A stretch of 64,000 nt of DNA from contig SUVP01000001.1 in the NCBI GenBank assembly GCA_015061945.1, positions 310,001 through 374,000 of the forward strand, given 5' to 3'. Shown piece after piece: positions 1-64,000 of this stretch (within the stretch, counting starts at the first letter, position 1; every line of letters starts with the position of its first letter). The notes under the pieces were generated by a model that did not search any database, was not told the DNA's origin, and saw only the letters and a list, made by a program, of their open reading frames with translations. A program made the translations under genes and the position numbers. Source of the DNA: Opitutales bacterium (GTDB taxonomy: Bacteria; Verrucomicrobiota; Verrucomicrobiia; Opitutales; Intestinicryptomonadaceae).

Positions 1-472
1 GATGCACACCGATTGTAAGATTATATTTTTTTGCGTACTTTAACCACATCGGAATTTCACGATACTTTGCTTCGGTCTGCACTTGTTCGACTCCAATACG
101 TTTTGCGAAACTGCAAACATCTACAACTTGCTTTTCAAATTCCTTGCGGTCTTTCGGGCTTCGCATAATGCAACCATAGCTCTTAATTTGAACGCCAGTC
201 TTTTTCATCAAGTCTTGCAAAAAGGCGTGATGTTCATCAGTCATATTTGAATCGAGACGCACGTTCGGGAATTTTTTTGAAAGAAACTGTTGCGGATAAC
301 ATTCTGCAAATTTGATTCCAGCCTCCTGCAACATATAGAAACTTTCCTCGACTGTTTGATTTCTAAACGTGTATGTCTGCAACGATATTTTGCGTTCAGA
401 TGTTTTGGCAATCGCTTGAAATGACGAAAAAATCAGCGAAACAGTTAGTATGCACAAAAATATTTTTTTCAT
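1..472 (-). CDS. Secreted TIM-barrel (xylose isomerase-like/sugar epimerase family) protein, 3' end missing
   Basis: Partial gene: the ATG is at 472 and the frame stays open to the window edge, giving about 157 residues. It starts with a signal peptide (MKKIFLCILTVSLIF, probable cleavage after SFQAIA). The mature start ISLQTYTFR and the later EQVQTEAKY and TIGVH segments fit the AP-endonuclease-2/xylose isomerase-like TIM barrel, where Glu and His residues bind the metal. The gene at 45610-46440 is a full-length relative with the same order (MTVEAQP, then GLYNHPH). An AAGGA Shine-Dalgarno sits just before the ATG. Secreted members of this family often accompany 3-keto-glycoside or other sugar-modifying enzymes; the substrate cannot be read from the sequence. 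It is divergent from the IclR gene. Confidence 0.8.
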   Translation of the reverse strand, partial: MKKIFLCILTVSLIFSSFQAIAKTSERKISLQTYTFRNQTVEESFYMLQEAGIKFAECYPQQFLSKKFPNVRLDSNMTDEHHAFLQDLMKKTGVQIKSYGCIMRSPKDRKEFEKQVVDVCSFAKRIGVEQVQTEAKYREIPMWLKYAKKYNLTIGVH

Positions 473-554
473 AAAATTTTCCTTTCGTTTCTGAAAAATA
501 TCCAAAAATCACAAAAGCATTATGTCAACGCTTTTGCCGGAAAATCGCCATTGT

Positions 555-572
555 TTTTTCATATTTGAAAAA
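555..572. promoter_or_regulatory. Operator-like palindrome 1 upstream of iclR-type gene
   Basis: Perfect 7-bp inverted repeat TTTTTCA-TATT-TGAAAAA in the divergent intergenic region. A second, nearly identical palindrome lies 61 bp further on. Two matching palindromes at a divergent regulator promoter suggest binding sites for the adjacent IclR-type regulator. This is inference from position and symmetry only. Confidence 0.45.
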
Positions 573-615
573 CTTATGCCTTATATTTCAGTTTTTGCTC
601 GATTACACGCAAATA

Positions 616-633
616 TTTTCCATATTTGAAAAA
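616..633. promoter_or_regulatory. Operator-like palindrome 2 immediately upstream of iclR-type start
   Basis: TTTTCCA-TATT-TGAAAAA, one mismatch from perfect symmetry and the same core as the site at 555-572. It ends 4 bp before the chosen ATG at 637, so a bound protein would block transcription or translation initiation of the regulator. This argues for starting the gene at 637 and not at the in-frame TTG at 565, which lies inside palindrome 1. Confidence 0.45.
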
Positions 634-636
634 AAT

Positions 637-1428
637 ATGAAACGTAAATTCGCAAGCAAATACGAAATACCAAACCTAAAAAATGCCTTTTTAATACTCG
701 ATTATCTCAGGCGTACTGGTACGCAACATTCATTATCTGAAATCGCAAAAGGCGTGGCAATCCCTTGCACGACAACACTTCGCATACTTTCAACAATGTG
801 CGATTGCAATGCCGTAGAAAAAATCGGGAAGAAATATAAAATCGGGAAATTCATTTTTGATATTGCCGATTCAATGCGTACACGAAATAACTTGGGCGAG
901 AAAATATCGCCATTTCTCGTAAGGCTCACCGCACAAACAAAAGAGACATCGCACTTGTGTATTGCAAATCTCGATGGTGCGATTATTTTGCGTGAATGCT
1001 CAACGTGGCAATCGTTGCGTTCGATATCAACCGAAGGAAGTCAAATAAATCTCACTTGCTCAAGTGCTGGAAAAATTTTACTCGCCGACAAAATATCAAC
1101 CAACCCAAACTTTCTAAAAAATATAAAAATCACTACTCGTACGCCTAATAGTATAAAGACTAAAAGAAATCTACTAAGAGAATTAAATAAAGTTGTCGAA
1201 CAAGGTTGGGCTATTGATAACGAAGAATACGAACTTGGTGCGAAGTGCGTATCAGTACCAGTTAGAGACGACTCGAACATTCTAATTGGTGCGTTAGGAA
1301 TCACAGCTCCGAGCGTAAGAATGGGCGAATCGCAAATAAAAAAATTTGTACAAATTTTAAAAGAAACTGCCGACGATTTTTCAAAATCTAATAAGCGATT
1401 TTTAAACGCAATTTCAGCTCGCAAATAA
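637..1428 (+). CDS. IclR family transcriptional regulator
   Basis: 263 aa from the ATG at 637 (an in-frame TTG at 565 would add 24 residues, but that stretch contains an operator-like palindrome). The N-terminal winged helix-turn-helix (about residues 12-75) reads as LKNAFLILDYL, then HSLSEIAKGV, then TTTLRILSTM. It is followed by an effector-binding IclR domain with the typical blocks ISPFLVRLTAQTKETSHL, SSAGKILLA and GALGITAPSVRM. IclR proteins usually control sugar-acid or aromatic catabolic genes; here the nearest targets would be the divergent TIM-barrel gene and itself. It is convergent with the AraC gene, with only 4 bp between stops. Confidence 0.9.
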   Translation: MKRKFASKYEIPNLKNAFLILDYLRRTGTQHSLSEIAKGVAIPCTTTLRILSTMCDCNAVEKIGKKYKIGKFIFDIADSMRTRNNLGEKISPFLVRLTAQTKETSHLCIANLDGAIILRECSTWQSLRSISTEGSQINLTCSSAGKILLADKISTNPNFLKNIKITTRTPNSIKTKRNLLRELNKVVEQGWAIDNEEYELGAKCVSVPVRDDSNILIGALGITAPSVRMGESQIKKFVQILKETADDFSKSNKRFLNAISARK

Positions 1429-1432
1429 TAAA

Positions 1433-2365
1433 CTACATCTCGCGCGAAGTGCGATTGATGTATTGCGTTGGTGTGATTTGCATCACTCTGAAAAATGCTT
1501 TGTCGAATGAATGCGACGATGCAAACCCGCACATTTTTGCGATTTCACCTATACTCTTTTTATTTTCGGCAAGCATAGTTCGCGCCTTGTCGAGCTTCAA
1601 CTTTGCGATATATTCAGCGCAGGTTGTTCCATATAATTTTTGGAATTCTGCATTTAAAATCGCCAATGAAATATCGAGTTCTTTTGCGACTAATTTTGCA
1701 GATTTAAAAATCAATTTCGATGTTGGTATCTCCAAAATCTGTTGCGACAAACTCTCTTTTTTCTTTCCCAATTTGCCTACTTCGGAATTCACGCAATAGA
1801 CAAGCAAGTCGGCTAAATGTTCAAGATGAGAATATGCTGGTGTTGGAGAGCTAATTTCTTCGAGATATTTTTGTGCCAAGAATGCCACTTCATCTGTGCG
1901 CGATGAATTTTCAACAGCATAGCGACAATCGCAAACTGACAATTTTGCTGGTAAATGAAAGAATACCATATTCCATTTTTTTGAGACGCTCAATATGTAT
2001 TCAGATTTTGATGACGCATAAAAAAGTGTCCCTTTAGAAAGCTTAAAAGTTTTATTGTCGATTTTTAGCGTCGCCGAACCGCCTGTTGTAAACGATACAA
2101 AGTTGAAATTTTCTTTTGCACGTTGCGTATAAAAGCCCGACGCATGCTCTGTTATTGCCGAATGCCTAATGCCCCTTGCTCCTAACGCATCAAAGGCGAG
2201 CGATTTTGGCGATGTGATTTTTGCACCTTTGCCCTTCCCTATATATTTTTGCGGAACTGTCGGTTTTATGAGCGAAAACTCTTTGCTATCATTTGGCCAA
2301 AACTGGAGCGATGTATCGGTTTTACGTTCCCACAAATATTTTTGTTTTTGCGTCGATTTTTTCAT
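1433..2365 (-). CDS. AraC family transcriptional regulator
   Basis: 310 aa. The C-terminal third (about residues 205-305) is the AraC double helix-turn-helix: LVAKELDISLAILNAEFQKL, then KLDKARTMLAENKKSIGEIA, then MCGFASSHSFDKAFFRVM and the closing PTQYI. The N-terminal part is a beta-rich cupin-like sensor (FVSFTTGGSATLKID, KLSKGTLFYASSKSEYIL), as in regulators answering sugars. It sits directly downstream of the GH101/DUF5696-like gene, whose upstream region carries two direct 10-bp repeats (4302-4330) of the kind AraC proteins bind. A related sequence, GTATCCGAAAA, abuts this gene's own start codon at 2366-2376. Confidence 0.9.
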   Translation of the reverse strand: MKKSTQKQKYLWERKTDTSLQFWPNDSKEFSLIKPTVPQKYIGKGKGAKITSPKSLAFDALGARGIRHSAITEHASGFYTQRAKENFNFVSFTTGGSATLKIDNKTFKLSKGTLFYASSKSEYILSVSKKWNMVFFHLPAKLSVCDCRYAVENSSRTDEVAFLAQKYLEEISSPTPAYSHLEHLADLLVYCVNSEVGKLGKKKESLSQQILEIPTSKLIFKSAKLVAKELDISLAILNAEFQKLYGTTCAEYIAKLKLDKARTMLAENKKSIGEIAKMCGFASSHSFDKAFFRVMQITPTQYINRTSREM

Positions 2366-2376
2366 GTATCCGAAAA
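2366..2376 (+). promoter_or_regulatory. Possible AraC half-site next to the araC-type start codon
   Basis: GTATCCGAAAA, one base different from the GTATCCAAAA repeats (minus-strand reading) before the gene at 2455-4260. The match and the position directly upstream of the regulator suggest autoregulation. It is a single short site, so support is weak. Confidence 0.25.
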
Positions 2377-2421
2377 TAACAAATGTAGCCCAAATTTAGC
2401 AAAAAAAATTTACAAAAAAAA

Positions 2422-2441
2422 TGCGGACCTTTAAGTCCGCA
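2422..2441 (-). terminator. Rho-independent terminator of the GH101/DUF5696-like gene
   Basis: Perfect 7-bp stem TGCGGAC/GTCCGCA with a 6-nt loop, followed on the minus strand by a run of eight T. It lies 14 bp after the stop of the gene at 2455-4260 and before the AraC gene. Confidence 0.85.
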
Positions 2442-2454
2442 CAAAAACTATTTC

Positions 2455-4260
2455 TTAATTTTTCTTTGGAGAAAATAGTTTGTATGAAAGCGATGCTATT
2501 TCTACGTTTTCGTATACAAAGGGCGTCTTGCGATAGTTTGAAATAGTTTTGCTTCCGTCTTCGTATGAAGTCATAAAGACATCTTTTGCGATTTCGCAGT
2601 GATCGGTCATTAACAATTTTTGGAGATGGCGTACTGGCACAAATTCGTCCCATGCTCGTTTGATTCTTGGAACATCGGCAAATTTGTATGTGTAGAAAAT
2701 CGGACGTCCACCAAATTCGACAATCTTCAATGATATGTATGGGTCGACAATTCCGTCGCCCTCCATCCAACGTGGATCTCCACTTTTTTCGATTTTATAC
2801 ATACATTTTCCACGAGTGTGATTTTGCGTTGCTCTATCCGATGTGTACAAAATAATTCCGTGGTAAACTAACTCCCAAATTGGAAATACACCAGCAACAA
2901 GCTTGTTATGTTTACCATCGCGAATGAGCTTTATGTCGCGACTAACATAGTTGATGTAATCGAGATTTCCAGCGACGTGGTCGAAACCACCTTCAGATGA
3001 TGCTCCACCAAACAATTCTTTCGACATCGCCAAAATTTTGTTTTGGTATTCTGCCATAATTTCAGGCGTTGCAAAGTGTTTTGGATCGGCACAATAGTTC
3101 GGATATGTAGCTGAATAAACGTCGATATAGTGCGGACCTTTTGCCCCCAACGCGCGCATTTGCTTGAGTTCTTCTGGGACATAAGCATTCCACGATGCGT
3201 GTTGACAAACAAGGAAGCATTGTCCGCCAGCCCAAACCCCGCCTTTAACAAGTGAGCCGTCTTTATTTTTTCCGATGAAATCGGGCGACCACATTGGCGA
3301 GACTTCGTATGCGTCGGTATTGGTTGCGTGAAGTGTAAATTGATACCCCAAGTCTTGAGTTTTTTGGATTAGTCTACGCAAACCATCTTCGCCACCGATT
3401 GCATTTTCTACTGGGAAGTGCGATGGCGTTCTGCCGTCGTACCCGCCGTAGTTCCAACCAGCCGATACGATAGTTGCTTTATCAACTCCGCTATCTTTAA
3501 TCGCCTTTACAAATTCCTCAGCGACGCCAAATGGGAAGTGTACAACTAAAGGTTGCTCTGTTTCTTTTGTGTATCGGATTGGAATATCTGGAATTGGCTT
3601 TGCAGCGTGAGTTTGTATTCGCACAACAATAGAATCGCAAAGATATTCAAGCTCTGGATATTTTTTTATACGCTCTTTAATTGGCTGAACTTCGCCTCGC
3701 TCAAGTTGATACTTTTGATATGCCCTTGCTACACTAGCGTATGTAGCATCTTTGCCTTTGAGCGTATTGAACTCGACAACGATGTCATCGTACAAGTCAA
3801 AATTTTTTCTAATCTTATCAATTCTAAAACGAGGGAATACCTTGTATGTTCCCTTGCTTGATATTACGCAAAAATCGTAAAAAAATCGGAGTGATTTTAC
3901 ATGTGCGTAAAACATTTTCTTATCTGTTTTAACTGCGTAAATCGGGATATAACTTTTATTAGGGGTAAAAACACCATGCGATTTATCGAAGTGTCCGTAA
4001 AGACCACGTCCGTACGTCCACCAGCCTTCAGTCCCAACTGGTACAATTGCGTCAGAGTGAATAATATCGATATGCAAAACGTCATCGCCTATCGACTCTT
4101 TCTTGATAACAATGCGTTCCTTGTCATCGCTGATTTTTTCGAGCTGAACGAGTTTTGTTTCAGTCTTTTTATTTTTATATGTAATGTTGAGTCTTGCTGT
4201 ACCTGCGAAAATAGCAGACGCAAAACACACTAATATTGTAGATAACAAAATTTTTTTCAT
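2455..4260 (-). CDS. Secreted GH101/DUF5696-like TIM-barrel glycosidase
   Basis: 601 aa with a clear signal peptide (cleavage near AIFAG). The first ~200 residues are a beta-sandwich-like region ending in a segment typical of DUF5696 proteins (DLYDDIVVEFNTLKGKDATY, then SVARAYQKY). A TIM barrel follows from about residue 225: SAGWNYGGYDGRTPSHFP, GYQFTLHATNTDAYE, GPHYIDVYSATYPNYC, GASSEGGFDHVAG. The Asp in HYIDVYS and the Glu in SSEGGFDH are at places where GH101/GH129-type enzymes keep nucleophile and acid/base, so a retaining glycosidase is likely. The linkage cleaved is unknown. It follows the FAD oxidoreductase gene and has its own upstream repeat elements. Confidence 0.6.
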   Translation of the reverse strand: MKKILLSTILVCFASAIFAGTARLNITYKNKKTETKLVQLEKISDDKERIVIKKESIGDDVLHIDIIHSDAIVPVGTEGWWTYGRGLYGHFDKSHGVFTPNKSYIPIYAVKTDKKMFYAHVKSLRFFYDFCVISSKGTYKVFPRFRIDKIRKNFDLYDDIVVEFNTLKGKDATYASVARAYQKYQLERGEVQPIKERIKKYPELEYLCDSIVVRIQTHAAKPIPDIPIRYTKETEQPLVVHFPFGVAEEFVKAIKDSGVDKATIVSAGWNYGGYDGRTPSHFPVENAIGGEDGLRRLIQKTQDLGYQFTLHATNTDAYEVSPMWSPDFIGKNKDGSLVKGGVWAGGQCFLVCQHASWNAYVPEELKQMRALGAKGPHYIDVYSATYPNYCADPKHFATPEIMAEYQNKILAMSKELFGGASSEGGFDHVAGNLDYINYVSRDIKLIRDGKHNKLVAGVFPIWELVYHGIILYTSDRATQNHTRGKCMYKIEKSGDPRWMEGDGIVDPYISLKIVEFGGRPIFYTYKFADVPRIKRAWDEFVPVRHLQKLLMTDHCEIAKDVFMTSYEDGSKTISNYRKTPFVYENVEIASLSYKLFSPKKN

Positions 4261-4271
4261 TATGCCATTCT

Positions 4272-4293
4272 AACATTTTTCGCCAAAAATGTT
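4272..4293 (-). promoter_or_regulatory. Leader hairpin just before the GH101-like gene
   Basis: Perfect 9-bp stem AACATTTTT/AAAAATGTT with a 4-nt loop, ending 11 nt before the ATG at 4260. There is no T-run on the minus strand, so it is not a normal terminator. It may be a 5' UTR stability or translation-control hairpin. Confidence 0.35.
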
Positions 4294-4301
4294 TACCTTA
4301 T

Positions 4302-4330
4302 TTTTGGATACATTTTTTAATTTTGGATAC
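4302..4330 (-). promoter_or_regulatory. Tandem direct repeats, candidate AraC-type binding site
   Basis: TTTTGGATAC occurs at 4302-4311 and again at 4321-4330, 19 bp apart in the same orientation. Direct half-sites about two helical turns apart upstream of a target gene are the usual arrangement for AraC-family activators, and an AraC gene follows this transcription unit. Confidence 0.45.
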
Positions 4331-4344
4331 TTTGCCAAAATCCA

Positions 4345-7300
4345 CTATCTGAATTTTTCCGACAATGGATTTGCTACTACCCCTGATTTTTCCTTTGCGA
4401 CACTTTGCCACTTTAAAGCATCAAACGAAAAATCTTGCTTGTAAATATCGCATAATTCTTGATGTGCAAATGCTCTGAAGTTAGCTTGGTAATCGCCTAA
4501 ATAATGGACTAAAACACTTGCACCTTTTGGCGAACCACAACGTGCCGACGCACTTGCGACAAGCATTTCCAAAAGTCCTGTATTCATATTAAAGCGACCC
4601 TCTGAATACTTGCGTGTGGAATTGCACGCAATATTTGAATCGTCAAGCAGACGTTCAAAACCTTTTGCAAATTTTATAGATGGTCGACGTTCTGCATAAA
4701 AACACAAATTCACAATTCGGTTATGATTTGGCAGAAGTACCAAGTCGATTCTATTTGCAGTGTAAACATTGTCTTTCGAGCGTACCAATTTTCCGCCAGA
4801 TGTTGTTTTGCTCAAAATTTCAGCAACAACTTTATCAGATTTTTCTGAACCCGACATCGCCAAAAATGCCAACGCCCTATTGATATTCCAGTATGGCGAT
4901 TTCAAATTTCCTCGCCAATACAACTCAAGATAATCTGCCGATTGTGGCTCTTTTTCCTCTTGTGATAAGTTATTTTTTAGTTCACGAAGAATTACTTTTT
5001 CGCCTGAATTATCGCCGAACCAAGAGAGTGCGTACGCTGTTTGCAATGTGCGAACTTTTTTGAACGACTCTCTGAGCATCGGTAAAATTTCGGCTTTTGG
5101 TTTTAAGCACGCCCAAATGAGAACGTCAGAATCGCCTCGTGCAAGACGCTCGATAATTTCAGTTGTCGCAAGGTTTGTTCGTTTCAAATAATCGTCAGTA
5201 TAATAACCTAACTTCGTCGATTCTTCGACAATTTTTGAGACATCAAAGTCGGCGAGATTACCACCACATTTCGCAAAGTCTGACGCAATTCTACCTTCCA
5301 CCTCTCCCAACGTTGCGACATCGCCCGACATTCTTGTGAATTGCAAGACATCGTGCGAAACCGAAATAGAGCGTCCGCCAAAGAGAAGTCCGTTCAGATT
5401 TTTTGGCACGACGCAACCGAACGGAATGTTCACTGCATAGTAGTGTGGAAAGTGCGGAAGCATCATTGCAGTGCGTGCAAACTTACTCATTGGCACACTG
5501 TGTGGGTCGTAATCGCTGAATGCTTGTGCGATAATATCTGCACTGGGTTTACCCTCGAGTGCTTCAGCCAACTCCAACGTTTTCACACCGAGTGGACGAC
5601 GAGTATCACGTGGCGTCAACTGCGGATATGAATCGTAATACGACGATTGATAATGTGCTAAAATCATCGCACGCTGAAAATCTGTAATCTTTGTGATGTC
5701 TACAATCCCGAAGTCTTTTGATATCAACCTGCGTTCAGCTGTCTTTGCTGATATTGATTGTATTTCCCATTTGCTGAAATTTATAGAAATACCCGAACGA
5801 TTCTCTCCTTGTGCGAATGGCACACCTGCAAAGGCGGAAAGGTCGGCATCGCCAGTGCAATCGATGGCGACTTTAGATTCGACAAAATATAATTTTGAAT
5901 CTTTTGTAAAATATGCCCCGACAAGTTTACCGTTTTCAACCGACGCACCACATAAGATTGCACCTGTGATTATCTTTGATTTCTCGAGTAATTTTAAATT
6001 TATTACAGAATAAATTGTGCCACCCGATACACCTATCGCATTTGTTTTTTTCGATTGTGCAGTAGATTCTATTATGAGTGGATGCGTTTTAACATTGCAA
6101 TAATAACCGATTACCCCTCCGTTGACTTTTGTCCCGCCATAGTCGTGGAAACACTCTACCCCAAGTGCATTTGCTCCACGTTCTGTTGCCGACTTTAATG
6201 CGAACACACCAGCCGAACCCACACCTGCGACCAAAACATCGCAAGCGATTTTTTCAGCTTTCACATTCGATAAATCAAACCTATAAAATGGCGTCGCAAA
6301 GCCGTCTTCGACAATTCTCTCTCCAAATTTTTGTGCGAGAGCTTCGCCATTTGCCGACACAAATTTTATCGATTCTCTCGCCTTACCCGATTCCAACGCT
6401 TTCCCAAATTTCACGCTTTTTGTGTACAATTTGAAAACATCATCGCACGAGTTTATCTCTGCAGGATTCTCAAAAACGAAGTAATTTTTTATATCAACTT
6501 TTTTCAGTTCGCCATTTACAAAATACAAACACTCACGTGCAAATGCCGTTCTAAAAATATTGTGCAACCCCTTTGGCAGAGATTTTTTATTTTCTAAAAT
6601 TTCGGTAGCACACAAGCGTGCAGACCTTTCAATAGCCGAAAAATCCGACGATTTGCAAGGTACTTCAAAAGTCAAATACGCACAATCTTCTCGAGTTTTT
6701 GCGAAAGCAAATTTTGCATTTATTTTTTTTGAATTTAAATTTATCGCAAAATTTTCAGGACATTTTTTTGCATTCCAAAACCGCAATGTAAAAGTCGATT
6801 TTACAATTTCAAAATTCGATTTAGTGATGTTGCGTGTGAAAATATTTACATTCCCGCAATCTACAAACGACGCACATTTGACAGCAATCGCACCTTGTTT
6901 TGTGGCGATTGCAACGCCCGACACTGCGTTGTTATCGTCTTTAAACACACCGAAAACATCAGCCATAAAAAGAACATCAACACCGTTCATCACAAGCGAA
7001 CGCGACAAACTTTTATTTATACTACCTCCCAAAAATACGACCTTATCGCCGAGTTCAGAGTTGCATTCGCCTGTGAGATTTTTATTGTCGATATCAAGTT
7101 TTTCGTCATCGGGGAAAAAGATTTTTTTCATATCATCGCCCCAATTTTCAAAACCATTTTTGTCGAGCGAAAGATTGAATCGCTCGACCATTTCCCAGCC
7201 GACAGATGTGCGACGATCAACAAGCAACACACGCAATCCCTTTTGCGAAGCCGAAAGTGCCATAAACGCACCTGCGAGACCTGTCGAGTTTATAACGACA

Positions 7301-7434
7301 TCATACCCACGTTCAGCGTCGAGAGAAAATAATCTCGATGTTTCTTTTTTTACATCGGCGTATGTGAAATTTTGGCTCAACATCAATCCTCCGAACGCCA
7401 ATATGCTATCACTTATAAACTCACGTCTTTTCAT
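4345..7434 (-). CDS. Secreted FAD-dependent oxidoreductase with two FAD-type domains
   Basis: 1029 aa from the ATG at 7434. A 9-residue longer start at 7461 is unlikely because it would lie inside the terminator of the upstream gene. The N-terminus MKRREFISDSILAFGG resembles a Tat signal. The first Rossmann unit (VVINSTGLAGAFMAL) lacks the first glycine of GxGxxG, while the second, near residue 395 (VLVAGVGSAGVFALKSATE), is intact and is followed by DYGGTKVNGG as in PF12831-type oxidoreductases. The last ~300 residues look alpha-helical and HEAT-like. In Verrucomicrobiota and Planctomycetota such proteins sit in glycan loci; the substrate is unknown. No obvious terminator separates it from the GH101-like gene 84 bp downstream. 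Confidence 0.75.
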   Translation of the reverse strand: MKRREFISDSILAFGGLMLSQNFTYADVKKETSRLFSLDAERGYDVVINSTGLAGAFMALSASQKGLRVLLVDRRTSVGWEMVERFNLSLDKNGFENWGDDMKKIFFPDDEKLDIDNKNLTGECNSELGDKVVFLGGSINKSLSRSLVMNGVDVLFMADVFGVFKDDNNAVSGVAIATKQGAIAVKCASFVDCGNVNIFTRNITKSNFEIVKSTFTLRFWNAKKCPENFAINLNSKKINAKFAFAKTREDCAYLTFEVPCKSSDFSAIERSARLCATEILENKKSLPKGLHNIFRTAFARECLYFVNGELKKVDIKNYFVFENPAEINSCDDVFKLYTKSVKFGKALESGKARESIKFVSANGEALAQKFGERIVEDGFATPFYRFDLSNVKAEKIACDVLVAGVGSAGVFALKSATERGANALGVECFHDYGGTKVNGGVIGYYCNVKTHPLIIESTAQSKKTNAIGVSGGTIYSVINLKLLEKSKIITGAILCGASVENGKLVGAYFTKDSKLYFVESKVAIDCTGDADLSAFAGVPFAQGENRSGISINFSKWEIQSISAKTAERRLISKDFGIVDITKITDFQRAMILAHYQSSYYDSYPQLTPRDTRRPLGVKTLELAEALEGKPSADIIAQAFSDYDPHSVPMSKFARTAMMLPHFPHYYAVNIPFGCVVPKNLNGLLFGGRSISVSHDVLQFTRMSGDVATLGEVEGRIASDFAKCGGNLADFDVSKIVEESTKLGYYTDDYLKRTNLATTEIIERLARGDSDVLIWACLKPKAEILPMLRESFKKVRTLQTAYALSWFGDNSGEKVILRELKNNLSQEEKEPQSADYLELYWRGNLKSPYWNINRALAFLAMSGSEKSDKVVAEILSKTTSGGKLVRSKDNVYTANRIDLVLLPNHNRIVNLCFYAERRPSIKFAKGFERLLDDSNIACNSTRKYSEGRFNMNTGLLEMLVASASARCGSPKGASVLVHYLGDYQANFRAFAHQELCDIYKQDFSFDALKWQSVAKEKSGVVANPLSEKFR

Positions 7435-7451
7435 TTTCTTTGTCCGATTAA

Positions 7452-7483
7452 AAACGCACAAACCTTAATTAGTCTGTGCGTTT
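7452..7483 (-). terminator. Terminator of the GH43/130-like gene
   Basis: 9-bp stem AAACGCACA/TGTGCGTTT, 14-nt loop, followed by TTTTT-rich sequence on the minus strand, 10 bp after the stop at 7494. Confidence 0.75.
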
Positions 7484-7493
7484 GTTAATTAAA

Positions 7494-8486
7494 TTAGAAT
7501 CCTAAATCTTTGCCATAATACGTTGCAACACCAATGCGTTCGAGCCCCAACTTGTGAATTCTTCCGTTGTACCACATAATCCATTTTTCGCCGTCAAAGA
7601 TTACATACGGCTTGTAAGTTGCCGAAGCATCCCATGAATCTGGTTGCGAGAAGTCAGGTTGAACGATAGGATTACCCGAGAAGCGTTCCCAATTTGTGAT
7701 ACCGTCTTTTGAGCGAGCCATACAGATGCGTGCTGTGTGAATATCTTCAAAGCCGATGTAGAACATCAAGTAGTCATTCTCACGTTTGATAACTTGGCAT
7801 GCAGTTACACGATCTTGTTCCCACTTATATTTTTTATCTGGAACACAAACCGGATTTCCACTGTATTTTGTCCAGTTGATACCATCTTTACTTGTCGCAT
7901 AGCCGATTGCATTTGGCTCGTATGTTTCGCCACCTGAATACCACATCTTAAAGATTTTTTCCTGCTCGTCCCAAATGACGTGTGGGCACATAAGCGAGAG
8001 ACCTTCCCATTTTTCAGTTGATTCCATAATGAAAGTGTTATGACGAGTCCAGTTGACACCATCTTTACTTTTCGCATAACCAATTCGCGATCTCGATGGC
8101 TTTGTTCCAGTTTGACCAGTGTACCACATGTGATAATAGCCGTCCTTAAATATCACACCAGGGCGATTGATACGATATTCCCAGTTAGATTTGTCGCTTT
8201 GGGGCTTAAAAACGAGCTTTGGGAGAGTCCACTCATAGCCGTCTTTACTGTAATGAACAGCGATACCACGTTCTGGTCGCCACGACGAGAACATAGTGTA
8301 GCCCTTGTCTGTTTTCAAAACAGAGATGTCGAAAATCGTACCTAAATTACCTCCACCCAAGACTGGATTTTTTTCGTACTTTACCCACTTGCCACTTGGC
8401 TTGTCGCAAGTTGCACAACACGCTACGAGCATCGTGCTTGCAACAAACAAAGTTAACCCCAATATAGATAGTTTCTTTATTTTCAT
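7494..8486 (-). CDS. Lipoprotein glycosidase-like beta-propeller (GH43/GH130-like)
   Basis: 330 aa from the ATG at 8486; the longer frame up to 8561 runs into the upstream terminator. Signal peptide with lipobox (ASTMLVAC) indicates a lipid-anchored envelope protein. The mature part has repeated propeller blades with SKDGxxW motifs: HYSKDGYEWT, YAKSKDGVNWT, YATSKDGINWT, MARSKDG. Conserved GYYHMWYTGQTG and KPYVIFDGEKWIMWYNGR stretches are also present. This is the five-bladed propeller of GH32/43/62/117/130 and related proteins. The catalytic acids cannot be assigned with certainty, so exact family and activity are open. It is a separate transcription unit between the GH106-like pair and the FAD gene, with terminators on both sides. 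Confidence 0.7.
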   Translation of the reverse strand: MKIKKLSILGLTLFVASTMLVACCATCDKPSGKWVKYEKNPVLGGGNLGTIFDISVLKTDKGYTMFSSWRPERGIAVHYSKDGYEWTLPKLVFKPQSDKSNWEYRINRPGVIFKDGYYHMWYTGQTGTKPSRSRIGYAKSKDGVNWTRHNTFIMESTEKWEGLSLMCPHVIWDEQEKIFKMWYSGGETYEPNAIGYATSKDGINWTKYSGNPVCVPDKKYKWEQDRVTACQVIKRENDYLMFYIGFEDIHTARICMARSKDGITNWERFSGNPIVQPDFSQPDSWDASATYKPYVIFDGEKWIMWYNGRIHKLGLERIGVATYYGKDLGF

Positions 8487-8552
8487 AATAAGTGCTTTCT
8501 TTTTTAAGTTTAAGGAATAAGAGTAAAAAATCCCCCGTATAAAGTCCACAAA

Positions 8553-8583
8553 AAAAGGCAAAAGAATTACTCTTTCGCCTTTT
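8553..8583 (-). terminator. Terminator after the tandem GH106-like genes
   Basis: Stem AAAAGGC/GCCTTTT extended by an inner AAAGA/TCTTT helix, with a T-run on the minus strand. It lies 18 bp after the stop at 8601. Confidence 0.75.
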
Positions 8584-8600
8584 GAAAATTCAATTTGATT

Positions 8601-11600
8601 TTACTTTTTTATGACAAGCTCAATACCTTCAGTATCGCCAAATGAGACTTGGCAATAGTCTTTAATCCATCTTTTTGACTGCCATTTTCCGTCGGCAAAA
8701 GCTTGGAGTGTTTCGAGTTGCTTTTCTGGATTTGGTCTTGGCAAATCTTCGATAAAGAACATCGGAGGCCAGATTGAATAGATTTCACCTCGGACATTGT
8801 GCAGAGCGTCCATTATATTGCGAAGTGTCGCATACAAGACAACCTTAACTTCTGCAGTTTCGCTTTTGACAAACTTTGTGATGTCGAGTTCAAATGGCTC
8901 ATTCTTGATAACACCAGCGTCTTTACCGTCGACAAACACTTGTGCAACTGGTGCGTCTAAATCGCCAAGTTTGATAATCACACGTTCGCCAGCATTGAGT
9001 TTACCGAAGTCGATTTTCTTTGAATACGCCAAACGACCTGCATAGAACGGCAATCCATTTATTGTTTGGTTGCCATATTTCAATGGAGTCGGGTTTGTGA
9101 TAGCCAAGTCTGCTTTGCTGATGTAATTTGCTTTTGTCGGTTTTGCTTGATATCTTTCAGCGTCTTCATTCTTAACTTTTCTGCCTGTATCTTTTGATAC
9201 GACCGAGAAATCGCCGACCAAATAGACTGCTTCAATTTCAGTACCATATCGACGCCATTGTGGTTGATGTACAGTTGGGTCGCTATACTTAAAATCTTTG
9301 TAGTGCAATTCGATTTCATTTGTACCGTCTTTTGTCATACCTGTGATATCGATTGGCAACCAACGGAAGTCTTTCCAGAACGGGAGTCCTGCATACTTCA
9401 CTTCTTTGCCATTGACTTTAATCACAGCTTTTTCTGGATACTCAACAACCAAGTGCAACTTACGATTTTTATCAAAATCTTTTGCCTTGTAGTAATATTT
9501 TACAGTAACATCGCCATCGTACTTAAGCTTTCTGAAATATTCCCAAATTTCTAATGTTGGCACTTCGCCGTTTACAAACTTCTTTCCACCATTATATGAG
9601 AATGACGCATAGTCGAGAGTCATCGAGTTATCGTCGAGGCGTTCTGCTTTCCAATCTGCGAGAGTTTGCGTACGCAACACTTTTTCTTCGACTGGTACTT
9701 TTGCAACTGGTGCTTCGTTAGATACTCGCAAATAGATTGCTTGTGCACATTCTAAATTCAATGGGAGTTCCAAAGAATTATTTTTGCGTTCTGCATAAAT
9801 ATCTTTGAGTTCGCCCGATTCCATATCCAAGAGTTGTGCTCTTGTGTACGAACCAGCAATTTTCAAAAGTCCATTATATTTTTCTGCACGGCTCAAATTT
9901 GTGAGCATAATCAAACGTGAACCATCGTTGTAGTTGCGGATATGAGTCCAAACTTTGCTTTGGTCGCCAGATTTCTTTTCGACAGTAATCATTGCTGGAA
10001 TTTTTTTCTCAAGCTCCGCACGGACATCTTTAATATCAATCTGCTTGAGAGATTTCATAAATGCGTCGAGCTCTGCCGATGGCTCACCGTCGAGAAGTTT
10101 TGCACCTTTGCCGAGTCGCAATACGAGCCCACCATTTGCGACAAATTCTTTTAAGCGTTTCATCGTTGCTGGACGCATTGTGTCGGCATCAGGAACAAGA
10201 ACAACTTTATAAGTTGATTGCTTTATTCCAATTTCATTACCTTTTACAAATCCGTCTTCTTCGAGCAACTGCTCATCGCCCAAGTCGAAAGTCAACTGCG
10301 AGCCAAGAAGAACATCGCCAGCATTTACAAATGCAGTTTGGATTGCGATGTTCTTTTTTGCTTCAGTTGGTGTACCACCAGCATTTGAGCTAACATCACG
10401 TTTCCACAAACTTGCAGCCGATTCTTGAGGATGCAACAAGAGAATATCGGTTGCGTACTTGCCTTGCGACAATGCATAGCACGCACGTGCGAGAGGTACG
10501 TCAATCTTGCTATTTAGTTCCCACCAGCTTTGTTGATAATTTATGTTTTGCGGATAGTCGCGTTTACGGCAACCTGTCTGCGAGAAAAGACTCAAGTGAG
10601 GGACGAGTACATTCACGCCAACAACAAACTGATGATGTGTTATCCATTGTCTATCTTCAAATGTAAGCGAACCACCCGACACGCCATACAATTCAGAAAG
10701 CATACGAGTCTTACCGTATTGATTACATACACTTTGACATTGTTTGCCCGTCAATGGTGTTGCAATACAACGTGCGAGGTGGTCAATTCCAGGAATACCC
10801 ATATGGCGATAATATGGCATAATTCGACCACTCCAAAGATGTTGGGAGAATACTGGTGCTTCAGCCATACAGTGTCCTGTGAGCGAAATATTGCGTTCGG
10901 CACAAGCATCGCCCAACAATTTCATAAAGTTATTTTCAAAAAGTTTGTTTGCTACTCGGAAATATTGCAGACGGAATTTTTTTGCACCATCGCAATCGAC
11001 AAACAATTTATGGAAATGTGGAACAGGGTCGAAACCATATTCTTTTTTGAAAGCGTCAATTAAATCTGATGAGTAAACAATATTACTTGCTGGACACTTT
11101 CCATAATGGCTTGCGAGTGCAGGCTCATCGGTAAATTCGGCGACAATCAAATTGCCAAAATCGTTTTTATAACGTTTGTAGTAGCTGTCGTACGCTTCAC
11201 GTTTGAAAACTTCCATTGCCTTGCGAGACATTGTGTCGACATACGATGTACCATTGAACCATGGGTTCCCCATTGGCGATGTATAAGAATACACTTGTAT
11301 TCCGTCGACAGCATCGCCAACTTTTACTGCACCATCGATAGCTTTTTCGCCAGCTTTTATAGCGTACAAACATTTCACTGCAAAGTTTGGGTCTTCGTGC
11401 AAGACAGTACCGCCACTATATCCGCTTGGCCACTTGTCTTCGTCGTAAAGCCACACAAGCATCCCAAGTTTACGAGACTCATCGAGCGTTGCGTCGACTG
11501 CTTTAAACCAATCTTCGCCCAAATATTCTGTGAGCAATCCTGTGCGACTATGTATCATTGAGCCACCCCAACCTGCTTTTTTCATCAAGCGAAGTTGACG

Positions 11601-11807
11601 GCGGATTTCATCAGGCTCCATTGTTTCGTTCCAACTCCAAAATGGAACTATTCTATATTGTGCTGACGGATTTTTAAACTCTGCCGTACTGAACTGCGAG
11701 TTTTTGTCGTACTGTGTATCGACTGCGTTTTTCTTATTTTCTTTGCACGCCACGAGCAACAAGGTTGCGCATAACGTAGATATAATCAGGCTTTTTTTCA
11801 TATTCAT
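8601..11807 (-). CDS. GH106-like alpha-L-rhamnosidase lipoprotein (copy 2 of tandem pair)
   Basis: 1068 aa (MKK start at 11801 equally possible). Lipobox TLLLVAC places it on the envelope. N-terminal TIM barrel (about residues 45-480) with PFWSWNETMEPDEIRRQLRL, GGSMIHSRTGLLTEYLGEDW, WLYDEDKWPSGYSGG and EFTDEPAL, characteristic of GH106-like (PF17132) proteins. A glutamine-amidotransferase-like linker with VVLVPDADTMRP follows, then C-terminal galactose-binding-like sandwich domains (DITGMTKDGTNEIELHY, VIIKLGDLDAPVAQVFVDG). The likely action is hydrolysis of terminal L-rhamnose, but family boundaries around GH106/GH2-like proteins are loose. It is paralogous to the gene directly upstream (6 bp apart), with some stretches almost identical at DNA level. 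Confidence 0.7.
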   Translation of the reverse strand: MNMKKSLIISTLCATLLLVACKENKKNAVDTQYDKNSQFSTAEFKNPSAQYRIVPFWSWNETMEPDEIRRQLRLMKKAGWGGSMIHSRTGLLTEYLGEDWFKAVDATLDESRKLGMLVWLYDEDKWPSGYSGGTVLHEDPNFAVKCLYAIKAGEKAIDGAVKVGDAVDGIQVYSYTSPMGNPWFNGTSYVDTMSRKAMEVFKREAYDSYYKRYKNDFGNLIVAEFTDEPALASHYGKCPASNIVYSSDLIDAFKKEYGFDPVPHFHKLFVDCDGAKKFRLQYFRVANKLFENNFMKLLGDACAERNISLTGHCMAEAPVFSQHLWSGRIMPYYRHMGIPGIDHLARCIATPLTGKQCQSVCNQYGKTRMLSELYGVSGGSLTFEDRQWITHHQFVVGVNVLVPHLSLFSQTGCRKRDYPQNINYQQSWWELNSKIDVPLARACYALSQGKYATDILLLHPQESAASLWKRDVSSNAGGTPTEAKKNIAIQTAFVNAGDVLLGSQLTFDLGDEQLLEEDGFVKGNEIGIKQSTYKVVLVPDADTMRPATMKRLKEFVANGGLVLRLGKGAKLLDGEPSAELDAFMKSLKQIDIKDVRAELEKKIPAMITVEKKSGDQSKVWTHIRNYNDGSRLIMLTNLSRAEKYNGLLKIAGSYTRAQLLDMESGELKDIYAERKNNSLELPLNLECAQAIYLRVSNEAPVAKVPVEEKVLRTQTLADWKAERLDDNSMTLDYASFSYNGGKKFVNGEVPTLEIWEYFRKLKYDGDVTVKYYYKAKDFDKNRKLHLVVEYPEKAVIKVNGKEVKYAGLPFWKDFRWLPIDITGMTKDGTNEIELHYKDFKYSDPTVHQPQWRRYGTEIEAVYLVGDFSVVSKDTGRKVKNEDAERYQAKPTKANYISKADLAITNPTPLKYGNQTINGLPFYAGRLAYSKKIDFGKLNAGERVIIKLGDLDAPVAQVFVDGKDAGVIKNEPFELDITKFVKSETAEVKVVLYATLRNIMDALHNVRGEIYSIWPPMFFIEDLPRPNPEKQLETLQAFADGKWQSKRWIKDYCQVSFGDTEGIELVIKK

Positions 11808-11813
11808 AAATTA

Positions 11814-14800
11814 TCATCTATTTGATTTTATAACAAGCTCGATTTTTCCCAAGTCACCAAACGAGACCATACAATAATCGAGTACCCATTTTTTTGATTT
11901 CCATTTTCCGTTTGCAAATTCTTGGAGTTTTGCAAGACGTACATCATTGTTATCAATGGGCAAATCTTCGAGAGTAAATCGAGCAGGCCAAATTGCATAT
12001 ATTTCGCCTGCGATATTATGGAACGCGTCGGCAGTATTGCGAAGTGTTGCATACAACACGATTTTTATTTCAGCAGTTTCACCCTTGATAAACTTTGTGA
12101 TATCGAGTTCAAATGGCTCATTCTTGATTACACCAGCGTCTTGACCATTTACGAACACTTGTGCAACTGGTGCATCTAAATCGCCAAGTTTGATGATTGC
12201 GTGTTCGCCATTAGCGAGTTTACCGACATTAATTTTCTTTGAATACGCAACGCGCCCACAATAAAATGGGAGTCCGTTTGTGGTTTGATTCCCATATTTT
12301 AATGAAGTCGGGTTTGTGATAGCTAAATCGGTTTTACTGATGTAATTCGATTTTGTGTGTTTCGACCAATATGTTTTTTTGTAATCTGCTGTGCGTGGAA
12401 TTACCCCTGTATCTTTCGATACTACCGAAAAATCTCCCACTAAATAGACTGCTTCAGGCTCTGTACCATATCTGCGCCACTGTGGTTGAAATACATTTGG
12501 GTCGCCATATTTAAAGTCTTTGTAGAAGAGCTCAATTTCGTTTTCGCCATTTTTTGTCAACCCTGTGATATCAATTGGGAGCCAACGGAAATCGCGCCAG
12601 AATGGGAGTCCAGCATATTTAACTTCATTGCCATTAACTTTAATGTTTGCTCTTTCTGGATATTCAACCACCAGATGCAACTTGCGATTTTTATCGAAAT
12701 CTTTTGCCTTATATCGATATTTTATACTCAATGCTCCGTCATATTTCACACTATTTAAGTAGCGTGAAATTTCATAAATAGGGACATCGCCCGAAACACC
12801 TTTACCATTTGCACACTCAAACGAGGCATAATCGAGAGTCATAGTGTTGTCGTCAAGACGCGTTGTATCCCAATCCGAAAGCGATGTTGTGCGAACAATT
12901 TTTTCTTCTATTTCCGATTTTACAACTGGCGCTTCGTTTGAAACTCTCAAAAATATTGCCCCAGCTTTTTCCAAATTTAACGCTAACTCAAGCCCATTAG
13001 AATTACGTTTTGCATAAATATCTTTCAATTCGCCCAACTCCATATCGAACAACTGCACGCGAGTATAATTGCCATAGATTTGTAATTTGCCGATAAACTT
13101 TTCTTGGCGCGACAAATTTGTCAACATCACAAAACGTGAACCATCGTTATAATTGCGAATATGAGTCCAAAGTTTTTCTTGCTCGCCCGACATCTTTTCA
13201 ACCGACAACATCGGTGCTAATTTCGATTCAATTTCAGTGCGAAGATTTTTTATATCGATAAGTTTTATCGATTCCATAAATGCGTCGAGTTCTGCAGATC
13301 TCTCTCCGTCGAGAAGTCTTGCACCATTCCCCAATCGTAAAACTATACCACCATTTGCGACAAATTCTTTTAAGCGTTTGAACGTTGCAGGACGCATTGT
13401 GTCGGCATTAGGCAAAAGTACTACTCTATAACTCGATTGTTTTATCCCAATTTTATTGCCTTTTACAAATCCGTCTTCTTCAAGCAACTGTTCATCGCCC
13501 AAGTCGAAAGTCAACTGCTCTGCCAACAAAGCGTTCATCGCATTATAATAATCTTGGTGGATTTTTGCGCCATACTTCATCAACTCAGGTGCGACTCCAG
13601 CGTCTCTGTATCCGTTTGGTTCTATGCGATTGAGCGAGTAAAAACTTTCCATTGGCGTAATCAACAAAATCTCAGTTGCATACTTGCCTTGCGAAAGCGC
13701 ATAACACGCGCGCGCAAGTGGAATATCAATTTTATCGTTATGTTCCCACCAACTCTGCTGATAATTTATATTCTGAGGATAATCTCTTTTGCGACAACCC
13801 GACATCGAGAACAAACTCAAGTGAGGAACTAACAAATTTACTCCGACAGCAAATTGCTGGTAGGCTATCCATTGCCTATCTTCAAAAGTGAGCGAACCTC
13901 CCGATACACCGTATAATTCGGAAAGCATACGCTTCTTGCCATACTGATTGCATATACTTTGGCACTGCTTCCCCGCAATAGGACTTACTGCTTGACGCGT
14001 CAAGTGGTCAATTCCAGGAATCCCCATATGGCGCAAATGAGGCATAATTATACCCGTTTTATCTTGTTGAGTTATTATACCTCCGTCTGCAACACAATGA
14101 CCTGTAAACGCGATATTACGTTCAGCACAAGCGTCGCCAAGTTGCTTAAAAAAGTTTACTTCAAAAAGTCGATTTACTGTTCGATAATAATGTAATCGGA
14201 ACTTTTTTGCACCGTCGCAATTCACAAATAATTTATAAAAGTGTGAAACGGGATTATAACCATACTCCTTTTTAAATGCGTCAATTAAATCAGACGAATA
14301 CGCTGGACCATTAGGAAAACCTGGGCAAGCACGCGTTATCGCTGGCTCGTCAGTAAACTCGGCGACAATTAAATTACCAAAATCGTTTTTATAACGCTTG
14401 TAGTAACTGTCATACGCTTCACGCTTAAAAACCTCCATCGCCTTGCGCGACATTGTGTCTACATACGATGTCCCATTAAACCACGGGTCGCCCATTGGCG
14501 ATGTATAAGAGTACACCTGAATTCCATTAGTTGCGTCTCCCATTTTAACTGCACCTTTTATCGCCTTTGCATTTTGTGGATATGCAACAAGACACTTCAC
14601 TGCAAAATTTGGATCTTCTTTCAAGACACTGCCACCACTGTATCCACTTGGCCACTTGTCCTCGTCGTAAAGCCATACGAGCATTCCAAGCTTACGCGAT
14701 TCATCGAGCGTTGCGTCTACTGCCTTAAACCAATCTTCGCCCAAATATTCTGTGAGCAAACCTGTACGACTATGTACCATTGAGCCACCCCAACCTACTT

Positions 14801-15029
14801 TTTTCATTAAGCGAAGTTGACGTCGGATTTCATCTGGTTCCATTGTTTCGTTCCAACTCCAAAATGGAACTATTCTATATTGTGCAGACGGATTTTTAAA
14901 CTCTGCCGTACTGAACTGCGAAGTTTTGTCGTACTCAGTATCAACCGAATTTCTCTTTTCTTCTTTGCACGCCGAAAAAAATAAAGACGCACAAAAAAGA
15001 ACCACCACCATACACATTTTTGTTTTCAT
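11814..15029 (-). CDS. GH106-like alpha-L-rhamnosidase lipoprotein (copy 1 of tandem pair)
   Basis: 1071 aa, lipobox LFFSAC near residue 20. Same domain order as the downstream copy: catalytic barrel (FWSWNETMEPDEIRRQ, GSMVHSRTGLLTEYLGEDW, LYDEDKWPSGYSGG, AEFTDEPA), mid linker (VVLLPNADTMRP), and C-terminal beta-sandwich domains. The two proteins are nearly the same over residues ~28-120 but differ strongly around residue ~475-505, where this copy has SFYSLNRIEPNGYRD and the other SAASLWKRDVSSNAG. That suggests substrate-range divergence after duplication. The LacI gene lies 51 bp upstream with no terminator between, so co-transcription is plausible. Confidence 0.7.
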   Translation of the reverse strand: MKTKMCMVVVLFCASLFFSACKEEKRNSVDTEYDKTSQFSTAEFKNPSAQYRIVPFWSWNETMEPDEIRRQLRLMKKVGWGGSMVHSRTGLLTEYLGEDWFKAVDATLDESRKLGMLVWLYDEDKWPSGYSGGSVLKEDPNFAVKCLVAYPQNAKAIKGAVKMGDATNGIQVYSYTSPMGDPWFNGTSYVDTMSRKAMEVFKREAYDSYYKRYKNDFGNLIVAEFTDEPAITRACPGFPNGPAYSSDLIDAFKKEYGYNPVSHFYKLFVNCDGAKKFRLHYYRTVNRLFEVNFFKQLGDACAERNIAFTGHCVADGGIITQQDKTGIIMPHLRHMGIPGIDHLTRQAVSPIAGKQCQSICNQYGKKRMLSELYGVSGGSLTFEDRQWIAYQQFAVGVNLLVPHLSLFSMSGCRKRDYPQNINYQQSWWEHNDKIDIPLARACYALSQGKYATEILLITPMESFYSLNRIEPNGYRDAGVAPELMKYGAKIHQDYYNAMNALLAEQLTFDLGDEQLLEEDGFVKGNKIGIKQSSYRVVLLPNADTMRPATFKRLKEFVANGGIVLRLGNGARLLDGERSAELDAFMESIKLIDIKNLRTEIESKLAPMLSVEKMSGEQEKLWTHIRNYNDGSRFVMLTNLSRQEKFIGKLQIYGNYTRVQLFDMELGELKDIYAKRNSNGLELALNLEKAGAIFLRVSNEAPVVKSEIEEKIVRTTSLSDWDTTRLDDNTMTLDYASFECANGKGVSGDVPIYEISRYLNSVKYDGALSIKYRYKAKDFDKNRKLHLVVEYPERANIKVNGNEVKYAGLPFWRDFRWLPIDITGLTKNGENEIELFYKDFKYGDPNVFQPQWRRYGTEPEAVYLVGDFSVVSKDTGVIPRTADYKKTYWSKHTKSNYISKTDLAITNPTSLKYGNQTTNGLPFYCGRVAYSKKINVGKLANGEHAIIKLGDLDAPVAQVFVNGQDAGVIKNEPFELDITKFIKGETAEIKIVLYATLRNTADAFHNIAGEIYAIWPARFTLEDLPIDNNDVRLAKLQEFANGKWKSKKWVLDYCMVSFGDLGKIELVIKSNR

Positions 15030-15080
15030 AAAATCCCAAGTAAATTAACAAAAACAAAAAAATCTCACAAGAAAAAAGAA

Positions 15081-16139
15081 TTACGATAAACTTAATTTTT
15101 TATTCCAACGTGGTTCTACAATCGTCGCTGTAACGACGTTTTTCAGCGATGACGACGCTGTTGCATTCAAAATTTCAAAAAGTTTTCTAACTGCAAAACG
15201 CCCGACAAGCTCGTAATTTTGGTCGATTGCACTCCAATCGTGTTCATCTGACTTCAATTCCATATTCAGTTGCACGGCATACTTTGCAATCATTTCAGAA
15301 ATTTCAGGAAGAGCCATCCACTCACTCGTTGAGTTGGATGTACACATAACAGCATCGGGTTTATATTTTTCAAGCCATGCTGAAAGCAACTTTGGATTCT
15401 TCTTTGCTTGACGCACTTTTAAGAACGGAGGCACTCTATTGTTGTCAGACAAATTCAACTGGGCTCTGAGGAATCCGCCAATAGTTCGACCTTCTACGAT
15501 TTCATCAAAGTGTTCATCGATAATCATACTTGGACGTTTGTAGCCCATCTTTATGATTTTATTTGTGATGTGTTGTGCAATCAAAAATTTGTCGGACGAG
15601 ATAAAATCGATTGTCGGATTAAAAGTTTTTGTACCTGCGGCAACAAATTTAAAGTTGTTCCAAATTTCAGAATATTCTTCGGGCAATTTTTTGTTATTGA
15701 TGTGTCCGACCACTACCCCGCCACGTATTCCACGCGAGTAAAGGATTTTCTTTAATCTATCGGGCGTAAGATTTTTTTCATAGAGCCAAACGTAATACAC
15801 GCCATAGCCCAACTCTTTTGCTTCGATATTTACGCCATTTATATATCTTGAAAAAATAGGATATTTTTCTGGTGCGTCTTTTGTTTGATTTGCGTTAATC
15901 AAAACAATAGTTTCGAGAAAATCAAAGTCTGAACGCGACTTCTTTATGCTCGACATCGCCGATGACAACAATGGATTTTTCTTGTATCCACGTTTTTTGG
16001 CGAAGTCTAAAATCTTTTTTCTCAACTCTTCGGAAACTTTTTTTGACGACACAAATGCGAGCGATACAGTCGACTTTGAAACGCCCAATTCTTTCGCAAT
16101 TTCAGTCTGTGTAATTCGCTTTTTATTTCTTGTCGCCAT
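15081..16139 (-). CDS. LacI family transcriptional regulator
   Basis: 352 aa. N-terminal helix-turn-helix ITQTEIAKELGVSKSTVSLA followed by the hinge-region helix (KVSEELRKKILDFAKKRGY) is the LacI-type DNA-binding domain. The rest is a periplasmic-binding-protein-like sensor (GGVVVGHINNK, YKRPSMIIDEHFDE, KPDAVMCTSNSTSEWMALPE). It lies between the two glycosidase clusters and is read towards the GH106-like genes, so it is the obvious local regulator. A possible operator lies at 23147-23157 before the SSS transporter gene. The effector is unknown, probably a sugar or uronate released by the neighbours. Confidence 0.9.
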   Translation of the reverse strand: MATRNKKRITQTEIAKELGVSKSTVSLAFVSSKKVSEELRKKILDFAKKRGYKKNPLLSSAMSSIKKSRSDFDFLETIVLINANQTKDAPEKYPIFSRYINGVNIEAKELGYGVYYVWLYEKNLTPDRLKKILYSRGIRGGVVVGHINNKKLPEEYSEIWNNFKFVAAGTKTFNPTIDFISSDKFLIAQHITNKIIKMGYKRPSMIIDEHFDEIVEGRTIGGFLRAQLNLSDNNRVPPFLKVRQAKKNPKLLSAWLEKYKPDAVMCTSNSTSEWMALPEISEMIAKYAVQLNMELKSDEHDWSAIDQNYELVGRFAVRKLFEILNATASSSLKNVVTATIVEPRWNKKLSLS

Positions 16140-16170
16140 TGTGTTTCCGATGAGATTTGAGAATCAACAA

Positions 16171-16197
16171 AAGCCGTACGCTACACGCATACGGCTT
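16171..16197 (-). terminator. Terminator at the end of the SSS-uxaC-SDR-GH39-like operon
   Basis: 8-bp stem AAGCCGTA/TACGGCTT with an 11-nt loop, directly after the stop at 16204. The minus-strand tail (TTGTTGATTC) is only moderately T-rich, so termination may be partial and allow read-through into lacI. Confidence 0.55.
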
Positions 16198-16203
16198 GTA
16201 ATT

Positions 16204-17658
16204 TTACTTCTTAAATTCGATATAACCTTTTTCTGTTACAAGAATTGGAGAGTCGTAAAGCGGAAAATCTTTTATCTTCAAAACGTCGCCTTTGCGAGTA
16301 ATTTTTGAAGCTGGAATTTCATAAACTCTACCAGAAAGGATGTCTACCCAAACTGGATTTTGCAACTTTGCACCACCCTTGAGTTCAACATCGATAGGCA
16401 TTGTCAAATAATTGCTCGATGGGATTGTATCGCACATCCACAATGTGAACGACGGCATACCCGATTCGTTATCGACATAACCAAATGCGTCGATTTGTTC
16501 AGGATATTCCTTGCTTACAACTTGCTTACCTGTTTGTTTGTCGAGCAAATTGAAAACTGATGCAAGGTTCTGCACTGCGTAATAAGCCATCTTAATTTTA
16601 ACAACTCTGTTTTTGCTGTCAGTGCCGAGCAACCCTTTGACATTTTTAATTTTGATTGAATCGGTTTGAGCATAATTCATATCAGAAATACTGAATACGC
16701 TTGTTTCGATTCCACGACCCCAGTCGCCGAGCATACGACGCAAGTCCCACTTTGCTTGTGTGAATTCTGTCCATGGGAAGTCTGACAATGCACCGCCCAT
16801 TCCACCTTTCGATGGAGCACCATTCTCGCCTTGACGCAATATAGGCTTATTCGAGTATTTGCGAAGAATTTTATAACATTCTTCAACACCCATGCTATAT
16901 GCATCTTCTGGACGATAACGATATGCGTGATAACAAATCCACTTGAAGTTATCGAGCTTGCCAGCCTTGTGTAATTCTTCGATGTATTTTTCAAAGCGGT
17001 TTTGTCTTATATTAACCAACGAAAGTGCCGAGATTTCAGCTTTTGGATCGTGCTTAAGAATAATATCCGATGTGCGAATATTGATGTCGACAATCGCTTT
17101 TAGCGAGATAGACGGATTGAGGTCTGGTTCATTCCAAACTTCCCAAGTTACCTTACCTGCATAACGCTTTGCCATTGCGTGAACCCAATTATCCCACGCT
17201 TTTTTAGCTTCTTTTGAAGTTGGCATACCACCCTTGAGGAATGGAGTACCGCCACCATCGTAAATCGGATTACCGTACGATGTCTGGAGCCAAATTTCCA
17301 AACCACGAGAGCGAGCGTCATTGATGATATGGTCGAGCCATGTGAAGTCGTAAACGCCCTTGACCTTTTCAGTCTTTGCCCAGCCACCTTGCAAACGGAT
17401 TGTCTTTACGCCGAGTGGTGCGAGATATTCTTTGTAGGCGTCGTAATCGGCGTAATCACGGTCGAGAGTTTCGCAACCGAGTGTAAAGTTTCTTTGCGTT
17501 TGCGAAACATTCTTTGGAACAAGAACACCCAGTTGCGTATATGGCAACTCGAGCTTTGTCTTTACACGATTATTTGATGTATCAATTTTTGGTGCACCTG
17601 TTGCAACTAATGCCGATGCGAGAATCGACGCACTAACTAATGCTGTAAATATTTTCAT
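16204..17658 (-). CDS. Secreted clan GH-A glycosidase (GH39-like), copy B
   Basis: 484 aa with signal peptide (SALVATGA). A (beta/alpha)8 barrel: IRLQGGWAKTEKVKGVYDFT at the second strand, LQTSYGNPIYDGGG, then WEVWNEPDLN with Glu177 as probable acid/base. GENGAPS with Glu278 is the probable nucleophile, followed by a C-terminal beta domain. The WNEP/E pair and DYDAYKEYLAPLGVKTIRLQ match clan GH-A and resemble GH39 (beta-xylosidase, alpha-L-iduronidase, arabinosidase). Exact substrate not determinable. It is a close paralog of the gene 21 bp upstream and forms the end of the glucuronate operon, which favours a uronate- or pentose-containing substrate. Confidence 0.7.
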   Translation of the reverse strand: MKIFTALVSASILASALVATGAPKIDTSNNRVKTKLELPYTQLGVLVPKNVSQTQRNFTLGCETLDRDYADYDAYKEYLAPLGVKTIRLQGGWAKTEKVKGVYDFTWLDHIINDARSRGLEIWLQTSYGNPIYDGGGTPFLKGGMPTSKEAKKAWDNWVHAMAKRYAGKVTWEVWNEPDLNPSISLKAIVDINIRTSDIILKHDPKAEISALSLVNIRQNRFEKYIEELHKAGKLDNFKWICYHAYRYRPEDAYSMGVEECYKILRKYSNKPILRQGENGAPSKGGMGGALSDFPWTEFTQAKWDLRRMLGDWGRGIETSVFSISDMNYAQTDSIKIKNVKGLLGTDSKNRVVKIKMAYYAVQNLASVFNLLDKQTGKQVVSKEYPEQIDAFGYVDNESGMPSFTLWMCDTIPSSNYLTMPIDVELKGGAKLQNPVWVDILSGRVYEIPASKITRKGDVLKIKDFPLYDSPILVTEKGYIEFKK

Positions 17659-17679
17659 ATTTTTTCTTCTCCTAAAATT

Positions 17680-19170
17680 TTACTTTCTGAAATCGACAAC
17701 CGATTTATCTGTGATGAGAACTGGCGAGTCGTAAAGGTGCAATCCTTTAATCTTCAAAGTATTTCCACTGCGAGAAATTGCCGATGCAGGAATTTCGCAA
17801 ACTTTACCCGAAAGAATATCTACCCATACAGGTTCTTTAATCTTTGCACCACCCTTGAGCTCTACGTCCACTGGTATTGTCAAAATGAGGTTAGACGGAG
17901 TGTTGTCGCCAAACCAAATTGTAAATGCTGGTGTGCGTGTTTCGTTGTCGATATAGCCAAATGCTTCAATTTGTTCTGGGTATTCTTTGCTTATAACCAA
18001 TTTGCCTTGTTGATTGTCGAGTAGTTCAAATACCGAAACCAAATTCTGCACTGCATAATATGCCATCTTGATTTTAATAACTCTGTTTTTGTCGTCAGTG
18101 CCGAGCAATCCTTTAACATTCTTGATCTTGATTTGGTCAACACCAGCAAAACCTTGTGCATTGTTAAAGTAGTTCATATCGGAAATCGAGAATACGCTTG
18201 TTTCTATTCCACGACCCCAGTCGCCGAGCATACGACGCAAGTCCCACTTTGCTTGAGAGTATTCTGTCCATGGATTGTGAGCCAACGCACCACCCATATA
18301 TCCTTTAGATGGAGCCCCGTTTTCACCTTGACGCAATAAGACTTTTTTTGAGTACTTTGCGAGGATTTCACGCATTTTGTCAATGTTTACATAACTTGCT
18401 TCTGGGCGATATTCATAGCCGTGATAAGTCAACCATGTAAACTTGTCGAGCATACCAAGTTCAGCCATCGCCTTTACATAAATTTCAAAATTTCCTGGTT
18501 TTGTTGATGCCAACGACAAACCAGCAATTTTTGCTTTTGGATCGTGCTTAAGAATGATATTTGTTGTGCGAACATTGATATCAACTGTTTCCATTTTTGG
18601 AGTTTTGCGATTGATATCAGGTTCGTTCCACATTTCCCATTCAACCTTGCCAGCATAGCGTTTTGCGATAGCTTCAACCCATCTGTTCCAAGCGTCTTTA
18701 CCTTCTTTTGTGCATGGCATACCACCCTTGAGGAATGGAGTTCCACCACCATTGTAGATTTGATTGCCGTACGATGTTTGAACCCACGGAGTAATTCCAC
18801 GCGAGATAGCATCGTTAACGATATGGTCGAGCCATGCGAAGTTGTAAACACCTTTAACTTTTTCAGTCTTCGCCCAACCACCTTGCAAACGGATTTTCTT
18901 AATACCGAGTGGTGCAAGATATTCTTTGTATGCGTCGTAATCAGTGTAGTCGCGGTCAACTGTTTCGCAACCAACTGTGAGATTATTTTTTGTTTGCGAC
19001 GAATTTTTTGGAATCACAACACCGAGTTGCTTGTATGGCAACACGAGCTTTGATTTTACACGGTCGTTTGATGTATCAATTTTTGGCGATACAACTACAT
19101 CGTCAGATGTAGAAACGCATGCCGACACACCTGCCGACATCAACGCAAGTATTAATAATTTTTTCATCAT
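17680..19170 (-). CDS. Lipoprotein clan GH-A glycosidase (GH39-like), copy A
   Basis: 496 aa; MMKKLLILALMSAGVSAC gives a lipobox, so this copy is lipid-anchored while copy B has an ordinary signal peptide. The catalytic features are shared: WEMWNEPDIN (acid/base Glu) and RQGENGAPSKGYMGGALA (nucleophile Glu). The two differ mainly at the N-terminus, in the loop after WNEP, and in a short insertion after DMNYFNN. The pairing of one soluble and one anchored paralog suggests division of labour between cell surface and periplasm. It lies in the operon between the SDR gene (20 bp upstream) and copy B. Confidence 0.7.
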   Translation of the reverse strand: MMKKLLILALMSAGVSACVSTSDDVVVSPKIDTSNDRVKSKLVLPYKQLGVVIPKNSSQTKNNLTVGCETVDRDYTDYDAYKEYLAPLGIKKIRLQGGWAKTEKVKGVYNFAWLDHIVNDAISRGITPWVQTSYGNQIYNGGGTPFLKGGMPCTKEGKDAWNRWVEAIAKRYAGKVEWEMWNEPDINRKTPKMETVDINVRTTNIILKHDPKAKIAGLSLASTKPGNFEIYVKAMAELGMLDKFTWLTYHGYEYRPEASYVNIDKMREILAKYSKKVLLRQGENGAPSKGYMGGALAHNPWTEYSQAKWDLRRMLGDWGRGIETSVFSISDMNYFNNAQGFAGVDQIKIKNVKGLLGTDDKNRVIKIKMAYYAVQNLVSVFELLDNQQGKLVISKEYPEQIEAFGYIDNETRTPAFTIWFGDNTPSNLILTIPVDVELKGGAKIKEPVWVDILSGKVCEIPASAISRSGNTLKIKGLHLYDSPVLITDKSVVDFRK

Positions 19171-19190
19171 AATATTTTCCTCTTATAAAA

Positions 19191-20027
19191 TTATAAGCCC
19201 GAGCAAGACAAGAAACCACCGTCAACTGGAACAGTAATACCAGTTACAAAGCCAGCAGCGTCGTCATCGATAAGCCAATTCATACAGCCGACAAGCTCTG
19301 GAGCTCCGCCAAAACGTTTCATAGGCGTATGCGAGATAATACTTGCTCCTCGTGGAGAGAATCCACCGTCTGGAGTGAGCAACAACTTTGCACTTCTATC
19401 GTTGATAAAGAATCCTGGAGCTATTGCGTTTACACGGATTTTTGCCGGAGCCAAATATGCCGCAAGCCATTGTGTGAAGTTCGATATACCTGCCTTACTC
19501 AATGCGTATGCTGGGATTCTCGAAAGTGGACGATATGTATTCATCGACGCAAAGTTGATAATGCAACCTCCGCCATTTTTAGCCATATCTTGAGCAAACA
19601 AACGGCAAGGAATTACAGTACCCATAATATTTACACTGATTACATCTTGGAATTTATCCAAACCCAAGTTGAAGAATCCACGACCTTCAAAACCTTCTTC
19701 AAGTTCAGCTGGATCGAACTCGCTAATAGTTGTTACAGCGTCAGGCTGGTTGCCACCTGCACCATTGATGAGAATGTTGCATACGCCGTATGTAGCCAAG
19801 ACCTTTTCACGAACTTCTTTCATCTGTTCAAGATTGCGAACATCTGCCGACAATGGCAAACACTCGCCACCTTCGGCTTTAATCTTCGCTTGAGTCGCTT
19901 CGAGCTTATCCATGCTACGACCAACTATTACTACTTTGCAACCTTGCTTTGCCAAGTCGATTGCCATTGCCGAGCAGATTGTACCACCTGCTCCCGTTAC
20001 TACTGCTACTTTTCCTTTATTTTTCAT
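19191..20027 (-). CDS. SDR family fructuronate reductase-like (D-mannonate oxidoreductase)
   Basis: 278 aa short-chain dehydrogenase. Cofactor motif VVTGAGGTICSAMA, NAG equivalent ILINGAGGNQPDAV, catalytic Ser in NFASMNTY and YxxxK in YALSKAG. The late segment FFINDRSAKLLLTPDGGFSP, then IISHTPMKRFG, is typical of the SDR-type UxuB/YjmF mannonate oxidoreductases. It would reduce D-fructuronate to D-mannonate. Immediately downstream of uxaC (3 bp apart), which makes the product of its partner its substrate. UxuA, KdgK and KdgA for the rest of the pathway are not in this window. Confidence 0.8.
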   Translation of the reverse strand: MKNKGKVAVVTGAGGTICSAMAIDLAKQGCKVVIVGRSMDKLEATQAKIKAEGGECLPLSADVRNLEQMKEVREKVLATYGVCNILINGAGGNQPDAVTTISEFDPAELEEGFEGRGFFNLGLDKFQDVISVNIMGTVIPCRLFAQDMAKNGGGCIINFASMNTYRPLSRIPAYALSKAGISNFTQWLAAYLAPAKIRVNAIAPGFFINDRSAKLLLTPDGGFSPRGASIISHTPMKRFGGAPELVGCMNWLIDDDAAGFVTGITVPVDGGFLSCSGL

Positions 20028-20030
20028 AAA

Positions 20031-21413
20031 TTAGAATATCCAATTTTTTGCGTTATTATAAGAAATGTCTGAAACTGCTTTTACGAGGAAATCTTCGTCT
20101 TGTGGAATCTCGCCACGTTCTGCCATTTCACCGATGTGCGAACAAATTATTCTGCGGAAATATTCGTGGCGTGAGAACGACAAAATACTGCGTGAATCAG
20201 TTGTCATACCAATAAATTTAGAAAGCAACCCGAAACTTTCAAGCGATTTCAAGTGAGCCTTAATCCCTTCCAAATGGTCATTGTACCACCACGCTGGACC
20301 AAATTGAAGTTTGCCCCACACCCCGTCTTGCGAGAACGAGCCTGTCAAAACCGACAACGCTTGATTATCCGCCGGATTGAGCGTGTACAAAATAATCTTA
20401 CCCAAGCTACCGCATTTTTCAACGCTATCGATAAAGCGAACTAAACTTGTGATATCGCAAGCCTTTCCGATTGTCGCATAACCACCAGCACCACCAGCGA
20501 GAGCACGCAAACGCGAACTTGTGTAGCGTTCAGCACCAATGTGCAACTGCAATACCCAACCACGCTTTCCATACTCAACTGCGAGCCAATGCAATATATA
20601 CGACTTAAGCATTACAAGCTCTGTCGCATCTGCCGAGTTCGACAATGCCTTCTCAAAAATCTTCGATGCTTGCTCTTCATCTGTTTCAATGTACGACCAA
20701 CCGCTATCGAGCGAGTGGTCCGCAAGCTTACACTTTGCCGACTCAAACGCATCTAATCTTGACGATAATGCCGAGATATAATCTGCCAAGTTTTCCACTT
20801 TATGCATCGCATTGAGCCGTTCAAACCACTTTGCAAATGCTGGCATTTGGAATGCGAAAATAGAGTCTGCACGGAGCGATGGCATAACCGAAAATCCGCC
20901 TGAATTTTTTGTCGCCAACGTATGAACAGAAACGTCGTCGAGCAAGTCGTCAGATGTGCAAAGAGCTTCAATATTCCAGGAACGTAAGATTGAATTTGTC
21001 GTGAGATTTTTTTCTGCAATTATGCGATTGCATTCGTCCATAATCTGCTTTGCGTTGTCTTTGCAAAGAACTTCGTCGACACCAAATACCGATTTTAATT
21101 CCATCGCTGACCAGTGGAAAAGTGGGTTTCCCCACGAGTTCACACAGACATCTGCCCACGCTTCAAACTTTTCTTCGCCACTGGCATCGCCCGATATTTT
21201 GCGTTCTTCAACGCCTGCTATACGCATAGCACGATGCTTGTATGGGTCGGACACAACCCACAAATCAGCAATCGACGTTATTTTGCGGTCTTCCGCAATC
21301 GCTTTAGGATCAAGGTGATTGTGGTAGTCGATAATTGGCAACTGCTTTGCCTTTTCAAAAAGTTTTTTTGCAGTCGCATTAGAGAGTAAAAAATCGTCTT
21401 TTAAAAATTTCAT
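20031..21413 (-). CDS. uxaC: Glucuronate isomerase
   Basis: 460 aa from the ATG at 21413, close to the usual UxaC length of about 470. The start is placed there because MKFLKDDFLLSNATAKKLFE is the conserved N-terminus of the family and the ATG follows the transporter stop by 4 bp. IIDYHNHLDP carries the metal-binding His pair of this amidohydrolase-like barrel; KITSIADLWVVSDPYKHRAM and the late GMTTDSRSILSFSRHEYFRR are further family hallmarks. It converts D-glucuronate to D-fructuronate (and D-galacturonate to tagaturonate) in the cytoplasm. Operon order transporter-isomerase-reductase is a complete uptake and first-steps module. Confidence 0.95.
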   Translation of the reverse strand: MKFLKDDFLLSNATAKKLFEKAKQLPIIDYHNHLDPKAIAEDRKITSIADLWVVSDPYKHRAMRIAGVEERKISGDASGEEKFEAWADVCVNSWGNPLFHWSAMELKSVFGVDEVLCKDNAKQIMDECNRIIAEKNLTTNSILRSWNIEALCTSDDLLDDVSVHTLATKNSGGFSVMPSLRADSIFAFQMPAFAKWFERLNAMHKVENLADYISALSSRLDAFESAKCKLADHSLDSGWSYIETDEEQASKIFEKALSNSADATELVMLKSYILHWLAVEYGKRGWVLQLHIGAERYTSSRLRALAGGAGGYATIGKACDITSLVRFIDSVEKCGSLGKIILYTLNPADNQALSVLTGSFSQDGVWGKLQFGPAWWYNDHLEGIKAHLKSLESFGLLSKFIGMTTDSRSILSFSRHEYFRRIICSHIGEMAERGEIPQDEDFLVKAVSDISYNNAKNWIF

Positions 21414-21417
21414 AATA

Positions 21418-23097
21418 TTACTTTTTTGAGAGTGCTTTTTTTGCCTTTGATTGTGAGTATACAAGATAAATTCCGCCCGCTGAAAGAACACATAATCCAC
21501 CTGCGATTACCCCATATAATCCACCTGTTGTATTTACAGTCGGCAAACTCATACCGCCGAACAACAAGCCTGCAACAACCATCGAGAACACAAACAAGTA
21601 CACGAGCGAACGTATGTATTCAGGCGAAATATCTGGCTTTTCATTTTCAGGAATTGGCGTTTCAATCTTTTGGAAAATAAGTTTTTCCGACTCCGAATAT
21701 ACTCTATTCTTATTGAGAACTGGCAAGTAGTAAATCGCCAAGCAAACTGCCATTTCGATAAGCGTGCCAAGCTCCCACGAAATTTGTGGAATCATATTGA
21801 TAACAATACCAAGAACTACACCGACGACAATCGTCGCAACAGATGAATTTTGCGTTGGTGCACGCGATACAATACCAAGCACAAGTGGAATACCAATCGG
21901 GATTGCGAGAATTCCAGTAAATAGTTTGTTAGCTTCAAACGCACCACCAAAATTCTTTACGCCAAACGCACCAAGAATCATAATCACACCGACAATAATT
22001 GTCGAAATTCTTGCGACATTCAAAAGCTTCTTTCCGTCGGCATTTGGGTTTATCATACGTTGATAAATGTCTGTTGTCATAACGCCAGCCATAATGTTGT
22101 ATTCCGCATTTAACGACGACATTGTCGCTGCAAACATCGACGAGAACATAATACCCATTACCCCGACAGGCAAGAGCATCGATGAAATCATAACATACGA
22201 CATTTCTGGATCTGCGATATTTGGAACAATCAATGGCGATATAACTGCAGGAATCAAGAATACAGGAGTAAATAGCAAGAACAAAATTCCGCTGTATATG
22301 CCTACCTTGCGTGCTGCACTTTCGTCGCGTACGCAATAGAACTTTTGGATGAAAGTCCAATTTTCATTGTACTTAAGAGTTACCATTAAGCAATAAACTG
22401 TGAGCCACAACCAACTTCCCTTTGGTCCATTAAATGGTTCAAGATGCTCTGGGAATTTTGCAGCCAACGCAGAAAGTCCACCCGAAGCGTCGAGCGAAAG
22501 AGGCAAGAGAATTGCAGTCACCAAAATGAGAATGATGAATTGAACCGTACTCATAATTGTTACAGTCCAAATTCCACCGATGATGTTAAAGAGTGTTACA
22601 ATCACACCAGAAATTACAATCGCCCAACCGAACGAAATTGGTGTAACCGCCGCAATAAAAATACCGATAGCATAGAGACGTACCATATTGTCGAGGAATC
22701 GCATAACAAGCCCGAGCCACATGACGAGTTTTCGCATCGGATATCCATAACGTTTTTCGAGATACTCGACAGGCGTAGTGTCGCCAGTGCGTCGCCAACG
22801 AGCTCCAAAAATCAATCCAGCAACGACACATCCAGGGACAGTCGTTAGGAATACGACCATAGAAATGATACCTTCTTTGTACGCAATGCCTGCATACGCG
22901 ACAAAAACGAAAGTACTAAAAAGCCCCATATAATTTGTGATAGTTGCCATCACCCATGGGATAGTACCACCACCTTTGAAGAACGAGTTAGAGTCTTTCA
23001 CGAGCCAACCGAACGTGAAACCGATTACCGCCATAAGTGCGATATAGATAAGAATCGCGACATAGTCGAAGTTTTGGAGATATATATTTCCAGTCAT
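21418..23097 (-). CDS. SSS-family sodium/solute symporter, probable uronate transporter
   Basis: 559 aa, about 13-14 hydrophobic segments. N-terminal IALMAVIGFTFGWLVKDSNS followed by FFKGGGTIPWVMATITNYMG is the classical start of the sodium:solute symporter family. Other marks are TPVEYLEKRYGYPMRKL and SSMFAATMSSLNAEYNIMAG around the Na-binding region. First gene of the operon with uxaC and the mannonate oxidoreductase, which suggests glucuronate or a small uronate-containing oligosaccharide as cargo. No Shine-Dalgarno is evident. A possible promoter and LacI-type operator lie upstream. Confidence 0.85.
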   Translation of the reverse strand: MTGNIYLQNFDYVAILIYIALMAVIGFTFGWLVKDSNSFFKGGGTIPWVMATITNYMGLFSTFVFVAYAGIAYKEGIISMVVFLTTVPGCVVAGLIFGARWRRTGDTTPVEYLEKRYGYPMRKLVMWLGLVMRFLDNMVRLYAIGIFIAAVTPISFGWAIVISGVIVTLFNIIGGIWTVTIMSTVQFIILILVTAILLPLSLDASGGLSALAAKFPEHLEPFNGPKGSWLWLTVYCLMVTLKYNENWTFIQKFYCVRDESAARKVGIYSGILFLLFTPVFLIPAVISPLIVPNIADPEMSYVMISSMLLPVGVMGIMFSSMFAATMSSLNAEYNIMAGVMTTDIYQRMINPNADGKKLLNVARISTIIVGVIMILGAFGVKNFGGAFEANKLFTGILAIPIGIPLVLGIVSRAPTQNSSVATIVVGVVLGIVINMIPQISWELGTLIEMAVCLAIYYLPVLNKNRVYSESEKLIFQKIETPIPENEKPDISPEYIRSLVYLFVFSMVVAGLLFGGMSLPTVNTTGGLYGVIAGGLCVLSAGGIYLVYSQSKAKKALSKK

Positions 23098-23146
23098 GAT
23101 AAGAATGTAAAGTTAATATATTTTTCGGACACAGAATCGGACTGTC

Positions 23147-23157
23147 GAAGCCGTTTC
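23147..23157. promoter_or_regulatory. Possible LacI-type operator upstream of the SSS transporter
   Basis: GAAGCCGTTTC, an imperfect inverted repeat with CG near its centre as in LacI/CcpA-type sites. It lies just downstream of a promoter-like pair on the minus strand, a position suited to repression. Single occurrence, so low support. Confidence 0.25.
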
Positions 23158-23165
23158 TAGGTACA

Positions 23166-23195
23166 AAAATATTGCAAATTTGGATATATCATCAA
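23166..23195 (-). promoter_or_regulatory. Possible promoter of the glucuronate operon
   Basis: On the minus strand TTGATG (23190-23195) and TATTTT (23166-23171) are separated by 18 bp, upstream of the SSS gene at 23097. The match is moderate. The rest of 23098-23402 is A-rich low-complexity sequence without a gene that I can support. Confidence 0.3.
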
Positions 23196-23402
23196 GGTAA
23201 TAAAAAACCAAAAGATGCAAACCGTTGACCAATTTAACACATTACAACAAAATGAGTTAAAACCAAGAAAAAAAACAACCACAAGTAAAAAAAACAGAAA
23301 CAAAATTTTATTAAAAAAAATTAAAAAAGTTTTGAGTGTCAAATTTAAACAAAAATCCGTTTTATTTTTCTTTTCGTTTTGGCTTCTAATCTATGCTAGT
23401 CC

Positions 23403-24281
23403 CTAAATGTTTATTCTAAACAATAAGTTTCGCCATGTTTCGTTGCTGTCTTTTTTTGTCCGAATAGCAAAATTAACTATGGCATAAGCAAATGTTAATA
23501 TCATTATAATTCCGCCCAACTCGTAACATAGCAACATCATAGTAGTTAAGTTATTCATTGAATTAGTTTGAGTATTAAAGATAGCAACATAACTTGCAAC
23601 AAATGATGATACTCCCGATGCAAAAATAATAGAAGCAATTATAAGGAATACATGAAAATTATAAAATACATACAGCAACTTTTTTTTACAAATTGAGAAT
23701 ATTGACAATAAAAGTATGATTCCTATAGAAACAAGCAACGTATATATAGATTCCATTATGTACATATCTCTCACATAATCACCCAGTGTTAAAATACCCA
23801 TTTTATCTGCAGGAATATTGAATGGAGTTCTGACAATCATTTTTGGGGTAGTATTTAACAAATCCAAATATCTGTAGCCAATTACCGACAAAAATATCAT
23901 AAGAAGACATAAATAAAATTCTTTAAATATGCCTCTTATATATATAATTCTTCTCGTTTTAACATCTTTCTTAACGTATAAAATTTTCGACAGATAACAG
24001 GATAATAAAACTGCAATGAGTATTAAGCTCAAAAAGAATGTCATTGAAAATATATAGGGACATGACAGTAAATAAGCTAATAATAGAAACGATGTTGTAT
24101 AAAGGATGAGTTCTCCTAAAAAATAATTAGACTTTTTCCATATATCCTTAGAAGACATTGCATACTTTGTTCTTAATCCTATGAAATGATTTATCTTCAC
24201 AAAGAATAACGAAATAGCGACAGCAAAGAATATACAAATTGTTACAATAAAATCTATATTTAAAGTAAAACTATCTTTCAT
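23403..24281 (-). CDS. Multi-pass membrane protein with SdpI-like segment
   Basis: 292 aa with about 7-8 hydrophobic segments. After the first membrane helix it has NHFIGLRTKYAMSSKDIWKK followed by SNYFLGEL, which resembles the signature of SdpI-type membrane proteins (N-x-IGIRTPWT-x-W-K). A second echo, MIVRTPFNI, occurs near the middle. SdpI is an immunity/signal-transduction protein in Bacillus, but the domain is widespread and its role here is unknown. Sequence is more AT-rich than the housekeeping genes. It stands alone next to the DUF262 element. Confidence 0.6.
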   Translation of the reverse strand: MKDSFTLNIDFIVTICIFFAVAISLFFVKINHFIGLRTKYAMSSKDIWKKSNYFLGELILYTTSFLLLAYLLSCPYIFSMTFFLSLILIAVLLSCYLSKILYVKKDVKTRRIIYIRGIFKEFYLCLLMIFLSVIGYRYLDLLNTTPKMIVRTPFNIPADKMGILTLGDYVRDMYIMESIYTLLVSIGIILLLSIFSICKKKLLYVFYNFHVFLIIASIIFASGVSSFVASYVAIFNTQTNSMNNLTTMMLLCYELGGIIMILTFAYAIVNFAIRTKKDSNETWRNLLFRINI

Positions 24282-24369
24282 ACAAAAATCCTATTCCAAC
24301 TATCATAATTCATTGTCCTAAATCTTAAGTCTGAGGTTGTCAAGTTTCCTTGTTGTTTGTTGAAATTGT

Positions 24370-24438
24370 TAAAATTCTACGATTGCAAAAGAAAGAGCGA
24401 GCTGTGTCAACACAGTTCGCTCTTTCAAATTCATATCG
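24370..24438. repeat. Left copy of 69-bp direct repeat (duplicated tRNA-Pro terminator)
   Basis: Matches 26748-26816 over 69 positions with about three differences (one inserted base, one deleted base, one substitution). It contains the hairpin GAGCGAGCTGTGT/ACACAGTTCGCTC. The right copy lies directly at the 3' end of tRNA-Pro; this copy has no tRNA next to it. Together they enclose the DUF262 gene. Confidence 0.85.
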
Positions 24439-24506
24439 GTATTACAAGAAGTTTAACAAACATTATGCCGACAACTTAAATCGAACAAACACTCGATAAA
24501 ATCTCG

Positions 24507-24524
24507 ACACTTAAAAAGGTGTCT
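24507..24524 (+). other. Small hairpin in the DUF262 island
   Basis: GACACTT/AGGTGTC stem (one G-T pair) with a 4-A loop, overlapping the start of the 65-codon frame at 24519. Too weak to name. Confidence 0.2.
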
Positions 24525-24716
24525 ATCTTGCAAATAAATTATGGATCCAAAAAGTCCAACTTCAAACTGTTTAACACCTCAGTCCAAAATTTTTCAAGAA
24601 ATGGAATCCCACTTCGCAAACAAACTTTCCAACCATTTGTATTATTTTCCGCTATAACTAAACTATTAGTTGAATTGCGGCGGAAAATAACCAAAAACAA
24701 AAGTTTATTAATTTAG
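24519..24716 (+). CDS. Questionable 65-aa small protein in the DUF262 island
   Basis: TTG-initiated frame of 65 residues, basic at its end (LRRKITKNK). It ends exactly at the edge of a terminator-like hairpin (24715-24753), which is the only reason to list it. No homologous family, signal or ribosome site recognised. The frame also contains one arm pair of a long inverted repeat (24642-24690), so the stretch may be a non-coding RNA or remnant. Confidence 0.2.
   Translation: MSILQINYGSKKSNFKLFNTSVQNFSRNGIPLRKQTFQPFVLFSAITKLLVELRRKITKNKSLLI
24642..24690. repeat. Nested inverted repeat in the DUF262 island
   Basis: Outer arms TTATTTTCCGC (24642-24652) and GCGGAAAATAA (24680-24690) are a perfect 11-bp inverted repeat, enclosing a second stem AACTA/TAGTT. 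There is no T-run on either side. It could be a structured RNA, a recombination site or a remnant of a small mobile element. Confidence 0.5.
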
Positions 24717-24753
24717 TCCGAATAAAATTCTTCTAAAGCAAAGAAGTCGGACT
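24715..24753 (+). terminator. Terminator-like hairpin upstream of the DUF262 gene
   Basis: Outer stem AGTCCGA/TCGGACT and an inner TTCTT/AAGAA pair, followed by TTTTAT on the plus strand. It would stop transcription entering the DUF262 promoter region. Confidence 0.5.
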
Positions 24754-24793
24754 TTTATAACAACGTCCATATTGCCTGCATTACAAATAAACG

Positions 24794-24821
24794 TTGACAT
24801 ACTAATTAGTATATTAAGAAT
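24794..24821 (+). promoter_or_regulatory. Promoter of DUF262 gene with 14-bp palindromic operator
   Basis: Consensus -35 TTGACA at 24794-24799 with AAGAAT (24816-24821) 16 bp later as a modest -10. The perfect 14-bp palindrome ATACTAATTAGTAT (24799-24812) fills the spacer, an ideal place for a repressor. No local repressor gene is visible. Confidence 0.5.
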
Positions 24822-24830
24822 TATTTTATT

Positions 24831-26579
24831 ATGTCAAAGTTAAAAGCAGATCAAAAGACTATCAAAGATTTATTACAAAATAAAAGTGCAGATTTTCTTA
24901 TTCCTGACTATCAACGACCATATGCATGGGGTGAAAATGAATGTCAAACTCTCTGGGATGATATATTTTCATTCGCAATTCCAGATGCAGATGCTGAAAA
25001 ATTTGATCCCGATAGTGAATATTTTTTAGGACCTATAGTTACTTTTAAAAACCATAAGAATAAAATGGAAGTTATAGATGGACAACAAAGACTCACCACT
25101 ATCATGTTGTTGCTTCGTGCTTTTTATTCAAAGTTTGGACATATGCAAGATAGTGCATCTATTTCGACCAAACAAAATATCGAAAAATGCTTGTGGAAAA
25201 CGAATGAATTTGGAGATGCAAACAAGAATGAACTAAAAATAGACTCAGAGGTTGCAACTGATAAAGATAAAGAAGAATTTCTTGATATTTTAAGAACCGG
25301 TGAAGTTAATAAATCACAAAAAAGTAGATATGCAGAAAACTATCGTTTCTTTCAAAATAGCATTCAAAAGTTTTTAGATCAATTTCCGTCTTATTTCCCA
25401 TTTCTTCCTACTCGTATAATGAATAATTGTATTCTTTTACCTATTGAGGCGGAATCACAAGATACAGCATTGAGAATATTTTCAACTTTAAATGACAGAG
25501 GAAAACCTTTGTCAGATGCTGATATATTCAAAGCTCAGTTTTACAACTTTTATTCCAATAAAGGAAAGAAAAATGAATTTATAAAAGATTGGAAAAATTT
25601 AGAAGAATTGTGTGAAAAAATATTCCATCCAATAATAGGAACTCCTATGGATGAATTATTCACTCGATATATGTATTTTATTCGAGCAAAAAAGGGAATT
25701 AAGTCTTCTACAACAGAAGCATTACGAAAATTCTATGAAAAGGATTGTTATGTTATTTTGAAAAATGAAGAAACTCTTCAAGATCTGATACAATTAGCAA
25801 ATTTTTGGAATGATGTATCAAATCAAGACAAAGATAGATTTTCAGAAAAAATACTTCGCAGGTTTTTTGTTTTAAATTACGCTCCTAATGGAATGTGGAC
25901 TTATTTGGTATCTGTGTTCTTTATGCAAAAAAAAGACAATGACGGCATGTTAAACGAAGAATTATTTTATGATTTTCTAAATAAAATTACAGGCTTTATA
26001 TGGACATATGCTGTCATAAATCCAGGCGTAAACGCATTGAGAACTCCAGTCTATGCCGAAATGATAAATTTAGTAAATAATAAACCAGTCTTATTTGAAG
26101 ATTTCAAATTTGAGGAATCAAAGATACGTAATATATTTTCAAATTTTAATTTTAATAACTCTAGACCTATAACAAAGTCTATGATTGCGTGGTGGGCATT
26201 CCAAGATGAAGAACAAGAATTATTGCCTATTGAAACCATATTGGAAATAGAGCATATTTACGCAAAAAATAGACAGGGGATTGAAAATAATTTGAAAAAC
26301 GTAAACAATATTGAGGCATTAGGCAATAAAGTATTGTTAGAAAAACGTATTAATATAAGAGCATCTGATTATAGATTTGAGGATAAAAAGAATTATTATT
26401 TAGGTTTTACAAATAGGAAAAATCAAAAAAAAGAAGGTACAAAAATAAAAGAACTTATAACACTTGCTAAACAGGAAAATCGTATAGATTTTACTGAGAC
26501 TGACATTGAAGATAGAACAAATAAAATAATGAATAACTTTATAGAGTTTTTATCTCAAAATATGTTAATCTCAGAATGA
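24831..26579 (+). CDS. DUF262/DUF1524 protein, GmrSD-like putative type IV restriction enzyme
   Basis: 582 aa. N-terminal DUF262 (ParB/sulfiredoxin-like NTPase) motifs: IPDYQRPYAWGENECQTLWD at about residues 23-42, VIDGQQRLTTIMLLL at about 85-99, and IFSTLNDRGKPLSDADIFKA near 222. The C-terminal DUF1524 HNH-type nuclease region has IEHIYAKNRQ (Glu474-His475) and ALGNKVLLEKRIN. Single-chain proteins of this type include GmrSD and relatives that cut modified phage DNA, so anti-phage defence is the most likely role; the modification recognised is unknown. Strongly AT-rich, isolated on the plus strand, flanked by a direct repeat, with its own promoter and strong terminator: it looks acquired. Confidence 0.85.
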   Translation: MSKLKADQKTIKDLLQNKSADFLIPDYQRPYAWGENECQTLWDDIFSFAIPDADAEKFDPDSEYFLGPIVTFKNHKNKMEVIDGQQRLTTIMLLLRAFYSKFGHMQDSASISTKQNIEKCLWKTNEFGDANKNELKIDSEVATDKDKEEFLDILRTGEVNKSQKSRYAENYRFFQNSIQKFLDQFPSYFPFLPTRIMNNCILLPIEAESQDTALRIFSTLNDRGKPLSDADIFKAQFYNFYSNKGKKNEFIKDWKNLEELCEKIFHPIIGTPMDELFTRYMYFIRAKKGIKSSTTEALRKFYEKDCYVILKNEETLQDLIQLANFWNDVSNQDKDRFSEKILRRFFVLNYAPNGMWTYLVSVFFMQKKDNDGMLNEELFYDFLNKITGFIWTYAVINPGVNALRTPVYAEMINLVNNKPVLFEDFKFEESKIRNIFSNFNFNNSRPITKSMIAWWAFQDEEQELLPIETILEIEHIYAKNRQGIENNLKNVNNIEALGNKVLLEKRINIRASDYRFEDKKNYYLGFTNRKNQKKEGTKIKELITLAKQENRIDFTETDIEDRTNKIMNNFIEFLSQNMLISE

Positions 26580-26649
26580 TAAATGATACATTTGTTAATT
26601 GATAGTTTTTCTCCGAATTCTTAATAAAAGTGTTTAACGCTATATGTAA

Positions 26650-26685
26650 AAAACAGGGGATTTTAGTCCATAAATCCCCTGTTTT
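26650..26685 (+). terminator. Terminator of DUF262 gene
   Basis: Perfect 14-bp stem AAAACAGGGGATTT/AAATCCCCTGTTTT with 8-nt loop and flanking T-run, 70 bp after the stop. Confidence 0.9.
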
Positions 26686-26747
26686 TATAGGTGTCAAAAT
26701 AATCTTATCGCGAACTGCTGTTAAACAATGATTGTTTTAGAAGTCGC

Positions 26748-26816
26748 TAAAATTCTACGATTGCAAAAAAAGAGCGAGCTGTGTCCAACACAGTTCGCTC
26801 TTTCAATTTCATATCG
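26748..26816. repeat. Right copy of 69-bp direct repeat; contains the tRNA-Pro terminator
   Basis: Near-identical to 24370-24438. Its last three bases are the 3' end of tRNA-Pro and the rest is the tRNA's own terminator hairpin (26771-26804 on the minus strand), followed by eight T. Confidence 0.85.
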
Positions 26817-26887
26817 AGGTGGACGGATTCGAACCGTCGGCCTCTACGTCCCGAACGTAGCGCTCTACCAGGCTAAGCTACACCTCG
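26814..26887 (-). tRNA. tRNA-Pro (anticodon CGG)
   Basis: 74 nt including the discriminator A. Seven-base acceptor CGAGGTG/CACCTCG, D-arm region TAGCTTAGCCTGGTAGAGC, anticodon stem CTACG/CGTAG with loop TTCGGGA (anticodon CGG, reads CCG), T-arm GACGGTTCGAATCCGTC. CCA is not encoded. It is immediately followed by a terminator whose sequence is duplicated 2.4 kb away. Confidence 0.95.
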
Positions 26888-26904
26888 TTTTTTATTAAAG
26901 TCTC

Positions 26905-26933
26905 TTTATGCTATTTCTTCTTTCTTTATTCAA
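26905..26933 (-). promoter_or_regulatory. Possible tRNA-Pro promoter
   Basis: Minus-strand TTGAAT (26928-26933) and CATAAA (26905-26910), 17-bp spacing, ending 17 bp before the tRNA 5' end. Each box matches consensus at four of six bases. Confidence 0.35.
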
Positions 26934-26941
26934 GCATTTTT

Positions 26942-28774
26942 TTATTTTGCACCATTTTTTTCGCTGTATTTATACAAGCAAAGTGGACATATCAACAGCT
27001 GGCTTATCACAAATGCAAAAAACCATAGCCACCCGCCATCAACAAATCCGTACGAGTGCAACCCTACTCCCATTAAATTTACACCAAACCATGCCCATGC
27101 CCCCACGACATTCCCAAGCACTGCCATTGCCAAAAATATTCTGTCAGAACACAAGTGCAAGGTCTTTGCGTGGATTGTACCAGCTATCCAAAGCACAACC
27201 ATCAATGCGCCGTTCTCCTTTGGATCCCAACCCCAGAATCGACCCCAACTCATATCTGCCCAGATTCCACCAAGCATCGTTCCCGCAAATGAAAATACCA
27301 AAGCAAAGCATAGCACTGCGTACACACCGTTTGCTGTATCGCTTGTCAAACGACCAAAATTTTCTCGACTAAACACGTTTGCGACCAATCGAAGCCACGC
27401 CATAAATCCAGCCAAAAACAATCCACAATACCCTACCATAATTGTTACGACGTGTATTGTAAGCCAAAAATTCGAGTTCAACACTGCACGCATCATCCCC
27501 ATTGTATCGCCACTATATGGAAGATTCATCGCCACCAACAACGACAAAAAGCCCGTTATTGACGACGCAAATGCGAACGATACAACTTTACGTCTGACGA
27601 ACAAAACAAGTCCCAAGAGTGCCGAACACAATCCGGCAAACACTACTGACGAGTACAAGTTTGTTACAGGTGGTCGCATTTGAATATACATTCTTGCTGT
27701 TATCCCAAAGCAATGTTCGACAACTGCAACACCCAGCAATACGAACGCAATTGCGACAAACGACTCTTTGCGTTTACGCCAAATTGCCGACATCGCCAAG
27801 CTCAACATCGAAAGCCCATAGAGAATAAATCCGCAAAAGAATGGGTCGAGTGCATTAACTATATTTTCAAATTTTATTTTGAAGAAATTTATGCTGTCGA
27901 CATTGCGAAGTTCTCGATTCAAATCGACAAGAAATTTGCGAGCTTTCACTTGATTATCGTCTGCGATTGCATCTCGTATTTGTGCGTACAATTTTAAGAT
28001 ACGCTCGCTTTGCCCAGGCAACTTTCTATCGAGCATTGCAGAGACTACACTTTCAAATTTTCCGTCTGCCAAAGGAACAACTCGCACCGATGTATTATCA
28101 TCTTCAATTTCAGCCATACGTCGCAATGCACCCAAATATACATTCGCTGGCACAAGTTTCGAGTGGTTTGGTTCACGTTTTTCAATTTGTGCATTTTTAA
28201 ATTCGTCCGACGCATTTTTGACAGCCAAATTCCACTTATCGATAGATTGTTTTGAATATTTTTCACCGTCAAAACGCACGCCAAAAGTGCTACATGATGT
28301 TGCGTATTCAAAGCCTGAATTTATCGCAGAATTACATGCTCGGGCATAATGTGAATTACCCTCGCTATCACGTAAAAGTTTTTGGTAATTGTCGGCAAAA
28401 CTATTGTATGAATAGTTGCGACCATTTGCCTTTAAAAGCGTTTGTAGTTCACGATTATCTGTTCGGAAAAATTTTTCATCGGCACTTTTTTCGGGGAGAG
28501 AATTTATTGTCCACAACCATTTTGTTGCCGATATTTTCCCTTGCGATGTTTTTGCTGTCGCCTTTCCACTTATCGATTTCAATATATCAGCCGACGCACT
28601 CGACACTGGCATTGTGCGTCCTGCTCTGACGACAGGCAACTCGCTCAACGACGGCACAAAGATTGAATCGAAAAGAGAATCGCCAAGCCAAATTTGCCAA
28701 ATTGAAAATGGTGCAAATGCGACAAGGATGGCGACAAACACGCCAAAAACAATCGCCATCGATTTATTTTTCAT
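26942..28774 (-). CDS. ccsA: Cytochrome c biogenesis protein CcsA/ResC-like
   Basis: 610 aa. One N-terminal membrane helix is followed by a ~290-residue extracytoplasmic region, then about eight membrane helices. The haem-handling tryptophan-rich WWD-type motif is present as WGRFWGWDPKENGALMVVLW, with conserved histidines in HVVTIMVGYCG and TIHAKTLHL. It works with ResB/CcsB to export haem and attach it to apocytochromes c (System II). The gene overlaps its partner by 11 bp. The large N-terminal soluble domain is longer than in classical CcsA. Cytochrome c targets lie outside the window. Confidence 0.85.
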   Translation of the reverse strand: MKNKSMAIVFGVFVAILVAFAPFSIWQIWLGDSLFDSIFVPSLSELPVVRAGRTMPVSSASADILKSISGKATAKTSQGKISATKWLWTINSLPEKSADEKFFRTDNRELQTLLKANGRNYSYNSFADNYQKLLRDSEGNSHYARACNSAINSGFEYATSCSTFGVRFDGEKYSKQSIDKWNLAVKNASDEFKNAQIEKREPNHSKLVPANVYLGALRRMAEIEDDNTSVRVVPLADGKFESVVSAMLDRKLPGQSERILKLYAQIRDAIADDNQVKARKFLVDLNRELRNVDSINFFKIKFENIVNALDPFFCGFILYGLSMLSLAMSAIWRKRKESFVAIAFVLLGVAVVEHCFGITARMYIQMRPPVTNLYSSVVFAGLCSALLGLVLFVRRKVVSFAFASSITGFLSLLVAMNLPYSGDTMGMMRAVLNSNFWLTIHVVTIMVGYCGLFLAGFMAWLRLVANVFSRENFGRLTSDTANGVYAVLCFALVFSFAGTMLGGIWADMSWGRFWGWDPKENGALMVVLWIAGTIHAKTLHLCSDRIFLAMAVLGNVVGAWAWFGVNLMGVGLHSYGFVDGGWLWFFAFVISQLLICPLCLYKYSEKNGAK

Positions 28775-29519
28775 AGCGATTTCCCTTTCTAAAAACTCTC
28801 GGCAAAAAGATAATCATCATACCGAAAAACGTTGCTCCGACCGACAACCACGGGAGCAATCGTGCCGGATTTTTCACTGCACCCAATACGCTCGAGCCGT
28901 CTTTGCCGTAAGACATTTGGTAGAATGTCCAACCTGCAAACGACGCTGGATTATTCATACTTGTTTTTGTGCGGACACTTGTTTCGCCTCGCTTAAAAAC
29001 TATATCGCTCGAATAACTTTTTGCGATTGAACTTCCGCTCCATTTTTCTTCTTTAAACTCCAAGAGAGTAATTGTAAATGGCAATTTTTTTATTTGCGAA
29101 GTTGAATTGCGGATTACGACAATATCTGTCGTTTGTGAAGGTTTCAAAACAACAGAACCTTCTATGCGTAAAAAATATTGTAGACCGCCTGAAATTATCA
29201 GCAATGCGAGCGACATATGTGTTATCGACACACCAAGCCCTTGCACGCCAAATTTACAGAATCGCATCGCACTCAAGACGATATTTACAACCGACAAAAT
29301 CCCAATGACAGCTCCGCCTATAAAAGGGAAACTGACACCTGCAATTTTGCCCATTCCGAAAAATCCTTCAAAATAGATTACTTGTGCGTGTGCGATACCA
29401 ATTTCTCGTTGTGCGAGAGTCGCAACAAAAATCAGCAATACGGAATATATCAACAGCACCAAAGTCAAGCGTGGCGATGACAACATCAAGTATGCCCTGC
29501 TTAAAATGCGTGCTTTCAT
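28764..29519 (-). CDS. ccsB: ResB-like cytochrome c biogenesis protein (CcsB)
   Basis: 251 aa, short compared with typical ResB. Two N-terminal membrane helices (LTLVLLIYSVLLIFVATLAQ and a second around IGGAVIGILSVVNIVL), a third near MSLALLIISGGLQYFLRIEG, a periplasmic beta domain, and a C-terminal helix. PASFAGWTFYQMSYG fits the ResB late region (slot GYxFYQ). Forms the System II haem lyase with CcsA. Starts 3 bp after the ychF stop and overlaps ccsA, so the genes are transcribed together. Confidence 0.75.
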   Translation of the reverse strand: MKARILSRAYLMLSSPRLTLVLLIYSVLLIFVATLAQREIGIAHAQVIYFEGFFGMGKIAGVSFPFIGGAVIGILSVVNIVLSAMRFCKFGVQGLGVSITHMSLALLIISGGLQYFLRIEGSVVLKPSQTTDIVVIRNSTSQIKKLPFTITLLEFKEEKWSGSSIAKSYSSDIVFKRGETSVRTKTSMNNPASFAGWTFYQMSYGKDGSSVLGAVKNPARLLPWLSVGATFFGMMIIFLPRVFRKGNRYEK

Positions 29520-29522
29520 AAA

Positions 29523-30623
29523 TTACACGTTAAAGCGGAAGAGTGCTACGTCGCCGTCTTTGAAGATATAATCTCTTCCCTCAAGTCTGTACTTACCTGC
29601 TTCTCGAGCACCTGCGACACTGCCCGCTGCGATGAGATCATCATACGATACGACTTCAGCTTTAATGAAACCTTTTTCAAAATCCGTATGAATTACACCA
29701 GCACACTGTGGAGCTTTCATACCTTTCACAAAAGTCCAAGCACGAACTTCGATTTCGCCTGCGGTAAAGTAGCTTGCCAAGCCGAGCAAATCGTAAGTTG
29801 CACGGATAAGCTCCGACACTCCACTACCGTCAACGCCGAGTTCCTTCAAATATTCCGACGCTTCTTCTGGCGAGAGCGACGACAATTCTTCTTCGAGGCG
29901 TGCCGATATCACGACTGTACTTGCGTTATGCTCATTGCGTGCGTACTCCTCGACTTTCTTGACATAATCATTTGTTCCACCGACTTCGCTTTCTGCTACA
30001 TTGCAAGCGTAAATAACTGGCTTCGACGTCAACAAGAAGAAAGATTTTATGCGTGCCAAATCTTCGTCAGACACGTCTGGCATTGTGATTGCGGGTTTGC
30101 CGTTATTAAGGTGTTCAATCAAACGCTTCAAAAGTTCTACATTTTTGATAGCCTCTTTGTCCATACCTTTGGCTTTGCGTGCGTTGCTTTCAAGTTGTTT
30201 TTCGCAACTTTGCAAATCGCTCAAGACAAGTTCAGTCGAGATAATTTCGATATCTCGGATTGGGGCTACACTGCCCATATTATGAAGAATATCGTCATCA
30301 TCAAAGCAACGTACAACTTCTACGATTGCATCTACTTCACGGATATTTGCGAGGAATTTATTGCCCAAACCTTCGCCCTTACTTGCACCTGCAACGAGAC
30401 CTGCAATATCGACAAATTCGACTGCCGCTGGAATTATCACATTTGTCTTTGCAATTTTTGCGAGTGGTTCCAAACGTGAATCTGGAACTTCGACAACACC
30501 AACATTTGGCTCGATTGTGCAGAATGGATAATTTGCCGCTTCTGCTTTGCGAGAGCGGGTCAATGCGTTAAAAAGTGTACTTTTGCCGACATTCGGCAAT
30601 CCAACTATGCCTGCTTTTAACAT
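29523..30623 (-). CDS. ychF: Redox-regulated ATPase YchF (Obg-like)
   Basis: 366 aa, the normal length. P-loop [14 protein letters not shown], switch region [20 protein letters not shown], the ATP-specificity-type motif around YACNVAE in place of NKxD, and C-terminal TGS domain ending [19 protein letters not shown]. YchF binds ribosomes and ATP and modulates stress responses. Sits between purM and ccsB on the minus strand, with short gaps and no terminator. Confidence 0.95.
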
Positions 30624-30648
30624 ATCAAAATTTAATGAATTTTATCAA

Positions 30649-31851
30649 TTAGTCTCTTGGACCATATTCCAGCTTTTTCGACCCGTATTTAATTGTGACG
30701 TGATTTTTTCCGTCCTTGCGTGTCGATTTTTCGGTGTATCCGATAACCTGTGCATCAATTCCAAAGCCGTTTGCAATATCGATAACTTTCTTTGCGTCCG
30801 ACTTTTTGCAATACACTTCCATTCTATGCCCCATATTGTAAACTTCAAACATTTCCTTATCGGTCGTACCACTTGCTTTTTGGATTGCTTTGAAGATTGG
30901 TGGAATTGGCATCATATTGTCTTTTACAAAGTGAACGCCTTTGCCGAAACGAACACATTTTGTTTGTCCGCCTCCCGAGCAGTGAACGAGCCCTTTTATC
31001 AATTTCGGAAATTTTTTCATTATCTTTATGATAACAGGAGCGTACGTTCTCGTTGGTGAGAGCAACGCTTGCCCGACTGTCATATTCGAGCCTTCGAGAG
31101 CATCTTCCAAACGATATGGTCCGCAATACACGAGATTTTTGTCTGTATTAGCATCGTACGTTTCTGTGTAATTTTCTCGATAGTATGGGCAGAGCATATC
31201 GTGGCGAGCACTTGTCAAGCCATTCGAGCCGATACCGCTATTTTCAAAATCTTCGTAAGTTGCCTTACCTGCTGACGACAAGCCGACAATCGCCATATTT
31301 GGCTTAATTTCTGCACCAGTGATAACGTTTTCACGTTTCATAACAGCGACAGCACAACTATCTACAACAACTGCACCAGTGAGGTCGCCAACGTCAGCTG
31401 TTTCGCCACCACCCGAGTAAATCTTCACACCAAGTTTACGGAGTTTTGCGAGGAATTCTTCCGAACCATTGATGAGTTCTGCCAATGCTTCGCCTGTAAA
31501 ATTCTTTGCGTTGCGATTTACTGTGTTAGAAAGCAAAATTCTTTCGACTGCACCGATACACAAAAGGTCGTCGATATTCATAACGATTGAATCTTGCGAG
31601 ATTCCTCTGAACACAGATGCATCGCCTGTTTCTTTAAAATACAAATATGCGATGATAGATTTTGTTCCACTTCCGTCCGAGTGGATTACGTTGCACTTTG
31701 CTTTTGAGCCTGTCAAATAGTCTTCTGTTATTTTGCAAAATGCACCTTTAAACAAGCCTTGATCGAGCTTATCGACTGCTGCGTGAACTTCTTCTTTACC
31801 TGCGGAAACTCCGCGTGCTGCATAACGTCCAATATTTTTATTTGATGCCAT
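30649..31851 (-). CDS. purM: Phosphoribosylformylglycinamidine cyclo-ligase
   Basis: 400 aa, PurM/AIR synthase fold. N-terminal [19 protein letters not shown] and [15 protein letters not shown], the [11 protein letters not shown] segment, [12 protein letters not shown] and [20 protein letters not shown] are landmarks. It converts FGAM to AIR in purine synthesis. It is about 50 residues longer than E. coli PurM and resembles the form found in Bacteroidota and Verrucomicrobiota. Neighbours thrH (21 bp upstream) and ychF (25 bp downstream) are closely packed. Confidence 0.9.
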
Positions 31852-31872
31852 AATTTTGAATTGTTTAAAATT

Positions 31873-32478
31873 TTATTCGTCTAAAAATTTTGCAAATGCC
31901 GATTTTAATTCTGCGTAATTTGTCGCTACTGGAAGGTCTGAATTTTCTTCAGCAAACTTTTGTGTTGGGCGATACAAAACTGCTCTATCTGCCGAACGGA
32001 GCATAGAAAGGTCGTTATAAGAATCGCCTGTTGAGACAACTTTAAAATTGAGCGATTTGAATGCTTCTACGGCTTTACGCTTTTGATCGTCGAGGCGAAG
32101 TTTATAATCGGCAACACTACCGTCTGGAGCGATAATAAGCTCGTGGCAAAATAGCGATGGGTAATCGAGCTTTGCCATAAGTGGAGATGCAAACTGCTCG
32201 AACGTATCCGAGAGAATCACAACACGAGTTTTTGAACGCAACCATTGCATAAACTCTTTCGCTCCATCGAGCGGTTCGAGCGTTGCGATTATGCGAGATA
32301 TATCTGCAAGTTTGATATTATTTTTTGCGAGAATATCCAAGCGATATTTCATCAACTTGTCATAATCCGGCTCTTCACGAGTTGTTATGCGAAGTTCGGG
32401 GATGCCCGATGCTTCTGCAAAAGCAATCCAGATTTCAGGAATCAATACGCCTTCAAGGTCGAGTGTTGCAATAGTCAT
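31873..32478 (-). CDS. thrH: ThrH-type phosphoserine phosphatase/homoserine phosphotransferase
   Basis: 201 aa HAD-family enzyme. DLEGVLIPEIWIAFAE places a Glu in the second acidic position of DxD/E, as is typical for ThrH. VVILSDTFEQFASPLMAKL is motif II and STGDSYNDLSML motif III/IV. ThrH dephosphorylates phosphoserine and can transfer the phosphate to homoserine. Clustered with tolB-like (13 bp upstream) and purM (21 bp downstream). Confidence 0.9.
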   Translation of the reverse strand: MTIATLDLEGVLIPEIWIAFAEASGIPELRITTREEPDYDKLMKYRLDILAKNNIKLADISRIIATLEPLDGAKEFMQWLRSKTRVVILSDTFEQFASPLMAKLDYPSLFCHELIIAPDGSVADYKLRLDDQKRKAVEAFKSLNFKVVSTGDSYNDLSMLRSADRAVLYRPTQKFAEENSDLPVATNYAELKSAFAKFLDE

Positions 32479-32491
32479 TTCAAAAAATCCC

Positions 32492-33694
32492 TTATTTTAC
32501 ATAGACAAAGTCTGGCTCTTTTGCCGAGCCGAACGACGCTGTGTGGAGCGGTGCTTGTCGCTTTGTTTCTGTATCAATTATGTAAAGTTGACGTTTTTTC
32601 CCAGTCGATTTTGTGCAGATAATATGGCGACCATCGTTTAGCCATTTAGGGTTTGATGTACTTGTACCACTGCTGATTGTTTCAGACTTGCGAGTTGTGA
32701 AATCGTAAACTGCAACTTGAAAACCTCTGCCTTGTGCGATTGTGAATGCAATCTTATTTGGGTTTTTGTAATTCCACGTTGGTTCAGAACAATATCCGCT
32801 TATGTTTGTGCGAACTCTCGTTGGCTTTCCGCCCGATACCGCCATTGTGTAGATTTGAGGAGAACCCATTAAATCGCTCGCAAACAAAATTTTTGAACCA
32901 TCAGGCGAAAAGCTTGGGCTTGATTCTGTCGCTTGGCGAGTTGTTGTCAAACGCTTAAAGTTTCTACCTGTTGCCGATGCCGTATAAACTTCCGCATTGC
33001 CAACTGCCGATAAAATCATCGCCACACTTGAGCCGTTTGGAGAAAATGAGCCACCTGTGTTTGCACCTTTATAACTTGCAAAAGATTTACGCGTATTTGT
33101 GTTCAAGTCTATTTGGAATAAGTCCATAAAGCCCGAACGATAGTAGCCTGTGTACATCACTTTCGATCCATTTGGAGAAAAGTGTGGCATCAGAGAATCA
33201 GACTTATCGTTTGTCAACGCACGGACATTTTTAAATACCATATCCGACATACAAATTTCCGATTTTTCAGAACCTGCACGAGAATATGAGAAAACGATTT
33301 TCCCTGCAAAAAATCCTGGGGTACGGAGAGTACGTTCTACTACGACATCGCAAGCCTTCATCAATGCATTGGTCAAATTCACGCCTGTGCAAACTTCTGA
33401 ATAAGTTGTACCACCTTTGATTGTAGCTTTCACCGAGTTTGCACCAGCCTGCGAGAAAGACAATGTAAACTGTGCCTTTGCTGGTGTTGTTATAATATAG
33501 CTTCCATGAAGTGAAAATGCACGCTTTGCTGTTGCAAGTAAGTCTGCACTTTCAGATGTAATTGCGACTCTGTACACTGGAACGTTGAGTCTATTACCTT
33601 CACCTGTTACAACAATTTGAGGTGTTGTTTGTGCGATTGCTGAAATCGATGCTACTGCACCGAACAAAATACTAAAAAATACCCTTCTAATCAT
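32492..33694 (-). CDS. TolB-like periplasmic beta-propeller protein
   Basis: 400 aa, signal peptide ending near SAIAQT. The N-terminal alpha/beta domain (VPVYRVAITSESADLLATAK) is followed by WD40-like PD40 blades: HFSPNGSKVMYTGYY, SFSPNGSSVAMILS, SFSPDGSKILFASDLMGSPQ, PKWLNDGRHIICT. This is the TolB architecture. TolB links the Tol-Pal envelope system to the outer membrane, but no tolQRA or pal is next to it here, so the symbol is withheld. Confidence 0.8.
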   Translation of the reverse strand: MIRRVFFSILFGAVASISAIAQTTPQIVVTGEGNRLNVPVYRVAITSESADLLATAKRAFSLHGSYIITTPAKAQFTLSFSQAGANSVKATIKGGTTYSEVCTGVNLTNALMKACDVVVERTLRTPGFFAGKIVFSYSRAGSEKSEICMSDMVFKNVRALTNDKSDSLMPHFSPNGSKVMYTGYYRSGFMDLFQIDLNTNTRKSFASYKGANTGGSFSPNGSSVAMILSAVGNAEVYTASATGRNFKRLTTTRQATESSPSFSPDGSKILFASDLMGSPQIYTMAVSGGKPTRVRTNISGYCSEPTWNYKNPNKIAFTIAQGRGFQVAVYDFTTRKSETISSGTSTSNPKWLNDGRHIICTKSTGKKRQLYIIDTETKRQAPLHTASFGSAKEPDFVYVK

Positions 33695-33746
33695 ATCTTT
33701 TTTATAATTTATAATTTTACCATATTTTCAACACTTTTTACATCAT

Positions 33747-35102
33747 CTATGCAATTATTCTCCTGTTGAGCAAAATCAACTCTCTTATGCCCGCACAAAG
33801 TGTGAACGAAAATGCGAGAAAATCGGACACTGCAAAGCTCCCCCATATCCCATTTATACCAAACCATTTTGGCAGGATAAAAAGCAACGGAACTAAAAAT
33901 ATTGCTTGCCGTAAGAACGTTATCATTATCGAAACTATCGGACGTTTTATCGACTGAAAATATCCTGATGTTATGATATTTACCCCGACAAGTGGAAAGC
34001 ACAAAGTCATCAATCGCAACGCTTGTTCCCCCATTGGAATCAAATTCGATTCACTACCCAAGAACATCGAAAAAATCACATCTGGAAAAATTTGAGCCAC
34101 TACAAATCCGCCTGTACAAATTGCCGTACCCATCCATAACGCATTTATATATGTAGCCCGAACTCTGCGTAAATTTTCAGCACCCCAATTATACCCAATT
34201 ATTGGTTGAATACCCATTGAAAGCCCCACGACTGGAAAAAATATAAACGCTGTAATTGTCATCGATATTCCGATTATTGCAATCGCCGATTCCGACCCAT
34301 AAAACCTTGCTTGACGCACAAACATCATTACCGAAGCACTCGAAAGCCCTTGAATAATCAAGCTTGGCGAACCTGCATAAACCATTGACACCATAAGTGG
34401 AATACGCACACGGATATTTTGCAATCGTATCCGCAAATAACTTTTTCCGCCAAAATAAAAATATACAACTAACAACGACGACATCGCTTGTGCCATAACT
34501 GTCGCAATTGCCGCACCTTCAATCCCCCAACCGAACACAAACAAAAATAGCCAATCTAAAAATATATTCGCAATTACACCCGTTAGGATTATCGACATTG
34601 CGTAAACCGGACGCCCTTCTGCACGTATAAGATTATTTATCCCATACGAAATTTTTTCAAAAATCAATCCCGATATAATTATCGTGTAATATGACGATGC
34701 AAGCGGTTTTATTTTCTCGGTAGCCCCCAAAAAATCGAGGATTGGCGACATAAACGTAAGCATCACTCCAGCCGCAAAAATGTAAAATACAAAGAACAAA
34801 AATACTGCTTGCCCTAAAACACATTCTGCACCCGATTTGTCTTTTTCGCCCAACTTGATTGAAATTAAAGTCGCACTTCCGTGTGCGATTGTCATCGCCA
34901 ATGCGAGCAAAAATAAGGTCGGCGAAAAGCATACGGTTATTCCAGCAAGAGCGTCTTCGCCCAATGCTCGCCCGACAAAAATTCTGTCGACTACATTGTA
35001 AAGTGCGTTTGCGATTGTCGCAACAATCGACGGCATAGAGTATCGCACAATAAGTGGCAATATTCTATCTTCGCCCAACGCTTTTACATTTTGTTCTTCC
35101 AT
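33747..35102 (-). CDS. MATE family multidrug/cation efflux transporter
   Basis: 451 aa from the ATG at 35102 (a GTG five codons earlier would run towards the tyrS terminator). Twelve hydrophobic segments; PLIVRYSMPSIVATIANAL and YNVVDRIFVGRALGEDALAG are the NorM/MATE N-terminal signature, and the second half repeats it (GLSSASVMMFVRQARFYG). Likely exports drugs or metabolites using Na or H gradients. Stands between tolB-like and tyrS. Confidence 0.9.
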   Translation of the reverse strand: MEEQNVKALGEDRILPLIVRYSMPSIVATIANALYNVVDRIFVGRALGEDALAGITVCFSPTLFLLALAMTIAHGSATLISIKLGEKDKSGAECVLGQAVFLFFVFYIFAAGVMLTFMSPILDFLGATEKIKPLASSYYTIIISGLIFEKISYGINNLIRAEGRPVYAMSIILTGVIANIFLDWLFLFVFGWGIEGAAIATVMAQAMSSLLVVYFYFGGKSYLRIRLQNIRVRIPLMVSMVYAGSPSLIIQGLSSASVMMFVRQARFYGSESAIAIIGISMTITAFIFFPVVGLSMGIQPIIGYNWGAENLRRVRATYINALWMGTAICTGGFVVAQIFPDVIFSMFLGSESNLIPMGEQALRLMTLCFPLVGVNIITSGYFQSIKRPIVSIMITFLRQAIFLVPLLFILPKWFGINGIWGSFAVSDFLAFSFTLCAGIRELILLNRRIIA

Positions 35103-35122
35103 TTTACAAAAATTCACAAAAA

Positions 35123-35148
35123 TGCGACGCTTGTTTTTTTGCGTCGCA
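35123..35148 (-). terminator. Terminator of tyrS
   Basis: 8-bp stem TGCGACGC/GCGTCGCA, 10-nt loop, minus-strand T-run, 23 bp after the tyrS stop. Confidence 0.85.
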
Positions 35149-35171
35149 CTTCAAGTTGAATATCGGATTTT

Positions 35172-36350
35172 TTATGGAATCACTTTGAAGAAAATTCGCT
35201 TACCCGCTTGCAAGACAACTGGCTCGCTCGGAGTCGACATCGACGCAAATACGTCAGATATTTTTTCTGAATTCATCTTCACTGCACCTTGTTCGATGAG
35301 TCGGCGAACTTCTTTTTTGCTTGGGAACAATTTTGTTGCCGACATCACATTTATAAGTGTGTCTTCTGCGTTTGCCGTGAGGTCGCTCCACTTAAATTCT
35401 GGCATATCGTCGGGAACTTCGTTCTTTGAAAATACTTTCTCAAAGTTTGCCAACTCTGCCTTGCCGACATCAACGCCATAGAAACGTGCAACCATCAAAC
35501 ACGCCAAATCTTTCTTACATTTCATTGGGTGCTCGTTCTTGATGCGTGCAATTTGTTCAGGCGTATAAAGCATCAAGTATTGATAATACTTCCACATTGT
35601 CTCGTCGCTAATCGACATAATTTTGCCGAACATATCACGTGGACTATCGTTGAAGGCAATGTAATTGCCATAGCTTTTCGACATCTTCTTTTCGCCGTCC
35701 AAACCTACCAACAATGGCATCGTCAAAACGGCTTGCCCCGACTGCCCTGCGTCACGTTGCAAATCGCGTCCGACAAGATTATTGAAAAGCTGGTCTGTTC
35801 CACCGAGTTCTACGTCGGACTCTACCATAATAGAGTCATAACCTTGTACGAGTGGATACAAAAATTCTACGATAGAAATTGGTGTCTTTTCTGCATAGCG
35901 TTTTGCAAAATCGTCACGTTCGAGCATTCGTGCAACTGTCATCTTGCGAGCCAAATCGAGCAAATCTGCAAACGACATCTTACCAAACCATTCGCTGTTA
36001 TAGTGGACTTCTGTCTGTTCTTCATTCAAAACCTTGAATGCTTGGTTGAGATACGACTTTGCGTTTTCTAAAACTTCTTCTCTCGACAATACTGGACGCA
36101 ACGCACTGCGTCCGCTCGGGTCGCCAATGCACGCTGTAAAGTCGCCAATAATCAAGACTGCCTTATGACCTGCATCTTGGAATTGACGGAGTTTATTGAA
36201 CACAACCATATGTCCAAATGTCAAATCTGGACGTGTTGGGTCTACCCCTAATTTTACACGCAACTGTTTGCCAGCTTCGAGTTTTTCTTTTAATGTTTCT
36301 GCACCGATAAATACTTCGGCGTTTTGTGCAAATATATCGAGTTGATTCAT
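35172..36350 (-). CDS. tyrS: Tyrosyl-tRNA synthetase
   Basis: 392 aa. Class I signatures: LTFGHM (HIGH variant) and KMSKS in GEKKMSKSYGNYIAF. GDFTACIGDPSGRS and the Tyr-binding QGYDSIMVESDVELGGTDQL identify TyrS of the TyrZ type; the S4 RNA-binding domain closes the protein. Charges tRNA-Tyr. Single-gene unit with terminators on both sides. Confidence 0.95.
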   Translation of the reverse strand: MNQLDIFAQNAEVFIGAETLKEKLEAGKQLRVKLGVDPTRPDLTFGHMVVFNKLRQFQDAGHKAVLIIGDFTACIGDPSGRSALRPVLSREEVLENAKSYLNQAFKVLNEEQTEVHYNSEWFGKMSFADLLDLARKMTVARMLERDDFAKRYAEKTPISIVEFLYPLVQGYDSIMVESDVELGGTDQLFNNLVGRDLQRDAGQSGQAVLTMPLLVGLDGEKKMSKSYGNYIAFNDSPRDMFGKIMSISDETMWKYYQYLMLYTPEQIARIKNEHPMKCKKDLACLMVARFYGVDVGKAELANFEKVFSKNEVPDDMPEFKWSDLTANAEDTLINVMSATKLFPSKKEVRRLIEQGAVKMNSEKISDVFASMSTPSEPVVLQAGKRIFFKVIP

Positions 36351-36415
36351 AAATATAAATATTCACAAGAATATTCGACAAGTCTGCCACGAAAAGCAAC
36401 AAAATAATAACAAAA

Positions 36416-36443
36416 AAGCCCGTGAACTATTTTCCACGAGCTT
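36416..36443 (-). terminator. Terminator of the SGNH hydrolase gene
   Basis: AAGCCCGTG/CACGAGCTT stem (one G-T pair on the minus strand), T-run on the minus side, 20 bp after the stop at 36463. Confidence 0.7.
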
Positions 36444-36462
36444 ATTTTTTCAAATATTTTTG

Positions 36463-37206
36463 TTATTTAATTTTCGCTTTAACTAATGGTTCGATTAAAA
36501 TGTAAGCTTCTTTTCTGATATGCACGCCGTCTCTTGTATATTTTTCGAGCAACCCTCCCTTTTCATTAACCAAGCTTGAGTAGTAATCTACATATACAAA
36601 ACCATTCTTTTTCGCAAAATTTTTTAACATCGCATTGAGGCTCTTTACTTTTTCTGCGACATTTTCAATTTCACTATTCCATGGAATTTTATCGGCTGGA
36701 AGTGTAGAACAAAGTATAACCTTTATCCCATTTGCCTTGGCGAGTTGAGCCATCGACACGATATTTCCGAAAACATTTTCGAGTTTTATCTTTCCATTAT
36801 TTTCAGCAATATCATTTACCCCTGCCATAATCGCAACATATTTTGGCTTGAGATTTATAACATCGGCACGGAAACGCACGAGCATTTCAGCAGTAGTTTG
36901 TCCACCTATCCCTCTGCAAAGATAATTATTTTCTGTGAAAAATTCTGGACGATTTTTCCCCCAACCAAATGTGATAGAATCGCCCATAAATACTGCTTTA
37001 GGGGCTTTTGTGATTTCTGAATTTGCCTTTTCGTAAAAACCAAATCTCGCCCAATCGCCTTTTGGTCTGCGTACTCTTTTAACCTTTTTAGCTTTCTTTG
37101 TATTCTGAACTTGCTTTGCCGAAGTCGATTTTTCCGGTGCAGAATATGTTGGGCATACAAACGCAAACGACGCAAGCATTGCTACTAACACAATAATTCT
37201 TTTCAT
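36463..37206 (-). CDS. Secreted SGNH/GDSL hydrolase (probable carbohydrate or lipid esterase)
   Basis: 247 aa, signal peptide (cleavage near TYSA), then a Lys-rich linker (KKAKKVKRVRRPKG). Four GDSL blocks: AVFMGDSITFGWG (catalytic Ser), RGIGGQTTAEML (Gly), IMAGVNDIAENN (Asn) and DGVHIRKEAY (Asp-x-x-His). Members remove acetyl or acyl groups from sugars or platelet-activating-factor-like substrates. In a glycan-degrading organism a carbohydrate O-deacetylase is a fair guess. It is upstream of tyrS and separated from dnaA by a terminator. Confidence 0.85.
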   Translation of the reverse strand: MKRIIVLVAMLASFAFVCPTYSAPEKSTSAKQVQNTKKAKKVKRVRRPKGDWARFGFYEKANSEITKAPKAVFMGDSITFGWGKNRPEFFTENNYLCRGIGGQTTAEMLVRFRADVINLKPKYVAIMAGVNDIAENNGKIKLENVFGNIVSMAQLAKANGIKVILCSTLPADKIPWNSEIENVAEKVKSLNAMLKNFAKKNGFVYVDYYSSLVNEKGGLLEKYTRDGVHIRKEAYILIEPLVKAKIK

Positions 37207-37236
37207 ATTTCTTCTCTTTCTATTTGAATTAAAAAA

Positions 37237-37253
37237 GGCGATAAAATATCGCC
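37237..37253 (-). terminator. Terminator of dnaA
   Basis: Perfect 7-bp stem GGCGATA/TATCGCC with 3-nt loop and six T on the minus strand, 11 bp after the dnaA stop. Confidence 0.85.
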
Positions 37254-37264
37254 CCTAATTTTAT

Positions 37265-38677
37265 TTATATTGATAAATTCTTTTTCAAAAGCTCAACTTT
37301 GCGAACAAACGCTTCGTCGGTTTCGAGCATATTTTCCACAACTTTCTTTGCGTGGATAACTGTACCATGGTCGCGTCCGCCAAACTGTTCGCCGATTTCC
37401 TTCAATGTGCAAGATGTATATTCTTTTGAAAGGTACATCGCAATTTGACGAGCTTGTACTATTTTAGCCGTACGACGAGACCCCGAAAGCTCGGCAACAT
37501 CTATTCTTTCGTATTCTGCGACTGCCGTTTTGATTTTTTCCACGTTGATTGTTTCGCCGTCATCTTCGCTTGAAAGAACATCGGCAAGCAAGAATTTTGC
37601 TTTTTCGAGCGAAAGCACTTCATCTGAATTTATCAGCGAGCAATAGCCGATAAGCTTGTTGAGTGCACCTTCCATTCGACGTACATTCTTTGTGAATTTG
37701 CGAGCAATAAGATCAAACACTTCTGGTGCAATTTTCACGCTATCGCCAAGAGCCAAGACTTTGCTACGCAAGATTGCAATTCTTGTCTCATAATCTGGTT
37801 GTTCGATATTTGCACACATACCCCACTCAAAACGCGATACCAAGCGTTGTTCAAGGTCGGGAACTTCGCTCGGTGCTTTATCGCACGATAGCACGATTTG
37901 TTTATTTGAGTCGGTCAATTTATTAAACGTGTGGAAAAATTCTTTTTGGCTGGCTTCTTTACCCGACAAGAACTGAATATCGTCAATAAGCAAAACATCG
38001 ATTTCACGATATTTTTTGTGGAAAGCCGATACGCTCTTATTCATTACAGCGTTGATATAGTCGTTCACAAAAGTTTCTGACGACACAAATAAGACACGTT
38101 TGCGAGGGTCGTTCTTGATGATGAAATGAGCAATTGCGTGCATCAAGTGAGTTTTACCCAAGCCTGTCGATCCATAGAGGAAAAGCGGATTGAACGATTG
38201 CCCTGGCTTTTGTGCGACTGTCAATGCGACAGCGTGTGCAAGTTGATTTGTTTCGCCAACGACAAAATTTTCAAAAGTATTGCGTGGGTTAATCGACTGC
38301 AACACTTCGTTTTCAACTGGCTTCGATATGCGTGCATTGACAACTGCTCTTGTTTCTTCAACACGATTTTCTGATGAAGTCTGCAAAGATGAGTCTTCAC
38401 TCGGTGATGCTTCTAACGCAACTTTTATTTCAAAATCGATATTTCTCGAGGCTGCGAGGGCTAAATTTTGCGAAAGAATGTCAAAATAGTTATCAGTTAT
38501 CCAATATGGTGCGAGAGCACTGGGGGTTGATAAGATAATTTTGCTGTCGTCGCCACCTATACATTCCATATTGGAGAACCATGAGTCATACGCATCTTGC
38601 GGTAGTACACGTGCAAGTTCGGACTTGGCTTTATGCCAAATCTCATTTAGCGTTGATGTTATAGTTAAAGGGGTCAT
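37265..38677 (-). CDS. dnaA: Chromosomal replication initiator protein DnaA
   Basis: 470 aa from the ATG at 38677 (MTPLTITSTLNEIWHKAKSE). A GTG at 38704 is in frame, but it lies within a promoter and a DnaA box, so 38677 is preferred. Domain I WHKAKSELARVLPQDAYDSW, variable linker, AAA+ domain with Walker A PLFLYGSTGLGKTHLMHAIA and Walker B IDVLLIDDIQF, and domain IV signature GRDHGTVIHAKKVVE that binds DnaA boxes. Transcribed away from the intergenic region that I regard as oriC. Confidence 0.97.
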   Translation of the reverse strand: MTPLTITSTLNEIWHKAKSELARVLPQDAYDSWFSNMECIGGDDSKIILSTPSALAPYWITDNYFDILSQNLALAASRNIDFEIKVALEASPSEDSSLQTSSENRVEETRAVVNARISKPVENEVLQSINPRNTFENFVVGETNQLAHAVALTVAQKPGQSFNPLFLYGSTGLGKTHLMHAIAHFIIKNDPRKRVLFVSSETFVNDYINAVMNKSVSAFHKKYREIDVLLIDDIQFLSGKEASQKEFFHTFNKLTDSNKQIVLSCDKAPSEVPDLEQRLVSRFEWGMCANIEQPDYETRIAILRSKVLALGDSVKIAPEVFDLIARKFTKNVRRMEGALNKLIGYCSLINSDEVLSLEKAKFLLADVLSSEDDGETINVEKIKTAVAEYERIDVAELSGSRRTAKIVQARQIAMYLSKEYTSCTLKEIGEQFGGRDHGTVIHAKKVVENMLETDEAFVRKVELLKKNLSI

Positions 38678-38696
38678 TTGGGTATATTTAACTGAT

Positions 38697-38705
38697 TTAT
38701 TCACA
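38697..38705 (+). promoter_or_regulatory. DnaA box (TTATTCACA) over the dnaA promoter
   Basis: Matches TTATNCACA exactly. It overlaps the -10 element of the inferred dnaA promoter, so DnaA could repress its own gene. Confidence 0.6.
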
Positions 38706-38726
38706 CTAAAATCACGGTTTGGTCAA
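38698..38726 (-). promoter_or_regulatory. Inferred dnaA promoter
   Basis: Minus-strand TTGACC (38721-38726), 17-bp spacer, TGAATA (38698-38703). Transcription would begin about 10-15 nt before the ATG at 38677, supporting that start. Confidence 0.45.
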
Positions 38727-38974
38727 GGATAATCATCGAAAATCTCAAAAATACATCGTTTTTCGATAAGTTGAAAACATCCCAGCCCGATTTTTGTGTA
38801 CTCAAAATCAGATTCTTTGTTTAAATGTTTATTTATTAAATTGTTAGAACATACACAAATATCTTGAATCGACACCTGCAAGCTTTACATTTTAAGTTTT
38901 GTAAAACTTTTCTTATGTTCTGCAAAACATAATTAAGCAATTTTTGAAACTTGCAAGCAGAAGTTTTTGACAAG

Positions 38975-38983
38975 TTATTCACA
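38975..38983 (+). promoter_or_regulatory. DnaA box (TTATTCACA)
   Basis: Exact TTATNCACA match in the middle of the dnaA-ruvX interval. Confidence 0.55.
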
Positions 38984-39130
38984 TTTTCATTGTGAAAAAA
39001 TTTTTTAATAAAATTCTTGCCAAAACTATCAAAAAACTTTTCGCCCCGCACCCCTTAATTTTAGGCGACTTTCGCAAGACCCTCTTGTGCTAATCCCATT
39101 TTTGCGTTGTTTTTTATATCAAACAAGACT

Positions 39131-39139
39131 TATCTACAA
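39131..39139 (+). promoter_or_regulatory. DnaA-box-like site (TTATCTACA)
   Basis: One base from TTATCCACA, followed by an A/T-only stretch that could be an unwinding element. Confidence 0.4.
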
Positions 39140-39283
39140 TATAATCACTATATTAGCAAAATAAAACACAGGGTTTTCAATAGCAAAAAGTCAATATAGT
39201 GCAAATTTTGAAAATTATTTTTTAACGCAAAAAAAAGATTTTTTTCTTTTGTTTAACAAAAAAATCTCTAAAAAAAGTCAAAG

Positions 39284-39724
39284 ATGAATTTGTTAGGAAT
39301 AGATTATGGACACAAGAGAATCGGTTTGGCTTATGCCGATTCAACTTTGGGCGTAGCTGTGCCGATTCAACCAGCAGTTGAACCAACGCCTGAAGCACGA
39401 TTTTCGCAAATTGCAAAAGAGATAACTGAACGGAAAATCGAAAAAATTGTAGTCGGATACCCTTATAATATGGATGGCACAATTGGCGACAAAGCACGTG
39501 AGGTCGATGAATTTATAGCAGAACTTGTAAAACGTTTTCAACTTCCAGTAGACAAAACGGACGAACGCTTATCATCATTCCAAGCCGAACAAGATTTTTT
39601 TGCGATGTCCTCAAAAGTGAAAAAATCTATATCAGCCCGAAAAAAACATAGACGCAGTGGCGATATAGATTCACGTGCGTGTGCAATTTTCTTGCAAGAA
39701 TATATAGACACAAACAAACAATGA
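39284..39724 (+). CDS. ruvX: Putative pre-16S rRNA nuclease / RuvX (YqgF)
   Basis: 146 aa, typical length. RNase H-like fold: LLGIDYGHKRIGLAYAD (first catalytic Asp), KIVVGYPYNMDGTIGDKA, DERLSSFQAEQDF (Glu) and SGDIDSRACAIFLQEYI (last Asp). Implicated in 16S rRNA 5' maturation. First plus-strand gene after the candidate origin; its stop overlaps the truA start as ATGA. Confidence 0.92.
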   Translation: MNLLGIDYGHKRIGLAYADSTLGVAVPIQPAVEPTPEARFSQIAKEITERKIEKIVVGYPYNMDGTIGDKAREVDEFIAELVKRFQLPVDKTDERLSSFQAEQDFFAMSSKVKKSISARKKHRRSGDIDSRACAIFLQEYIDTNKQ

Positions 39725-40497
39725 GTAAGTTAGCCGACAATTCACAAACGCAAAAATTGCGATTCAAATGCGTATGTGCGTACGACGGCACAGACTTTTG
39801 TGGCTGGCAGTCGCAACTAAATAATTTGTCTATTCAAGATTGCATAGAAACCCGTCTTTCTGAAATATTTAAAGAGAAAATCAGAATCCATGCGAGCGGA
39901 CGCACCGACGCTGGCGTACACGCCGACGCACAAGTTTTCCATTTCGACGCAAACTGGAAACACTCCGACACTGCCCTGCTCTCTGCGATACGAGTAAGTC
40001 TACCAGAATCTCTACAAATTTCATCGCTAAAAAAAGTATCGCAAGATTTTCACGCACGCTACAGCGTTGTCAGCAAAAGATACATTTATAAAATTTACGA
40101 AGGTCAAGCCTCGCCGAAAATTGCACGCTACCACTGGTCGATAGGCAACCGCAAGCTCGATTTAGATGCAATCAACGATGCGTCAAAATTGCTAATCGGC
40201 ACACACGATTTCACCTCGTTTAGTGCGTCGCGTGGTACTGATTCAAAAGATAATCCCATCAAGACACTTTTTCAGCTCGACGCCAAACGCAACGGAAAAG
40301 TCATCACAATCACGACACGTGGGTCGGGATATATGTATAAAATGGTGCGTATGCTCGTGGGAGCGTTAGTCGATGTAGGGCTTGGAAAATTCACAAAAGC
40401 CGACATCAAGAAAATTCTCGACGCCCAAAAACGTGGCTCATATCGCTTCGCAACCGCCCCATCCAAAGGCCTATCCCTCAACAAAGTTTTTTATTAG
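39721..40497 (+). CDS. truA: tRNA pseudouridine(38-40) synthase
   Basis: 258 aa from the ATG at 39721, which overlaps the ruvX stop by 4 bp. Motifs: YDGTDFCGWQSQ, GRTDAGVHADAQVFHF with the catalytic Asp, KRYIYKIYEG and MYKMVRMLVGALVDVG. Makes pseudouridine at positions 38-40 of tRNA anticodon arms. Translationally coupled to ruvX. Its last 27 bp overlap the convergent gene at 40471. Confidence 0.95.
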   Translation: MSKLADNSQTQKLRFKCVCAYDGTDFCGWQSQLNNLSIQDCIETRLSEIFKEKIRIHASGRTDAGVHADAQVFHFDANWKHSDTALLSAIRVSLPESLQISSLKKVSQDFHARYSVVSKRYIYKIYEGQASPKIARYHWSIGNRKLDLDAINDASKLLIGTHDFTSFSASRGTDSKDNPIKTLFQLDAKRNGKVITITTRGSGYMYKMVRMLVGALVDVGLGKFTKADIKKILDAQKRGSYRFATAPSKGLSLNKVFY

Positions 40498-41136
40498 AAG
40501 GGCACCGACGATACCACTGCTTATTGGCAACTCAAACGCTTTAGAAATGTATCTGCGAATGTCAGCAATACTGCACATCCCGACGAGTCTGTTAGTAGTT
40601 TTGTCGAGCTTTATACCACGAGGCAAAATGCGACCACCGTCATAAATTTTGCGTGATAAAATGGCTTTCCTTGCCTTAAACACAGCACTTGCGAGTTTGC
40701 GAAGCACAGCGTACGAGCGTGAAGCTTTTTCTTCAGCAGTTGAAACAGTAGCACCAGCAGTAGTTGAAGTAGAAGAAGCAGTACTTGAAGCCGACACCGG
40801 AGCAACAACCTTTGCATTTGAATCAGGATTTAAATTATCTGAATTTTTTTCTTGACTTTCAGCAGAATTTTCCGATTGTGTTTCTTGACTTTCAGAAGAA
40901 GAGAAATTCCCTCGTTTGACTTTTGGGAGGAACGCTTGCTGGGAAGAATCAATCGGCGAGCCCTTAGGCGTAGTCCATAAATAAGCCCCGCGTAGAAATG
41001 CGTTGGGCTTATTCTGTATCTGCGGAAATTGAGTTACCAAATGTCCAAATGTTTCACCTTTTTCGTCTACCAAAACAACGTGTAATGTACCTTCGTAATT
41101 CTTTACATACGCTAATGTCTTCCGCTTTCCTGGCAT
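40471..41136 (-). CDS. Hypothetical protein with Ser/Thr-rich linker
   Basis: 221 aa, no family recognised. The N-terminal block (TLAYVKNYEGTLHVVLVDEK, LRGAYLWTTPKGSPID) and the C-terminal block (YAVLRKLASAVFKARKAIL, GGRILPRGIKLDK) are joined by about 60 residues rich in Ser, Thr, Glu and Ala. No signal peptide or membrane segment. The gene overlaps the 3' end of truA antisense by 27 bp and lies after fabF's terminator, so it needs its own promoter. Confidence 0.6.
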   Translation of the reverse strand: MPGKRKTLAYVKNYEGTLHVVLVDEKGETFGHLVTQFPQIQNKPNAFLRGAYLWTTPKGSPIDSSQQAFLPKVKRGNFSSSESQETQSENSAESQEKNSDNLNPDSNAKVVAPVSASSTASSTSTTAGATVSTAEEKASRSYAVLRKLASAVFKARKAILSRKIYDGGRILPRGIKLDKTTNRLVGMCSIADIRRYISKAFELPISSGIVGALLIKNFVEG

Positions 41137-41187
41137 TGCTGAAGCAATCGCCCGTTGAAACGTGTTGCTTATGTTTTACAATTACCA

Positions 41188-41217
41188 AAAAGCTCACAGT
41201 GAAATCTGTGAGCTTTT
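41188..41217. terminator. Terminator of fabF (near-symmetric)
   Basis: Perfect 12-bp stem AAAAGCTCACAG/CTGTGAGCTTTT with 6-nt loop, T-rich on both sides, 13 bp after the fabF stop. Confidence 0.9.
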
Positions 41218-41230
41218 CTTTTTTTACAAT

Positions 41231-42475
41231 TTAAATTTTCTTGAACAAGATTGCACCGTTGTGCCCGCCAAAACCCAAGTTTGTGCTTATTGCTACGTTA
41301 ACTTGATGTTCTCGGGCAACGTTCGGAACGTAATCTAAATCACATTCAGGATCTGGATTTTCGTAGTTGATTGTCGGCGGAACGATTCCATCTTCGATGA
41401 CTTTTGCACATACCGCCGCCTCGATTGCACCCGCCGCACCAAGCATATGACCTGTCATACTCTTTGTCGAACTGACCATCAATTTCTTCGCATGTTCGCC
41501 AAATACCTTATGGATTGCTGCTGTTTCAAACTTATCGTTATATGGTGTAGATGTTCCGTGTGCGTTGATATAATCTATGCTATCAAGCGACACTTTTGCG
41601 TCTTCAAGTGTGCGAACCAAACATTGCGAAAGTCCACGACCTTCGATGTCTGGACTTGTAATATGGTAAGCGTCGCACGTTGCTCCATAACCTGCAATTT
41701 CGCAATAGATATGAGCTCCACGAGCAACTGCGTGTTCGTAACGTTCAAGAACAAGAACACCTGATCCTTCGCCCATAACAAAGCCACAACGGTCGGCATC
41801 AAATGGTCTCGACGCTCTTTGTGGTTCGTCGTTAAAGTTTGTCGCCATTGCTTTCATCGCACAGAAGCCGGCAAAGCTAAGTGGGGTTACGGCAGCTTCA
41901 CTTCCGCCTGCTAAAATTACGTCTTCTCGACCAGCTTGCAAGTGCAAGAGTGCTTCGCCGATTGCGTGTGTACCTGTTGCACATGCACTGACAACACTGA
42001 AATTTACGCCCTTTGCACCAAGTGCAATTGCAACTACTCCCGACGACATATTCGCCAAAAGATTTGGAATCATAAACGGCGACACACGGCGTGGTCCACG
42101 TTCGACAAATGCTCTCGACTGCTTTTCAATCGTATCCATACCACCCACGCCCGAGCCAATTATAACGCCGAAACGTTCTGGTGTAATATTCACGCCTGTC
42201 TCAAGCCCTGCGTCTTGCATTGCCAGCTTCGATGCTGCGACAGCAAAGTGTGTGTAGCGGTCGCTACGCTTTGCTTCCTTTGGGTCCATATACAAGGTTG
42301 GATCGAACCCTTTGCATTCGGCAGCAACTTGGCAATTCAATTCGCTCGCATCGAAAAGCGATATTTTGTCGATGCCGTTTTTACCGTTTTTGACAGCTTC
42401 CCAAAATGGAACAATGCCGTCCCCGAAAGGCGATACTACGCCGATTCCTGTAATAACGATACGTTCTCTTGACAT
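41231..42475 (-). CDS. fabF: Beta-ketoacyl-ACP synthase II
   Basis: 414 aa. Catalytic Cys165 in VVSACATGTHAIGEA, His in NAHGTSTPYND and His in STKSMTGHMLGAAGAIEA form the Cys-His-His triad of decarboxylating condensing enzymes; the end GFGGHNGAILFKKI is typical. Elongates fatty acids in the FAS-II cycle. AAGGA precedes the ATG at good spacing. acpP is next upstream but is closed by its own terminator. Confidence 0.95.
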   Translation of the reverse strand: MSRERIVITGIGVVSPFGDGIVPFWEAVKNGKNGIDKISLFDASELNCQVAAECKGFDPTLYMDPKEAKRSDRYTHFAVAASKLAMQDAGLETGVNITPERFGVIIGSGVGGMDTIEKQSRAFVERGPRRVSPFMIPNLLANMSSGVVAIALGAKGVNFSVVSACATGTHAIGEALLHLQAGREDVILAGGSEAAVTPLSFAGFCAMKAMATNFNDEPQRASRPFDADRCGFVMGEGSGVLVLERYEHAVARGAHIYCEIAGYGATCDAYHITSPDIEGRGLSQCLVRTLEDAKVSLDSIDYINAHGTSTPYNDKFETAAIHKVFGEHAKKLMVSSTKSMTGHMLGAAGAIEAAVCAKVIEDGIVPPTINYENPDPECDLDYVPNVAREHQVNVAISTNLGFGGHNGAILFKKI

Positions 42476-42589
42476 ATAAAATTCCTTTTATCGAAAAATT
42501 TTTGCGGAAATAAAGTTTTTCACTGCGTTCGGTCGGACAAACTTCAAAATTTCAGAACCGATACAAATTCGGACAAAAACAAGGTCCCA

Positions 42590-42622
42590 AAATACAAGCA
42601 TTTCTTAAAAAGTACTGCTTGT
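42590..42622 (-). terminator. Possible second hairpin behind acpP
   Basis: ACAAGCA/TGCTTGT stem 9 bp beyond the main acpP terminator, followed by ATTTTGG on the minus strand. A back-up terminator at most. Confidence 0.25.
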
Positions 42623-42630
42623 AAAAAAAA

Positions 42631-42669
42631 CGACCCGTTCACAAATGTAGATGCACTGCAAACGGGTCG
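42631..42669 (-). terminator. Terminator of acpP
   Basis: 9-bp stem CGACCCGTT/AACGGGTCG, 21-nt loop, eight T on the minus strand. Confidence 0.8.
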
Positions 42670-42690
42670 GCAATTTAATTAAAAATCGGA

Positions 42691-42942
42691 TTATGCCGAC
42701 TTCGACTTGATATAGTCGATAACAGCGCCGACAGTTGTGAGTTTTTCAGCTTCAGATTCTGGGATTTCTGCTCCGCCCATCTGATCTTTAAACTCTTCTT
42801 CAAAAGCCATAATCAATTCAACTGTGTCAAGCGAATCTGCACCGAGGTCATCAATAAAGCTGGCCTCGGGGACGATTTGCTCTTCATTAACGTTGAGCTG
42901 ATTAACGATGATTTCTTTTACTTTTTGTTCTATATCTGACAT
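42691..42942 (-). CDS. acpP: Acyl carrier protein
   Basis: 83 aa acidic protein with the phosphopantetheine attachment motif [18 protein letters not shown] (Ser in DSL). Carries acyl chains for FAS-II. Lies between fadL-type porin and fabF, all on the minus strand. Confidence 0.97.
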
Positions 42943-42996
42943 CTTCTTTTTTAGTTTGAGGTTGTCTTTAAAAAAACTATGCTAACCATTGTTGCC

Positions 42997-43031
42997 ATTC
43001 CGAAGAATTTGTAAAGCTTTTTCTTCGGAAT
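42997..43031 (-). other. Strong hairpin between fadL-type gene and acpP, without T-run
   Basis: Perfect 11-bp stem ATTCCGAAGAA/TTCTTCGGAAT with 13-nt loop. The minus-strand continuation is not T-rich, so this may be an mRNA 3' stabiliser or processing site, not a standard terminator. Confidence 0.45.
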
Positions 43032-43046
43032 AGCATCGAACAATCT

Positions 43047-44309
43047 TTAGAATTTATAACCAATTTGAACTGAAACAACGTGTGCTTCGCCTTCAAAATG
43101 ACCTGTCAAAGCACCGCTTCCGTGAGTTGCTTCGCCCTGCATTTTTGGATCTTTGTAGAAATAAATGAATGTATAACCAAAGTCTACATTAACATTGCCA
43201 AACTTTTGACCGATACCACCCGAGAACCAAATTCTGTCGGTGCAAGGGATACGAGCATAGCGGTGTCTTGAATTTGGGACAGGTGTTTGGTCCCAAGCTG
43301 AACCTAAACGCAAAACTGTGTTTTCGTGTTCAAATGGGAAGAAGTGTATACCAAATGCTACACGCGATACATCACGCCATTCTTCGTGTGTATACGATTG
43401 TGTCTGACCAGTATTGCCATTCTTGATATCTAATTCATCAAACGACGACCACAATGTGTATGAATAATCTGCCATAACAGCAAATTTTCTCAAGTCGCCA
43501 CGCAAGCGTTGGTACCATCCAACTGTGAATGTGTGTGGAAGTGTAAGTTCAAGTTCGACTGGGTTTACAATCTTGCTATTAACGTGAAGGTTTCCTTCCA
43601 AGCTTTGTGTAACTGCACTTCTCCATTGGAATCCGATTCTACCGTCTTCTGCATAGTTGATTGTAAAACCGATGTTTCCTCCAACGCCCCATGCATCGCC
43701 CGACACACGAGTTTCGCCTACAAACATTCCTGCCAATGGTCCATAAGCTGGAAGATTTGGGATTTGTGCTGCAGCTTGTGAAAGATTACCATGAATCCAT
43801 TGTGCCGATACACCAGCACCTATTGTGAGCCAATCGTTTACCTTATATGCAATACTTGGGTTGATATCGATTGTAGTAATTTCGCTATTTAAAGCGTGTG
43901 TGCTACCTACCCAACCATACTCATAGTCTGTTTCCAATCCGTATGTTGGCGATACAGAAAGCGACAACATAAAATCTTCTGACAAGCGGTGCAAAACATA
44001 GAAATTTGGCACTACACTTTCGCAACCAGCGTCGCCACTTTGAATACCAGTTCCGCTTTGAACAAAGTCAAAAGCTGAAACTACCAAGCTGAATGATGCG
44101 TCAACTTTTGTTTCGCCAACTTTCAAACCAGCGTTAAAACCTGCTGACGGATTCCAAAATGCAGCCGAAGCGTCCGCATTTGCGTTTACTGTTGCACCTG
44201 CATTTGCAGTGCCAAAGTTAGATGCGCCTTGTTCCAATGTTTGAAAACCAGCACCGTATGTTAAACAAGCGACAATCATCGCACTTGCTGTCAAGATTTG
44301 CTTTTTCAT
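43047..44309 (-). CDS. OmpP1/FadL family outer-membrane transporter
   Basis: 420 aa with signal peptide (CLTYGA). Mature N-terminus GFQTLEQGASNFGTANAGA followed by ASAAFWNPSAG is the FadL hatch signature. The rest alternates beta strands and ends VVSVQIGYKF with a C-terminal Phe, as outer-membrane barrels do. Takes up long-chain fatty acids or other hydrophobic molecules. It precedes acpP and fabF, suggesting lipid use. Confidence 0.9.
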   Translation of the reverse strand: MKKQILTASAMIVACLTYGAGFQTLEQGASNFGTANAGATVNANADASAAFWNPSAGFNAGLKVGETKVDASFSLVVSAFDFVQSGTGIQSGDAGCESVVPNFYVLHRLSEDFMLSLSVSPTYGLETDYEYGWVGSTHALNSEITTIDINPSIAYKVNDWLTIGAGVSAQWIHGNLSQAAAQIPNLPAYGPLAGMFVGETRVSGDAWGVGGNIGFTINYAEDGRIGFQWRSAVTQSLEGNLHVNSKIVNPVELELTLPHTFTVGWYQRLRGDLRKFAVMADYSYTLWSSFDELDIKNGNTGQTQSYTHEEWRDVSRVAFGIHFFPFEHENTVLRLGSAWDQTPVPNSRHRYARIPCTDRIWFSGGIGQKFGNVNVDFGYTFIYFYKDPKMQGEATHGSGALTGHFEGEAHVVSVQIGYKF

Positions 44310-44354
44310 AAATAATAGTTGTTATGAGTTTACTTGTGCTACTTATAAAAAAAA

Positions 44355-44383
44355 GAAGCGATGCACATATTGCACATCTCTTC
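44355..44383 (-). terminator. Terminator downstream of the 104-aa gene
   Basis: GAAGCGATG/CATCTCTTC stem with one mismatch and a minus-strand run of eight T. It is 160 bp after the stop at 44547; the interval 44384-44546 shows no other feature. Confidence 0.55.
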
Positions 44384-44546
44384 AAAAAATAAAAGCTTTT
44401 TTTTAAAAAAAATGAATTTTTAATTAGAATCTTGTTCTAATTCTTTTGTGTTCAAATCCTCTTAACAACTTACGAATTTTGTGTATTTTAGAACATCAAT
44501 ACAAATGATTTTGATTACAAAAAAATCAGCTTTTTCTTCGATTTTT

Positions 44547-44861
44547 TCAGAGTGCAGATGCCGCAAATGAGGGCAACTTAAATTCCTTATTTTTAAGAAA
44601 ATCGTTAAGTGCACAATCGACCCATTTTCGCTCTGATTTAAGGTCTGTTATGCACAAATATTTTTCTCCATCTTTTTCGATAACATCGTAATGATTTATA
44701 TCAATCGAGAATGGTTTTTCTTCGCCCGCAAGACGTACTTTTACAGAACATTTTGCTTCTGCCGTTTTTAAATCTACACTAATTTCCCCATTTTCTAAAT
44801 ATTGTGGAAATTTATTTTTTATATAGCCTTCGAGTGCTACCGACTTAAATTTATCAAACAT
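44547..44861 (-). CDS. Small hypothetical protein
   Basis: 104 aa, soluble, no recognised family. Begins MFDKFKSVALEGYIKNKFPQ and has a beta-rich middle (GEISVDLKTAEAKCSVKVRL). Its start is 3 bp after the stop of the DjlA-like gene, so the two are almost certainly co-transcribed and may share a role in protein folding or membrane upkeep. Confidence 0.65.
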   Translation of the reverse strand: MFDKFKSVALEGYIKNKFPQYLENGEISVDLKTAEAKCSVKVRLAGEEKPFSIDINHYDVIEKDGEKYLCITDLKSERKWVDCALNDFLKNKEFKLPSFAASAL

Positions 44862-44864
44862 ATC

Positions 44865-45590
44865 TTATCCGTTTCTATATTTTTCGATTAGTGAATATGC
44901 GTCATTGACGCGACAAAGTTCGTCTTGAATAGCTTTAATTGCAATTTCGCCCACACCTTTTGCTCGGAGAGTATCGGGGTGCAACTCTTTACATTTTGCA
45001 CGATAAACTTTCTTGATTTCAGCATCTGACGCATCTGGAGAGACTCCCAAAATTGCATACGCTTCCAACAATTCAGACGAATTATTTTTTGGAGCATCGT
45101 ACGAAGTTCCGCCCGATGTATTCCAATTTACGCCCAAGATTTTTGCAGAGCGATTGAGTTCGTCCATTGCGACGCTTGCGATATTCCCGTCGGCACACGC
45201 AACTCGAGAGATTGCACCAAAGAACGCCATACGCATTGCTGAATCAGAAAATTTTTCTGCAAATTTTTCTGCCACTTCCGACGGCTTTACAGAAATAGAG
45301 TGCATACTTCGCATATACTGTGCTACTCTTTCATACGCCGATGAATCCATTTGCGAGCGATCAAAAATTTTTTCAATCTCCGATATTTCGGCATCGCTAA
45401 TTTTGCCATCGAGATACGCCATTGAAAACACACCAGCACAAACAAGCTTAATATATTCTTCTAAATTCTGCCTTGCCTCTTCACTTTTTGAATCGATGAA
45501 GTGCCCTGCGACAATACCACAGACTGCACCAATAGGACCGAACGAAAATGCACCAATTATCGCACCAAGAATTTTTCCCTTAATTGCCAT
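44865..45590 (-). CDS. DjlA-like co-chaperone (TerB-like plus J domain)
   Basis: 241 aa. A glycine-rich hydrophobic N-terminus (ILGAIIGAFSFGPIGAVCGI) is likely a membrane anchor. The middle (about 45-150) is TerB-like, with GVFSMAYLDGKISDAEISEI and RVACADGNIASVAMDELNR. The C-terminal J domain has AYAILGVSPDASDAEIKKVY and KELHPD, the HPD that stimulates DnaK. This order matches DjlA. Operon with a TIM-barrel gene (19 bp upstream) and a small unknown gene. Confidence 0.85.
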   Translation of the reverse strand: MAIKGKILGAIIGAFSFGPIGAVCGIVAGHFIDSKSEEARQNLEEYIKLVCAGVFSMAYLDGKISDAEISEIEKIFDRSQMDSSAYERVAQYMRSMHSISVKPSEVAEKFAEKFSDSAMRMAFFGAISRVACADGNIASVAMDELNRSAKILGVNWNTSGGTSYDAPKNNSSELLEAYAILGVSPDASDAEIKKVYRAKCKELHPDTLRAKGVGEIAIKAIQDELCRVNDAYSLIEKYRNG

Positions 45591-45609
45591 ACTTAATTAG
45601 ACAAATATG

Positions 45610-46440
45610 CTATCGTTTTATCCCGCAATTTTCTAAAAATCTTACCGACGGCAAAACTTTGTCTATTTGCGATCTATCTTTTGCACGATTAAACATCACA
45701 ATATAATAACCGTCAAAACCGCCGTCTTTCAACTCTTTGATAAAATCTTTCAACGGCAAACTGCCCTTTGAATACTCCTCACAATTCATATCGGGAGCCA
45801 AATTTTGCACGTTGACTGCAATCATTTTTCCACGAAGTTTTTTTGCACAATCGACAATATCGAACTTCGAGCGTCCCCAGTGTCCGCAATCGGGGAATGC
45901 ACGCAAAACTTCCTTGCCTTCGATAGCCGACAACATCTTTTCGGGCTTTGTGTATGGGAATTTTGGATTCGGTTTTTTCTCGTTGTGCGGGTGATTATAA
46001 AGCCCACACTTTACGCCATATTTTTTTGAATACTTGTCGTACAAGGCAAGTGTATTTGGCTGTGCTTCAACAGTCATAATCTCGATACCAAAGAATTTTG
46101 CGAACTCAAAAAGCTTTTCGATTTCCTTTTCCTTATCTAAATAAATATGCCCAATGCTCACAACGCGAATTTTTGCCTTTTCAAACATTGCCTTTGCTTC
46201 GGCACGAGCTTCTTTCGACATATTGTAGCGAAATAGTATTTTTGCATATTTACTCTTTCCGCCAAGTTTCATATTTTGGAACATCGAAACTTTATCGAAT
46301 CCCATTTTATTGAAGTCAGCCAACATTTCCTCGATTGTTCCCTTTTGCCAAGGATACGAACTCACGACGATTTTCCCGTCTGCGAGTGAAAATAAAACAG
46401 AAGCCAACAATGTCGATAATACAAATAAAAGTTTTTTCAT
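45610..46440 (-). CDS. Secreted xylose isomerase-like TIM-barrel protein
   Basis: 276 aa from the ATG at 46440, where a signal peptide starts (MKKLLFVLSTLLASVLFSLA). An AP-endonuclease-2/sugar epimerase-like barrel with likely metal ligands in MTVEAQP (Glu), GLYNHPH (His) and FPDCGHWGRS (Asp, His). Related to the partial gene at 1-472. Such exported proteins are often found with DUF1080 and MocA-type dehydrogenases in 3-keto-glycoside chemistry; a DUF1080 gene is 6 kb away at 52254. Confidence 0.8.
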   Translation of the reverse strand: MKKLLFVLSTLLASVLFSLADGKIVVSSYPWQKGTIEEMLADFNKMGFDKVSMFQNMKLGGKSKYAKILFRYNMSKEARAEAKAMFEKAKIRVVSIGHIYLDKEKEIEKLFEFAKFFGIEIMTVEAQPNTLALYDKYSKKYGVKCGLYNHPHNEKKPNPKFPYTKPEKMLSAIEGKEVLRAFPDCGHWGRSKFDIVDCAKKLRGKMIAVNVQNLAPDMNCEEYSKGSLPLKDFIKELKDGGFDGYYIVMFNRAKDRSQIDKVLPSVRFLENCGIKR

Positions 46441-46532
46441 ATATAAAATCGTACTCCGCCGATTTTCTACACTCAAGAAAAATTCTTATTTTTTTAAAAA
46501 TTATCTTTATATGCTAAACATAAATTGTTTTA

Positions 46533-47672
46533 ATGTTCTCAATGAAAGTAGATTTCAACAGACTATCGATTACTGGACACGAACTTGAGTTCATCCAACA
46601 AGCAATCGACTCTGGACACTTGCAAGGCGGTGGAAAATTTTTGGCAAAGTGCGAATCGGCAATATCCGATATTGTCGGGGCTACGTCGCTTATGACTACA
46701 TCTTGCACGACAGCACTCGATATGATCGCACTACTGCTCGATATCAAAGAGGGCGACGAAATTATCGTACCCAGCTACACATTTGTATCGTCGATAAATC
46801 CGTTCGTCTTGCGTGGTGCAAAGCCCGTTTTTTGCGATAGTAGAGCCGACACTCTAAATATCGACGAAACGAAAATCGAAAACCTAATCACCGACAAAAC
46901 TAAAGCCATTGTTGCTGTCCACTATGCTGGCGTAGCGTGCGAAATGGACACTATTATGGCGATTGCAAAACGTCGGAAAATTGCAGTTGTTGAAGATACG
47001 GCACAAGGTTTATACGCTTATTACAAAGGCAAACATCTCGGTACATTTGGCGAGCTTGGGGCGATAAGCTTCCATTCAACAAAAAATGTTATTGCTGGCG
47101 AAGGCGGTGCGTTAATTTGTAATAATCCGAATTTTATCGACAGAGCAAATTTTGTCAGAGAAAAAGGTACAAATAGAATCCATTTTATAAACGGGAAAAT
47201 CGATAAATACACTTGGGTTGATTACGGCAGTAGCTACATTCCGTCGGAGCTGATTACTGCGTTTCTCTCGGCACAATTAATGTGTGCTAAAAAATTTACC
47301 GATGCAAGAATCGCCTCGTGGAATTACTATTATGACAATCTTTCGGAACTCGAACGCGAGGGGAAAATCAGACTTTGTAAAGTTCCAAATGGTTGCAAGC
47401 ACAACGCTCATATCTTTTGGGCGACAACCGATTCTGCCGAAACTACAAAATCGCTTCTGCAATATTTAAAGTCTAAACAGATTGGTGCTACACAACACTA
47501 CGCTCCTTTGCACAACTGCCCGATGGCAAAAAAACTCGGCTGTGCCGATATATCATTGCCCGTCGCCGAAACATTCGCAAAAACAATGTTCCGCTTGCCG
47601 ATATATTCAACAATTACCCCTGACGAGCAAGACTATGTGATAAAAGCAATTTTCGATTTTTTTAAGAAATAA
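46533..47672 (+). CDS. wecE: dTDP-4-amino-4,6-dideoxygalactose transaminase (DegT/DnrJ/EryC1 family)
   Basis: 379 aa (MKVDFNRL at 46542 is an alternative start). PLP enzyme: GHLQGGGKFLAKCE, TTSCTTALDMIALLLDI, VVEDTAQGLYAYYKGK and the Schiff-base Lys in ISFHSTKNVIAGEGGAL. VREKGTNRIHFINGKIDKYT and VDYGSSYIPSEL are specific for the WecE/RffA branch, which makes dTDP-Fuc4N for surface polysaccharides. No other wec/rff genes are adjacent. Confidence 0.85.
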   Translation: MFSMKVDFNRLSITGHELEFIQQAIDSGHLQGGGKFLAKCESAISDIVGATSLMTTSCTTALDMIALLLDIKEGDEIIVPSYTFVSSINPFVLRGAKPVFCDSRADTLNIDETKIENLITDKTKAIVAVHYAGVACEMDTIMAIAKRRKIAVVEDTAQGLYAYYKGKHLGTFGELGAISFHSTKNVIAGEGGALICNNPNFIDRANFVREKGTNRIHFINGKIDKYTWVDYGSSYIPSELITAFLSAQLMCAKKFTDARIASWNYYYDNLSELEREGKIRLCKVPNGCKHNAHIFWATTDSAETTKSLLQYLKSKQIGATQHYAPLHNCPMAKKLGCADISLPVAETFAKTMFRLPIYSTITPDEQDYVIKAIFDFFKK

Positions 47673-47699
47673 ATCTTTATCCAAAAATGAAAATAAAAA

Positions 47700-47727
47700 A
47701 TGCGGAACTACGAGAGTAATTCCGCAT
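47700..47727. terminator. Terminator between convergent wecE and PEP-CTERM genes
   Basis: 8-bp stem ATGCGGAA/TTCCGCAT, 12-nt loop. The T-run on the minus strand makes it best suited to the PEP-CTERM gene. Confidence 0.75.
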
Positions 47728-47747
47728 ATTTGTTCGCTAAATAATCC

Positions 47748-49868
47748 TTATTTTCTTCTGCGATAAACTGCAAAACCGAGAGCAAGGCTACCTAAAATCA
47801 TCGCCCATTCTGCTGGTTCTGGCACTGCTGCAAAGTTCAACCAGTAGCCACCAGTAGTTGCATCAAACTGATAATTGATTGCTTTTTCTGAATCTAAATC
47901 ATAAAGCTCCAAAATACCTTCGATATTAGATATTTTGCCGAGCTTTATTCTGTTATTCTCAAAGTTCTTCACATAGATTCTAACAGCATTGTTATATGTT
48001 ATATCGCTAAACGATACAAAGTCTTCTGCACCATCAAAATCAAGAGTGAGATTCATACGAACTTTATTAGTGTTTCCATCACTCTGAAAGATAACTGTAC
48101 CAAATTCATTTGTTTCACTAACCTTAATTGTAGCTTGTGATTCATTTGGAATGTTGATTAAAGTTTGGTGAGCTCCGTCAACAGTAACAAATGCGTTTTT
48201 GCTATTTACTTCGAGCGAGTTGCCTCTGCTCCAGAAAACAATTTGGCTTGTTGTTATTGAATCTGTACCAGAACCGACTACAAGAGTGCCACTCAATGAG
48301 ATACGTCCATTTGCATTTGCAGTTAACGAACCGCCTTCGCCAAATGTTACAACGCCTAACGAGCCGACAGTCAACGCATAAAAATTTGAGTCTGCTACTT
48401 TTGTTGATATAAGTGCGCCCGATACATTAAATTTTGTTGTTGTTTTGTGCGAAAGTGCTTTCAGTGTACCACCCTTTTCAACTGTGATAGTACCATATCC
48501 ACCTGTAACAAATTCGTTTGATTCCGACAACAATGTTGCGCCATTTTTGATATTAAGACTCATATTTGAGTTTGACGATTTAAATTCATCGGCAATTTGG
48601 TACGAAAGCGTTCCACCTGCTACATTGATTTGGCAAGTTTGCAAGTTTTGTGTAAACGAACTTAAGATATAAGAATCGCCAGTAATATTGAGAACAGCAG
48701 AATTACTCATATCAAGGAAACCTCCGCTAATTACGAGATTTTTTACATTCATCGTTCCACCATAAATAGCCATCGTACTTGATTTAGTACCTTCAAGAAT
48801 CAATGAATTTACATTTATCACGCCTCCATCTGATGCCAAAATTTTACCAGCGTGATCTATTTCAACTTCATTGATATCGGCTCTTCCCTTAACATTTAAA
48901 ACAGAATCGACTGCTGACATTTTATCTTTATCTTGGAATTCAAACGAGAATTTACCTGCAACATTGAGTGTTCCATAGACTGTGGTTTTAACGCCCTCTT
49001 GGATAGTTGTACCATTTAAGATACCAATTCTATGCACAAGATTATTTAAGTTTGCTGTTGTCCCTTCATTAATATTAAATACAGGAGCCAAGTCAGCATT
49101 CTTTCCATATAGAGAGAGAGTACCGGTTGAATTGATTTCACCGCCATTGACTAATGTTATGTTGCAATAATTGTCAATATTAACATCGTTTACATTCAAT
49201 ATACCACCATCGATTTGCATACCTGGACGAGCACCACGAGTTGTTCCGTCGATTACCGATGTATCCCATTTAAGAAAAATATTTCCATAACCTTCGCCAG
49301 TGGGATTATTTACATTGAATGTACCCTTGACGATATATGCTGGCAACGACTTTCTTACACCATAGTAAGGACCAGAAAATGTAGCTTGTTGAGCATATAT
49401 ATTTACGATAGAATCTGAATCAAATACGACAGCTTTTTGTGGAACTGGATTTGAAGAAGCACCTACATACGAGTTAATTTTAAAACCAAAGTCAGACAAT
49501 CCTGCATCAGCCGTACCAAAGTTATATGTGCCATTGCTCAATGTAAGGCGTGAATCTACGTTAGTGCTACCATCAAAAAGCAGTGAATTTCCGCTTGCTG
49601 GTGCATCGATAGTAAATCCACCCGAAACATATACATTTGCAGATCCATCGGCTTTCAAATACTGGATAGTTTTGCCGTTAGCGTTGAAGTATGTCGAAGT
49701 TGCGTCTGTTGGTGCAACAAGGACAAGTTCCGTTGTATTTGAATAACCATCAGCAAACGAAACTGCAGATTCTGCGGTTGAGCCACCTTCGAGTGTTACC
49801 CAAGTTGCAAACGCTGGAGTAGCAAACAAAGTTGCAAGTAAAAATAATGTATTTTTTGGAGTTTTCAT
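47748..49868 (-). CDS. Large secreted PEP-CTERM protein with beta-helix-like repeats
   Basis: 706 aa. Signal peptide ends near ATPAFA. The body is low in Cys, rich in Gly, Asn, Ser and Thr, and full of short strand-turn repeats (GGILNVNDVNIDNYCNITLV, GGEINSTGTLSLYG, GGVINVNSLILEG, GGTMNVKNLVISGG), as in autotransporter-type or pectate-lyase-like beta helices. The C-terminus is VPEPAEWAMILGSLALGFAV then YRRRK: a PEP motif, one membrane helix and an Arg cluster, the exosortase-recognition tail. Exported and probably processed into the extracellular matrix or surface layer. The exosortase gene is not in the window. Confidence 0.85.
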   Translation of the reverse strand: MKTPKNTLFLLATLFATPAFATWVTLEGGSTAESAVSFADGYSNTTELVLVAPTDATSTYFNANGKTIQYLKADGSANVYVSGGFTIDAPASGNSLLFDGSTNVDSRLTLSNGTYNFGTADAGLSDFGFKINSYVGASSNPVPQKAVVFDSDSIVNIYAQQATFSGPYYGVRKSLPAYIVKGTFNVNNPTGEGYGNIFLKWDTSVIDGTTRGARPGMQIDGGILNVNDVNIDNYCNITLVNGGEINSTGTLSLYGKNADLAPVFNINEGTTANLNNLVHRIGILNGTTIQEGVKTTVYGTLNVAGKFSFEFQDKDKMSAVDSVLNVKGRADINEVEIDHAGKILASDGGVINVNSLILEGTKSSTMAIYGGTMNVKNLVISGGFLDMSNSAVLNITGDSYILSSFTQNLQTCQINVAGGTLSYQIADEFKSSNSNMSLNIKNGATLLSESNEFVTGGYGTITVEKGGTLKALSHKTTTKFNVSGALISTKVADSNFYALTVGSLGVVTFGEGGSLTANANGRISLSGTLVVGSGTDSITTSQIVFWSRGNSLEVNSKNAFVTVDGAHQTLINIPNESQATIKVSETNEFGTVIFQSDGNTNKVRMNLTLDFDGAEDFVSFSDITYNNAVRIYVKNFENNRIKLGKISNIEGILELYDLDSEKAINYQFDATTGGYWLNFAAVPEPAEWAMILGSLALGFAVYRRRK

Positions 49869-50000
49869 GAAATTTCTTCAAATCAATATAATTTGTCTAT
49901 TTGATACTTACCTAAATAGCAAGATTTTTTTTAATTTTTCATTTTATAAAATTTACAAACAATGTTGACAGAAAAAATATAAGAATGTTAAAACACTAAC

Positions 50001-51983
50001 ATGAAATGCGACACAATCAACCATTGGAAATTCTTTAAAGCCGGCGGTGCTTACCAAGCATCGATAAACACTGCCGAAGACATCAAAAATATCGGCGAAC
50101 TCGACCGAAAAATGTGGTCGGCACTCGCTTGCCCCGTTAGTGGACTGGCTTTCGACCAAAAACTTCTCGATATTCTCGATTCAAAAAAAGACGGCAAAAT
50201 TAGATACGACGATATTGTCTCTGCTACACAATGGGTATGCAAAAATTTGAAAGATGTATCAGTAATGTTCGATTCTCCGAACGCTCTCACACTTTCAAAT
50301 ATCAACAATGAAACCGACGAAGGCAAAGCCCTCTTGGTGAGTGCCAAAACAATCCTCGCAAACATCGGCAAGTCGGACTCTGACGAAATTTCTCTCGACG
50401 ATTTTTCTGACACTCAGAAAATCTTTGCAAATAGTGCCTTTAACGCAGACGGAATTATCACAGAAGATGCTTTTGATTCTGATGAGCTAAAAGCTCTCTT
50501 TGCCGATATTGCATCGGTATCGAATGCTAAGACTGACCGCTCGGGCAAGGCTGGTATAGATAAAGCAGATATTGAAAAATTCTATGCCGACGCCAAAGCG
50601 TATGTCGATTGGCAAAACGCTCGCACTGCCGACCCCGCAATTCTTCCACTCGCGGATGCGACAGATAATGCATACGCATCTTACTTGGCAGTGAAAGAAA
50701 AAATCGAAGATTACTTCACACGCATAGAAATTTTGGCTTTCGATAAATCGGCTGAATCGGCTGTCAACGCAACTGCCGAACAATTCGCAAAAATCCTCTC
50801 AGGCGATATCACACAAGCTTCCGATGAATTGAAAGCTCTGCCGATATCATCAGTTTCCAACGACAATTCAATCGACTTGCTCGGTGCTGTGAACCCTGCA
50901 TGGAAATCGGCACTGGCAAACTTCGCAAACAGCGTTGCAACACCAATCTGCTCGACTACAAAAATCACAAGAGACGATTGGCAGAAAATCGCTACAACAC
51001 TCGTACCATTCGCAACATGGTTAAATTCAAAACCAAATACCGATGTCTCGAAAATCGCTCTCGACAGACTCAACGCAATCCTCGCAGAAGATAAGTCGGC
51101 AGAACTTTACAAGGCTATTGATGCCGACCAAGCAGTTAGTGTTGAAGTCGAAAATATCTCGAAGGTTGAAAAGCTTGTTCGCTTGAACGCTGGGCTTGTA
51201 AAACTTTTGCGAAACTTTGTGAACTTCCAAGAATTCTACAAAGAAAAAAGCGACTCTATTTTCCAATTCGGCGAACTTTATATCGATAGCCGTATGTGTT
51301 CGCTTTGCATAAAAGTTAAGGATGTCGCAAAACACGCATCGATGTCGGCACTCAGCTATGGATACCTGCTCTACTGCACTTGCAAACGCAAAGGTGAAGC
51401 CGATATCAACATTGTAGCAATGGTAACTGCGGGCGACTCCGATAACCTTATCGTCGGTAGAAATGGTCTTTTCTATGACAAACAAGGTCGTGTTTGGGAC
51501 GCAACTGTATCAAAGATTGTCGTAAACCCAATCGGTATTTCGCAAGCATTTTTTGCCCCGTATAAAAGGTTTGTCCGTTGGATAAGCGAGCAAATTGCAA
51601 AACGTGCAAGTGCAGCCGACGCCGACGCATCGGCAACTCTCCAAAAGGGAATTCAAGTTGATCCAAAAACAAAAAAGCTCGATATGGGAATTGTCGCAGC
51701 GTTGGGCGTTGCCATTGGTGGTATCACAACAGCGTTGGGCTTAGTTATCGAAGCATTCCTCGGTTTAGGACACTGGCTCCCATTGGGAATTTTGGGGATT
51801 TTCCTTGCGATATCACTGCCGTCGATGTTGGTATCGTGGCTTAAACTTCGCTTGAGAAATATCGCACCACTCCTCGATGCGAACGGCTGGGCAATCAACA
51901 ATAAAGCTGGTGTAAGTATGGCGTTTGGCTCGCATTTGACACTTGTCAGACGTGGCAAGCGTTGCCCGACAAACAAGCGATAA
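50001..51983 (+). CDS. 660-aa protein with EF-hand-like N-terminus and C-terminal membrane segments
   Basis: No named family recognised. N-terminal region WKFFKAGGAYQASINTAEDI then LDRKMWSALACPVSGLAFD, followed by EF-hand-like loops (DSKKDGKIRYDD at about residues 59-70 and a looser FNADGIITEDAF). A long helical middle follows. A conserved-looking C-terminal part has a Cys-containing segment (RMCSLCIKVKD, YLLYCTCKRKG) and two membrane helices (IVAALGVAIGGITTALGLVI and PLGILGIFLAISLPSMLV). No signal peptide. Monocistronic, with a shared terminator after it. Confidence 0.7.
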   Translation: MKCDTINHWKFFKAGGAYQASINTAEDIKNIGELDRKMWSALACPVSGLAFDQKLLDILDSKKDGKIRYDDIVSATQWVCKNLKDVSVMFDSPNALTLSNINNETDEGKALLVSAKTILANIGKSDSDEISLDDFSDTQKIFANSAFNADGIITEDAFDSDELKALFADIASVSNAKTDRSGKAGIDKADIEKFYADAKAYVDWQNARTADPAILPLADATDNAYASYLAVKEKIEDYFTRIEILAFDKSAESAVNATAEQFAKILSGDITQASDELKALPISSVSNDNSIDLLGAVNPAWKSALANFANSVATPICSTTKITRDDWQKIATTLVPFATWLNSKPNTDVSKIALDRLNAILAEDKSAELYKAIDADQAVSVEVENISKVEKLVRLNAGLVKLLRNFVNFQEFYKEKSDSIFQFGELYIDSRMCSLCIKVKDVAKHASMSALSYGYLLYCTCKRKGEADINIVAMVTAGDSDNLIVGRNGLFYDKQGRVWDATVSKIVVNPIGISQAFFAPYKRFVRWISEQIAKRASAADADASATLQKGIQVDPKTKKLDMGIVAALGVAIGGITTALGLVIEAFLGLGHWLPLGILGIFLAISLPSMLVSWLKLRLRNIAPLLDANGWAINNKAGVSMAFGSHLTLVRRGKRCPTNKR

Positions 51984-52006
51984 CTTACCAACACAAAAAA
52001 TTGCAT

Positions 52007-52038
52007 AAAAAAAGAGAGCCGTAAGACTCTCTTTTTTT
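52007..52038. terminator. Bidirectional terminator between the 660-aa gene and tRNA-Phe
   Basis: AAAAAAAGAGAG/CTCTCTTTTTTT with 8-nt loop; T-runs on both strands serve the plus-strand gene and the minus-strand tRNA. Confidence 0.85.
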
Positions 52039-52046
52039 TGAAAATG

Positions 52047-52119
52047 TGGCTAGACCAGGAATCGAACCAGGGACACAAGGATTTTCAGTCCTCCGCTCTA
52101 CCAACTGAGCTATCTAGCC
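52047..52119 (-). tRNA. tRNA-Phe (anticodon GAA)
   Basis: 73 nt including discriminator A. Acceptor GGCTAGA/TCTAGCC, D-arm GCTCAGTTGGTAGAGC, anticodon stem GAGGA/TCCTT with loop CTGAAAA (anticodon GAA), variable GTGTC, T-arm CCTGGTTCGATTCCTGG. CCA is not encoded. Confidence 0.96.
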
Positions 52120-52253
52120 AAGAAATAAATTTAAGACTCGACTACATATTATTTCCGCCTACTCGTCAAGAGATTTTTTTTATTTTTTTATTATTGCCCT
52201 TATTTTATTTTTTTATTCTATCTCTAATAGCTAAATACAACAGACATTTATTT

Positions 52254-52889
52254 ATGAAAACATTAAAATTATTACTCGCATTATCGTCAATATTGGGCTT
52301 AACAGCTTGCGATAACCAAATATCGTTGTTCAACGGAAAAAATCTCGATGGTTGGACTTGCTACCTTGCCGACGCCACTCCGACAAGCTCGGTATATTCA
52401 GTCAAGGACGGTGCAATCAATATCAAAGGCAATCCATTTGGATATATTCATACCGACAAAAAATATTCAAATTTTAAACTTCAATTAAAATGGCGTTATG
52501 TAAAAGAAGAAGGCAATAGCGGGATTTTTGTTTTCGTACAAGATGAAAAGAAAATTTGGCCAAATGCTATCGAGTGCCAGTTGATGAAAGGACGCAATGG
52601 CGACTTTGTCCTCTTGGGCGGTTCAGACATTGCCGAGTTTAAGACACCAGAAGGTACACCTCGCCCAAAATTCCCTGTCGTAAAACGTTTTTGCGACGAC
52701 GGCATAAAGCCTGCTGGACAATGGAATACAGCCGATATTATTTGCAAAGACGGCACTATTGAAGTGAAGATGAATGGTATCCTCAAAAATAAAGGCACAA
52801 AATCGATGCACAAAACTGGCTATATCGCTTTGCAATCCGAAGGTACAGAAATCGAATTTAAAGATATAAAACTTACCCCTATTAAGTAA
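52254..52889 (+). CDS. DUF1080 (3-keto-disaccharide hydrolase-like) lipoprotein
   Basis: 211 aa from the ATG at 52254; the open frame further upstream crosses tRNA-Phe and is not coding. Lipobox LGLTAC. A concanavalin-like jelly roll: ISLFNGKNLDGWTCYLAD (hallmark FNGKxLDGW), FKLQLKWRYVKEEGNSGIFV, AIECQLMKGRNGDF, GQWNTADIICKDGTIEVKMN, and GYIALQSEGTEIEFKDIKL. Some DUF1080 enzymes cleave 3-keto-glycosides made by partner dehydrogenases. No dehydrogenase of that kind is adjacent. Confidence 0.85.
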   Translation: MKTLKLLLALSSILGLTACDNQISLFNGKNLDGWTCYLADATPTSSVYSVKDGAINIKGNPFGYIHTDKKYSNFKLQLKWRYVKEEGNSGIFVFVQDEKKIWPNAIECQLMKGRNGDFVLLGGSDIAEFKTPEGTPRPKFPVVKRFCDDGIKPAGQWNTADIICKDGTIEVKMNGILKNKGTKSMHKTGYIALQSEGTEIEFKDIKLTPIK

Positions 52890-52903
52890 GAATATATACG
52901 ACA

Positions 52904-52940
52904 AAAAAACGCCGTCGGATTTTCTTCGACGGCGTTTTTT
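52904..52940. terminator. Bidirectional terminator between DUF1080 and M3 peptidase genes
   Basis: Perfect 14-bp stem AAAAAACGCCGTCG/CGACGGCGTTTTTT with 9-nt loop, between convergent genes. Confidence 0.92.
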
Positions 52941-52941
52941 G

Positions 52942-54969
52942 TTATTCTGAAAAATCCACTGACCTATTCACCAATGCTTCCACATCGGCGTCTCTGCCCA
53001 TAAAATTGCGGAAAGCTTCGTCTGGGTTTATCGTATTGCCAACTCGCAGAATCTTATCAGCAAAATCTTTTCCTGTTTCGGCATTCAACACGCCCTCTTT
53101 TTCAAATCGAGTGAATGCGTCTGCATCGAGAACTTCTGCCCATTTGTAAGAATAATATCCTGACGCATAACCGACAGGGTCGCCAAACAAGTGCGTAAAC
53201 CTTGGCAAAATCGTTGGTGTCTGCTCTGATGTGTCGCGTGCATACGCTTTGAGCGTTTCTTGAGACGCTTCTTCTATCGACTTTGCCGACAAATAAAATT
53301 GCGGATTTATGTGCATCGACAAATCAATCTTTGCAAATGAAAGTTGACGCATAGAAGCACTCGCCCCCATAAATTTTCTCGACGCATCATATTTTGCGAA
53401 AAGCTCGTCAGGCAATTTTTCGCCCGTTTGCCAATGTTTCGCAAAGATGTCCAAGCAATTTTTGAAATGGCACCAGTTTTCCATAATTTGCGACGGCAGT
53501 TCGACAAAATCCCATGCGACTTCACGCAAACCAATTTCTTCAGAATCCATCATAAAGAAATGAATCAAATGCCCGAACTCGTGAAAAAGTGTTTCGACTT
53601 CATCTATCGACAAAAGTGCTGGCTTATCTTCGGTTGGCTCGGCGACATTGCCAGCAATCAAGCCCAAAGCTGGAGTATTGCCGTCTCGTTGCGATAGCAG
53701 ATTCATCCATGCACCAGCACGCTTTTGTTGACGTGGGAAAAAGTCGGTATAAAACAAGCCCAATGTTTTTTCAGCTTGGCGAACTTGATAAAGTTTTACC
53801 GATGGATGCCATGCGTCATTCTCAAGTTGATACTCGCAAATTTCCAATCCGTAAAGCGTGTTGCAAATTTTGAACATACCCGCCATAACCGACTCGAGCG
53901 GAAAATACGGACGCATCAATTCAGGATCAAAGCCATACTGCGAGGAACGCAATTTTTCGGCGACATACGCAATTCTCCACGGAGGCATTTTTTCATCAGC
54001 ACCCAAATATCCATTTTGACGTGCAAAAGACAGAAGCTCGTCCCATTCTTTTGCAAATGGCTTTTTAAACTTTTCAGTGAGAGAATCGACAAACTCCATT
54101 GCTGTTTTTCCGCAACGTGCCATACGGCGAGCGAGAATCATATCGGCAAAATTTGCATGCGAAAGCAGTTTTGAATTTTCGTCTCGCAACTCGAGAATTT
54201 CACGTATCAACTGCCAATTCGAGAACTCCCCTTTCGATGCGACCGACGAAAACTCACGCCATAATTTTTCACGCAAGGCATCGCTATCGGCATACGTCAT
54301 AAACGGGACATATGACGGCTGTTCGAGTGTGAACGCCCAGCCCGATAAGCCCTTTTCTTTTGCTTTCTTTTTTGCGAGTGCTACTGCCGTTTGAGGAAGC
54401 CCCGCAAGCTCCGATTCATTCTCGATATGCAAAGTGAATCGCTTGGTATCGTCCAAGACATTTTCCGAGTACTTTTGAGTTTTAATTGCAAGCTCTGAAT
54501 CAATTTGTCTTACACGATTTTTCTTTTCTTGCGGAAGATTCGCACCGCTCATCTCAAAGTCTAAAAGAGTTTCAGAAAGCAAACGTGCTTTATCGCCTTC
54601 GAGATTTTTCCCTTCATCGCTGTCAGCAAATTTTTTTATGACCGAAAATAATTTTTCATCTAAATCAATAGATGAATAAAAGTCGGTAATTTCAGCCATA
54701 AGTGCGTTGAGTGCATCACGTAAAACAGGGGTATCGGCAACACTTTGCAAGTGGTTCAAATATGTCCACGCTCTATCGAGAGAATCAGTAGCTCTGTCCA
54801 AAGCACGCACAGTGTTTTCGTATGAGAGAGGTTCATTTAGCTCGCGGATTTTTTCGATATTTGCCTGTGCAACTTTTAATGCCGAACGAATTTCAGCGGT
54901 CGCATTTTCGGGGTTCATTTCACTCCAACGAGGTGGAATTGATATTTGTAAAAAACCTGTGTTTTCCAT
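52942..54969 (-). CDS. prlC: M3 family oligopeptidase (oligopeptidase A/Dcp-like)
   Basis: 675 aa, the usual M3A length. Zinc site HEFGH (residues 463-467) in VETLFHEFGHLIHFF, followed by the second ligand region GLREVAWDFVELPSQIMENW. Ends with GYASGYYSYKWAEVLDADAF, typical of PrlC/Dcp. No signal peptide, so cytoplasmic; degrades short peptides including cleaved signal peptides. Divergent from the C39-like protease gene. Confidence 0.9.
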   Translation of the reverse strand: MENTGFLQISIPPRWSEMNPENATAEIRSALKVAQANIEKIRELNEPLSYENTVRALDRATDSLDRAWTYLNHLQSVADTPVLRDALNALMAEITDFYSSIDLDEKLFSVIKKFADSDEGKNLEGDKARLLSETLLDFEMSGANLPQEKKNRVRQIDSELAIKTQKYSENVLDDTKRFTLHIENESELAGLPQTAVALAKKKAKEKGLSGWAFTLEQPSYVPFMTYADSDALREKLWREFSSVASKGEFSNWQLIREILELRDENSKLLSHANFADMILARRMARCGKTAMEFVDSLTEKFKKPFAKEWDELLSFARQNGYLGADEKMPPWRIAYVAEKLRSSQYGFDPELMRPYFPLESVMAGMFKICNTLYGLEICEYQLENDAWHPSVKLYQVRQAEKTLGLFYTDFFPRQQKRAGAWMNLLSQRDGNTPALGLIAGNVAEPTEDKPALLSIDEVETLFHEFGHLIHFFMMDSEEIGLREVAWDFVELPSQIMENWCHFKNCLDIFAKHWQTGEKLPDELFAKYDASRKFMGASASMRQLSFAKIDLSMHINPQFYLSAKSIEEASQETLKAYARDTSEQTPTILPRFTHLFGDPVGYASGYYSYKWAEVLDADAFTRFEKEGVLNAETGKDFADKILRVGNTINPDEAFRNFMGRDADVEALVNRSVDFSE

Positions 54970-55022
54970 AATTAACGTATAAATTGTTTGACTATATTTA
55001 TCGTAAGATTCATCATAAAGCT

Positions 55023-56216
55023 ATGAAGACGTTTTTATTTATTTTTTCAATGTTATTTATAACTTCAAGCATCTTTTGCCAAGTTGATAACAACACGTTA
55101 AACAAATCAATAGGAGCAAGAATCTTTGGTAATACTTCGCTTTGGGAAGATTCTCCACAGGCAGTCGCCAAAAGATTAGGAATTAAGTTCGAGTCCACAA
55201 AAGCAAAAGATGACGAAATCTATTCAGCGTATGTAAAAGCAAAATTATGTGGAGCCGACGCAAGAGAAATCAAAATAGAATCGAAAGACAAAAAAATAAC
55301 ATCGCTGAAAATTGTGTTCTTCAATAAAGGCGATTTTGCAACAGGCAAAAAATGGACAAGCTCGATGAGTGCAAAAATGCGTAAAGATGCAAAGGCAATT
55401 TACGACACCCTCTCAACACATTTCAACAAACCGAAAATCACAAACGCTGGTGAAGCTGGAATAAAAACAAAAGCATATCAGTGGTCGAGCAATGACTCAA
55501 TTTTCCAACTTCTGTACGAAGAAAAAGAATTTATTATTCTCAACATCGAATCGAAAAATTCAGCAAATGATGACGATAAATCAAGCGACAAAGTTCGCAA
55601 AAAGGAATTAGAAAAAAATGTCGAAAAAAACGATAACAACGATGTTGTCGTAAAGATACCAATGGTCAATCAAGGTGGAAAAGGTTATTGCTTCCCTGCG
55701 ACAATCGAACGTCTACTTCTATACTTGGGCATTGAAGGTATTGATATGCACAAGCTCGCCGATATGTTCAAAACAGGTGCAGGTGGCGGAACATACTTAA
55801 GCGACGCTTTGACACCACTCGAAAAATTGGGTCGCACAAAAGGCTTTAAAGTTGAAACTATCGGAATAGATTTTTCCAAGTTGGCAAAAAATATCGACGA
55901 CGGCATCCCGATGGGCTGGCTTATGTTCTCAACGCCAGAATACAACACTCACAAAACGACTCGCACAGCACAACGTGAAAATAAAGATATAAAAGAGTGG
56001 AAAAAATCTTGTGCAAAAGAAAAGAAGCTCAAGACAAAAATCAATCGCAAGACTGCCCACATCTGCATTATTTTGGGCTACAACAAAGAAACAAAAGAAG
56101 TAGCAGTTAGCGACTCTTGGGGCGGAAGTGAAGATACAATTTTCTGGGTACCATTTAACTCGGCAAAAATGGTTTCGCAATCACCAGCATTGCTAATTTT
56201 TAAACCAAAAAATTGA
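55023..56216 (+). CDS. Secreted C39-like cysteine peptidase domain protein
   Basis: 397 aa from the ATG at 55023, where a signal peptide begins (TFLFIFSMLFITSSIFC). Residues ~25-180 are an unrecognised alpha/beta region and ~185-215 a charged linker (DDDKSSDKVRKKELEKNVEK). The C-terminal papain-like domain has VNQGGKGYCFPATIERLL (Cys223), TAHICIILGYN (His346) and VAVSDSWGGS (Asp364), the C39_2 arrangement. No transporter is fused or adjacent, so it is not an obvious bacteriocin exporter; a stand-alone protease or amidase is more likely. First in a plus-strand run. Confidence 0.7.
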   Translation: MKTFLFIFSMLFITSSIFCQVDNNTLNKSIGARIFGNTSLWEDSPQAVAKRLGIKFESTKAKDDEIYSAYVKAKLCGADAREIKIESKDKKITSLKIVFFNKGDFATGKKWTSSMSAKMRKDAKAIYDTLSTHFNKPKITNAGEAGIKTKAYQWSSNDSIFQLLYEEKEFIILNIESKNSANDDDKSSDKVRKKELEKNVEKNDNNDVVVKIPMVNQGGKGYCFPATIERLLLYLGIEGIDMHKLADMFKTGAGGGTYLSDALTPLEKLGRTKGFKVETIGIDFSKLAKNIDDGIPMGWLMFSTPEYNTHKTTRTAQRENKDIKEWKKSCAKEKKLKTKINRKTAHICIILGYNKETKEVAVSDSWGGSEDTIFWVPFNSAKMVSQSPALLIFKPKN

Positions 56217-56260
56217 CGCTTACACATTTTTACTTTTAACTATTGTCCGATTTAAAAAAA

Positions 56261-57250
56261 ATGAAAAGTATATCAGCAATCCATCACTCGTACGGAACTC
56301 CAAGCGAAGTTGTAAATCCAGAAATAATCGATGTCGCCGATGCACAAAAAGGTCAGGCGATTGTTAAACTTTTGAGAGCAGCAATCAATCCTTCCGATCT
56401 CGGAATGATTGGCGGTTCATACGGACGCTTGCGTCCACTGCCAGCAACAGCAGGTCGCGAAGGTGTCGGCGAAGTTGTATCAGTTGGCGAAGGTGTCGAT
56501 TCTTCTTGGGTCGGAAAAATCGTAAAACTTCCACCTGAACCAGGAGCATGGACACAATATCAAGCTTGCGACGCTTCTGAACTAATCGAAATTCCAGCAG
56601 GTCTGCCGTTGGATATGTGTGCAATGGCGTTTATAAATCCCCCAACAGCACTTTGCATTCTCGACACTTTTGAAGATCTAAAAGAAGGCGATTGGTTTAT
56701 CCAAAATGGTGCTGGCAGTGCACTCGGATATTTTGCAATTCAAATGTGCAAAGCTCGTGGAATCAAAACCGTAAATATGCTTCGCAACGCTGACTCAAAA
56801 CGTGATGAATTGATGGCTATCGGTGCCGATATTGTCGTCGATGAGGCTGAATTCGATGCAAAGCAAATCAAAGCACAAACTGAAGGCAAACTGCGTTTAG
56901 GTCTCAACCAAATCGGCGGAGCAAGCGTATCAAATATGATTAAGGCAATGGGCGATTCTGCAACGATTGTTACAATCGGCGGTATGGTGGGCGATCCTGT
57001 CAGATTTCCAACTCGCTTCTTAATTTTTAACGATCTCCGCTTGCGTGGTTTCTGGTGGGACAAATGGCAACGCACACACTCTGCTGAAGAAGTCAACCAA
57101 GTCTATCAAAAGATTTTCAAGATGATTGCCGACGGAACTTTGAAAGCACCTGTGGATTCAGTATTTAAAATCCAAGACATCAAACAAGCTCTCGAACGTG
57201 CACAGACAAACTCACGTTCAGGCAAAGTTATGATTGACGGCGGATTCTAA
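56261..57250 (+). CDS. MECR/ETR1-type 2-enoyl thioester reductase (zinc-free MDR family)
   Basis: 329 aa from the ATG at 56261 (a TTG at 56243 is possible). INPSDLGMIGGSYGRLRPLP then TAGREGVGEVVSVG carries the active Tyr region of mitochondrial-type enoyl reductases. GDWFIQNGAGSALGYFAIQM is the NADPH site, and NDLRLRGFWWDKW is specific to the family. Would catalyse the last step of fatty-acid elongation, complementing fabF and acpP in this window. Zinc ligands of alcohol dehydrogenases are absent. Confidence 0.8.
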   Translation: MKSISAIHHSYGTPSEVVNPEIIDVADAQKGQAIVKLLRAAINPSDLGMIGGSYGRLRPLPATAGREGVGEVVSVGEGVDSSWVGKIVKLPPEPGAWTQYQACDASELIEIPAGLPLDMCAMAFINPPTALCILDTFEDLKEGDWFIQNGAGSALGYFAIQMCKARGIKTVNMLRNADSKRDELMAIGADIVVDEAEFDAKQIKAQTEGKLRLGLNQIGGASVSNMIKAMGDSATIVTIGGMVGDPVRFPTRFLIFNDLRLRGFWWDKWQRTHSAEEVNQVYQKIFKMIADGTLKAPVDSVFKIQDIKQALERAQTNSRSGKVMIDGGF

Positions 57251-57286
57251 AAATCTGCCACAACAAAAATCTATCACTTAATCAAT

Positions 57287-57718
57287 ATGCCAAAAACATC
57301 CAAAAAAGATATTTCTAATTTGACTCTCTTGGGCGAAAATTTGAAAGCTGGCAAAAAAGCAAAGCCATCAAAAAAGCTCGAAGCATTCCCAAATAAAAAT
57401 GAAGGTCGCCCATATGTAATCGAGCTTGAGACAAGCGAGTTCACTTGCCTCTGCCCCGCAACTGGTCAGCCCGATTTTGCGACAATAAAAATCTCTTACA
57501 TTCCCAACAAGAAGATTGTAGAAAGTAAGTCGCTAAAATTATATTTGTGGTCGTTCCGCAACGAAGGGTGCTTCCACGAACACCTCACAAATATTATTCT
57601 CGACGACCTCGTAAAATTGCTCGATCCCATTTGGTGCAGAGTCGTTGGCGATTTCAACGCACGTGGTGGAATAGCAATCAAAGTATCAGCAGAACACGGA
57701 AAAAATCCAAACGCATAA
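57287..57718 (+). CDS. queF: NADPH-dependent 7-cyano-7-deazaguanine reductase
   Basis: 143 aa, the short (unimodular, YkvM-type) Que[21 protein letters not shown] holds the nucleophilic Cys and Asp, and [20 protein letters not shown] is the QueF signature for NADPH binding. Reduces preQ0 to preQ1 in queuosine synthesis. Only 1 bp separates its stop from the protease gene, so they are co-transcribed. Confidence 0.95.
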
Positions 57719-57719
57719 A

Positions 57720-59078
57720 ATGAGAAGTGTTGTGTTGGCAATGTTGTCGGCATTGATGTGCTGTCTGTTTTCGGCATGCACCTCATACGAAATAAATCCG
57801 TCTAAAAATAGCGGTTTTGAAAATTTGCTCAATAGCGTCGTGAAAATCGACGTTTGGGAAGTCTCGCAAAAAGACGGCGGTAGCCAAACAAACAGAAGTA
57901 TTGGCTCGGGTGTAATTATGTCGGAAGACGGAATGATTCTGACAAACGCACACGTCGCAAATTGCTACGCAACACAAATTGTGGTGACACTCGCAAACCT
58001 CGAACGCATCCGTGCAAAGTTTGTCGGGTGGGATCATTGGACAGACCTCGCCGTAATTAAGCTCGATTTCGACGACATCAAAAAACGCAACATCAAATTG
58101 AACTACGCAAAATTTGGCGACTCCAACAAATTGACGACAGGTGAAGTCGTCTATGCAGTCGGCACACCACACGGATACGCTCGCACAGCTACACGTGGAA
58201 TTATCTCGAACACAAACCGATTCTTCGACGGAACAATTCTCAATAGTGGCTACGAAACAGGTACGTTCAATACTTGGATTCAAACCGACGCCGCTATCAA
58301 CCCAGGCAATAGCGGTGGTCCACTCGTTTTACAGAACGGAGATGTTGTTGGAATAAATACACGAGTTCACGCACAGTCGAATAATCTCGGCTTTGCGGTG
58401 CCGTCAGATGTCGCAAAATCGGTGATGAAAAAGATTATCGAAAACGGAGTTGTCGAACGTGCGTACATCGGGATAACCCCTGCACCACTTCAAGATATGG
58501 AATCGTTTTTTGATATAGATACCAATCGTGGTGTGCTTGTACAAAATGTCGACGCACTCTCACCTTCAGATGTCGCAGGAATAATCGCAGGCGATATAAT
58601 TTTAAAAATAAACGGCAAAAAAATCGACGGACGTTTTCCAGAACAAATCCCGTCTATTATGAATATGATTGCCAATATAAAAATCGATACCGAAGTAGAG
58701 ATTGAACTTTTGCGAGACGGAAAAATCCTTACAAAAAAACTAAAAACTGAAAAGCTCGAAAGCCGAGTTGGTAGAGAATACGCACTCGAAAAATGGGGCG
58801 TCGGGATGAGAAACATCACAAAATCTTTTGCACGCGAAGCAAAGATTGAAACAGACTCACGCCTAATAGTAGTCGGAGTAAGATCGGGCTTCCCATTCGA
58901 CAACGCCAATATCGATAGGGGCGACATCATCATTTCAATCAATAGAAAAAAAATTGTGAACGAACAGCAGCTTCGCCAAGCATACGAAGACTACTGCAAA
59001 AATCCGAAAAAAATCTTACTCGAAATTATGCGAGACGGCTCGTTGTCGTTTGTGATAATTACCCCGACCGAAAAATAA
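57720..59078 (+). CDS. HtrA/DegP-like trypsin-type serine protease with two PDZ domains
   Basis: 452 aa lipoprotein (lipobox LFSAC). Triad His78 in ILTNAHVANC, Asp109 in WTDLAVIKLD and Ser198 in NPGNSGGPLVL. PDZ1 around AYIGITPAPLQDM to GDIILKINGKKIDG, PDZ2 around RLIVVGVRSGFPFDNANIDR then GDIIISINRKKI. Degrades or refolds damaged envelope proteins. Anchoring to the membrane by lipid is unlike soluble E. coli DegP. Confidence 0.92.
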   Translation: MRSVVLAMLSALMCCLFSACTSYEINPSKNSGFENLLNSVVKIDVWEVSQKDGGSQTNRSIGSGVIMSEDGMILTNAHVANCYATQIVVTLANLERIRAKFVGWDHWTDLAVIKLDFDDIKKRNIKLNYAKFGDSNKLTTGEVVYAVGTPHGYARTATRGIISNTNRFFDGTILNSGYETGTFNTWIQTDAAINPGNSGGPLVLQNGDVVGINTRVHAQSNNLGFAVPSDVAKSVMKKIIENGVVERAYIGITPAPLQDMESFFDIDTNRGVLVQNVDALSPSDVAGIIAGDIILKINGKKIDGRFPEQIPSIMNMIANIKIDTEVEIELLRDGKILTKKLKTEKLESRVGREYALEKWGVGMRNITKSFAREAKIETDSRLIVVGVRSGFPFDNANIDRGDIIISINRKKIVNEQQLRQAYEDYCKNPKKILLEIMRDGSLSFVIITPTEK

Positions 59079-59117
59079 AATGTTGAAGACTTGGATAAAT
59101 CGTGTTTTTATTTGCTT

Positions 59118-60236
59118 ATGAGAACACGATTTATCAAAACAACACTTATCGCAATTTTCCTTTTAACATTTTCGTTCACTACGTTTGCACGCATCGGCGA
59201 AGATAAAGGAGCAATACAAGGCAGACTCTTTACAAAGTCGGGCGGGGCATATATTTATCCGTCAAAAGAAGAACGTTTCCGTGAGGCAATGGAACTACCT
59301 TACAAGTATATGTTCTTGCTTATGCCAGACGATACCAAACAATGTTTCTTCTTTAAGAGAGCCGATGAAACGACGACAACAATGAGCGATACAATCCAAC
59401 AGCACGAGCTTTATGGCTGGGAATCGCATATCGCTTTGCAAAACGATTCATCTGTGCTTGAATTTTATCGTCGACATGGCGACCCTCTTACAGTCGAAGA
59501 ATTGACGAACCTGTTTGAGTTGCAAAAAAAAGAAAATGCTACTTGGAAAAAAACAGATTTTATCGACACTCGCAAACAATGGAGTATACAAACAAAAGAC
59601 GGCAAGCCGTCAATCACTGCAAGCAAATCGACTAATCTTAAAGACGTCCTGCCGATTCTTCCGAACAGATTTATATACATTGAAATTCCCGAAGAAGTGA
59701 AGAAATCAACCGACTTCCAACAATCGTTGCAATCGCAAATAATGGAATACGAACAGCGTTTAACGTATGCGAAATATAGAAATTATCTCGACAAACAATC
59801 GCAAATAAAAGAGCAAAAAACGAAGCGTAAACCGAAAAAGACAAACACACCTGCGGTGAATGCAAATGCCAGAAAAATCATTCCAGCCGACAGCTACACA
59901 CATAGATACATCGAGACCGAGTTTTCGTCGCAAGACAACTCAAAAACTACACGCATAGGGTATAATATCGAAGACGTATTTTTTGCCGACAGACCGATTA
60001 AATCGCCAACAAAAGAAGTCCGCTTGTCGATGTATATTCCGACTCAGCCAGACACTGCTTTCGGCTATTCTTACGAAACATCCGACGGTTTAGTTCGTGC
60101 TAAAATTTATCGCAATGCAGTCCTTTTCTTCTCCGCAAAATTCGACAAACAACTCCGTCAATATATGGAAGATTTGTACAAGCAACAATCTGAAAAAAGA
60201 GTCGAAGAAGCAAAGGCAAGCACATCAAAATTTTAA
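59118..60236 (+). CDS. Secreted hypothetical protein
   Basis: 372 aa from the ATG at 59118, giving a clean signal peptide (IAIFLLTFSFTTFA). No family recognised. A globular N-terminal half (KYMFLLMPDDTKQCFFFKRA, SVLEFYRRHGDPLTVEEL) is followed by a Lys-rich stretch near residues 220-250 (KEQKTKRKPKKTN) and a beta-rich end (EVRLSMYIPTQPDTAFGYSY). Lies between the HtrA and GH10 genes, in the same orientation. Confidence 0.6.
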   Translation: MRTRFIKTTLIAIFLLTFSFTTFARIGEDKGAIQGRLFTKSGGAYIYPSKEERFREAMELPYKYMFLLMPDDTKQCFFFKRADETTTTMSDTIQQHELYGWESHIALQNDSSVLEFYRRHGDPLTVEELTNLFELQKKENATWKKTDFIDTRKQWSIQTKDGKPSITASKSTNLKDVLPILPNRFIYIEIPEEVKKSTDFQQSLQSQIMEYEQRLTYAKYRNYLDKQSQIKEQKTKRKPKKTNTPAVNANARKIIPADSYTHRYIETEFSSQDNSKTTRIGYNIEDVFFADRPIKSPTKEVRLSMYIPTQPDTAFGYSYETSDGLVRAKIYRNAVLFFSAKFDKQLRQYMEDLYKQQSEKRVEEAKASTSKF

Positions 60237-60254
60237 TGTAAAACTCGTAATAAT

Positions 60255-61658
60255 ATGAAAAAAACTATCGCAACTACAATTATATCTGCTATGACTTTGT
60301 TTGCATCGGCAGATGTGCAAACAGCAAAAGTATCCGATAAACTCAAGGCTCTCTGGGACGATCCCGTCTTGCAAGAGCAACTCGATACTGGCATAAAAGC
60401 AAATCGTATGAGCGACTTCTTTTTGAAGTTTATCGTAAAACAAGAACGTTTTAAATATAACGATATAAAAGTATCAGACCTAAAAGTTGAACAAATTAAA
60501 CACGACTTCCTCTTTGGTTGCAACGCCTTCCTTATCGACGCTTTCAGAAATAAAGACGGCACAAAAAATCAATCTGAATGCGATAAGTATGGCGAAGTTT
60601 TTTCAAAAGTTTTCAACTTTGCAACTCTCTCTTTCTACTGGAAAGATATAGAACCACAAGAAAACAAGTGGCGTTTTGATAAGGATAGCGAGTTTATATA
60701 TCGCCGTCCAGCAGGTGATGTATCGGTTGAATTCTGCAAGAAATATAATCTTGTGATGAAAGGTCATTGCCTCGTATGGAACGTAAATAAAGGTTGGGGA
60801 CAACCTGATTGGGCAACACTCAAACGCGATGAAGAAGCTTTCAAAACTGCACAAATGCGAAACATTCGCGAGATAGCAAAACGCTATGGCGAAGATATCA
60901 AAATTTGGGACGTTGTGAATGAATCGGGTTCATACAGACAGGGCACATCTATGCAATATAACGACTATGTCTATGAATCGTTCAAAGAAGCTGAAAGAGT
61001 TTTTCCAAGAGAAACAATCCTCATCAACAACGAAACCGACCAAGCATTCACTCAACTAAATAAAGACGACTACACTGGCAGATTTTTCCAAACAAACAAT
61101 TACCTAATCGCAAAAGGTGCAAAGCTCGACGCTCTCGGCGTGCAATACCACGTCTTTAGCGAACAACGTTGGGAAAACATCTTGGCTGGAAAAATCGAAA
61201 CTCCTGAATTTTTCTTGAACGCACTCGACTTGCTCGCAAAACAAAATCGACCAATTCACATCACTGAAATTACAATTCCTGCAATGGGCGAACATGGCGA
61301 AGATAATCAAGCATACTGGATTGAAAAACTTTATACACTTTGGTTTAGCCATCCAAAAGTTGAAGCAATCACATGGTGGAATTTGGTTGACGGAATGGCT
61401 GCCGGTGGCGAAGACAAATGGAAAGGTGGTATTGTCAACCGCAATTTCTCGCCCAAAAAAGCGTATCAAGTGTTGGATAATCTCATCAACAAAAAGTGGC
61501 GTACAAATGTAGAATTTAAAGGCGAGAACAATCGTGTACACTTCCGTGGGTTCTACGGAACATACAAACTCACCTACAAATACAAAGGCAAAACTGTTTC
61601 GCAAACAGTTCGTCTTTCAAAGGGGATGAGAGAATGTTTGGTTGAACTACCTCAATAA
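60255..61658 (+). CDS. GH10 endo-1,4-beta-xylanase
   Basis: 467 aa with signal peptide (MTLFASA). GH10 barrel: MKGHCLVWNVNKGWGQPDW, acid/base Glu223 in IKIWDVVNESG, NNETDQAF, GVQYHVF, nucleophile Glu338 in PIHITEITIPA and ITWWNLVDG. Conserved His after the first strand and Trp residues in the -1 subsite are in place. A ~70-residue C-terminal beta segment (RVHFRGFYGTYKLTYKYKGK) may be a small accessory domain. Hydrolyses xylan backbones outside the cytoplasm. Confidence 0.92.
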   Translation: MKKTIATTIISAMTLFASADVQTAKVSDKLKALWDDPVLQEQLDTGIKANRMSDFFLKFIVKQERFKYNDIKVSDLKVEQIKHDFLFGCNAFLIDAFRNKDGTKNQSECDKYGEVFSKVFNFATLSFYWKDIEPQENKWRFDKDSEFIYRRPAGDVSVEFCKKYNLVMKGHCLVWNVNKGWGQPDWATLKRDEEAFKTAQMRNIREIAKRYGEDIKIWDVVNESGSYRQGTSMQYNDYVYESFKEAERVFPRETILINNETDQAFTQLNKDDYTGRFFQTNNYLIAKGAKLDALGVQYHVFSEQRWENILAGKIETPEFFLNALDLLAKQNRPIHITEITIPAMGEHGEDNQAYWIEKLYTLWFSHPKVEAITWWNLVDGMAAGGEDKWKGGIVNRNFSPKKAYQVLDNLINKKWRTNVEFKGENNRVHFRGFYGTYKLTYKYKGKTVSQTVRLSKGMRECLVELPQ

Positions 61659-61678
61659 AATTCAACTTTGTTAAACAA

Positions 61679-61707
61679 AAAACGCTTGTAGATTCTACAA
61701 GCGTTTT
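61679..61707. terminator. Terminator between GH10 and ABC-F genes
   Basis: 13-bp stem AAAACGCTTGTAG/CTACAAGCGTTTT with 3-nt loop, T-rich on both sides; serves both convergent genes. Confidence 0.92.
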
Positions 61708-61713
61708 CTTTTT

Positions 61714-63642
61714 TTATGAATTTTCTTCTTCAGAAATTTTCTCGGTTATGTCTTCCCACTCTTTGTAAAGTTGGTCGATTTTATTTTTCAACGCATTGTA
61801 ATTTTCTGTTATTGACGCACACTGTGCACCCTTCTTGAAAAATTCTGGAGACGACATTTCAAGCTCTGTTTGTGCTAAATCTTCCTCAGCTTCGGCAATC
61901 ATTTTCTCGATTCTATTCGACTCCTTTTTTAATTTAGACACACGCTCACGTCGCTTTGCCGATTCAATGCGACGCTCTTTTGCATCAGAAATTTTCTTAA
62001 CTCCGCCACCTTGCGAACGCAAAACAATCTTGCCTTCGCTTTTAATTCGCTCGACATAATCGGAGAGATTCCCTGGGAAAATTCGCAAGCCACGCGGAGA
62101 AAGCTCGATAACTTTTTCGACGATTGGATCGAGAAATGCACGGTCGTGGCTGACAATCAAATACGTTCCTTGATAAGCTGAAAGTGCTTTTTGCAACACG
62201 CCTTTTGAATTCATATCAAGGTGATTTGTCGGCTCGTCGAGAATTAAAAAGTTAAATTCTTTCAGAAGCATTTTCACAAGTGCGAGTCGATTTTTTTCGC
62301 CACCCGATAGAATACCAACACCTTTCAAAACGTCGTTGCCCGAGAACAAAAACGAACCCAACAATCCACGCACTTCTTGCTTACGCTCCATCGGTGCAAC
62401 TTCTAACGCCTCTGTCAAAACATCGTTTGACGGATTGAGTTCCTCAGATTGATGTTGTGCAAAGTACGACATCTGCACATTTAAGCCCAGTTCAGCCGAC
62501 CCGCTATCTGCTTGCAAATCGCCAGCAATGATTTTGATAAGCGTACTTTTTCCAGCTCCATTTACACCGACAAGTGCAACACGTTCGCCTCGTTCAATCT
62601 TGAACGATACGCTGTCTAACACTTTGTGATTGCCGAAAGATTTACTAATGTTTGCGACATCCAAGACGACTTGCCCGCAACGCTTTGGCTCTGGAAAATG
62701 AAAACTGATTTTTGAGTTATCCTCTTCGTCGACTTCAATTCGCTCCATTTTATCGAGTGCTTTTATGCGACTCTGCACTTGTGCGGCTTTCGTATTTTTA
62801 TATCTAAAACGCTCAATAAATTTTTCAGTTTTCTCAATCGCTCTACGCTGATTTTCCGCCGCACGCTCAACTTGATGTTTCCGTGCTTCCGACTCACGCA
62901 AGAAAAATCCGTAATTGCCTGCATATAAATCGAGACGCCCTTTTACGACGTGAAAGGTTCTGTTTGTCATTGCATCGAGAAATGCTCTATCGTGGCTGAC
63001 AATCATAACAGCACCTGCGTACGACTTCAAATAATCTTCGAGCCATGCAACAGATTCGATATCCAAGTGATTCGTCGGTTCGTCGAGCATTAGTAGCGAC
63101 GGCTCTTTTAATAAAAGTTTTGCCAACGCAATACGCATTTGCCAACCGCCCGAAAACTCGGAACAAGGGCGATTCATATCTGACATCGAAAACCCTAAAC
63201 CTTGCAAAACTGTTTCTACTCGAGAACGCAACTTGCTTTCTTCGGCATCTTCGAGGCGATGAGTCAGCTCGCCCATTTCTAAAATTGCTTCGTTATATTC
63301 GATTGAATTTGGATTAGCTTGTGCGAGTACAGAATCTACTTCTGCCATTTTTTCTCGAAGTGCTATGACATTATCGAAAGCCGATTCTACTTCGTCATAA
63401 AGCGGACGTGAACCAACCACAATAGCGTCTTGTGGGAGATACCCGACTGTCGCATATTTTGGCTTTGCAATTTCTCCGCTATCTGAATGTTCCAAGCCAC
63501 AAAGGATTTTCAACAACGTACTCTTACCTGCCCCATTTGAGCCGACAAGCCCGATGCGATCGCCTTTATTGACAACCGCATTGACTTCGTCGAAAAGTTT
63601 TCGAGCCCCGAACGCCAGACTTATGTTTCTGATTTCAATCAT
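61714..63642 (-). CDS. ABC-F family ATPase (translation factor, Uup/EttA-like)
   Basis: 642 aa from the ATG at 63642 (MIEIRNISLAFGARKLFDEV). Two ATP-binding cassettes without membrane helices: Walker A GLVGSNGAGKSTLLKIL and ALVGVNGAGKSTLIKII, signatures CSEFSGGWQMR and GILSGGEKNR, Walker B LLMLDEPTNHLD and FLILDEPTNHLD. A charged P-site linker lies between, and the C-terminal part is a coiled coil (KKESNRIEKMIAEAEEDLAQ). ABC-F proteins act on the ribosome; some give antibiotic resistance, which cannot be decided here. Confidence 0.92.
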   Translation of the reverse strand: MIEIRNISLAFGARKLFDEVNAVVNKGDRIGLVGSNGAGKSTLLKILCGLEHSDSGEIAKPKYATVGYLPQDAIVVGSRPLYDEVESAFDNVIALREKMAEVDSVLAQANPNSIEYNEAILEMGELTHRLEDAEESKLRSRVETVLQGLGFSMSDMNRPCSEFSGGWQMRIALAKLLLKEPSLLMLDEPTNHLDIESVAWLEDYLKSYAGAVMIVSHDRAFLDAMTNRTFHVVKGRLDLYAGNYGFFLRESEARKHQVERAAENQRRAIEKTEKFIERFRYKNTKAAQVQSRIKALDKMERIEVDEEDNSKISFHFPEPKRCGQVVLDVANISKSFGNHKVLDSVSFKIERGERVALVGVNGAGKSTLIKIIAGDLQADSGSAELGLNVQMSYFAQHQSEELNPSNDVLTEALEVAPMERKQEVRGLLGSFLFSGNDVLKGVGILSGGEKNRLALVKMLLKEFNFLILDEPTNHLDMNSKGVLQKALSAYQGTYLIVSHDRAFLDPIVEKVIELSPRGLRIFPGNLSDYVERIKSEGKIVLRSQGGGVKKISDAKERRIESAKRRERVSKLKKESNRIEKMIAEAEEDLAQTELEMSSPEFFKKGAQCASITENYNALKNKIDQLYKEWEDITEKISEEENS

Positions 63643-63653
63643 CGCAATAAAAA

Positions 63654-63679
63654 TGTGCGGTAAAATTTTGCACCGCACA
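63654..63679 (-). terminator. Terminator of pta
   Basis: 8-bp stem TGTGCGGT/ACCGCACA, 10-nt loop, TTTTT on the minus strand, 21 bp after the stop at 63701. It overlaps a longer alternative start of the ABC-F gene, supporting the start at 63642. Confidence 0.85.
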
Positions 63680-63700
63680 AGAGTAATATCTAAAAATCAA

Positions 63701-64000
63701 TTAGAGTGATTCTGTCGAAAGGAAACGTCTGTCAACCGCCTGTGCACCGACGATTACGCTTGTTCCAAATATTTCATCGACCGTCGCACCACGAGAAATT
63801 TCGGCGATTGGTTTAGTTAAGCCTGTCAAAATTTGACCATAACAATTTGCCGAAGAAATAACACGCAACGATTTCGACGCAATGTTGCCTGCGTTGAGAT
63901 CTGGGAAAATCAGAACATTTGCATGTCCCGCAACCGAGCTTGACAAACCTTTCATTTGTGCGACTTCTTTTTGAAGTGCTGCGTCGATTTGAAGTTCGCC
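63701..64000 (-). CDS. pta: Phosphate acetyltransferase, C-terminal part (5' end outside window)
   Basis: About 99 codons; the frame continues past the window edge through GELQIDAALQKEVAQ, so the ATG at 63955 is internal. ANVLIFPDLNAGNIASK, CYGQILTGLTKPIAEISRGA and the closing IVGAQAV are the conserved end of phosphotransacetylase. Interconverts acetyl-CoA and acetyl phosphate, fitting a fermentative lifestyle. Confidence 0.9.
   Translation of the reverse strand, partial: GELQIDAALQKEVAQMKGLSSSVAGHANVLIFPDLNAGNIASKSLRVISSANCYGQILTGLTKPIAEISRGATVDEIFGTSVIVGAQAVDRRFLSTESL

Follow-up and report, generated by a model that had tools for sequence, protein, structure and literature searches.

We analyzed a 64,000-nucleotide stretch of DNA from an Opitutales bacterium (termed the window) and, within it, the gene running from an ATG to a TAA at positions 50001 to 51983 of the plus strand (660 codons). 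The open reading frame (ORF) list agrees with the original prediction of a 660-amino-acid (aa) protein at this place. The protein aligned over its full length with 22 relatives at 28 to 61% identity, and we therefore consider the ORF to be a gene and not a chance frame; full-length relatives in many genomes rule out an orphan or spurious ORF. The gene is single copy, as its own genome gave one protein match only.

Divergent from this gene and upstream of it lies a 706-aa ORF (47748 to 49868, minus strand) that looks secreted and repeat-like. Its end was judged by eye to be PEP-CTERM-like (VPEPAEWAMILGSLALGFAVYRRRK), and a Pfam search with it found no match. On the other side, the hairpin listed in Table 1 is missing from the pattern-scan terminator list, and a tRNA-Phe is encoded on the opposite strand, 3' of the family gene. 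The next ORF as called (52038 to 52889, plus strand) begins beside, then runs through, the tRNA-Phe region; translation probably begins at the ATG at 52254, which gives a 211-aa 3-keto-disaccharide hydrolase (PF06439). No conserved operon was seen in the window's own group, where no neighbor cluster was common to more than 3 of the 23 loci.

Table 1. Features of the gene for the 660-aa protein and of its 3' flank, in window coordinates
Feature	Position	Residues	Strand	Remarks
EF-hand loop 1	50178..50213	60-71	+	DSKKDGKIRYDD; canonical in most family members; position 3 is Lys in this protein
EF-like loop 2	50367..50402	123-134	+	degenerate; strand 129-131 in models
EF-like loop 3	50436..50471	146-157	+	conserved N-x-D-G
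EF-like loop 4	50535..50570	179-190	+	conserved D-R-S-G-x-x-G; structural rows at 145-210
Helical middle region	50613..51245	205-415	+	AlphaFold2 secondary structure
Beta domain	51270..51521	424-507	+	model 1; inside best conserved part (alignment by inspection)
Two-helix membrane hairpin	51684..51851	562-617	+	model and hydropathy
Post-hairpin conserved segment with GWAIN	51855..51947	619-649	+	predicted cytoplasmic; third helix behind it in most relatives, none here
Terminator-like hairpin	52004..52040		+	3' of the family gene's stop codon; fold z-score -3.97, equaled by 0 of 200 shuffles

We then compared the protein with known families. Its architecture had been called unassignable, and no clear match to a characterized family emerged: Pfam placed EF-hand_7 (PF13499; residues 54 to 135, E value of 1.9e-4) at 22.1 bits, below the cut-off of 30, with all other matches weaker, and searches of NCBIfam, PHROGs, PADLOC, and PDB sequences gave nothing significant. 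EF-hand_7 matched 9 of 23 family members at E values up to 0.1 (best, 1.1e-5). The best PDB profile match, polcalcin over loops 3 and 4 (E value of 0.016), was not significant and was followed by neuronal calcium sensor 1 (0.055); residues 23 to 81 matched a chain named mitochondrial proton/calcium exchanger, again without significance (0.22). LETM1-type inner-membrane EF-hand proteins are defined by the LETM1 core domain, and the Pfam hits listed for our protein include no LETM1 model. The NCBIfam model for the XopAW type III effector family matched 4 of the 23 members (best E value of 0.0062), which we read as shared EF-hand resemblance, because this model is named as calcium-binding. We rejected a mobile, viral, or anti-phage defense gene, as there were no matches in phages, viral contigs, PHROGs, or PADLOC; a viral-model fold search gave nothing significant either (best E value of 6e-3, probability of 0.21).

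A single-sequence search of 54 genomes found the gene in 22, the window's own included; it also found it at three loci among GTDB contigs, belonging to Verrucomicrobiota, a Rhodospirillales MAG, and a Fibrobacter MAG. With a family profile built from 23 members, we confirmed relatives in Verrucomicrobiota, where the original prediction had proposed to look: the profile matched in 153 of the 288 genomes of this phylum, in 13/398 genomes of the phylum of the Rhodospirillales MAG, and in 11/150 genomes of Fibrobacterota, the phylum of the Fibrobacter MAG. Within the window's own family, the gene was present in 13 of 19 genomes and was not found in the other 6, and G010, a close relative whose genome is listed as one contig, had no family match; the gene is therefore probably dispensable in this group. 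In a quick tree of 115 rows, those from the phylum of the Rhodospirillales MAG fall among verrucomicrobial rows, a placement that would fit lateral transfer. Our literature search, which covered titles and abstract openings, found no description of this family and no paper pairing "DUF481" with "EF-hand." The family is thus a widespread, undescribed group of bacterial proteins without a significant entry in the libraries searched.

The N-terminal part of the protein had been described as carrying an EF-hand-like calcium loop. This reading holds for most of the family, whereas in the window protein itself the loop is degraded. We used a strict EF-hand pattern (a 12-residue loop with ligands at positions 1, 3, 5, and 12, Gly at 6, and a hydrophobic residue at 8), which loop 1 matched in 58 of 83 N-terminal sequences versus 31 of 16,600 residue shuffles; as the rows are homologous, 58/83 measures conservation and not 58 independent events. 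All four ligands (Asp1, Asp/Asn/Ser3, Asp/Asn/Ser5, and Asp/Glu12) were present in 70/83 rows. Judged from these alignments, the calcium-like loop is in excess of chance for the family. The window protein fails the strict pattern: it has Lys at position 3, as does no other of the 83 rows. Among the other loops, loop 3 has N-x-D-G, or D/S at those ligands, in 73/83 rows and a full ligand set in none (0/83), loop 4 combines Asp1 with Asp/Asn/Ser3 in 54/83, and loop 2 shows no ligand pattern in the 83 rows.

A clade of shortened members (L117 to L120 and L127; ∼500 to 590 aa, with the start of L118 uncertain) has no loop 2 to 4 regions. Strict loop 1 was kept in all five of them and in three full-length relatives (8/8 examined). 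That these proteins lost loops 2 to 4 yet keep strict loop 1 is a strong sign that loop 1 is the family's working site. A long N-terminal extension of L118 was considered as a domain fusion and set aside when Pfam gave no match; on inspection, the extensions of L118, L103, and L104 look like artifacts of start-codon choice.

Structure prediction was compatible with an EF-hand assignment. An AlphaFold2 model of residues 1 to 210, computed from the 83 sequences (model 2), had a mean pLDDT of 91.8. The best 50 rows from Foldseek and the best 50 from VIA were, by title, all EF-hand proteins or complexes containing one, and no other fold appeared among them. All these matches were weak (best Foldseek E value of 0.035; best VIA Z score of 4.7), and none reached a Z score of 5 or a Foldseek E value of 0.001; we drew no inference of absence from misses in either search. 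The folds of calmodulin, calcineurin, S100, CDPK, and centrin share the EF-hand arrangement, mainly over residues 145 to 210 and ∼24 to 77 of the model, and differ in that Z is at most 4.7 and three of the four family loops are degenerate. Alignments and models thus support a predicted EF-hand module in the N-terminal ∼205 residues, with loop 1 as its constant ligand-complete site.

The full-length AlphaFold2 model (model 1; mean pLDDT of 83.2) comprises the EF-like N-terminal part, a helical middle, a beta domain, and a hairpin. The long helical middle of the original prediction was therefore recovered in its first part, while the portion behind it contains the beta domain, followed by a long helix (residues 513 to 548). 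By inspection of the alignment, the best conserved stretch of the family covers approximately residues 421 to 545, together with the GWA-x-N segment. Fold searches with model 1 recognized nothing; the rows for the beta domain were weak (Z at most 4.0) and included ydhK, EF-Tu, Tudor, HerA-DUF, and TdpAB, of which we take the HerA-DUF and TdpAB rows to carry the HAS-barrel name. A zinc site built from the beta domain's CxxC and CxC pairs was considered and rejected, since the cysteines are replaced in several relatives.

A hydropathy scan of the window protein found no N-terminal hydrophobic segment, consistent with the predicted lack of a signal peptide; the protein thus has no N-terminal signal peptide or membrane helix of the EfhP/CasA type. 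The two membrane helices expected near the end were found by hydropathy (peaks at 565 to 583, 582 to 600, and 593 to 611) and in model 1 (helices 562 to 587 and 590 to 617). Of 44 family ORFs, one of them the N-terminal fragment of an interrupted gene, 35 have a third hydrophobic helix behind the GWA-x-N segment. The sequences of the window protein and of its two closest relatives (L002 and L024) stop short of this helix. A tail-anchored protein has a single membrane helix at its extreme C terminus. The proposed tail anchor is accordingly correct as to a C-terminal anchor, but this anchor is a hairpin in the window protein and has a third helix in most relatives, so it is not a simple tail anchor. 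On inspection, basic residues flank the hairpin. The N-terminal part is probably cytoplasmic, as had been proposed for this large region, and with the N terminus inside and three helices, we infer that the C terminus is periplasmic in three-helix members.

We next looked into the genes surrounding the family in other genomes, where a link to outer-membrane barrels appeared that is not visible from the window alone. A DUF481 gene was adjacent to the family gene on the same strand in nine genomes and fused to it in frame in one more, for a total of 10 genomes. Outside Fibrobacterota, we found it on the same strand and no more than 343 nt away in 6 of 105 loci (L124, L130, L140, L141, L142, and L144) and fused in one further locus (L152, a 919-aa frame); two additional neighbors came from position tables and were checked (G147 and G193), and another came from the search around the fusion (G888). 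At L160, a DUF481 gene 2.9 kb away on the other strand was left out of the neighbor count. Both gene orders occur, with DUF481 upstream in L124, L140, L141, L144, L190, and L203 and downstream in L130, L142, L191, and the fusion. The six proteins tested all exceeded the PF04338 cut-off (68 to 168 bits versus 21.1), five of them being adjacent and the sixth that of L160. In a whole-genome search, PF04338 likewise scored above its cut-off beside the family gene in G147, G193, and G259; in G318, the match lay within the fused frame. DUF481 is entered in TCDB as 1.B.75, a putative family of 12-strand outer-membrane pores (PMC4827864). It is the neighbor, and once the fusion partner, of the family gene and no homologue of the family.

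At least 9 DUF481 neighbors or fusions were thus seen among the 153 family-bearing genomes of the 288, versus ∼0.04 expected on the same strand by a simple estimate with assumed gene counts and the 89 genomes having both families; the observed count is a lower bound, as the DUF481 table and the flanks each cover part of the genomes. No DUF481 gene was adjacent or fused in 98/105 non-Fibrobacterota loci, some of which lie close to the end of a contig; divergent DUF481 genes may also have escaped the profile, which was built from six neighbors. Co-occurrence by genome was weak (89 of the 288 genomes with both, 64 and 62 with one only, and 73 with neither; Fisher P value of 0.045, which ignores descent). 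On the 115-row tree, which lacks G888 and has many unresolved branches, the DUF481-neighbor state required seven parsimony changes.

A barrel gene of another family accompanies the Fibrobacterota members. In 9/9 loci examined, out of 11 genomes with a family match, a DUF3078-like gene lay on the same strand 35 to 321 nt away, and these loci form one supported clade on the tree. We call these neighbors "DUF3078-like" because PF11276 scored one of the nine at 19.5 bits, below its cut-off of 25. Common descent of the DUF481 and DUF3078-like barrels was unsupported (hhalign probability of 9.6; pairwise E value of 0.0034). Taken by lineage, the neighborhoods support an association of the family with outer-membrane barrels in several lineages. 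This adjacency and fusion of an EF-hand family gene with outer-membrane barrel genes is what is new here.

In the fusion (L152, genome G318), the family part (residues 4 to 657) leads into a hydrophobic helix, behind which lies DUF481 (688 to 918). On inspection, the helix resembles both the third membrane helix and a signal peptide with what may be a cleavage site. For the fused barrel to reach the outer membrane, the end of the third helix would have to be periplasmic. The fusion comes from one draft genome and was not seen in 30 other genomes of the same order that were searched, so it may reflect an assembly fault; we count it as support for, not proof of, the barrel link.

Several further neighborhoods were observed. 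Genome G150 holds two full-length family copies (L124 and L125), with a DUF481 neighbor at L124 only. The window genome's single DUF481 match (L192:4261-5307, contig C3) is on another contig than the family gene and is followed, on the same strand, by a malate dehydrogenase-like gene (by eye).

We propose, with a probability of roughly 0.45, that the family consists of large inner-membrane proteins whose cytoplasmic EF-hand sensor has as its partner an outer-membrane barrel of the DUF481 or DUF3078-like type. The EF-hand module, the helical region, and the conserved beta domain would face the cytoplasm, and the hairpin, with the third helix in most members, would hold the protein in the inner membrane. 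Binding of Ca2+ or another divalent ion at loop 1 would alter how the cytoplasmic region is folded. The membrane part would relay this change to the outer-membrane partner or control its making or placing, such that intracellular ion status could be coupled to the state of the outer membrane. The window member may have lost its calcium response or its partner, since its loop 1 is weakened, its third helix is lost, and DUF481 lies elsewhere in its genome. A stricter form, in which the EF-hand sensor directly contacts or controls the barrel as a two-membrane calcium device, the two being joined into a single polypeptide in one species or more, strikes us as distinctly unlikely; if true, it would be a dedicated route for intracellular calcium to set the state of the outer membrane.

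The conservation pattern invites a different explanation, which we hold to be somewhat unlikely: the beta domain and the post-hairpin segment would be the working part, acting by binding or catalysis at the cytoplasmic membrane face. The EF-hand module would then be an accessory with a structural or regulatory role, and the barrel neighbors would be incidental. The best conserved residues are indeed in these regions, the shortened forms drop most of the EF-hand region and retain the C-terminal part, and the window protein retains it as well despite its degraded loop 1. However, strict loop 1 persists even in the five shortened forms, the barrel neighbors are left unexplained, and no catalytic fold was recognized, although weak matches prove nothing. 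The barrel neighbors could also reflect a loose clustering of envelope genes around a protein that acts alone, e.g., as a calcium buffer or membrane scaffold. Their absence from most loci (98/105) favors this idea, and so does the existence of other lineage-bound neighbors: a gene for an undecaprenyl-phosphate sugar-phosphate transferase-like membrane protein (by eye) lies 12 to 32 nt upstream on the same strand in 6/6 examined loci of family code f43 (L158, L163, L169, L178, L179, and L180), and in 4/4 examined loci of family code f54 (L153, L156, L160, and L182), the gene immediately upstream, on the same strand, is MBL-fold-like (by eye). We still regard loose clustering as unlikely in view of the excess of same-strand DUF481 neighbors and fusions over expectation, in scattered lineages and in both orders, of the other-family barrel gene in 9/9 Fibrobacterota loci examined, and of the in-frame fusion.

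Adjacent or fused barrel genes, and the signal peptide-like third helix of the fusion with its possible cleavage site, would also suit an export or assembly factor for the barrel in place of a sensor. Barrel chaperones act in the periplasm, whereas the bulk of this protein is predicted to be cytoplasmic, and 62 of the 151 DUF481-bearing genomes have no family match, which makes such a role very improbable.

The sensor proposed here can be compared with other EF-hand proteins. CaBP7 and CaBP8, mammalian calcium sensors with EF-hands on a C-terminal membrane anchor according to the part of the literature drawn on, are likened to the family by their working only and differ in being mammalian and small. 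To our knowledge, they have no beta domain. Several bacterial EF-hand proteins that have been studied are small and secreted or periplasmic, as far as the accessible text of these reports goes (PMC4053335, PMC9132961, PMC13171946). Among them, EfhP (PA4107) of Pseudomonas aeruginosa binds Ca2+ with a measured Kd of 13.7 µM and resembles the window family in being an envelope-associated EF-hand protein of bacteria. It differs in having two hands near residues 88 to 126 and, at its N terminus, a segment that was initially taken for a membrane helix and later for a signal peptide, the protein now being placed in the periplasm, and the portions of these papers at hand make no mention of a beta domain or a C-terminal hairpin (PMC4053335, PMC9132961). 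The original prediction called a membrane-anchored EF-hand protein unusual; such a combination is uncommon but not unheard of, since bacterial calmodulin-like EF-hand dyads joined to membrane domains have been described, with verrucomicrobia among the groups named (PMC7016017). The fusions listed in the part of that study drawn on involve 7TM, Tic110-like, heme oxygenase, nitric oxide synthase, NADPH oxidase, cNMP-binding, thioredoxin, cytochrome, and sulfatase domains, and the present architecture is not among them (PMC7016017).

Well-defined bacterial calcium receptors are few, and neither DUF481 nor DUF3078 has a known function. A membrane family found in about half of the sampled genomes of its phylum (153/288), which links an EF-hand module to DUF481- and DUF3078-like barrels, points tentatively to an envelope device linked to calcium and gives the EF-hand family and the barrel families each a concrete partner to examine. 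Species with adjacent or fused genes make the question of whether cytoplasmic calcium acts on the outer membrane directly approachable.

Two damaged copies of the family gene were also observed. In genome G437 (L098:7617-9989), an in-frame TAA breaks the gene into pieces of 246 and 537 aa. The sole plasmid match is an unannotated 146-residue fragment on Aeromonas salmonicida pBY3 (L043:1691-2128), a plasmid typed as conjugative with a predicted tet(Y) gene nearby; the fragment corresponds to profile positions 328 to 476 and looks like a remnant of a family gene.
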